A stretch of 29,005 bases of DNA from positions 1 through 29,005 of the IMG/VR virus record IMGVR_UViG_3300026116_001051; one strand, given 5' to 3'. Positions 1-29,005 of the stretch are shown piece by piece. Each line of letters opens with the position of its first letter. The stretch's first letter is position 1. Under the pieces are notes generated by a model. That model did no database searches and was not told the origin of the DNA. It saw only the letters and a program-made list of their open reading frames with translations. This DNA comes from a virus. A program made the position numbers and the translations under genes.

Positions 1-2634
1 GACCAGGCTGGCTCCCTGGCCCGTCGCCTCGCCGCCGGCCAGAGGCGTACGGGCGATGGCGTCGGCGATCTTGCGGGCCTTCTCCGGGTCATCGCCGGTG
101 ATCCAGTCGATGGGCGTGGTGCCCGGTGGCATCACCGGGCTGCTCTGCCCCAGGTGGCGAATGCGGTCGATCAGCTCGCGTACCGCGCCAAGTTTTTCGG
201 CGATCCAGTCGAGCGTCTTGCGCGCGGCGTTCTCCACGCTCTGCCACATCTCGGCGAACCAAGCCTTCACCGGTTCCCAATGCACCACCACCCAGCCCGC
301 CGCGGTGCCGATGGCCTCGCCGAGCGCCACGAACATCTGCACGCCGAAGCTGACGGCCTGCACCACGCCGCGGATGGCGGCGCCGACCAGTTGCCCGAAC
401 GTCACGCCGGTCGCGCGGGCATTGGCCATCTGCTCCTGGGTGGCCTGCATGGGCTCCAGCAGTTGCGTGATCCAGCGCCACACGCTAACCAGGCATCCGA
501 CGATCACGTCGAACGCCGGCTTGAGCGGCGCGAGCGCGCGGCCGATGTCAGCGAACACCGGCCCTACGGCCTGGCCGATGCCATCCCAAACACCCGAGAA
601 CCAGGCCGAGAGCGGTTGCCAGTAGCGACGTATCGCCAGGGCCGCGACGATCACCAGCGCGATCAGCGCGGCCACCGGCAGGCTCACACCGGTGATGGCG
701 AGCATGGCGGCACGGGCGCCGGTAGCGATGGCTGGGAACAGGCGACCCAGCATCGGCAGGCGCGACAGCAGGCCGCCCTCGGCGCCGCCGGCCATCGCGC
801 CGACGCGAATGCCCCCGAGGCGCATGACGTAGCGCAGCAGCGCGAACTGGCCGAGCAGCCCGCCCAGGCCGATCATCAGGCTGCCCACCGTCGCCAGCAG
901 CACGCCAGCACTGCCGGCGACCAGCAGCATGCCCTTGGCCAGCGCCGGGTGACGTTGGGACCAGCCGCTGACGGCACGCAGGACGCCCACCAACTTGCCC
1001 AAGCCCGCTACGTAGACGGGCAGCAGTTGCTCGCCCAGCTCGCGGTACAGGTCCGACTTGCGGGCCAGCAGCTCGGCCTCCTGGCCCGCGGCGTTCTGGC
1101 GGGCTTCGTCGTAGAGCGCATCTACGCCGAAGGCCTTGGGGGCCGCGGCCAAGTGCTTGGCGATGTTCGCGCGCTCCATGAACAGCGACGCGAACAGGTC
1201 ACCGCCCTTGCGGCCGGAGAACAGCGCGTTGATCTTGCTCACCACCTGCTGGTCGTTGAGCTGGCCGTCCGGGTTGAGCTTCGGGATCACCCGCGTCATC
1301 AGGTACTCGAACGGGTTGCTCCGATAGAGGTCGCCCTCTTTCAGTGCATCGGGCAGCAGCTTCTTGAGGTGGCCCGTCTTCTCATGGACTTCGATAGCGC
1401 CGGGCTTGAGCAGGCCCAGCTGGAACAGTTCGTCGGCCGACTGGCGGGTGGAGCGCCCGGCCGCCCAGTTCTGGTAGGCCGTCGACAGGCCCGTACCGGC
1501 GCGGTGGCCGCCCATTTCCTGCACGGTATGCAGCAGGCCGAAGAAGAACGACTGATCGTCCAGCTGCTTCGCCGCGACGCCGCCGGTCTTGATCATGTTG
1601 AGCAGGTCTTCGGACTTCACCAGGCCGCCGGAGGCGACGTACGCCTGGGTGGCGAAATCCAGCACGCGCTTCAGGCTTTCCGGGCTCTTGGCGGCGCCGC
1701 GCAGCTCGGCCACCTTGAGCAGGTCCATGAACATGGTCTCGGCGGTGTCGCCGTGCCCCTCGCCATGCCCGCCCTGGGCCATCACGGTCTCGATGCCGAA
1801 CTTCATGCGCGCGAGGTAGGGCGTCACTGCCTCCGCCTCATGCATGTCGCGCAGGACGCTGTAGGACTCTTTCAGGAGCTTCAACGTCTCGGTCGCGCTC
1901 GTGCCCATGATGTCCTGCGCCCGGGCAAACTTCACCGCATCGGTCACCAGGGCATCGCCGACGCCCATGGCGCGCAACTGCGCGACCTGCGCCGTCCAGG
2001 CCTTCGCCTCGGTCACCGTAGGGCTGATCGCGTCCAGCAGATGCTTGCCGGTCTCCCGCGTGGCGTAGCCGCCCACGGTGAGATGCGCCGCCGTCGCCGA
2101 ACTGCGCTCGAAGCTTTGGCGGGCCGCGGCCATCTTCTGTTGCTGCTGGGTGAGCGCGCTGAGCTTTTTCTGCTGCTCGCCCAGCTGCGCGTTCGCCGCG
2201 GCGATGTCGTCGCGCAGCCGTCGCTCATGGCCGGCCAGGTCGCGCGTATGGATGCCGGCGGCACCCAGGGCTTCGCGCACGGATTGCAGCCGGCGGACAT
2301 TGGCCTGGTACTGCCCGCCCAGCGCGTCGGCCTGGCGCTTCGCCGCCGCGAACTCCCGGGTCTGCTGCCGAGTCGGGTTCGTGGTGCCGGCAAGGGCGCG
2401 CCCCAGCTCGGTGGCGCGTTGGCGTGCCGCCGCTAGCTGGGTGCCCAGGGCCTGAGTGCCTGCCTTGAGCTGGCGGAAACCCTTCAAATCGTCCTGCGCC
2501 CTCTGCAGTTCCTTGAGGCGCTGGCGGGTCTCGCGCAGCGCCTTGGACGTGGCGGCGGAACTGCCGGCGATGCCGCGCAAGGGCGCGGTCACCTTGTCGA
2601 TCATGTTCAACAGGACACTGAGTTTCAGATCCAC
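1..2634 (-). CDS. T: Phage tail tape measure protein (P2 gpT-like), 3' part outside window
   Basis: The frame is open without a stop from a GTG at 2634 to the window edge (878 codons seen), so the C-terminus is missing. The GTG lies just after the E' stop, with GGCGAGG as ribosome binding site. Residues 1-150 are rich in Gln, Ala, Arg and Lys and look helical or coiled-coil. The middle contains long hydrophobic stretches around residues 565-600 and 645-670, and another follows near 790-820; such segments are usual in tape measure proteins. The family sets tail length and helps DNA pass the inner membrane. The place directly downstream of E/E' is where P2 has T. The P2 protein is about 815 residues, so this one is somewhat longer. 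The long plus-strand frame over the same bases is a GC-driven shadow. Family assignment rests on position, size and composition rather than a single motif. Confidence 0.93.
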   Translation of the reverse strand, partial: MDLKLSVLLNMIDKVTAPLRGIAGSSAATSKALRETRQRLKELQRAQDDLKGFRQLKAGTQALGTQLAAARQRATELGRALAGTTNPTRQQTREFAAAKRQADALGGQYQANVRRLQSVREALGAAGIHTRDLAGHERRLRDDIAAANAQLGEQQKKLSALTQQQQKMAAARQSFERSSATAAHLTVGGYATRETGKHLLDAISPTVTEAKAWTAQVAQLRAMGVGDALVTDAVKFARAQDIMGTSATETLKLLKESYSVLRDMHEAEAVTPYLARMKFGIETVMAQGGHGEGHGDTAETMFMDLLKVAELRGAAKSPESLKRVLDFATQAYVASGGLVKSEDLLNMIKTGGVAAKQLDDQSFFFGLLHTVQEMGGHRAGTGLSTAYQNWAAGRSTRQSADELFQLGLLKPGAIEVHEKTGHLKKLLPDALKEGDLYRSNPFEYLMTRVIPKLNPDGQLNDQQVVSKINALFSGRKGGDLFASLFMERANIAKHLAAAPKAFGVDALYDEARQNAAGQEAELLARKSDLYRELGEQLLPVYVAGLGKLVGVLRAVSGWSQRHPALAKGMLLVAGSAGVLLATVGSLMIGLGGLLGQFALLRYVMRLGGIRVGAMAGGAEGGLLSRLPMLGRLFPAIATGARAAMLAITGVSLPVAALIALVIVAALAIRRYWQPLSAWFSGVWDGIGQAVGPVFADIGRALAPLKPAFDVIVGCLVSVWRWITQLLEPMQATQEQMANARATGVTFGQLVGAAIRGVVQAVSFGVQMFVALGEAIGTAAGWVVVHWEPVKAWFAEMWQSVENAARKTLDWIAEKLGAVRELIDRIRHLGQSSPVMPPGTTPIDWITGDDPEKARKIADAIARTPLAGGEATGQGASLV

Positions 2635-2635
2635 G

Positions 2636-3060
2636 CTAGTCCTCGCCGCCGTTCCGCAACCGGGCGCGTTCGCGCCACTGCACCAACTCGCTCACGTCCA
2701 TGCCGTCCATCGTCGGCGGTGGCCAATGGAAGACCACCGCGATGTCGGCCATGGCGTCTTCGACCGTTACGGGAAGCCCTCCCGCTTGGCCTTCGTCAAC
2801 AAAAAAGAGGCCAGCTCCGACCCGAACTGCGTGATGTCCGCCGGATCGAGCTGGCTGACCTCGTGCTTGGTGAGGGTCGGCACGGTGATGCGCGGCAGGA
2901 CGATTTCGAGCGCCGCGATGTCCATGTGCAGCAGGTTCACCAGCTGCGTACCGCGCAGCTCGCCAGCCTTGGGCTTGCGCAGGCGCACTTCGGTGAGGAT
3001 CTGCTCGCCGCGGCGGATCGGCTCGTCCAGCGTAATGACGGGCATGGTGGTGTCGTTCAT
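2636..3060 (-). CDS. E+E': Tail assembly chaperone fusion E+E' made by -1 ribosomal frameshift
   Basis: The 0-frame product starts at the ATG at 3060. A -1 slip at the heptamer T TTT TTG (2800-2806) moves ribosomes into a frame that runs on to TAG at 2636, giving a product of about 141 residues. The E' part contains the stretch ADIAVVFHWPPP and ends with VSELVQWRERAR, the pattern of the short P2 GpE family (PF06528). P2 makes E and E+E' in the same way, and the sizes are close (P2 about 91 and 142 residues). These proteins act as tail assembly chaperones that bind the tape measure protein, which is encoded immediately downstream. The slip itself is inferred from the sequence and from P2. An independent start at the internal ATG of MADIAVV is possible but has no clear binding site. 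Confidence 0.85.
2767..3060 (-). CDS. E: Tail assembly protein E (unshifted product)
   Basis: This 97-residue protein starts MNDTTMPVITLDEPI and contains the stretch TEVRLRKPKAGELRG, typical of the phage tail assembly chaperone family to which P2 gpE and Mu gp41 belong (PF10109). It is the 0-frame product of the frameshifting E/E' gene; its last 15 or so codons follow the slippery site. An AGGA motif lies about 8 bases before the ATG. It lies 30 bases downstream of the tail tube gene and before the tape measure gene, as in P2. It is predicted to be a soluble cytoplasmic chaperone that is not kept in the virion. Confidence 0.88.
   Translation of the reverse strand: MNDTTMPVITLDEPIRRGEQILTEVRLRKPKAGELRGTQLVNLLHMDIAALEIVLPRITVPTLTKHEVSQLDPADITQFGSELASFLLTKAKREGFP
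2800..2806 (-). promoter_or_regulatory. Programmed -1 frameshift slippery site T TTT TTG
   Basis: On the minus strand the heptamer TTTTTTG sits in E with the phasing T TTT TTG (Ser-Phe-Leu codons TCT TTT TTG). This is the same heptamer used by P2 for E+E'. Stop codons and frames on both sides fit: the 0 frame ends at 2767 and the -1 frame runs to 2636. Confidence 0.85.
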
Positions 3061-3090
3061 GAGGAGATTCCTGGGAAGAGTGGGGAAGGG

Positions 3091-3603
3091 TTACCAGTGG
3101 CCCATCGCGGCGCGCTGCGCGGCCATGCGATCCACGCCGTTGACGACGAGCTTGTTGGCCAACATGTCGATCTCGATCACCGGCACGCCGTCGATGCTGA
3201 GGCGGTAGTAGGCGCACGACACGGAAAACTTGTGCTCGGTGTCGGCCTGCGATTTGGCGTCGCCCGGATCGAACTCCTTGTAGCGGCCGCGTACCGCCAC
3301 TTCGACGGCGTTGTAGCCGCTGCTGCTGTCGGACTGGTACGCCCCGGCGAAGCGAAGCTGCACGGCATCCACCGCGGTGGCGCCGTACTGTTCGAGGGCG
3401 CTGCGCAGGATGCCGCCTGCGGTAAAGGCCAGCTCGATCTTTTCCTGCCCGAGGTCGATCTCGACGGGGCCGGCCATACCACCGGCGAGGTAGTCCTCCA
3501 TCTTGCGGGTCAGCTTGGGCAGCGTGACGCTCGGCACCAGGCCCAGCCAGGATTCGCCGTTCTGGAAGAGGTCGAAGTTTTTCAGTTTGCTCGGGAGCTT
3601 CAT
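3091..3603 (-). CDS. FII: Major tail tube protein (P2 FII-like)
   Basis: The 170-residue protein starts MKLPSKLKNFDLFQNGESW and contains EVAVRGRYKEFDPGDAKSQ, both features of the P2 FII tail tube family (PF04985); P2 FII has about 172 residues. It polymerises into the inner tube inside the contractile sheath, through which DNA passes. Translation start is supported by AAGGA about 8 bases upstream of the ATG. The gene lies 20 bases downstream of the sheath gene and is followed by E/E', exactly the P2 order FI-FII-E. Nothing is truncated. Confidence 0.95.
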   Translation of the reverse strand: MKLPSKLKNFDLFQNGESWLGLVPSVTLPKLTRKMEDYLAGGMAGPVEIDLGQEKIELAFTAGGILRSALEQYGATAVDAVQLRFAGAYQSDSSSGYNAVEVAVRGRYKEFDPGDAKSQADTEHKFSVSCAYYRLSIDGVPVIEIDMLANKLVVNGVDRMAAQRAAMGHW

Positions 3604-3623
3604 GATTCCGTTCCTTGCAGCGA

Positions 3624-4805
3624 TCAGGCGTTGTTGGTGGAGGTGATCGCCGCTTTGAGATCGGCGATGTAGACGTCGGTGAAGGTCTGGCGCAGCGTGA
3701 GGTCTTCCAACGGCGGCACCGGCGTGTAGTCGTAGTTGAGCGCGAGCTTGCCGGCCTGCATGTCGGCGGTCTCGTTCAACGACGGGTCGAACCAGCAGCG
3801 GCCGCCGAGCAGGGCGCCCTGGCGGGTGAGGGCGCGCAGCTTGGCGTTGATCGCATCGATCAGGTCACGGACGAGGCTCGCGTGCATGGCCTTGTCGCTG
3901 TACTCGAACACGCCTTCGCCGATGGTGTCGGCCACGACCTGGGCGGTGCGCGTGTAGGACTCGAAGACGTATGTGCTGGTGTCGCAGGTGCGCGAGCCCC
4001 AGAAGCGGAAACCGTTGCGCTTGACCAGGGTGGTGATGCCCGCTTCGTTGAGCAGGTCCGCGTCGGTACCCTCGGTGAGGTAGTCGAAGTAGACGTCGGC
4101 GCTGATGCCCATCACGCCGTCGACGGGGATATTGGAGAGCACGCGGTGCCAGCCGGCGACCTGGTCGGTTTTGGCACGCAGGCCCAGTGCCATGGCGACC
4201 GTCAGCGCCTTGGCTTCGCGGTTGGCGACGGTGTCCCAGGTGGTGAAATCCGGCCACAGCAGCATCAGCTCGCGCGCGCCGAACCCTTCGCGGTAGGTCT
4301 TGGCATCGGCGAGGGTGGCGCAGTCGTCACAGGTGGCGTAAGCAAAGGCCTTCAAGCGCTTGGCGACCGTGACCAGTGCGTCGGCCACGGGCTTGGTGTC
4401 CAGACCGGGCGCGCCCAGGATGCGCGGACGCACGCCGGTGTGCGCTTCCGCCGTAAGGAGCGCCTGCAGGCCGGTATAGCGCCCTTCCGCGTTGACGGTG
4501 CCCACCGCGTTGGAGGTGGTGGCCGCCGGATCCACGCCTTCGGCGACACGCACGACTACCACCGGGCAGGTCACGATGTCGGCAATGGCTTTGAGCGCGC
4601 GGGCGAGGGTGCCCTTGGTGCCGGCCTTGGCGAGGCCGGCCTTGGGTTGCGTGAGCAGGACCGGCGTGTCCAGAGGGAAGGCGGTCGCATCGGCATCCGA
4701 CGCGGTGGCGACAAAGCCGATGGTGGCGGTGGAGACGGTCTTGAGCGCGTACGGGGCGTCGCTGGTTTCCTGGATGCGCGCGCCGTGGTGGTAGGCGGTG
4801 GACAT
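3624..4805 (-). CDS. FI: Contractile tail sheath protein (P2 FI-like)
   Basis: The 393-residue protein (P2 FI about 396) begins MSTAYHHGARIQETSDAP and shows the sheath family pattern: an N-terminal segment ending in VATASDADATAFPLDTPVLL, a central domain with ILGAPGLDTKPV, and a C-terminal domain with GFRFWGSRTC followed by TYVFESYTRTAQVV. The GFRFWG motif is very typical of P2-type sheath proteins (phage_sheath families). The sheath contracts during infection and drives the tube through the envelope. It starts 3 bases after the fibre assembly gene and is probably translationally coupled to it. In P2 a separate late promoter precedes FI. None is evident here, because there is no intergenic space. 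Confidence 0.96.
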   Translation of the reverse strand: MSTAYHHGARIQETSDAPYALKTVSTATIGFVATASDADATAFPLDTPVLLTQPKAGLAKAGTKGTLARALKAIADIVTCPVVVVRVAEGVDPAATTSNAVGTVNAEGRYTGLQALLTAEAHTGVRPRILGAPGLDTKPVADALVTVAKRLKAFAYATCDDCATLADAKTYREGFGARELMLLWPDFTTWDTVANREAKALTVAMALGLRAKTDQVAGWHRVLSNIPVDGVMGISADVYFDYLTEGTDADLLNEAGITTLVKRNGFRFWGSRTCDTSTYVFESYTRTAQVVADTIGEGVFEYSDKAMHASLVRDLIDAINAKLRALTRQGALLGGRCWFDPSLNETADMQAGKLALNYDYTPVPPLEDLTLRQTFTDVYIADLKAAITSTNNA

Positions 4806-4808
4806 GGG

Positions 4809-5351
4809 TTAGGCCTCGGGGGTGGCGGGGATGGCGTCGGTCGGTGCCGGGGCGTCCGGCCAGACCACGGTGTGCGGGAAGCCCGGCTGCTGCGGCACAT
4901 CGCGCAGCGCCTGGGCATAGGTCGCCAGCGCCGACGCTTCGGTGTCGGTCAGCGTGGTCGGCTGGGCATAGGTGGTTTGCAGCACATGGCGCTGCAGGGC
5001 GTCGGTGACCGGGGCAAGCAGGACATCGCGCTGCGCGCGCAGGCGTGCGGCGATCTGCTCGGTCGTGGGCGGCGGCGGATCCGCCAGCGTGGGCGCGCCA
5101 TCACGGACGACGATCCGTTTGCCGCGGCTCTGGCCGTCCAGCAACGCGCGGTAGGTGTCCTCACTTAAGACGGCCAGGTCACTGGCCGGCGGCAGGGTGC
5201 AGTGCGGATTGGCCTGCTCGATCAACGGACCATCGGCGAGCGTTTGGCCATCGCCCGGTGTCCAGTCGGGATCGCGGACCGGGAGGGTGCGCGGGCCATG
5301 CACCGCATCGCAGTAGAAGCCGCCCTGCACGATGTCGTAGAAGTAGGCCAT
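4809..5351 (-). CDS. Tail fibre assembly protein (chaperone), putative
   Basis: This is a 180-residue protein starting MAYFYDIVQGGFYCDAVHG. A conserved N-terminal motif (YFYD..., then GFYCDAVHG) is followed by a linker rich in Pro and Thr and a helical C-terminal half with RLRAQRDVLLAPVTDALQRH, a pattern common in tail fibre assembly proteins of Mu- and P2-like phages (RR-rL-L--...D). It starts directly after the stop of the tail fibre gene, the usual place for the fibre chaperone (P2 G follows H). The function is inferred from place and general pattern. This class varies with the fibre tip, so sequence identity to P2 G is expected to be low. Confidence 0.7.
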   Translation of the reverse strand: MAYFYDIVQGGFYCDAVHGPRTLPVRDPDWTPGDGQTLADGPLIEQANPHCTLPPASDLAVLSEDTYRALLDGQSRGKRIVVRDGAPTLADPPPPTTEQIAARLRAQRDVLLAPVTDALQRHVLQTTYAQPTTLTDTEASALATYAQALRDVPQQPGFPHTVVWPDAPAPTDAIPATPEA

Positions 5352-7163
5352 TCAGTACCCCAGGGCGAAGTAAGTCAGCCCACACCAACGGTTGGCGTTG
5401 GCGCCGCCGGGGAACTGGATGAAGGTGGTGAAGTGCGTGCGGTCCCAACCGGTGAGCTGGGCGCTGTCGTCGTACTGCGACCAGCCCGCGCCGCCGACGT
5501 TGGTCAGGTAGTCGCTGACCTGCACGGAGAGGCAGCCATTGGGAAACGCGATGGGGAAGCTGAGCGCGGGGCCGGTGCCTTCGTTCCACGGCGCGTCGGA
5601 GAGATACCTCCCCCACTGCACCAGGAAGCCGTTGGGGAACTTCATCCAGCCGTTGCCCTCGGCAGCGAACGAGATTTGCCCGCTATGCCACACGGGATTG
5701 CCCACGACGCGCAGGTCTTCCATCCACGTGGTGCCATCGAGCACAGCGTCGCGGATACGGTCATGCAGCACCCGCCGTGCGGGGCCCATCGTCCAGCCGC
5801 CCCACTTGAGCACGTTGTCGGTGTCCAGGCCGAGGAAGCCACCGGCGATGCCGTCGCGCAGGAAGGCCATCAATGCCGAGGCAGAGGCATTGCCGCCGTT
5901 GCCGACGAGCAGAGGCGGCGAGCCTTCCAGGCCCGTTCCGGCGATGCCTTCGATGGAGGGCATCAGGCCGTTGGTCAGTCGCGTGCCGACGGAGGTGTTG
6001 CTCGCGCCGGCGCGCAGCAGGGCATAGGCGGTGCCGCCGTTCAAGGCGAGGGTGCCGTCATTCTTCAAGGTGGCGTACGCGCCGCCGGTCGCGCCGATCT
6101 GCACCGCGCCCCCGGCGGCCACCACGGCACCCTGGAACACCGGGCTCTGTGTCGGCGCCTTGGCGTCGAGCGCGGTCTGCAGGTTCGTCACGTCACCGAT
6201 GGCGTGCGTGTGCGCCGACGGCGCAAAGGTGGTGGGCTTGGCGGTGATCTCGCTCCATGCCGGCCAGCGCTGGGTCTGCATGGGTGGGTTGTTGATGTCC
6301 GCCCAGGCGTGCGAGTGCGGCGCCGGGGTAAAGGTGTCGGGCTTGGCCGTCACCTCCGACCAGGCCGGCCAGCGGCTCGCCTGCGCGGGCGGGTTGGTGA
6401 TGTCCGACCACGGATGCGCGTGCGCGCTTGGCGTGAACGTGGTGGGCTTGTCCGTGAGGTTGGCCCAGGCGCGGTAGTAATCGCCGTGCTGGCCGTCGAG
6501 CGTGTCGGCATCCAAACCGTTGCCGGGGCCGTCGTCTTTCAGGGCGGCGCTCTTGAGGCCCAACTCCCCGCGGAAGGCGGCGGCCGTGGCCAGTCCCAGC
6601 AGCTTCCTGACGAATGCGGTGGGTGCGCCGACGCCCAGGCGGGCATTTAGCACGGCGAGCAGCGACTTCGGCGTGACGGCGCGCTGCGTATCGGTGCCGG
6701 TGGTCGCGTCGTCCTCGCTGGCCAGCTTCACCACGCCCAGCGTGTCGAGGGTGGCCGCCGGATTGTTGAACGTGGTGTCGCCGAAGGTGATCTGCGTGGC
6801 GTCCGCGTCCGTGAACTGCACGTCGGTGGCCAGCAGCATCGTGGACTGCGCGGACTTCTCCACGATCACGTTGGCCTGGCCGTAGGAGCCGAACAGCGTG
6901 CCGTCGTCCAGGTACCAACCGAACCCGCGCACCGTGTACACGTCCGTGCCCGCATCCGTCACGGTGACGTGGACCGTGTCTTTCGCGGTGGCGCCGCTGG
7001 CCACGGTCGCCAGGCGCTTGATCTCGTTCGGCAGCGGCTGGCCGGGTGCGAAGGCGGTGGCAGTCACTCCCACGCGGGCAATGCGCACGGCCTGGGTGCC
7101 ATCGGCTTGGGCGTTGACCAGGGCCGCGCGGCCGGCCGGCGTGATCGTCAGGGTGAGGGCCAT
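5352..7163 (-). CDS. H: Tail fibre / receptor-binding protein (P2 H-like)
   Basis: The 603-residue protein starts MALTLTITPAGRAALVNAQ and has a virion-proximal N-terminal domain of the phage tail-collar fibre type (PF12571-like, about residues 1-150, with RGFGWYLDDGTLFGSYGQ). GVVKLASEDDATTGTD and AVTPKSLLAVLN follow, which are standard P2-type fibre segments. The shaft contains nearly three copies of a 35-residue repeat and the motif LDADTLDGQHGDYYRAW. The C-terminus (about 480-603) ends QFPGGANANRWCGLTYFALGY, resembling gp53-like fibre tips with GWxxY/aromatic ends. The tip probably binds the host surface receptor. It overlaps gene I by one base spacing and is followed by its presumed chaperone gene. 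Confidence 0.93.
   Translation of the reverse strand: MALTLTITPAGRAALVNAQADGTQAVRIARVGVTATAFAPGQPLPNEIKRLATVASGATAKDTVHVTVTDAGTDVYTVRGFGWYLDDGTLFGSYGQANVIVEKSAQSTMLLATDVQFTDADATQITFGDTTFNNPAATLDTLGVVKLASEDDATTGTDTQRAVTPKSLLAVLNARLGVGAPTAFVRKLLGLATAAAFRGELGLKSAALKDDGPGNGLDADTLDGQHGDYYRAWANLTDKPTTFTPSAHAHPWSDITNPPAQASRWPAWSEVTAKPDTFTPAPHSHAWADINNPPMQTQRWPAWSEITAKPTTFAPSAHTHAIGDVTNLQTALDAKAPTQSPVFQGAVVAAGGAVQIGATGGAYATLKNDGTLALNGGTAYALLRAGASNTSVGTRLTNGLMPSIEGIAGTGLEGSPPLLVGNGGNASASALMAFLRDGIAGGFLGLDTDNVLKWGGWTMGPARRVLHDRIRDAVLDGTTWMEDLRVVGNPVWHSGQISFAAEGNGWMKFPNGFLVQWGRYLSDAPWNEGTGPALSFPIAFPNGCLSVQVSDYLTNVGGAGWSQYDDSAQLTGWDRTHFTTFIQFPGGANANRWCGLTYFALGY
6190..6470 (-). repeat. 35-residue tandem repeat in tail fibre shaft (about 2.7 copies)
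   Basis: Within the fibre gene the protein repeats the pattern (L/V/I)T-KP-TF-P--H-HAW-DI-NPP followed by RWPAWSE. Copies start at LTDKPTTFTP, VTAKPDTFTP and ITAKPTTFAP. The unit is 35 residues (105 bases). The last copy is partial and runs into GDVTNLQTALDAK. Repeats of this kind allow fibre length to change by recombination. Confidence 0.85.
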
Positions 7164-7164
7164 C

Positions 7165-7722
7165 TCAGGCAGCTCCGGTGAATTGCAGATGCACGTAGGC
7201 GACAGGCCGGGCCGCGGCGACCACGCCGAGGCGACCGCGAGCCTGCAAGCCCTGGGTGAAGGTGAAGTGCGACCGGGCCGGCTTGGTGCGGCGAATCTCG
7301 GCGATGACGTCGTCGACGTAGGCGGCGCTCGCTTCGGCGCCGTCGTCGCCGGTCAGGGTCAGCACCACGTCGAAGGTGTGCGGCACGCCCTTGGGCTCGG
7401 TCTGCCACCACTCCCGGATGCTGATGGCGCCACCGAAGGCGGCGGCCACATCGCGTACCGACTGCGACGTGCCTTTGCGGCGCGCGATGTCGATGGCCTG
7501 GCGCACGCGGTTGCGCTTGACCGTGTCGGACCAATAGCTTTTCCAGCTATCGAGGCTCATCGACCAGGCCAGCCATGGCAGCAACTCGCCGCTGATGGTG
7601 TCGGCATTCCAGAGGGAGCGCAGCGGCACCGGCACGTCCAGGGCGTTGAGCGTGACGTGTTCGAGGGTGCGTTCGAGCGGCGTGCTGTTGGGCGGCAGGA
7701 GGCTATCCACCGATACCCCCAT
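7165..7722 (-). CDS. I: Tail protein I (P2 gpI-like baseplate component)
   Basis: The 185-residue protein contains DSLLPPNSTPLERTLEHV near the start, then PLRSLWNADTISGELLPWLAWSMSLDSW, the hallmark of the P2 gpI family (PF09684), where the LLPWLAW segment is strongly conserved. P2 gpI has about 176 residues. The start overlaps the end of J by 20 bases; a GTG a few codons inside (7710) is an alternative. It links the baseplate wedge to the fibres. Gene order J-I-H is that of P2. Confidence 0.95.
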   Translation of the reverse strand: MGVSVDSLLPPNSTPLERTLEHVTLNALDVPVPLRSLWNADTISGELLPWLAWSMSLDSWKSYWSDTVKRNRVRQAIDIARRKGTSQSVRDVAAAFGGAISIREWWQTEPKGVPHTFDVVLTLTGDDGAEASAAYVDDVIAEIRRTKPARSHFTFTQGLQARGRLGVVAAARPVAYVHLQFTGAA

Positions 7723-8719
7723 AGGCCAGCTCCACGCCGATGCAATGCGCAGCCTGGGTCGGGCCGATCACCAGCGTGGCGCGCGGTTCTTCCAGCTCCA
7801 CGTTCTGGATGCCGGCGACCTGCAGGGCGGCGTAGAGCCCGGACAACGTGATGTCGCGGTCCAGGCGCTTGGCCTCGGCGAGATAGGTATCGAGGCTCGC
7901 GCGGGACGCGGCGCGGACGATATCGGCATCCGGGCCGGCGTAGGTCCACAGGGTGGCGCGCACCTGGAAAGGCACGATGTCGGCCGACTGCACGGTGACG
8001 AAGTCGGTCAGGGGCCGCACGTTGTCGGCGCTCACGTTGTCGGCCACGGCAGCGAGCAGAGCGGCGTCGGCCTGGCCATTGCCCTGACGCGACAACACCG
8101 ACACGATCACCTCGCCGGGCCAGCGTGCCGCGGCCAAGGCGGCCTGCATGTCGGCGACCAGGGCCGGCGCTGCGTCGTGACGGGCCAGGACATCGGCCAC
8201 CACCGCGCGGATGTCGTCCGGCTGTGGGCTGATCGCGCTGGCATCGAGCACGTCGCCTGAGGCGCTGCGTGCATGGAAGACGTAGGCCGCTTCCGGCCCG
8301 GCCACCGAGAACGAGGCCGGCGCCAAGGTGATGCGCTCGCGCAAGGCATCGTCGGATTCCATCACGGCGGAGATGGCCAGCTCCGGCTTGGCGGGGCTCA
8401 GCGTGAGGCGTTCGACGCCGTACCAAGCGCCGATGTGGTCGAGGTCTGCACCCTGGGCGGTCGCCAGGAAGTTGGCCCGCGCGGCATCGTTGACGCGCTG
8501 ACGCAGGCCCAGCGCCACGTAGGCGACGGTCTGCAGGATCTTCACGACCGGCTCGGACTCGCGGCTCAGGTCGATGCCCGGCAGGGAGGCGTCGCGCCTC
8601 TGCTGTTGCTGCCACAACGCCGCAAACTGCTCTTTGGCTTTCGCTAGGATCGTTTCGTAGTGGAGCGGTTCGACCACATCGGGCGGTGGCAGGCGGTCGA
8701 GCTGGATGGCGCTGGTCAT
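7703..8719 (-). CDS. J: Baseplate wedge protein J (P2 gpJ-like)
   Basis: I chose the ATG at 8719, giving 338 residues, because it overlaps the W stop as ATGA and the protein then begins MTSAIQLDRLPPPDVVEPL. The frame is open further upstream, but those codons translate to Arg/His-rich noise over W. The stretches YVALGLRQRVNDAARANFLATAQGADLDHIGAWYGVERL and LRERITLAPASFSVAGPEAAYVFHA are characteristic of baseplate assembly protein J (PF04865). P2 gpJ has about 302 residues. It forms the edge of the baseplate with I and W. Confidence 0.95.
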   Translation of the reverse strand: MTSAIQLDRLPPPDVVEPLHYETILAKAKEQFAALWQQQQRRDASLPGIDLSRESEPVVKILQTVAYVALGLRQRVNDAARANFLATAQGADLDHIGAWYGVERLTLSPAKPELAISAVMESDDALRERITLAPASFSVAGPEAAYVFHARSASGDVLDASAISPQPDDIRAVVADVLARHDAAPALVADMQAALAAARWPGEVIVSVLSRQGNGQADAALLAAVADNVSADNVRPLTDFVTVQSADIVPFQVRATLWTYAGPDADIVRAASRASLDTYLAEAKRLDRDITLSGLYAALQVAGIQNVELEEPRATLVIGPTQAAHCIGVELAYGGIGG

Positions 8720-9069
8720 GCCGTAGCGCCTCGGGTCAAAGGCATGCTCAGCGACACGGCGGCGCCCGTGGCGAGGCGGCCGTCGATGTCGAGGGCGAAC
8801 TTCCCCTGCAGGCCGTCGATGGCTGTCAGCGCGACGCGCTGCACGGTGAGGCGCTTCTCCCAGCGCATGAGGGCGGTCGCGGTGGCGGCGAACAGACGCA
8901 CGCGAGTGGCGGCGTTGGCCGGCGCATCGAGGAGGTCGAAGACGCGACTGCCGTAGGTGCGGCGCGCTAGGCGGCTGCCCAGCGGCGTGGTCAGGATGTC
9001 GGCGACGGATTGCGCGATGTGGTCGATCTCCGGCAGCGCGGCGCCGGTGGTGCGCGACATTCCGGTCAT
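8716..9069 (-). CDS. W: Baseplate protein W (P2 gpW, gp25-like)
   Basis: The 117-residue protein matches the GPW/gp25 family (PF04965): DHIAQSVADILTTPLGSRLARRTYGSRVFDLLD is the conserved region, with the G-R---YGS motif near residues 31-42. P2 gpW has about 115 residues. It is part of the baseplate wedge and is structurally related to T4 gp25. The start overlaps the V stop by four bases and its stop overlaps the J start, so V-W-J are probably translationally coupled. Confidence 0.95.
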   Translation of the reverse strand: MTGMSRTTGAALPEIDHIAQSVADILTTPLGSRLARRTYGSRVFDLLDAPANAATRVRLFAATATALMRWEKRLTVQRVALTAIDGLQGKFALDIDGRLATGAAVSLSMPLTRGATA

Positions 9070-9662
9070 GGCTGTGGCCTGCCGGTGAGCCCCGGGCCCG
9101 GCTGCACCTGGTCGTGCAGGTGCTGACGCAGGCTGATGTCACCCGCTTTCACGTCCGCGTCGCTGGTGATGTCCTGCGACGCATGTAGCGTTTGATCGAA
9201 CGTGGCCGCTTGCGTGACATGGAGGGCGCCATCGATGCCGACGTCGCCGACCAGGCGGAAGCCGCCGGGCGCGGTGAGTTCGACGCGGCCGTCGGCAGGA
9301 AGCGTAGCTTTGAGCAGATGCGTCGCATGGTCGTAAAGAAGTACCGCGCCGTCGCCGAAGGCGAGCAGCACGTTGTCGGCAGTACCGTCGGCAGGGATCG
9401 GATGTGCGTCATAGAAGATGCCCGTCAGGGCAACGGCGGCGCCGAGGTTGCCGCCGGGCGATAGCACGAGCACCTGTTCGCCGGGGGAGGGCGGCGACCA
9501 GGTGCGGGCGGCGCCGGCACGCGGCGCAAGCCAGGGAATAGGCTTACTGGTGAGACTACCCACCGACACCACCACGCGCGCCGCCGCCACATCGACCGTG
9601 GCGACGGTCCCGTAGCGGATCAGATTGAAGAGTTGCGTGGGGTCTTCGTGCATGCAGTGCAT
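9066..9662 (-). CDS. V: Baseplate spike protein V (P2 gpV-like)
   Basis: The core IRYGTVATVDVAAARVVVSVGSL, then WLAPRAGAARTWSPPSPGEQVLVLSPGGNLGAAVALTGIFYD, is the OB-fold region of P2 gpV. The C-terminus has a beta-helix-like repeat and an H-L-H motif close to the end; P2 gpV binds iron through such an HxH at the spike tip. The spike pierces the outer membrane. The frame is open back to a GTG at 9752, but an operator-like site lies at 9698-9723 and P2 gpV has only about 17 residues before the matching position. I therefore prefer the ATG at 9662 (198 residues) or the one at 9653. The start is uncertain; neither has a strong binding site. Confidence 0.92.
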   Translation of the reverse strand: MHCMHEDPTQLFNLIRYGTVATVDVAAARVVVSVGSLTSKPIPWLAPRAGAARTWSPPSPGEQVLVLSPGGNLGAAVALTGIFYDAHPIPADGTADNVLLAFGDGAVLLYDHATHLLKATLPADGRVELTAPGGFRLVGDVGIDGALHVTQAATFDQTLHASQDITSDADVKAGDISLRQHLHDQVQPGPGLTGRPQP

Positions 9663-9697
9663 GCTGCGGAAGATCTTCACGCCACGCACGCACAGGC

Positions 9698-9723
9698 TGT
9701 TCTGTCGTGCGTCAGTCAGAACA
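9698..9723 (-). promoter_or_regulatory. Candidate late-gene activator operator upstream of V
   Basis: A perfect 7-base inverted repeat, TGTTCTG-N12-CAGAACA, lies just upstream of the V start. P2 late promoters PV, PO, PP and PF carry the Ogr site TGT-N12-ACA centred near -55; the outer bases and spacing match exactly. An almost identical site occurs between O and P (17971-17996). The centre is 48-58 bases before the candidate V start codons, so the leader would be very short. Confidence 0.7.
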
Positions 9724-9821
9724 GGGGCGAGGATTCTGGCTAGCCCGGACACGGCGCCCGACGAGCGCTAGTTGCTGACTTGCGGCGAGCCACCGTTTTA
9801 TTGGCCCACTAGGTATATCCT

Positions 9822-9836
9822 GAAAGGCATGCTTTC
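9822..9836. repeat. 15-bp inverted repeat in V / PIN-like gene intergenic region
   Basis: GAAAG-GCATG-CTTTC lies 77 bases before the ATG of the PIN-like gene, just after a TATATC element (9814-9819) that could be a -10 box but has no convincing -35 partner. It may be an operator for the accessory gene. The rest of 9763-9912 shows nothing further except a strong binding site for the next gene. Confidence 0.35.
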
Positions 9837-9912
9837 GATTTCAAGCCGGATGCATGGGTTGAAGGTGTGATGTACCCCAAGGACTGAACCAAAGAAACGA
9901 AGGGAGGGAGTC

Positions 9913-10512
9913 ATGAAGACCAATTACATCCTCATCGACTATGAGAATGTGCAGCCGAAAACCTTGAGTCCCTTGAAGGGCGATGCCCTCTTCAAGGTCT
10001 TGCTGTTTGTGGGGGCAAGCCAAGCCAAGGTTTCATTTGAAGTGGCCGAGGCGATGCAGGCGCTCGGTGAGCACGCTCGTTACGTCAAAATTGCCGGCAA
10101 CGGTCCCAATGCCTTGGATTTCCACATCGCCTACTACATTGGCCATATCGTCGCGAAGGATGCGAATGCGTTCTTTCACATCATTAGCAAGGATTCGGGA
10201 TTCGATCCCCTCATCAAGCATCTGAAAGGACAGAAAGTCCTCGCGTGTAGGTCTAAGAGCATTGATGAGATACCTATGCTCAAGGCAACGCAGATCGCTA
10301 AGACAGGGAAGGCCGAAGAAAAGATGGGCTTAGTTTTAGCGAGCCTTCATCAGCGGGTGACCAAGCCGCGCTCCATCAAGACGCTTACCAATACCATTCA
10401 GGCGATCTTTTCCAAGCGGCTGACGGATGAGGAAGTCGCCAACGTGCTGGAGACCATGAAGGCCTCAGGTCATATCCAAGTGGATGGGACGAAGGTGAGC
10501 TACGGCTCGTGA
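9913..10512 (+). CDS. PIN-like domain protein (NYN/PIN_7 type), putative RNase
   Basis: This 199-residue protein has an N-terminal PIN-like fold (about 1-125). The acidic residues expected of a metal-dependent nuclease are visible: D9 and E11 in ILIDYENV, D69 in GNGPNALDFHIAYYIG, and D94 and D98 in ISKDSGFDPLIKHL. The C-terminal 70 residues (KPRSIKTLTNTIQAIFSKRLTDEEV..., ending GHIQVDGTKVSYGS) look like a small winged helix. The start is well supported by AGGGAGGGAG two bases before the ATG. It is transcribed against the surrounding late genes, is more AT-rich than they are, and sits between V and S, so it looks like an added cargo gene with its own promoter. RNA cleavage in phage exclusion or host control is a reasonable inference, not shown. 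The family also occurs outside phages. Confidence 0.8.
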   Translation: MKTNYILIDYENVQPKTLSPLKGDALFKVLLFVGASQAKVSFEVAEAMQALGEHARYVKIAGNGPNALDFHIAYYIGHIVAKDANAFFHIISKDSGFDPLIKHLKGQKVLACRSKSIDEIPMLKATQIAKTGKAEEKMGLVLASLHQRVTKPRSIKTLTNTIQAIFSKRLTDEEVANVLETMKASGHIQVDGTKVSYGS

Positions 10513-10609
10513 TGCGGGACTTGCGTGCTATTTCTCTAGGTGGTTCTGGGTATCTCTGCAAGAGGTCGCGGATGCGCTTCCGTTCGGCGAAGGGGAAGAT
10601 TAGCCTTTG

Positions 10610-11362
10610 TCAGGACGTCGCGGAGCGGTCCTTGTTGAAGGCCTTTTCAAACCGCCGTGGAACTTCGACCTCATCTTTGGCGATGATGCTTTCTGGCACC
10701 GCCTCCCAGAAAGCCACGATGGCTTCGGAGAATTCTTCGACATGTCGGTCTTTGACCATCATTTGGGTGTGGTCGATAAGATGAGACGGCAAGCCACCTT
10801 GGATAGCGCCTATGGACGGGAAAAACTCAGGGCGCTGTAGCTTGAGCCGTTCGAGCGACGTACCTTTGCCATGTTTAAAGACATTCACTACCAGGCGCAT
10901 TACATCTAAACGGTCGTGGCACTCAAGCGCGGCGACATCCCAGTCGAATGACGTAAGGAGTTCGAGAAGATCGGGCATGTCTGCGTCCCATACGGCCCGC
11001 TTGAGGAGGTCGGCGTTATGCCAATGTCTCATTTCGCGTGTCATCCATTCCCGAAGCTTTTTGTCCCATTCGTGATACATGCCCGCAATGACGGAAAGTC
11101 GTGTGCGGTCCTGCAAGTCGCTGAGCATCTGGCACAGCTCAATGCTCTTTTCTCGGACAGCCTCGTAGACATCGTAAGGATCAACGATTTGCGGGTCATA
11201 CTCGATTTCGTTGAGTAGCATCTCCGCTGTCTCATTGACCTCGTCGTCAAGATTTTCAAACTGTGAAAGCAGCCGCTTTCGAGCTTGTTCGACGTAGAAC
11301 CGGTGTGCGGCAATCAGGTTTTGCCTGACCGGATTCCCCATATGGAAGGCTACTATCGGCAT
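10610..11362 (-). CDS. Uncharacterised all-alpha protein (possibly HEPN-like), accessory gene
   Basis: The 250-residue protein begins MPIVAFHMGNPVRQNLIAAH and appears almost wholly helical, with many Trp, Leu and charged residues and no signal peptide or membrane segment. Two features recall HEPN-fold proteins: an R-x6-H near the start (RQNLIAAH) and the helix LVVNVFKHGKGTSLERL, similar to the N--KH motif in several HEPN families. This resemblance is weak and the family is not firmly recognised. AGGAGG precedes the ATG by 10 bases. It is the second gene of a two-gene minus-strand operon, 68 bases after the 125-residue gene. It converges with the PIN-like gene (97 bases apart, no clear terminator between). 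Codon use is less GC-rich than in the flanking structural genes, which suggests cargo. Confidence 0.75.
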   Translation of the reverse strand: MPIVAFHMGNPVRQNLIAAHRFYVEQARKRLLSQFENLDDEVNETAEMLLNEIEYDPQIVDPYDVYEAVREKSIELCQMLSDLQDRTRLSVIAGMYHEWDKKLREWMTREMRHWHNADLLKRAVWDADMPDLLELLTSFDWDVAALECHDRLDVMRLVVNVFKHGKGTSLERLKLQRPEFFPSIGAIQGGLPSHLIDHTQMMVKDRHVEEFSEAIVAFWEAVPESIIAKDEVEVPRRFEKAFNKDRSATS

Positions 11363-11430
11363 CTTGATCGGGCCTCCTATTCATCAAATGACTATCCGAT
11401 GTGACTAGGTATGTTGCGTTCGCCGCGTAG

Positions 11431-11808
11431 TTAGTCCTCGTCGATGGGATAGCACTCTATCGCGGTGCGATAGGAGATTTCTTCATGGAGTTCTTCAAGA
11501 TCCTTCGGTAGAAGGAAGGCGATGCGTCTGTTGTGATACTCGATTTGAAAGGGTGTGCCAGATTGCTTCATGGCTTCCCAAAAGGCAGCTGACCAGATGG
11601 GGTCTTCCGACCATCGAAGGTACCAACGAAAGCAGCTTCTTCGGATGGGATGAATGACCTTGTTCATGCCGGCGTAGTCGCTTCTATCGAAGAAGACTGT
11701 GCCGTCGTCTTCCACTGTGTAGTCGGGAGCAGATGTCAGCTCTTTTAGGCCCAAAATGAGGCGACGTTGAAGGTCTGCGTCTTCGAATTTATGCGAGTGA
11801 AACGTCAT
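11431..11808 (-). CDS. Uncharacterised 125-residue accessory protein
   Basis: The protein begins MTFHSHKFEDADLQRRLILG and is acidic at its end (ECYPIDED). It contains the aromatic-rich stretch RRSCFRWYLRWSEDPIWSAAFWEAM and a short predicted strand region NRRIAFLLPKDLEELHEEI. There is no membrane segment and I recognise no family. The ATG is preceded by AAGGA at good spacing. A promoter-like TCGACA-N18-AATATT lies 40-70 bases upstream. It is the first gene of the pair with the 250-residue gene, so the two proteins may work together. It lies between tail completion gene S and the PIN-like gene. Confidence 0.7.
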   Translation of the reverse strand: MTFHSHKFEDADLQRRLILGLKELTSAPDYTVEDDGTVFFDRSDYAGMNKVIHPIRRSCFRWYLRWSEDPIWSAAFWEAMKQSGTPFQIEYHNRRIAFLLPKDLEELHEEISYRTAIECYPIDED

Positions 11809-11848
11809 GGCGCTGTCCTTGCGTGCAATCGAGAGAGCCTGCGCGACG

Positions 11849-11878
11849 AATATTCAGCGATCAGGGCCCTTTTGTCGA
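11849..11878 (-). promoter_or_regulatory. Candidate sigma70-type promoter of the two-gene accessory operon
   Basis: On the minus strand TCGACA (11878-11873) and AATATT (11854-11849) are 18 bases apart, 5/6 and 4/6 matches to the -35 and -10 consensus. The predicted start is near 11842, about 34 bases before the ATG at 11808. Such a promoter would let the cargo genes be expressed in the lysogen independently of late activation. Confidence 0.5.
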
Positions 11879-11902
11879 ACCGCTAGGCTTCGTTGGCCGC
11901 CC

Positions 11903-12367
11903 TTATCGGCCGGTGATTTGGAGCAACAGCAAGTCGCGGACGCATTCCCGATCTGCTTCGGTGAAGCCGAGAAGCGCGCGGCGGGGGTAACGGACCTCTT
12001 GTGCGTCCGGTGCTGCGCGGTCGCGCAGTCCTTCTTGGTGGATGCGCGCGATCCGCGCGACACGACTGGCGAAACCTACCTCGGCGGCATCGGGTGTGCC
12101 GGCGATACGCAGCCACCGCGCGGTGCGAAGCTTGGCGAACATCGCCGCACGCCGGCGGATGGCCCCGCGCCGATCACGCAGCCGCGGCTTGCGTGGCACG
12201 AAGGGCGAGCCCTCCGTATCGTGCTGCCAGGCGATGCGCTGCTGTTGGGAGCGGCGCAGCTCTCGGGCGATGGTCACGGCTAGGGTGCGCCGCGCAGGTG
12301 CCTCCAACTTGGCCAGCAACGCGCCGGCCCATTCGTCCAGCTGGCGCAGCGGATCGCTGCTCACCAC
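11903..12367 (-). CDS. S: Tail completion protein S (phage virion morphogenesis family)
   Basis: The 154-residue protein shows the family pattern of P2 gpS (PF05069): LRQLDEWAGALLAKLEAPARRTLAVTIARELRRSQQQRIAWQHDTEGSPFVPRKPR, in which the R-SQQ-RI--Q-D--G-PF-PRK-R motif is very characteristic. RVARIHQEG is also seen (HQ-G motif). P2 gpS has about 150 residues. It acts in tail completion and joining of heads and tails. The start is a GTG overlapping the R stop; the next codon is also GTG, so the exact start is open by one residue. S is separated from V by the accessory island, while in P2 only a small ORF intervenes. Confidence 0.93.
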   Translation of the reverse strand: MVSSDPLRQLDEWAGALLAKLEAPARRTLAVTIARELRRSQQQRIAWQHDTEGSPFVPRKPRLRDRRGAIRRRAAMFAKLRTARWLRIAGTPDAAEVGFASRVARIARIHQEGLRDRAAPDAQEVRYPRRALLGFTEADRECVRDLLLLQITGR

Positions 12368-12768
12368 ATCGCCGTCGGATCGGCCGGCGGTGGTGCTGGG
12401 TGCTCGAAGCCGTCACGGCGGCGCATCACCGGTTCGGTGATGTCCAGCTGGAATTGCACATCGGCCAGTTCGGCGGTCATCAATTCGGCCTCGAAGCGTA
12501 TGCCGTTACGCCGGCTCTCCGCGCTCAGCAGCAGGTCCGGCTGCTCCGCGGCGAGCCAGCGCAACACGGTGGCCGTGAGTGCGTCCATGTCGCCCGCGAA
12601 GTCCTGCACGATCACCGTCAGCTGGTAGGCGTATTCCCAACTCTCACCCGGTTCACCGGTAGCCACCACCGAGCCACGCTCGGCGAAGATCAGCAGCTTC
12701 TGCGGATCGAGGGCGAGATCGGGTAGTCCACGGATCAGCGCCTCGCGCAGGCGGCCGGGCTTATTCAT
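12361..12768 (-). CDS. R: Tail completion protein R (P2 gpR-like)
   Basis: The 135-residue protein begins MNKPGRLREALIRGLPDLALDPQKLLIFAERG, typical of the P2 tail completion R family (PF06891), with WEYAYQLTVIVQDFAGDMDALTATVLRWLAAEQPDLL in the middle. P2 gpR has about 155 residues. The start overlaps the spanin gene stop by eight bases and the stop overlaps S by seven bases. It works with S at the head-proximal end of the tail. Confidence 0.93.
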   Translation of the reverse strand: MNKPGRLREALIRGLPDLALDPQKLLIFAERGSVVATGEPGESWEYAYQLTVIVQDFAGDMDALTATVLRWLAAEQPDLLLSAESRRNGIRFEAELMTAELADVQFQLDITEPVMRRRDGFEHPAPPPADPTAMW

Positions 12769-13255
12769 CCGGCGCGGCCTCGTGATAGGGCGGCATCTGC
12801 AAGCGATCGATCAGCGCGTTGAGCTGGTCGCGGATGGCGTGGCAGGTACCGTAGTTGCCGGCGATGACGACGGCGGCGTCAGAGGCTGTAACGCCGGAGG
12901 CCTGCGCATCAGCAGCGCCGGGAGGGCCGGGCAGATCGGCCGCGGCGGCGGCGTCGTGCAGGCGGACAAAGCCGACAGGGAGAGGAAAAGCAGCATCGGT
13001 GCGGGGCGTGACATAGCGGGGCGTCTCGCGCTGGATAGTGTGGATGACCTGGTGAACCACGCGCTCGTGGTCCACGTACTTGGTAATGACATGCACGTCC
13101 GCGCGCGCCGCGCTGGCCTCGAAGCCGGCGATGACCGCTTGCGTTTGTGCCTGGGCCACGTCGGTAGCTAGGCCTTGGATACGGTGGTGCTGCCAGGCCA
13201 GTAAGCCACCGGCCACGGCGAGCAGGGCGAGCAGGACGGTGAGGGCGTAGCGCAT
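12761..13255 (-). CDS. lysB: Inner-membrane spanin (Rz / LysB-like)
   Basis: The 164-residue protein has one N-terminal membrane anchor (about residues 3-21, LTVLLALLAVAGGLLAW) and then a periplasmic helical domain with a long charged stretch (HRIQGLATDVAQAQTQAVIAGFEASAARADVHVITKYVDHERVV), as expected for an i-spanin. The C-terminal part contains NYGTCHAIRDQLNALIDRLQ, a segment common to LysB-type proteins of P2-like phages. It spans the periplasm with Rz1 and disrupts the outer membrane in lysis. It lies directly after the endolysin gene (3 bases), and a second lysis gene is embedded in it. Confidence 0.85.
   Translation of the reverse strand: MRYALTVLLALLAVAGGLLAWQHHRIQGLATDVAQAQTQAVIAGFEASAARADVHVITKYVDHERVVHQVIHTIQRETPRYVTPRTDAAFPLPVGFVRLHDAAAAADLPGPPGAADAQASGVTASDAAVVIAGNYGTCHAIRDQLNALIDRLQMPPYHEAAPDE
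12811..13014 (-). CDS. lysC: Outer-membrane spanin lipoprotein (Rz1 / LysC-like), embedded in Rz
   Basis: A second frame inside the Rz gene encodes a 67-residue protein with a hydrophobic signal MLLFLSLSALSAC, in which LSAC is a lipobox with Cys as the lipidation site. The mature part is short and very rich in proline (CTTPPPRPICPALPALL...). This is the classic Rz1 arrangement, and P2 lysC likewise overlaps lysB. I start at the ATG at 13014 (MSRPAPMLLF); the ATG at 12996 is an equally good choice. No strong ribosome binding site is seen, so translation may depend on Rz. Confidence 0.78.
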   Translation of the reverse strand: MSRPAPMLLFLSLSALSACTTPPPRPICPALPALLMRRPPALQPLTPPSSSPATTVPATPSATSSTR

Positions 13256-13258
13256 GGC

Positions 13259-13819
13259 CTACGTCCCCACCCGGTTGGTGACCCAACCGAACACGAACCG
13301 TCGCTGTGAACGGTTCCCCTCGGTGATGTCGAGGTAGCGTGTGCCCTGGGAGCTATGGATGCCCTTTAGCAAGGTGGCAGCGCCCATCGGGCCACGCCAG
13401 CGCAGGAAGGCACGCAGCGCGTCGAGCGTCTTGTTGCCCACCTGGCCGTCGACCACCAGCTCCGCGTAGCGGGTGCCGGTGTCGTTGAACGCATTGAGCC
13501 AGCGTTGCAGGAAACGGGCGGCGACCGCCGGTCCCATATTGACGCCGATATTCACCAGCGTGGCGCCGATCTCGGGATCGATGGCGACCACCTCGCCGAA
13601 GCGAGGCGCGTCCACGTAGGTCGTGCGGTAGATCGCACGGGCGTTCGCTTCGGGCAATGCCGCCATCGGGCCGGTGTAGCCATGGGCGCGCGCCGTCGCC
13701 ACGGTGATGCCCCACCGGGTCTCGCCGCCGCGGTCGGCCGCGTCGTGGACGTAGCCGCCTTCCACCGCGATCAGGTCCGACAGCAGGCGCTCGATGCGCT
13801 GCTCGGCCAGCGCGATCAT
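13259..13819 (-). CDS. Endolysin, glycoside hydrolase family 108 type
   Basis: The ATG at 13819 gives 186 residues beginning MIALAEQRIERLLSDLIAVE. The motif EGGYVHDAADRGGETRWGIT carries the proposed catalytic Glu (E20) of the GH108 / N-acetylmuramidase family (PF05838), and the C-terminal half (GPMGAATLLKGIHSSQGTRYLDITEGNRSQRRFVFGWVTNR) fits the linked peptidoglycan-binding domain (PF09374). It cleaves the cell wall at lysis. The start overlaps the stop of the membrane protein gene as ATGA. The frame is open far upstream to 14611, but that part translates to Arg-rich noise over two membrane protein genes. P2 itself uses a different lysozyme (gpK), so this lysis cassette is of another type. 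Confidence 0.92.
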   Translation of the reverse strand: MIALAEQRIERLLSDLIAVEGGYVHDAADRGGETRWGITVATARAHGYTGPMAALPEANARAIYRTTYVDAPRFGEVVAIDPEIGATLVNIGVNMGPAVAARFLQRWLNAFNDTGTRYAELVVDGQVGNKTLDALRAFLRWRGPMGAATLLKGIHSSQGTRYLDITEGNRSQRRFVFGWVTNRVGT

Positions 13820-14139
13820 CGGCGCGCCCGACGATGCACGGCGCGCGCGGCGTCCCACACGGCGCGGAGGGTATGCGCCAGGTCGCCACGGTGCCCGGTG
13901 AGCAGCGCAGCCAGCGCAGTGCATCCGAGCGCTTCCAGCGGCCCCGGTGGCGGCCGCACGCCGCACAAGAGCTTCACCGCGGTCATCAGGCAGCCGACCA
14001 CCAGCAGCCAGGCCAACCAGGCCACGCCGCGGCGATGGGGCGAGCGGCCGCGGCGGTACATGGCCAACTGCCAGGCGATAACCAGGCACGCGATCAGCTG
14101 GATCAGTGGCCAGGCGTTCGGGGTGATGAGCTGGGACAT
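13816..14139 (-). CDS. Small phage membrane protein, holin candidate
   Basis: This 107-residue protein has two to three hydrophobic segments: about 11-26 (WPLIQLIACLVIAWQLAMY), 40-58 (AWLAWLLVVGCLMTAVKLL) and a weaker one near 68-82 (LEALGCTALAALL). The end is strongly basic (AVHRRARR). This resembles the 3-TM phage holin family (PF05449 type). Its stop overlaps the endolysin start and it follows another membrane protein, so it is part of the lysis cassette. It could be the holin, an antiholin or a pinholin regulator. Confidence 0.78.
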   Translation of the reverse strand: MSQLITPNAWPLIQLIACLVIAWQLAMYRRGRSPHRRGVAWLAWLLVVGCLMTAVKLLCGVRPPPGPLEALGCTALAALLTGHRGDLAHTLRAVWDAARAVHRRARR

Positions 14140-14142
14140 GGG

Positions 14143-14496
14143 TCAGGCTCCGCGCTTGGTAAACAGGGACGAGAGATCGAGGGTCTTCACCCGCTCGATG
14201 GCTTGGGTGGCGACCGTCACCGCGACGGCGCCGCCGAGAAAGCCGGCCAGGCCGTTGCTTTGCAGCGGCAGCAGACCGCGCAGCTCCGGCGCGCCGAAGT
14301 AGCCGGCGGCCGTGCTCACCAGCAGGTAGACGGCGCGGCGCAGCAGCGGCAGGTCGCGCGCACTGGTGACGTACAGCGTGCCGCCGGCCAGCGCGCCCAC
14401 CAGGGCGTCGCCGTCGATGCCGGGAAGCAGCGCGGTGGTGGCGGCCGTGGCGGTGACCGCGGCGGCAAGGAGGTAGGTGCTGGCCGGTTCGGTCAT
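14143..14496 (-). CDS. Putative holin (Phage_holin_8-like)
   Basis: From the ATG at 14496 the protein has 117 residues beginning MTEPASTYLLAAAVTATAATTALLPGIDGDALVGALAGGTLYV. The pattern ALLPGIDGDALVGALAGGTLYVTSARDLPLLRRAVYLLVSTAAGYF is typical of putative holins in Burkholderia- and Xanthomonas-type P2-like phages (PF16931). Three hydrophobic segments can be placed near residues 8-25, 31-45 and 58-75, with a fourth possible at 88-105. The gene starts two bases after X, where P2 has the holin gene Y. An in-frame ATG at 14508 overlaps X but has a poorer binding site. Confidence 0.82.
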   Translation of the reverse strand: MTEPASTYLLAAAVTATAATTALLPGIDGDALVGALAGGTLYVTSARDLPLLRRAVYLLVSTAAGYFGAPELRGLLPLQSNGLAGFLGGAVAVTVATQAIERVKTLDLSSLFTKRGA

Positions 14497-14498
14497 GC

Positions 14499-14714
14499 TC
14501 AGTCCCATAGCTGTTGGGTAGGAAGGACGGGTGTCGCTGTGGCGGGCGAGCGCTCCGGTAGCTGCACGACGGTGCCCGTCGGAAGGACGAGGCCCAGGTC
14601 GGCCAGGTCACGATTGAGTTCGAGCACGGCTTCCACCACGCCCGTGGTGGCGCCCAGCTCCCGCCAGCACAGCGCGTCCACCGTGTCGCCTTGGAGCGAG
14701 CGCACCGCGGGCAC
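14499..14714 (-). CDS. X: Tail protein X (P2 gpX-like, LysM-type)
   Basis: A GTG at 14714 overlapping the L stop (TAGTG) gives 71 residues. SLQGDTVDALCWRELGATTGVVEAVLELNRDLADLGLVLPTGTVVQLPE matches P2 gpX, which starts with the same LQGDT-DA-C pattern and has 67 residues; the family is PF05489, related to LysM. The product probably sits in the tail and binds the cell wall. A longer frame extends upstream over L but gives noise. The non-ATG start makes this small gene easy to miss. Confidence 0.9.
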   Translation of the reverse strand: MPAVRSLQGDTVDALCWRELGATTGVVEAVLELNRDLADLGLVLPTGTVVQLPERSPATATPVLPTQQLWD

Positions 14715-15193
14715 TAGATCAGCTCCACGACGTTGCGCGCGCGGCCCAGGATGTCGGCCAGCGCCCATTGCGCGTTGCGCCGGAATTCGTCGGCCGCGGC
14801 GGTCTCCGATTCGGCGCGGTAATCGCCGGCACGGGTGGTATCCCAATCGCGGTAGTGCTCGGCCAGGTCCGCCTGCACGCTGCACGCGACGGCGCGGAGA
14901 TAGCGCTGCACGAGCACCGACTTACCGTCGATGGTCTCGTCCATGTCCGCGGCCGACACCCAGCCCTGCGCGATCTTCGTCGCGCGAAACGCAGCGAGCT
15001 GCGGATTGATGAACAGCACCGCGGCGACAGCGGCGGTGCGCAGGCGCGCCGCCGTGACGTTGCCGGTGAGGCGGGTGGAGGCGCGCAGGGCGCCGAGGTC
15101 GATATCGGGCCAGAAGCCGTCGTTGCGGATCGGCGGGCCGTCGTCGGAGGGAGGAGTAGCGGCCGTGCCGCCGTTGCCAGTCAGGGTGCCCAT
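14714..15193 (-). CDS. L: Head completion/stabilisation protein L (P2 gpL-like)
   Basis: From the ATG at 15193 the protein has 159 residues (P2 gpL about 169). DGFWPDIDLGALRASTRLTGNVTAARLRTAAVAAVLFINPQLAAFRATKIAQGWVSAADM and the end EFRRNAQWALADILGRARNVVELI match the gpL head completion family (PF05926), where FFPDID and RW----I--R---V--I are conserved. It closes the capsid vertex after packaging. An upstream GTG (15259) would add 22 residues without family support. About 95 bases separate L from M. Confidence 0.92.
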   Translation of the reverse strand: MGTLTGNGGTAATPPSDDGPPIRNDGFWPDIDLGALRASTRLTGNVTAARLRTAAVAAVLFINPQLAAFRATKIAQGWVSAADMDETIDGKSVLVQRYLRAVACSVQADLAEHYRDWDTTRAGDYRAESETAAADEFRRNAQWALADILGRARNVVELI

Positions 15194-15287
15194 CGGGGTC
15201 TCGTCAAATGCGGCGGTGGACGGGTGGGTCGGTGTTCGCCTGGGGGCGACCCTCGCCACCCGTGCCGCCGCGGCGCCAGGGGGAGGC

Positions 15288-15992
15288 TCAGGGGCCGCCT
15301 TGCGGCGGCGGTTCGGTGGCGGCGCTATCGCCGGGAAGGTGGCGCAGCCGGCGTTCCAGCTGCTCGATGTCTTTCTTGGCGCCGACCTTGTCGTGCAGCT
15401 CCACCGCGCGGCGCAGATACACCAGCGCTTCGCCGGGTTCGGTCTCGGCCAGCAAGCGACCGAGTGCGAAGTGCAGCTTGGCGCGCACTTGGTCGGGCAT
15501 GTCGTAGGGCAAGGTCACGTCCATGACCTCGCGCAGGACCGCCACGTCGAAGGGCTTACCGGCGGTGTACGCCTTGAGCGCCTGTTCGGCCGGTTCCTCG
15601 GCCACCAGCGTGGCGGTGGTGCGCTGGAAGCGGTCGGGCATGGACAGGTTGTGCGTCAGCACGTAGCGGGCGATGGGCAGCGCACCGGCGAAGTCGCCCA
15701 CGTCGATCCGCCAGCACAGCACGTAGCCGAGCACGTCGTCCTGCACGCCCTGGCCGCCGGCCAAGACGCCGTCCACATAGGCTTCGTAGTCGGGCAGCAG
15801 TTCGCGCTTGGCCTCGATCTTCCGCTCCACCGATTGCAGGAGCTTCAAGCGGCGGCGGTCGGTGTCCAGCTTGGCGCGGATCAGGGCATGAGCGTGGGAG
15901 GTGGAACTATCCACCGCCGCGCCCGGCGCCGCGTTCGCGGTCGCCTGGGCCGCCTGCACGCGCATCAGGTGTTCCATGGCGGGTGAGGGCAT
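15288..15992 (-). CDS. M: Terminase small subunit / endonuclease M (P2 gpM-like)
   Basis: The ATG at 15992 gives 234 residues beginning MPSPAMEHLMRVQAAQATAN; AAGG lies about 10 bases upstream. The core SVERKIEAKRELLPDYEAYVDGVLAGGQGVQDDVLGYVLCWRIDVGDFAGALPIARYVLTH is diagnostic of P2 gpM (PF05944), where LP-Y--Y-DG-L-----QD-VL----VW-ID-GD---AL-IA-Y is conserved. The C-terminus contains a TPR-like stretch (LGRLLAETEPGEALVYLRRAVELHDKVGAKKDIEQLERRL). With P it recognises and cuts the cos site. A longer frame to 16382 over N is noise. Confidence 0.95.
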   Translation of the reverse strand: MPSPAMEHLMRVQAAQATANAAPGAAVDSSTSHAHALIRAKLDTDRRRLKLLQSVERKIEAKRELLPDYEAYVDGVLAGGQGVQDDVLGYVLCWRIDVGDFAGALPIARYVLTHNLSMPDRFQRTTATLVAEEPAEQALKAYTAGKPFDVAVLREVMDVTLPYDMPDQVRAKLHFALGRLLAETEPGEALVYLRRAVELHDKVGAKKDIEQLERRLRHLPGDSAATEPPPQGGP

Positions 15993-16003
15993 CGAGGCGG
16001 GCC

Positions 16004-17029
16004 TTACGGAGCCTGGGTCCAGTCGCCGAGCACGATGTTCTCGATCAGCACCGCACCGCGCAGACGCTCGATCACGTAGGCGTCGTTGCTGGACTGGTAG
16101 TCGGCGATACGGTCGTACTCCGGCTCGTCCTTGAGCAGGCGACGGCGGCCACCGGTCTGGTAGTAGATCGAGAGGTTGTCGGGGCGGCTGATCAGGAGCG
16201 ACGTGCCGGGGAAGTACGGCAGGCCCAGCGCGGTCAGGCCGCCCATCAGCTTCTGGCTCACCAGTACCTGGGTGGCCAGTTCGTCGGTGGCGCGCTGTTC
16301 CTGGTTGATCTTGGGGAAGTACTTGTCGTGCAGGAGCTTGCGGTTCACATGCACGCGCAGGCCCGTGTCTTCCTGAAACCACGGGGCCAGGATCTGGATC
16401 GCGTCGTACACCAGGGCGTCCAGATTGGCGTAATGGCCGCCGGGGCCGATACGCACCTCACCGGCGCCCGCCTTGCCTTCCTTCATGACCTGCGCCGGCG
16501 CCTGCTCGCGCAGCATCTGCAGCCAGCCCTTGTTGACGTCCTGCAGCAGCGGGTTCTTGTCGATGTCGGTATCCGCGGCCACGCTCGTGCCATTCCAGCC
16601 GATCATCAGGCGATCCAGCGCCTGCTGCTGGACCAGCTCGCCGGCCACGCGCGGCTGGAAATCCGGGAAGTGCGCCCAGGCGTCCAGGGTGGCGTAGCGG
16701 ATGGAGGTATCAAAGTTGGTCTGGAAGCACTCGTAGGGCTTGGCATCCAGGTCGTGCATTTCGCGCGGGTTGCGCCGCTTGCCGCCGCTGGTGTTCGTGC
16801 GACTGGCCGACGGTCCCTTGATGCCGAGGCCCAGCTTCTCGCCGTTCTTCTCGGTCACCGGCTGGATGTTGACCAGGCGCAGGTAGTCGCTGGACTCCTG
16901 GATGCGGGTCTCCATGGTCTGCTGCACGGAGGGCTGCACATCGAACTTCTCGGTGGCGCTCGGTACGTCGTTGAGCTTGGCGATCTGTGCGGCCAGGGCG
17001 TTGAAGGCCAAGCGGGTGTGTTTCTTCAT
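16004..17029 (-). CDS. N: Major capsid protein N (P2 gpN-like)
   Basis: The 341-residue protein begins MKKHTRLAFNALAAQIAKLNDV and contains KFDVQPSVQQTMETRIQESSDYLRLVNIQPVTEKNGEKLGLGIKGPSASRTNT, typical of the P2 major capsid family (PF05125). Later it has FQPRVAGELVQQQALDRLMIGWNGTSVAADTDID and SLLISRPDNLSIYYQTGGRRRLL, both strongly conserved in P2-type capsids. P2 gpN has about 357 residues. It forms the HK97-fold shell after N-terminal processing by O. It sits between O and M, as in P2. Confidence 0.97.
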   Translation of the reverse strand: MKKHTRLAFNALAAQIAKLNDVPSATEKFDVQPSVQQTMETRIQESSDYLRLVNIQPVTEKNGEKLGLGIKGPSASRTNTSGGKRRNPREMHDLDAKPYECFQTNFDTSIRYATLDAWAHFPDFQPRVAGELVQQQALDRLMIGWNGTSVAADTDIDKNPLLQDVNKGWLQMLREQAPAQVMKEGKAGAGEVRIGPGGHYANLDALVYDAIQILAPWFQEDTGLRVHVNRKLLHDKYFPKINQEQRATDELATQVLVSQKLMGGLTALGLPYFPGTSLLISRPDNLSIYYQTGGRRRLLKDEPEYDRIADYQSSNDAYVIERLRGAVLIENIVLGDWTQAP

Positions 17030-17067
17030 GGGTGTCCTTTAGCGGGGTGTGGGGCGCGGGGCGGCGA

Positions 17068-17892
17068 TCAGAACTCGGTCAGCACCAGACCGGGGCCGTT
17101 GGCCTGAGGGCGATTGGCGGCCGGTGCGGGCGTGGTGTGGAACTTCTGCTCGATGGCGTCCAGGCGCTGGGTGAGTTCGTCCACGCGCTGCTTGTGCTGC
17201 GCCACCGTGGCGTCCACGGTCTGGAACATCTGCGCGGTCTGGGTGCTCTGCGTTTCGCCATGCTCGGCCACTTCTTCGATGGCGGCGGCCAGGTCGGTGA
17301 AGCGCGCGTCGTCGGACGCGTCCTTGCGGCGGAACATCTCGCGTACCTTCGCCAGTACGCTCGGCTTGGGCGCGTCCTCGGTGGTGAACTCGATCACCGT
17401 CTCGGTGGCTTCGCCGAACACGTTGTCGGGGTGCTGCTTGCGCGCGGTGAGCGGACTGGACTCCGGATGCTGGGCGGTGAACCTGAGCATTTCCGTGCCC
17501 AGGCTCGCCGGCGTGTCGGTGACGGCCAGGCCGACTAGGTAGGCGCGGCCGGTGTCGGCAAACTTCGGTGAGACCTCGGCGCTGGTGAACACCTTCTGCA
17601 TGGAACCGACCAGCTTCACCAGGTCATCGCTTGGCGTGATGGTGGCGAACAATTCCAGCTTGCCGATGGCGTTCTCCACCGCGTCAAGCGCATCCACGAA
17701 GCCGTAGTTCTTGAACGGGCTGTCGGGCAGGGCGCTGCGGATGTGTTCGATGTTGATGCCGGCGCGGTATTTCGCCGGATCGTAGGTAGCGGCCATATCC
17801 CTGATCCAACCGCGTTCGACCACGCGGCCATCGACGGTGGCGCCCTCGGTGAAGATGCGGAACTTCTTGGACTTCTTGGTCGGTGCCGGCAT
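17068..17892 (-). CDS. O: Capsid scaffold / maturation protease O (P2 gpO-like)
   Basis: The ATG at 17892 gives 274 residues beginning MPAPTKKSKKFRIFTEGATVDGRV; GAGG lies about 10 bases upstream. The N-terminal half is the serine protease: by comparison with P2 (Asp19, His48, Ser107) the triad is probably D21 (TVDGRV), H50 (INIEHIRS) and S104 (FTSAEVSPKF). The C-terminal part from about 190 is helical, ending in the coiled region DATVAQHKQRVDELTQRLDAIEQKF, which serves as scaffold. P2 gpO has 284 residues. The frame is open upstream to 18048, but that would run across the divergent promoter region. Confidence 0.95.
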   Translation of the reverse strand: MPAPTKKSKKFRIFTEGATVDGRVVERGWIRDMAATYDPAKYRAGINIEHIRSALPDSPFKNYGFVDALDAVENAIGKLELFATITPSDDLVKLVGSMQKVFTSAEVSPKFADTGRAYLVGLAVTDTPASLGTEMLRFTAQHPESSPLTARKQHPDNVFGEATETVIEFTTEDAPKPSVLAKVREMFRRKDASDDARFTDLAAAIEEVAEHGETQSTQTAQMFQTVDATVAQHKQRVDELTQRLDAIEQKFHTTPAPAANRPQANGPGLVLTEF

Positions 17893-17964
17893 GCGTGGGC
17901 CTCGGTGCAGATGATGGGGGTCGGTAGGCGGCCAGCATCGGGACGCACGCAGAGCGCGGCAATG

Positions 17965-18007
17965 CGCGCTTGTTCTGCACGCCATGCAACAGAACGAAGG
18001 CAGCGCG
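17965..18007. promoter_or_regulatory. Divergent O/P late promoter region with activator operator
   Basis: Between the divergent O and P genes lies TGTTCTG (17971-17977)-N12-CAGAACG (17990-17996), the same design as the site upstream of V, and equal in spacing to the P2 Ogr consensus TGT-N12-ACA. It is nested in a larger imperfect dyad with CGCGCT (17965-17970) and AGCGCG (18002-18007). P2 has divergent late promoters PO and PP at this place. The operator centre is 57.5 bases before the ATG at 18041 and about 91 before the O start. No good -10/-35 boxes are seen, as expected for activator-dependent late promoters. Confidence 0.68.
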
Positions 18008-18040
18008 AAGCACTGACGGGGCATCCCTACGCTGTCGCGC

Positions 18041-19801
18041 ATGCTCATGCCGACGATGGATCCCCGACGACACGCGCGCAGCCTGTTCTTTCAAGGCTGG
18101 GGTGTGACCGAGATTGCGCAGCACCTGGTGCTGCCCCGCGCCACGGTGGAATCGTGGAAACAACGCGACGCATGGGCGTCCGCACGCTCCATTGATCGCG
18201 TGGAAATGCAGCTGGACGTGCGCCTGTGTCAGCTCATCATGAAAGAGCCCAAGAGCGGCGGCGACTACAAGGAGATCGATCTGCTCGCGCGGCAGATTGA
18301 GCGCCTGGCGCGCGTACGCCGCTACGAAGCGCCGGGCGGGCACGAGGGCGACCTCAACCCCGCGGTGGCCAACCGCAATGCCAAGGCGCGGCGCAAGCCG
18401 GTACGCAACGAGTACAGCCCCGAGCAGGCCGTGCGGCTACGGGAAGCCTTTCTCGATTCGCTGTTCGCCTACCAGCGCACCTGGCACGAACAAGGTCTGG
18501 AAAGGCGCATCCGCAACATCCTCAAGTCCCGCCAGATTGGCGCGACCTGGTACTTCGCCCGCGAAGCGCTGGTCGATGCGATGGACACCGGCAGGAACCA
18601 GATTTTTCTGTCAGCCAGTCGCGCGCAGGCGGATGTGTTTCGGCAGTACCTGACACAGTTCGCCAAGGATGCGGCCGAGATCGAGTTCAAGGGCGATCCG
18701 CTGATCCTGCCCAACGATGCCACGCTGTACTTCCTGGGTACGAACTCGCGCACGGCGCAGAGCTATCACGGCAATCTATATTTCGACGAATACTTCTGGG
18801 TCCACAGCTTCCAGACGCTGCGCAAGGTCGCGTCGGGCATGTCCAGCCACAAGAAGTGGCGGCAGACCTATTTCTCCACGCCGTCATCGCTGAGCCACGA
18901 CGCCTATCCGTTCTGGTCCGGTGCGCAGTTCAACAAGGGCCGCGCGAAAGCCGACCGGGTCGATATCGATACTTCGCACGCTGCGCTCGCCGCGGGCCTG
19001 TTCTGCGGGGATGGACAGTGGCGGCAAATCGTCTCGGTGATCGACGCGCTGGCCGGCGGCTGCGACCTGTTTGACATCGATCAGCTGCGCTTGGAATACG
19101 GCGACGACGAATTCCAGCAGTTGTTCATGTGCGCGTTCATTGACGACAGCGCGTCGGTGTTCCCGTTCAACCTGGTCAAGCGCTGCATGGTGGACAGCTG
19201 GGATACCTGGGACGACTTCCGCGTCTATGCGCCGCGACCGGTCGGCGATGCCGAAGTGTCCATTGGTTTCGATCCGTCGAAAGGCGCGACGGGTGGTGAT
19301 CCCTCCGGCTGCACCGTCAATGCGCTGCCTACCCGGCAACGCGACGTGTTCCGTGTGCTGGAGAAATTCCAGTGGCCGGGGCAGGACTTCGATGCCCAGG
19401 CCGGCAATATCAAAGCGCTGTGCGACCGCTACCGCGTGGCAGATATCGCCATCGATACCACGGGCATGGGTACGGGCGTGTATCAGCTAGTGAAGCAGTT
19501 CTTCCCAATGGCTCGGGCGATCCAGTACTCGCCCGAGACCAAAGGCCAGATGGTCATGAAGACCCAGGACGTCATGAACAAGGGGCGCCTGGAGTTCGAT
19601 GCCGGCTGGACCGACCTGGCGGCAGCCTTCATGGCGATCCGCAAGACCATGACTGCCAGCGGCCGCCATGTGACCTATGACGCCAGCCGCTCGGCGGACG
19701 TCGGCCACGCAGATCTCGCTTGGTCGGTCATGCACTCCCTCATCTACGAACCGCTGGAAGGCCGCGCGGCCCACAGCCAGAACGTCATGGAGATTTTCTA
19801 A
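18041..19801 (+). CDS. P: Terminase large subunit P (P2 gpP-like ATPase/nuclease)
   Basis: The 586-residue protein (P2 gpP about 590) begins with a helix-turn-helix (GVTEIAQHLVLPRATVESWKQRDAW, about 21-45; terminase HTH, PF06056). The ATPase domain shows the Walker A-like LKSRQIGATW (161-170) and Walker B LYFDE (246-250). The nuclease domain has three acidic sites: D411 (IGFDPSKG), D472 (IAIDTTG) and D558 (GHADLAW). It cuts cos and pumps DNA into the capsid through the portal Q, encoded next with a TAATG overlap. ATGs at 18047 and 18056 are alternative starts, and the last (MDPRRHARSLFFQGW) agrees best with the usual family N-terminus. Confidence 0.96.
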   Translation: MLMPTMDPRRHARSLFFQGWGVTEIAQHLVLPRATVESWKQRDAWASARSIDRVEMQLDVRLCQLIMKEPKSGGDYKEIDLLARQIERLARVRRYEAPGGHEGDLNPAVANRNAKARRKPVRNEYSPEQAVRLREAFLDSLFAYQRTWHEQGLERRIRNILKSRQIGATWYFAREALVDAMDTGRNQIFLSASRAQADVFRQYLTQFAKDAAEIEFKGDPLILPNDATLYFLGTNSRTAQSYHGNLYFDEYFWVHSFQTLRKVASGMSSHKKWRQTYFSTPSSLSHDAYPFWSGAQFNKGRAKADRVDIDTSHAALAAGLFCGDGQWRQIVSVIDALAGGCDLFDIDQLRLEYGDDEFQQLFMCAFIDDSASVFPFNLVKRCMVDSWDTWDDFRVYAPRPVGDAEVSIGFDPSKGATGGDPSGCTVNALPTRQRDVFRVLEKFQWPGQDFDAQAGNIKALCDRYRVADIAIDTTGMGTGVYQLVKQFFPMARAIQYSPETKGQMVMKTQDVMNKGRLEFDAGWTDLAAAFMAIRKTMTASGRHVTYDASRSADVGHADLAWSVMHSLIYEPLEGRAAHSQNVMEIF

Positions 19802-20808
19802 TGAGCAAGCGCAAGCGCCGTGTCGAACACAGCGAGCCCGTCAAGGACACCACGGCGGGCGGTCGCTTCGAGGCGTTCACCTTCGGCGATCCCGAGCCCA
19901 TCGACCGGTCCAACCTTCTGGACTATGTGCAGGTGTGGCACAACAGCCGATGGTATGAGCCGCCGGTGAGTCAGGCCGGCCTGGCCAACATGTTACAGAT
20001 TGCGCCGCATCACTCGTCGGCCATCTATGTGAAGCGGAACCTGCTCATTTCCGCGTTCCAGCCGACCCGTTACCTGTCGGTGGCGGAGTTCGAGGCCTTC
20101 GCCATGGACTACCTGACCTTTGGCCAGGCGTACCTGGAATGCGAGGAGGCGTTATCGGGCCGCTTGCTTCGGACCAAGCACACGCCGTCTCTGTTCACGC
20201 GTCGCGGGGTCGAAGAGGGCACGTTCTGGTTCGCGCCGCTGAACCGCCAAGCCTTCCAGTTTGAGCGGCCGGTGGTGCAGATGAAGGCGCCGGATGTGCG
20301 GCAAGAGGTGTATGGCGTCCCCGAGTACCTGAGCGCGCTGCATGCGGCGCAGCTCAACCGCTCGGCCACGCTGTTCCGCCGCAAGTACTACGACAACGGT
20401 TCGCACGCGGGTTTCATCCTCTACATGACCGATCCGGCCCAGAACCCCGACGACGTGGACAACCTGCGTAAGGCTCTTAAGGGTGCGAAGGGGCCGGGGA
20501 ATTTCCGCAACCTCTTCATGTACGCGCCGAGCGGTAAGAAGGACGGCCTGCAGTTAATTCCAATCAGTGAGGTCGCGGCCAAGGACGACTTTGCGTCGAT
20601 CAAGAATGCGAGTCGCGACGACATCCTCGCGGCGCATCGCGTGCCGCCTCAGCTGCTGGGGATGATTCCGACTAATGCCGGCGGTTTTGGCGATGTGGGC
20701 AAGGCAAGGGATGTCTTCAACGAGAATGAGATCGACCCTCTGATTGCCCGCATGCTCGGATTGAACGACATATTAGGTGCTAGGGTCTTCTGCTTCAAAG
20801 ACGCGTAA
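19801..20808 (+). CDS. Q: Portal protein Q (P2 gpQ-like)
   Basis: The ATG at 19801 overlaps the P stop as TAATG and gives 335 residues (P2 gpQ 344). The segments FEAFTFGDPEPIDRSNLLDYVQVWHNSRWYEPPVS, then HHSSAIYVKRNLL, then GTFWFAPLNRQAFQFERPVVQMKAPDVRQEVYGVPEYLSALHAAQLNRSATLFRRKYYDNGSHAGFILYMTD, and finally RVPPQLLGMIPTNAGGFGDVGKA are all diagnostic of the P2 portal family (PBSX/P2 portal, PF04860 type). Twelve copies form the DNA entry ring. A strong terminator follows the stop. Confidence 0.97.
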   Translation: MSKRKRRVEHSEPVKDTTAGGRFEAFTFGDPEPIDRSNLLDYVQVWHNSRWYEPPVSQAGLANMLQIAPHHSSAIYVKRNLLISAFQPTRYLSVAEFEAFAMDYLTFGQAYLECEEALSGRLLRTKHTPSLFTRRGVEEGTFWFAPLNRQAFQFERPVVQMKAPDVRQEVYGVPEYLSALHAAQLNRSATLFRRKYYDNGSHAGFILYMTDPAQNPDDVDNLRKALKGAKGPGNFRNLFMYAPSGKKDGLQLIPISEVAAKDDFASIKNASRDDILAAHRVPPQLLGMIPTNAGGFGDVGKARDVFNENEIDPLIARMLGLNDILGARVFCFKDA

Positions 20809-20810
20809 AA

Positions 20811-20840
20811 GAGAAAGGCGGTCAAAGGGCCGCCTTTCTT
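20811..20840. terminator. Rho-independent terminator after Q, probably bidirectional
   Basis: A perfect stem GAAAGGCGG/CCGCCTTTC (20813-20821 with 20830-20838, extended by one or two A-T pairs) with an 8-base loop follows the Q stop by two to five bases. It continues TTTCTTGC on the plus strand and TCTTTT on the minus strand. It can end P-Q transcription and also transcription arriving from the RHS region on the other strand. Confidence 0.88.
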
Positions 20841-20876
20841 TCTTGCTATGCATATCGCTACTCAAGCCAGTGAGCT

Positions 20877-21245
20877 TCAATTTGCGTGTTGTGGCTGCGC
20901 CGACTTTACCCGATCTGCGTTGTAGTCACGAAGCAGCGCCAACCCGCCCGTCGGCACAAGTAGGTCCGAAACGGAATTGGGCGCGCCGGCGGGAACGCTT
21001 GCTTGCTCCTTCAGCATCGCGCTCATTGCCTTCAGCTCAGCACTGACTTCTTCGGCCTTCCCTGAGTCGAGCTTGGTGACGAAGCGATCGTACTCAGTCG
21101 CCTGAGATGACCAGTTGCGCTGATTTATATGCAAGCCGATTTCGAGGCTCTTGCTGAAGCCGGCCCAGTAGGACATCCAGCCGATCAGGAAGCCCCCAAT
21201 GACCAGAAGGCTGACTTTAATCAATGGCTTGAATTTGCTTTGCAT
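20877..21245 (-). CDS. Single-pass membrane protein downstream of RHS gene, possible immunity partner
   Basis: From the ATG at 21245 the protein has 122 residues beginning MQSKFKPLIKVSLLVIGGFLIGWMSYWAGFSK: a short basic N-terminus, one membrane helix (about 8-27), and a mostly helical outer domain (ATEYDRFVTKLDSGKAEEVSAELKAMSAMLKEQ). The start codon comes one base after the RHS stop, with GGAGGA inside the last RHS codons as binding site, so the two are surely co-translated. No family is recognised. Small genes directly after polymorphic toxin genes often encode immunity proteins, and a membrane-anchored periplasmic protein would fit a toxin acting in the envelope, but nothing in the sequence proves this. 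An in-frame ATG at 21272 inside RHS is less likely. Confidence 0.7.
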   Translation of the reverse strand: MQSKFKPLIKVSLLVIGGFLIGWMSYWAGFSKSLEIGLHINQRNWSSQATEYDRFVTKLDSGKAEEVSAELKAMSAMLKEQASVPAGAPNSVSDLLVPTGGLALLRDYNADRVKSAQPQHAN

Positions 21246-21246
21246 C

Positions 21247-24200
21247 TCATTCCTCCGCGTGATCGAAAACACAGGCCGGTTCCCTTACTCGCCATTCTTC
21301 GATACATGATGTGCGATTAAGTACGGTGGGGCAGCTCTCGGTGCATTTTTGTATCTTTTCGAGCATGGCATTGTGGCATGGGTGCAGGGGGCTGCCTGGA
21401 ATATATTTGGGTTCAAGCTGGTCGTTGGGTTTTGGGAGGGGGCACTTTTTTGCCTTCTTGGTTTCCCCATCAGACTCCTTCAGGCCACTTGCCCACCAAT
21501 TACCATCATCTGGGCACAGCCCCAACGGGTCGACGTACAGCATAGGATTCCCGCTGGCGTACAAGTAAGTACTGGTGCCACCGTTGAGTCCCAGCGGATC
21601 GCTCTGAAGGTAGCGGCCAGTGGCGGCTTCATAGCCACGGTTGATGTTGTAAGCGATGCGTGACTCAGCATCGTAGTACTGCCCTGCAAATCGCAGATTG
21701 AAGGTGTAGCCACTGGTCGAGGTGGGCTGCGTCTCGCCGAACGGGTTGGACTGATACGCCCATTGCCATACCGTCGCGCCGGTGCTGTCGGTGATCGCTC
21801 GCGGCGTGTTGAGGCCATCGGCATGCACGTAGTTGGTCGTGCTCACTGCGCCTTGTGTATCAATGACTGCCAGCGGGAGATCTTCCAGCCAAATGTAATC
21901 GCGGGTGGTGCCACCGTACTCGCCGATGAGCTGGCTGCTTTCGTTGTAAGCGAAGCGCTGGCTTAGCGACGCCGGCAGCGTAGCCACCTTGGCGATACGC
22001 TCGCCAAGGACGTTATAGGTATAGGTGCCGACTGTGCTGCCATTGCGCTGCGCGATGGTCATCCGATTTCGACCGTTGTAGCCGAAGCCAAACGATTCGC
22101 CACCCACCGAGCTGGCGGTCGTGTTGCCGTTGTTGTCGTACGCGCGGGCGGCGCTGCCGATATAGCTGAGCCAGTTGTGGGGATACTGATAGTAGCTATA
22201 CGTACCCGTCGCGATTCCGCTGCCGGTCTTGCTCGTACGGTTGCCGATGGCGTCGTATGTGTAGGACTCCACGCTCGTGCCGGCGGAATTGTTCACGCCT
22301 GTGAGGCGCGACAACCAATCGTAGCCGTAGGTCTCCGTGGCGGGGGTGGCGCCAGGCGCGTTGCCCAGGGCCGTGATGCGCCCCATAGCATCACGGGCGA
22401 AGTGCAGGTTGAGCGCCGGGCTGGTGGCGTCCGTCACCTGATAGTTCAGGTCGTAGGTGCGCGTGACGGTCTGGCCGTTCCCCAGGGTGTAGCTCGCGAC
22501 CGGGCCGAAGGGCAGATAGGTGATACCGGTCGCGATGTTGCCGGTGCCGGCGCCCGTCGTGCCGGGCGGTAGCGCCGTGATGGCGCTGACGCGACCCACG
22601 GTATCGTACTGGTACTGGACGGACGTGCCACTCGGCGTGACGACGCCGGCAAGGCGGTCCGCCGAGGTATACGAGTAGCCCGTAACGTCCGTCACTGAAC
22701 CCTGGGTCTGGCTCTTCTGCGTGACATTGCCGCGGGCGTCGTAGCAGTACACCGTGGTGAGGGTGGCTTCGACGATGCGGGTCAGGCGTCCCACAGGGTA
22801 CGAGCCTACACAACCGGTGACGCTGTCGGCCTCGTCGTAGTGATAGGCGACATTGAGACTGGTATCGACGTACGTGGTCGCTAGAACGCGGCTGAGCGCG
22901 TCGTAGCTTGACGTCGCAACGATGTTCTTGGCGTCCATCCGGGTCAGCACGTTGCCAGCCACATCGAATGTGGAGGAGGTCGTGCCCGTGTCGGGGCTGG
23001 TCAACGTCTTCCGGTTGCTCAGGCCGTCGTAAGCACTGGTCGTGTACTTGTAGTCCGGCGTGAGCGTCTGGGTAAGGTTGTCCAGCACGTCGTAGGTGTA
23101 GCTGGTGGACGACACCACCGTCGAACCGTTGACCGTGGCGCTGCTCTGGAGGCCAGAGTAGCGATTCAGGCCATCATAGCTTCGCGTCTGGGTCACGCCC
23201 AGCGCATCGACCGACGTTACCAAGTTGCCGTTCGCATCGTAGGCGCCACTGGCGCTGGCATCGAAGACGGTGTGGTTCAAGCCGTCAATGACCTTGGTAA
23301 GCCGACCCAGGTTATTGAATGTGCGAGACAGATGGCGGCTCGGTGTGGAGCTACCCACGGCATAGGTTGCCTCGTCTGTACGATTGCCCGCCGCGTCGAG
23401 CGTGTAGTGAATGTGGTTGCCTTGGGCATCCGTAATGTCGGTCAGCCGGTGGGCGTTGTCGTAACCATAGGTGACGGTCACGCCATCGGCATCGGTGACG
23501 GATTCCACGGCGCCATAGGGCTTATAGGTATATGTCGTCGTCGCCCCTCCGACCGTGCGCGTCTTGAGCCAGCCGCGCGGGGTATAGGCCAGGTCCGTGA
23601 TCACGCCATTGGCGTCCATCTGACGGGTTGGGCGACCCGCCAGGTCGTAGGTGGAGGTGGTGGTCACGTGGCCGAGCGCGTCGGTGATTTGATAGAGGTC
23701 GCCTGCCCGGTGACACGCGCCGCCCGCCGTGGCGCAGCCGGACGTATCGGTGGTCATGTAGTAGCTGTAGTGCGTGATGTCGGAGACATCCGTGCGCGGA
23801 CCGTCTTCCGTCAGCTTCAGGCCGACGACGGGGCATTGGGTGGTGTCCACGCTCGTGCAGTACGTATAGGTCCACTGACGCACACCGGCAGGCGCCTGCG
23901 CGTTACTGCCGCAGGTGTAGCTGGACGCACCACTGATCGCCGGGTCGATCTCGCAACGCGCGGTCACTTGGCCGGTGCTGTTGTACACCCAGGCGCTTTG
24001 CGTGATGGGGTTGTTGTTGCTGTCGAGCGTGATCCGCGTCAAGGGGTTGCGAAGCGTCGTGTCCCAAGTGGTATTGATTGTGCGTTGCTGCCCGAGCGAC
24101 GCCAGGTTGTAGCCTTCGATCCGCTGCGTTTCCAGGCCCGCCGTGTTGTAGGTGAGCTTGGTGACGTTGAAGGTGAAGTCCGTGTACTGGCTGGGATAGC

Positions 24201-25605
24201 CATTCGTGTCGTACTGAATCGACTGATACTTCTGCTTGCACCAGTCCGTATTGCAGGCGGCAAACGTACCGGTCAGCTTGATGGCGCCATAGCCATCATC
24301 TTTCATCGAGACATTGCCCGAGGCGCCGAGTGGAAACGTCATCGTAGCGAACGTGCTGCTACCACCCGAAATACTAGTGGCATTGGCTCCGCCGGCGTGG
24401 GAGGACGACACCGCGCGACCATTGGTGGCGCTGTAGCCGGTCGTGTCGTACCGGACGCCGGCCTCATCGATGACGCCAGTCATCGCATACGGGAAGCTGG
24501 CGCCACCCGTATAAGCCGGTTCGTTATAGACGTATTGCTTGGTCTTGCTATCGGGATACTGGACGGAGGTCAGTGTGCCGTTGGTGTAGCCATAGGTCAG
24601 CACGCCACCATCTGGAAGCGTTACCGTGTGCAGTAACCCGGCGCCGTCGTAGGCAAACTGCAGGGTGCGGCCGAACGGGTTGGTCACGGTCTGCAGCTTC
24701 CCGCCACTGTAGGTGAGCGTGGTCATCTGGCCGGTCGCATCGGCGATGTACTGCAATTGGCCGGAGGTTGAATAGCGCTCGAACTGGTTGGGGCCGGCGA
24801 CGTAGACCGTGAAGCCGGTGCTATCGGCCGTCAGCGTGTCGGGGATGTTGGGGTCGGCCGCCCAGCCGCCATTCGCCGTGGGTAAGAAGCGCTCGCTGCG
24901 CCCATCGGGTCGGAGCAACTGGATGTACGAGGTGCCACCGCCACCCACCAGCGTGTTCTGGAACAGCAGGGAACGATCAAAGGAGTGGCGCCACTGAGGC
25001 CCTAGGCTCGCGGGTCGCACGCTGGCCTGGCTGTTGTAGAAACGCCGGAACGTCAGCCACGACAGGGCGTCGAAATCGGTGTCCTGCTCGTACTTGTTGC
25101 CGGTCGCCAGATTGATCGGATCGCCGCCGAACGTTTGCGCCGGGCAGATAATCATACCGTCGCCGCCATCCACGCCCGTGCCGCCATTGCAGTTGCCCGA
25201 ATCCCCAGTGTTCTTTTCGGGGTTGTTGTCGTAGGCCGACAACTGAACCTCGATGGTGTGGCTGGGGCAGACGAAGCTGCTCGGGTCAGTCGAGACGTAG
25301 TAGACCTTCGCCACGTTGCCTTGCGCCTGCTGCGTGGCGTTTTCGTAGGCTGAGGTGACTTGGCAATTCGCGCCGGCAGGGTAGCGGGCGGCAAGGAACT
25401 GTTTGGTCCCGTTGAGCGCCAGGTCGATCGCGCCCCATGTGTACTGCACAGGGTTGTTGTTCGTATCGACATCTTTGATGTAGAACGGGATGGCGTAGTA
25501 GGTCGTGGCGCTGATAGCGCCTACCCATCCCAAACACAGGGCCAACGCCCACACTGAAAGCCACACGCGACGTGTGCGGCTATTACTCCACAGCTTAGCG
25601 GTCAT
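21247..25605 (-). CDS. Secreted RHS/YD-repeat protein with short cysteine-rich C-terminal domain
   Basis: The 1452-residue protein starts with a Sec-type signal peptide (basic SRTRR, then [18 protein letters not shown], about residues 12-32). A DUF6531-like segment follows near 160-215 ([18 protein letters not shown], then WRHSFDRSL), and then dozens of YD repeats such as YDALSR, YDANGN and [10 protein letters not shown]. The RHS core ends with [36 protein letters not shown] and a second DPLGL near 1363. The last 89 residues differ from RHS repeats and hold seven Cys. RHS shells enclose and deliver C-terminal toxins, or act at the surface. AAGGAG precedes the ATG. In a P2-like phage this gene is cargo, placed between the portal gene and the cos candidate. 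No frameshift is visible, so it is probably expressed. Confidence 0.95.
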   Translation of the reverse strand: [1452 protein letters not shown]

Positions 25606-25692
25606 CCCCTGTCTCCTTGACTGTTACGTTCTCAATCCTGAGTTCGCGCGGCGTTCCCTCAGCGGCGCGGCGTCATCCATAAAATCATTGGC

Positions 25693-25721
25693 GTATTACA
25701 ACTGCAGGTCGACAGGGCCAA
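25693..25721 (-). promoter_or_regulatory. Weak candidate promoter of the RHS gene
   Basis: On the minus strand TTGGCC (25721-25716) and TAATAC (25698-25693) are separated by 17 bases, about 90 bases before the RHS start. The match is only moderate (4/6 and 3/6). The rest of the 25606-25933 gap shows no gene; a hairpin lies at 25804-25821. Confidence 0.3.
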
Positions 25722-25803
25722 CCCGGGGCCATGTGCCAGCATCTCAGGTCGGGATGTCAAGAAGATGTGAAGATCGAGCGGCGGTACATTGGGGCGCCGC
25801 CTT

Positions 25804-25821
25804 CGCTGCCTAAAGGCAGCG
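25804..25821. other. Perfect 7-bp stem-loop between DUF4238 and RHS genes
   Basis: CGCTGCC-TAAA-GGCAGCG forms a 7-bp stem with a 4-base loop about 115 bases after the DUF4238 stop. There is no following T-run on either strand, so it is not a standard intrinsic terminator. It may be an mRNA 3' structure or an operator. Confidence 0.45.
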
Positions 25822-25933
25822 GTTCGCCTTGAGGGAGGCCAGCACACATCAGGTCGCGCGGACGATATATGTGGAACGTCTGCGCAGTGGCGGTATGCCT
25901 TTACATCAAAGCTGCGCGGTGCTGCTGGGGCGA

Positions 25934-26833
25934 CTACGACCTTCCACCGCGAGGGAGACGTTGGACGATAGATGTGAGGAGTGCTTCATCGCGTGCAATG
26001 ACCCAGCGATCACCATTTAGGGCAAGCCGGAAATTCATACTCCGCACCGCGCCCTGATCCGTTTCCCTGTGGTCGATGCTTTGGCCACGGTCGTACATCA
26101 CGAGCGCAGCGCCAAGTGAGAGCGGAAATATCTTCAGTACACCAGGCGTATTGATGCCGATTCCCATCAGATGATTCGTTGGTTGCGTCGGCACCAGCGC
26201 TATAGGGTTATCGCTCGTTATAAAAGAAGTGCGGCGAGGGGCGTGCCAGACAATCCAATCCATGTTCAAGAACGCATGTGCGATCTTGTCGGTCACTGTC
26301 ATCATCGAGTCTAAGCTCGCATTGCGGTGCACCTCTACAATGAATCGCCGCTCGCTGAAGAATGCGGCGGCTTCTTCAGGCGTGCCACCCAACTCGTTGC
26401 CTATGTCCGCATAGGCTTTCATTGTCTCCGCCGCTCGCTCGACTGTACCGAACGCTTCGTCACCAATAAGGGTGGCGAGTTGCTCGTGCATGCCGTTGAC
26501 TTGACGTTGAAACCTAACGGTCCTAGTTACCGCAAAACCTAGAAACCAGCACAGCCATTCCTTTTCGTCAGCGGTGATAGCGGCGCCAGAGGACAGCTTG
26601 CCCATTGCGGGCTTCGCATTGCCTTCGATATTGCCGAGGAACTTCTCGATGTCGTACCGATTGTTCCCGTCATTATCAATGAAGGTGTAGAAGTTACGGG
26701 ATATCGTCGAGGTCTTCGGCGGCTGCGGTCGAATTTCGCCTGTCGTTCGGTCAAATACCCAGATCGCCCCGTCCCTACTGAATTGTTCTAGGTAGCTGCT
26801 TGGCGCCACATGCTGCTTCACTGGCTCGTTCAT
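25934..26833 (-). CDS. DUF4238 family protein, accessory gene
   Basis: From the ATG at 26833, preceded by GGAAAGGGA, the protein has 299 residues beginning MNEPVKQHVAPSSYLEQFSRDGAIWVFDRTTGEI. The N-terminal pattern QH-AP--YL--F---G-IWV-DR and the later FITSDNPIALV, then FPLSLGAALVMYDRG are characteristic of DUF4238 (PF14022). The H-P-YL-F motif and the SDNP motif are the best conserved parts of that family. The biochemical role of the family is not established. There is no signal peptide or membrane segment. The gene is more AT-rich than the structural genes and stands alone, 328 bases before RHS. It lies in the cargo region between the portal gene and the cos candidate, a place where P2 carries the exclusion genes old and tin on the other side of cos. 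A role in phage exclusion is only a guess from position. Confidence 0.85.
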   Translation of the reverse strand: MNEPVKQHVAPSSYLEQFSRDGAIWVFDRTTGEIRPQPPKTSTISRNFYTFIDNDGNNRYDIEKFLGNIEGNAKPAMGKLSSGAAITADEKEWLCWFLGFAVTRTVRFQRQVNGMHEQLATLIGDEAFGTVERAAETMKAYADIGNELGGTPEEAAAFFSERRFIVEVHRNASLDSMMTVTDKIAHAFLNMDWIVWHAPRRTSFITSDNPIALVPTQPTNHLMGIGINTPGVLKIFPLSLGAALVMYDRGQSIDHRETDQGAVRSMNFRLALNGDRWVIARDEALLTSIVQRLPRGGRS

Positions 26834-27081
26834 TCCCTTTCCAGTCCTGCCCTGAATCACAAAAGCCTACTCAATGCGAAGACATCGTTGCTGATCACGA
26901 TGGATCGGCCTGCATGATCAATGCCGAGCGTGTGCAATGGCCTTTAGATACGACGCTATGACCGCATCGGCCGCTTTGGGTGGGCACCGGCCGCGGGTGC
27001 GATGAGGCGCCTGGGAAGCCGCCTGCACGGGCCTGGGGCCGACTAAGGTTAACTGAATGGGTTCGCTACCCTGCGCGCGCG

Positions 27082-27100
27082 GTCGTCCCCCCTCCTCGCC
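27082..27100 (-). other. cos: Candidate cos site (cohesive end) of the P2-like phage
   Basis: The minus strand reads GGCGAGGAGGGGGGACGAC. From memory the P2 19-base cohesive end is GGCGAGGCGGGGAAAGCAC: 14 of 19 positions agree, including the first seven. The next bases (CGCGCGCGCAGGG) also resemble P2 (TGCGCGCTGACGG). Orientation fits P2: the sequence is read on the strand opposite to Q and lies beyond the Q 3' end. The distance to Q, about 6.3 kb, is much larger than in P2 because the RHS/DUF4238 cargo lies between. Confidence 0.62.
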
Positions 27101-27292
27101 TGCGCACTTCCCCCTTCTCTTTTGATGCAGCGGACGCAGTGCTTCGGACTGAGGCGTGGTGCTGGCTCAGAGATGACGTATGGGGTCGGGTCGGCGATGC
27201 GAATTGATGCGCCTGAGGGCGTGCTGACCTACTTACGGGTCTGCGCGCCTGGCAGGGCACACGATGTCAGTAGCCAGGAGGTTGGGCGCGGG

Positions 27293-27574
27293 AAAAGGTG
27301 ATGAAGGTAACCAGGAGCCTCAGTCACGCCCTAACCAATTGATGTGAAACGATAATGCGGGTCACCTGAAAAGGTAATTTGAGGGTAATCGAAGTTGCCC
27401 GTGGCCGTTAAGCAATTGAATCTAAACGACTATGTGTGAGTGAAAAATTACCATCAGTAAAGGTAATCAAATTACTCAGAAATTACCTTTTGGTTACCTT
27501 TGCCCGAATCTCGCAACCGCTTGTTGTATCGACAAAAACGGGGGTGGTGATCAACATGATTACCAAAATTACCC
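27293..27574. repeat. Cluster of about ten AAAGGTAAY repeats in both orientations
   Basis: Copies on the plus strand: 27293-27303 (AAAAGGTGATG, variant), 27304-27312 (AAGGTAACC), 27369-27378 (AAAAGGTAAT), 27383-27390 (GGGTAATC) and 27459-27468 (AAAGGTAATC). Copies on the minus strand: 27446-27452, 27481-27491 (AATTACCTTTT), 27492-27502 (GGTTACCTTTG), 27558-27564 and 27567-27574. The copies at 27459 and 27482 form an inverted repeat with a 9-bp stem. Multiple short sites next to an integrase gene suggest arm-type integrase sites or binding of another regulator or replication protein. Confidence 0.72.
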
Positions 27575-27640
27575 GTTTCCGACGAAGCCACCTATTGGGG
27601 CTATATAAGGTGGTGGTGCTCGCTATCGCTTCCCTGCTGC

Positions 27641-27850
27641 CTACTCGTTTGCCTCCTGCAGCAACGCTGCCAGCTCGACCAACTGCTCACGTATGTGTGT
27701 GGCCATCACGGCGGTGAGCGTTTGCACATGGTCGGGAACTACCACGCCGGCGTGCATCCCCGCGGCGAGGCTCGCGCCTAGCGTCTCGATGGCGTCTACC
27801 TGTTCGATCGCGCGATCCAGTGCTGTGAGGATGGTGGTGCTGTATTTCAC
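27641..27850 (-). CDS. Small helical protein of unknown function downstream of integrase
   Basis: A GTG at 27850, seven bases after AAGGAG, gives 69 residues beginning MKYSTTILTALDRAIEQVDAIETLGASLAAGM and ending HIREQLVELAALLQEANE. A GTG at 27868 would add six residues but would place the binding site inside the gene. The protein looks entirely helical, acidic and soluble. No family is recognised with confidence. It lies 108 bases after the integrase, on the same strand, and next to the repeat cluster, so an accessory role in recombination or regulation is possible but unproved. Confidence 0.6.
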   Translation of the reverse strand: MKYSTTILTALDRAIEQVDAIETLGASLAAGMHAGVVVPDHVQTLTAVMATHIREQLVELAALLQEANE

Positions 27851-27958
27851 GGTGGTACTCCTTGCCACTAAAAAATCCCCCCGGCGTCTGTATCGGCCGA
27901 AGGAGTGGCAGCCATACGCATCTACTGTGTTGGTGTGTGCTGCATGGCGTGAGTTGGC

Positions 27959-29005
27959 TCAACGGTCAACCAGGTGCTCGGGACGTAGGTGCGTATAGCG
28001 TTTGAGCGTTTGCCAGGATTCGTGCAGCGAGAATTGCGCCACTTCTTGGATGGCATAGCCTCGCTCGAAAAGACGTGACGTAGCTTCGTGGCGTAGGTCG
28101 TGAAACGTCAGGTTTTCAATATCTAGTACCTTGCATGCGCGCGCGAAAGCGGCGCCGATTGATTTAGGGTTGTACGGAAACACCCGGTCTTCGCCGTCGA
28201 CCTCCGGTTGCCTATCGATGATGTTCCAAGCTTCGGGGAGCATGCGGAATTTCTTCCGGTTGCCCTCTTTCATCGTGGGATGTTTCACGTCATCCAACCA
28301 GGCGCAGGGTCGCTCGAAGTTCGAACGACGAATCTCTGTTATCTCTTCCTGCCGGCGTGTCGTAAGCACGGCGAAGTCGTAGATATCCGACATGGGTATC
28401 TGCGAGCGCTTGTCGCGACGCGCGAAGTAGTCACGAAGTGCGACGTCCTCCGCGGCCGTTACACGTCGATCCCGCCACCGGGATTTGCGGATGACCTTCC
28501 GTTGTCGCAGTTCGTGGCGGGCGTCGGCCAGCAGATCGAGACGAAGCGGGAGATTGAACCCGGCGCGCGCTGAGCGGAGCACTTGGCCTATCCATACCAG
28601 GTCGTTGCCCACGGTGGCGGTACCCGCGCCGTCTTTGCGCCTGGTCATCACGTGGGCGATGTAGTCGGCGGTGGTGAGTTCCATGGCCACCTTATTGGCG
28701 ATATCGCAGCCTTCCAGGCGGGTCAGGTCGTAAGCCTTGGTTCGCCCCCATTTAGCGGTAGGACCAACCGTCTCGCGGTACCATTTAATCAAGCTGGCCA
28801 GCGTGGTCTTGGCGCCGTGCAGCGTGCCGCGTGCGCGGTGCTGGTCAAGTTCAGCCTCGCGCCGTCGCATCCATTCCTGAGCGAGCGCCTTGCGGCCAAA
28901 CGTCTCCGTCTCGCTGTGGATCACCTTGCCGGATTTCTTGAGGCGGATGACCGCCGTATAGCTTGATTGGCCGTCCTTGCGACGGCGAGTAAGGATGGTA
29001 CCCAC
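27959..29005 (-). CDS. int: Tyrosine-type site-specific integrase
   Basis: The frame begins with GTG at the last base of the window and reads VGTILTRRRKDGQSSYTAVIR, which looks like the true N-terminus of this integrase group (often MGTI-RR-KDG); a slightly earlier start outside the window cannot be excluded. The 348 residues comprise an N-terminal arm-binding part (1-60), a core-binding domain (about 65-170) and a catalytic domain. Catalytic residues seen: R218 in LTTRRQEEI, probably K246, H302 and R305 in FHDLRHEA, H328, and Y337 in LKRYTHL. It integrates and excises the element at an att site. It points towards the late genes, opposite to what P2 order would predict, and no repressor or cox gene is seen between it and Q. 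Confidence 0.93.
   Translation of the reverse strand: MGTILTRRRKDGQSSYTAVIRLKKSGKVIHSETETFGRKALAQEWMRRREAELDQHRARGTLHGAKTTLASLIKWYRETVGPTAKWGRTKAYDLTRLEGCDIANKVAMELTTADYIAHVMTRRKDGAGTATVGNDLVWIGQVLRSARAGFNLPLRLDLLADARHELRQRKVIRKSRWRDRRVTAAEDVALRDYFARRDKRSQIPMSDIYDFAVLTTRRQEEITEIRRSNFERPCAWLDDVKHPTMKEGNRKKFRMLPEAWNIIDRQPEVDGEDRVFPYNPKSIGAAFARACKVLDIENLTFHDLRHEATSRLFERGYAIQEVAQFSLHESWQTLKRYTHLRPEHLVDR

What the first reader, a model, noticed from the sequence alone, without database searches (positions are those of the whole stretch)
20877..26833. RHS toxin-like cargo with tightly coupled membrane partner and DUF4238 in a P2-like prophage
A full-length, signal-peptide-bearing RHS protein of 1452 residues takes up about 15 percent of the window in a phage whose other genes are structural. 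Its partner gene begins one base after its stop. Both lie with DUF4238 between portal and cos, close to the region where P2-like phages carry superinfection exclusion genes. This suggests a lysogenic conversion module for competition between bacteria or for surface modification that excludes phages.
Basis: partly seen in the sequence, partly recalled or inferred. Interest (0 to 1): 0.75.

Follow-up and report, generated by a model that had tools for sequence, protein, structure and literature searches.

The report
Phage-borne swappable RHS toxin–immunity cargo
A virus that lives inside soil bacteria of the Dyella group carries, beside its DNA-packaging site, a large secreted RHS protein whose tip and matching partner gene are swapped as one unit between phages and chromosomes, which strongly suggests a toxin and its antidote that the resident virus gives its host for fighting neighbouring bacteria, next to a gene of a known anti-phage defence family.

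Summary
A 1452-aa, signal-peptide RHS protein, a 122-aa partner with one predicted membrane helix (starting one base after the RHS stop) and a DUF4238 gene lie between the P2-type portal gene and a cos site, which I located at 27082-27100. The best reading is a polymorphic RHS toxin/immunity pair. Compared with a 93%-identical core in Dyella sp. SG609, DNA identity collapses at the core/tip junction. The window's own tip and partner reappear together (63% and 44-52% identity) on an RHS core only 26% identical. In 77 relatives, every partner similarity coincides with a tip similarity (10/10; 0.12 expected). All six sampled phages of this clade (portal at least 89% identical) carry RHS plus a partner in the portal-cos interval, with differing cores, tips and partners. 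The RHS tree mixes phage and chromosomal copies, so the cassette has been exchanged repeatedly. The site corresponds to the published P2 cos-proximal defence hotspot, and DUF4238 is a family validated from it, so it is probably a second, separate cargo. Toxicity, immunity and export are untested; the tip's target is unknown. RHS toxins and the hotspot are each known; this combination was not found described in the open library searched.

The parts
21247..25605 (-). RHS protein, 1452 aa: signal peptide (about residues 1-34), DUF6531 (161-240), RHS/YD repeats, Rhs_assc_core (1287-1363), variable tip (1364-1452)
   Evidence: AlphaFold beta core, best PDB match T6SS RHS effectors
21250..21516 (-). 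C-terminal tip (89 aa, Cys-rich) after VDPLGL: putative toxin
   Evidence: identity to L100 collapses here; same tip on another RHS core in L221, remnant in L222
20877..21245 (-). 122-aa partner, one N-terminal membrane helix predicted: putative immunity protein
   Evidence: co-occurs with the tip in L221, L222, L129
25934..26833 (-). DUF4238 gene, 299 aa (alternative GTG start at 26860): putative anti-phage defence gene
   Evidence: PF14022 1.7e-37; PADLOC DUF4238-Pers 4.2e-9; family validated in PMC9122126
27082..27100 (-). cos cohesive-end sequence
   Evidence: 14/19 match to P2 cosL, GGCGAGGnGGGG plus GCGCGC in register
27073..27138 (.). conserved cos element
   Evidence: conserved in relatives while flanking cargo differs
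25501..25773 (-). RHS start and upstream region; homology to the Dyella SG609 copy at 25501-25683 and, with a TTGACA motif, at 25737-25773: possible own promoter
   Evidence: the consensus promoter scan found nothing
20805..20846 (.). strong hairpin between the convergent portal and partner genes (position of P2 tQ)
   Evidence: -26 kcal/mol; P2 annotation
19798..20808 (+). portal (gpQ-like)
18041..19801 (+). terminase large subunit (gpP-like)
27959..29005 (-). dusA-type integrase; record ends exactly at its start codon
   Evidence: next to dusA in Dyella OK004

Best explanation
The RHS gene and the 122-aa gene are a polymorphic toxin/immunity cassette carried as lysogenic-conversion cargo in the portal-cos interval of a Dyella/Rhodanobacteraceae P2-like phage. 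Proposed working: the lysogen expresses the cassette from a promoter of its own (inferred); the RHS protein is exported through Sec (signal peptide shown by sequence, export inferred) and folds into the RHS beta shell (predicted). The 89-aa cysteine-rich tip, released after the invariant DxxG site (inferred), reaches neighbouring related bacteria (route unknown) and harms them, probably at the cell envelope, because the partner is predicted to sit in the inner membrane with its soluble part outside the cytoplasm (inferred). The partner protects the producer and its clonemates (inferred). The tip and partner are exchanged as one unit between RHS carriers, and whole RHS cassettes are exchanged between phage and chromosome (shown by comparison). 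DUF4238 is a separate anti-phage gene in the same hotspot (family function published, here inferred).
For: Tip/partner co-inheritance: 10 of 10 partner links are tip links, 0.12 expected, maximum 4 in 10,000 permutations. Sharp identity drop at the core/tip junction against a 93%-identical core. The window's tip and partner occur together on a 26%-identical RHS core in another genome, and an intact partner beside a broken tip survives in D. marensis as an orphan. Other tips in the family are recognisable toxin domains: Peptidase_M15, Tox-REase-7, YkuD; a related RHS tip in L010 has a weak HNH match and a DUF4265 partner. 46 of 50 long relatives have a signal-like N-terminus. The aspartate of the final DxxG is invariant in 79/79. 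Fold matches antibacterial RHS effectors such as Tse15, RhsA and RhsP. Position and recurrence in the phage clade. RHS tree mixes phage and chromosomal copies. dN/dS 0.08 and 0.18.
Against: No toxicity, protection or secretion data. The window's tip has no recognised catalytic domain and the partner model is unusable (pLDDT 46). The published cleavage motif is not matched strictly: one extra residue between Y and D in most of the family (0/79 strict, 68/79 relaxed). How an RHS protein without PAAR or VgrG crosses the outer membrane is unknown. Partner similarity was detectable for only 10 pairs. The window is an incomplete prophage, so phage activity is unproven.
Confidence: 0.75

Rival explanations
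1. The RHS protein is a surface or adhesion protein of the lysogen that masks receptors or otherwise excludes other phages; the small gene helps it in the membrane.
For: Signal peptide and beta-shell fold; position in a hotspot known for phage-exclusion genes.
Against: Tip and partner diversify together and independently of the core, which toxin/immunity pairs do and adhesins need not; sibling tips are peptidases and nucleases; RHS has no PADLOC match.
Confidence: 0.1
2. The cassette mainly serves the phage: cells that lose the prophage lose immunity and are killed by lysogenic siblings, so it works as an addiction or kin-discrimination device.
For: Present in all six sampled phages of the clade with differing specificities; an orphan immunity gene with a broken tip in D. 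marensis; RHS genes remain beside cos in prophage relics.
Against: Compatible with, not an alternative to, interbacterial killing; no segregation data; small sample from one clade.
Confidence: 0.3
3. The three genes are host DNA placed next to the portal by chance insertion or misassembly.
For: Closely related RHS genes are common in Rhodanobacteraceae chromosomes; the record ends at int.
Against: Same position and orientation of RHS plus partner between portal and conserved cos in other contigs, including a 39.8-kb contig with a 99%-identical integrase.
Confidence: 0.03
4. RHS, partner and DUF4238 are one anti-phage system.
For: Same strand, adjacent, same hotspot; DUF4238 alone protects E. 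coli against T7 (PMC9122126).
Against: Relatives have RHS and partner without DUF4238; homology to L100 stops between RHS and DUF4238; 330-bp gap between them.
Confidence: 0.05

Closest known systems
P2-like cos-proximal defence hotspot between gpA and gpQ (Rousset et al. 2022, PMC9122126)
   Same: Variable cargo between portal and cos; a DUF4238 single-gene defence system was validated from it; other phages with this cos carry SIR2-, TIR-, KAP-NTPase- and AlbA-like genes there, judged by eye.
   Different: Cargo here is a secreted RHS toxin/immunity cassette (Rhs is not mentioned in that paper). The far side of cos is flanked by orf75 and a dusA integrase instead of gpA. Host family is Rhodanobacteraceae.
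RHS/WapA-type polymorphic toxins exported by Sec (Zhang et al. 2012, PMC3482391, Table 1)
   Same: Signal peptide, RHS repeats, conserved core end, exchangeable tip, adjacent immunity gene.
   Different: Repeatedly carried at one fixed site of a P2-like phage clade; tip family not in Pfam.
T6SS RHS effectors (RhsA, RhsP, Tse15, Tse5)
   Same: Predicted RHS shell fold, C-terminal toxin position.
   Different: No PAAR, VgrG or clade domain found; signal peptide instead.
MuF polymorphic toxins of temperate phages (Jamet et al. 2017, PMC5576092)
   Same: Polymorphic toxins encoded by temperate phages, possibly for competition.
   Different: MuF toxins are part of the packaging module and may be injected with DNA; this RHS has no MuF domain and has a signal peptide.
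SitBAI toxins in Mx-alpha prophage elements of Myxococcus (PMC5562445)
   Same: Prophage-associated polymorphic toxin/immunity cassettes that set kin compatibility.
   Different: SitA are lipoproteins delivered by outer-membrane exchange; no RHS, not P2-like.

Membership tests
RHS polymorphic toxin with immunity gene | RHS/YD repeats ending in an RHS-associated core | tested here: met
   PF05593 3.7e-40; TIGR03696 70.1 bits over cutoff 32.5
RHS polymorphic toxin with immunity gene | C-terminal tip that varies abruptly after the core | tested here: met
RHS polymorphic toxin with immunity gene | small gene directly downstream, specific to the tip | tested here: met
   ORF within -59..+103 nt in 79/79; co-inheritance 10/10
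RHS polymorphic toxin with immunity gene | aspartyl self-cleavage motif DP(I/L)GxxGGx5Yx8D(P/S)xG(L/W) | tested here: inconclusive
   final Asp 79/79, but spacing one residue longer; strict 0/79, relaxed 68/79
RHS polymorphic toxin with immunity gene | tip is toxic and partner neutralises it | not testable with these tools
   needs expression assay
T6SS RHS effector | PAAR, VgrG or adaptor-binding N-terminal domain | tested here: not met
   no such Pfam or NCBIfam match; signal-like N-terminus
P2-like cos-proximal cargo hotspot | variable genes between gpQ and a P2-type cos | tested here: met
P2-like cos-proximal cargo hotspot | gpA on the other side of the region | tested here: not met
   orf75 and integrase follow cos
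DUF4238 anti-phage system | single protein with PF14022 | tested here: met
   129.8 bits over cutoff 27; PADLOC match partial, 34 bits
DUF4238 anti-phage system | protects against phage | not testable with these tools
   needs plaque assay
MuF phage toxin | N-terminal MuF domain | tested here: not met
   no match
dusA-site integrase | integrase gene beside the 5' end of dusA | tested here: met
   for the 92%-identical integrase in Dyella OK004; the window itself ends at int

The most novel reading that the evidence does not exclude
A clade of P2-like phages regularly carries a Sec-exported RHS toxin/immunity cassette beside cos and keeps changing its specificity by exchange with a large chromosomal RHS reservoir, so that the prophage, not the chromosome alone, sets which lysogens are kin and punishes cells that lose it.
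Probability: 0.3. Interest if true: 0.75.

Novelty: new variant of a known kind. Interest (0 to 1): 0.55.

Why it matters
It would extend the P2 cos-proximal hotspot from anti-phage defence to weapons against other bacteria, and offers a route by which RHS toxin repertoires spread: a phage clade whose members share nearly identical structural genes but each hold a different RHS core, tip and immunity gene. It makes testable whether temperate phages set bacterial kin compatibility, and supplies a new toxin-tip/immunity family.

Tried and rejected
Searches with the partner or RHS as single queries found no relative in viral contigs, and the partner none in phage records; the RHS alignment was needed. 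DUF4238 and the tip found no relative in viral contigs. No phage record shares the region at DNA level; the best protein-level phage hits to the RHS are 33-37% identical Pseudomonas phage records without the P2 setting. The window's tip has no Pfam, NCBIfam or convincing PDB match (best E 0.056, treated as chance). The partner structure prediction failed (pLDDT 46). The promoter consensus scan found nothing. A phiCTX-like layout was considered from memory; the record was not held, so it is not claimed. Chance insertion and assembly artefact were rejected because other contigs repeat the layout.

Full report
WHAT IS THERE. The window is a 29,005-base IMG/VR virus record. It holds P2-type head, tail and lysis genes in P2 order. 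The RHS stop and the partner ATG are one base apart and the partner's ribosome site lies inside the RHS gene, so translational coupling is plausible. A strong hairpin separates them from the convergent portal gene, where P2 has its tQ terminator. The record ends at the first codon of the integrase. In Dyella sp. OK004 the 92%-identical integrase starts next to dusA, a known integration site for such integrases (PMC4482086). I infer that the right end is the trimmed prophage border.

COS. A 55-70 base non-coding element at 27073-27138 is conserved in all relatives examined, although the genes between it and the portal differ. On the minus strand it contains GGCGAGGAGGGGGGACGAC, against the P2 cohesive end GGCGAGGCGGGGAAAGCAC, followed in register by GCGCGC. 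In P2 the portal gene lies 167 bases from cosL; here the interval is about 6.3 kb. P2 tin and old lie on the other side of cos.

SURVEY OF THE INTERVAL. Scanning viral contigs for the cos element and adding earlier loci gave 27 portal-cos intervals. The six with a portal at least 89% identical to the window's (window included) all carry an RHS gene plus a small partner. The 21 with portals 52-77% identical carry none of this RHS family; they hold other genes, several resembling defence genes by eye (SIR2-, KAP-NTPase-, TIR- and AlbA-like). The six are one clade, so this is not six independent events. In 233 Rhodanobacteraceae genomes the cos element occurs at 12 sites in 8 genomes, and RHS of this family lies near it at six of them, often with phage genes decayed. 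Rousset et al. (PMC9122126) described the equivalent E. coli P2 region as a hotspot of anti-phage systems, and validated a single DUF4238 protein from it against T7. The window's DUF4238 matches Pfam's model well and PADLOC's model partly.

TOXIN/IMMUNITY ANATOMY. An RHS alignment found 15 viral and 62 bacterial loci, nearly all from Dyella, Rhodanobacter and Luteibacter. Of these, 79 RHS core ends could be read. Each is followed by a tip of 84-200 aa and then a small ORF beginning -59 to +103 nt from the stop. Among 77 non-identical cases there are 35 tip links and 10 partner links, and all 10 partner links are tip links; 10,000 permutations gave 0.12 on average and 4 at most. Against Dyella sp. 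SG609 (L100; protein core 93% identical over the tree alignment), DNA identity is mostly 75-97% across the core and falls to about 35% at the core/tip junction near 21.5 kb. The window's own tip reappears 63% identical, with its partner 44-52% identical, on an RHS protein whose main match to the window's is 26% (L221). A second copy follows an RHS remnant (L222). In Dyella marensis an 89%-identical intact partner remains beside a broken tip (L129), like an orphan immunity gene. Other tips match Peptidase_M15, Tox-REase-7 and YkuD. Partners vary from soluble to signal-bearing to membrane proteins. This is the behaviour of polymorphic toxin/immunity pairs (PMC3482391).

MECHANISM. Shown: signal-like N-terminus in 46 of 50 long relatives, no PAAR or VgrG domain, predicted RHS beta core (pLDDT mostly 80-95) with a disordered tip, closest solved folds being antibacterial RHS effectors. 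The final Asp and Gly of the core are invariant in 79 of 79, though the published cleavage motif (PMC11461821) is met only with one extra residue. Inferred: Sec export, self-cleavage, delivery to neighbours by an unknown route, an envelope target (from the predicted membrane topology of the partner), and protection by the partner.

EVOLUTION. On a tree of 71 RHS cores, P2-phage copies are scattered among chromosomal copies: 9 changes of label, at least 6 forced by well-supported branches, no more clustered than shuffled labels (short search, no bootstrap). Phages with portals about 90% identical hold RHS genes from at least three well-separated parts of the tree, up to five. Conversely L093 and L094, with portals 54% and 93% identical to the window's, have closely related RHS cores, tips (82%) and partners (63%). 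The cassette therefore moves between phages and between phage and chromosome; the direction is not established. RHS core and partner are under purifying selection (dN/dS 0.08 and 0.18).

LIMITS. No experiment supports toxicity, immunity, secretion or phage activity. The tip's target is unknown. The window lacks the rest of the prophage. Absence of prior description was checked only in the open library.

Noticed in passing
L010:10503-11925: In a P2-like relative (portal 69%) an RHS end piece with a weak HNH match (E 0.043) is followed by a DUF4265 partner next to the portal: a possible second kind of RHS tip cargo.
   Followed up: partly
L012 and L017, about 2.1-4.1 kb past the portal: P2-like phages with a PAAR-like protein (by eye) and a small membrane-type gene beside the portal, possibly a T6SS effector/immunity cargo in the same region.
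   Followed up: no
L143 (record titled Candidatus Eremiobacteraeota, CAJCJD010000025.1): Its RHS core sits inside a Rhodanobacter group on the tree; the contig may be misbinned.
   Followed up: no
L162:16925-19792: Far end of the related 39.8-kb prophage contig encodes a 956-aa protein with weak matches to BREX-type DNA methyltransferases, a possible further defence cargo.
   Followed up: no
L176 and L186: Two different viral contigs carry an apparently identical four-gene cargo of 4.7 kb between portal and cos.
   Followed up: no
L087, L088, L091, L095: Viral-collection contigs with this RHS family but no P2-like portal detected; either other phage types or misclassified chromosome.
   Followed up: no
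window 1-2700: Long plus-strand ORFs such as 154-2436 are probably antisense to a tape-measure gene running off the left end (by comparison).
   Followed up: no
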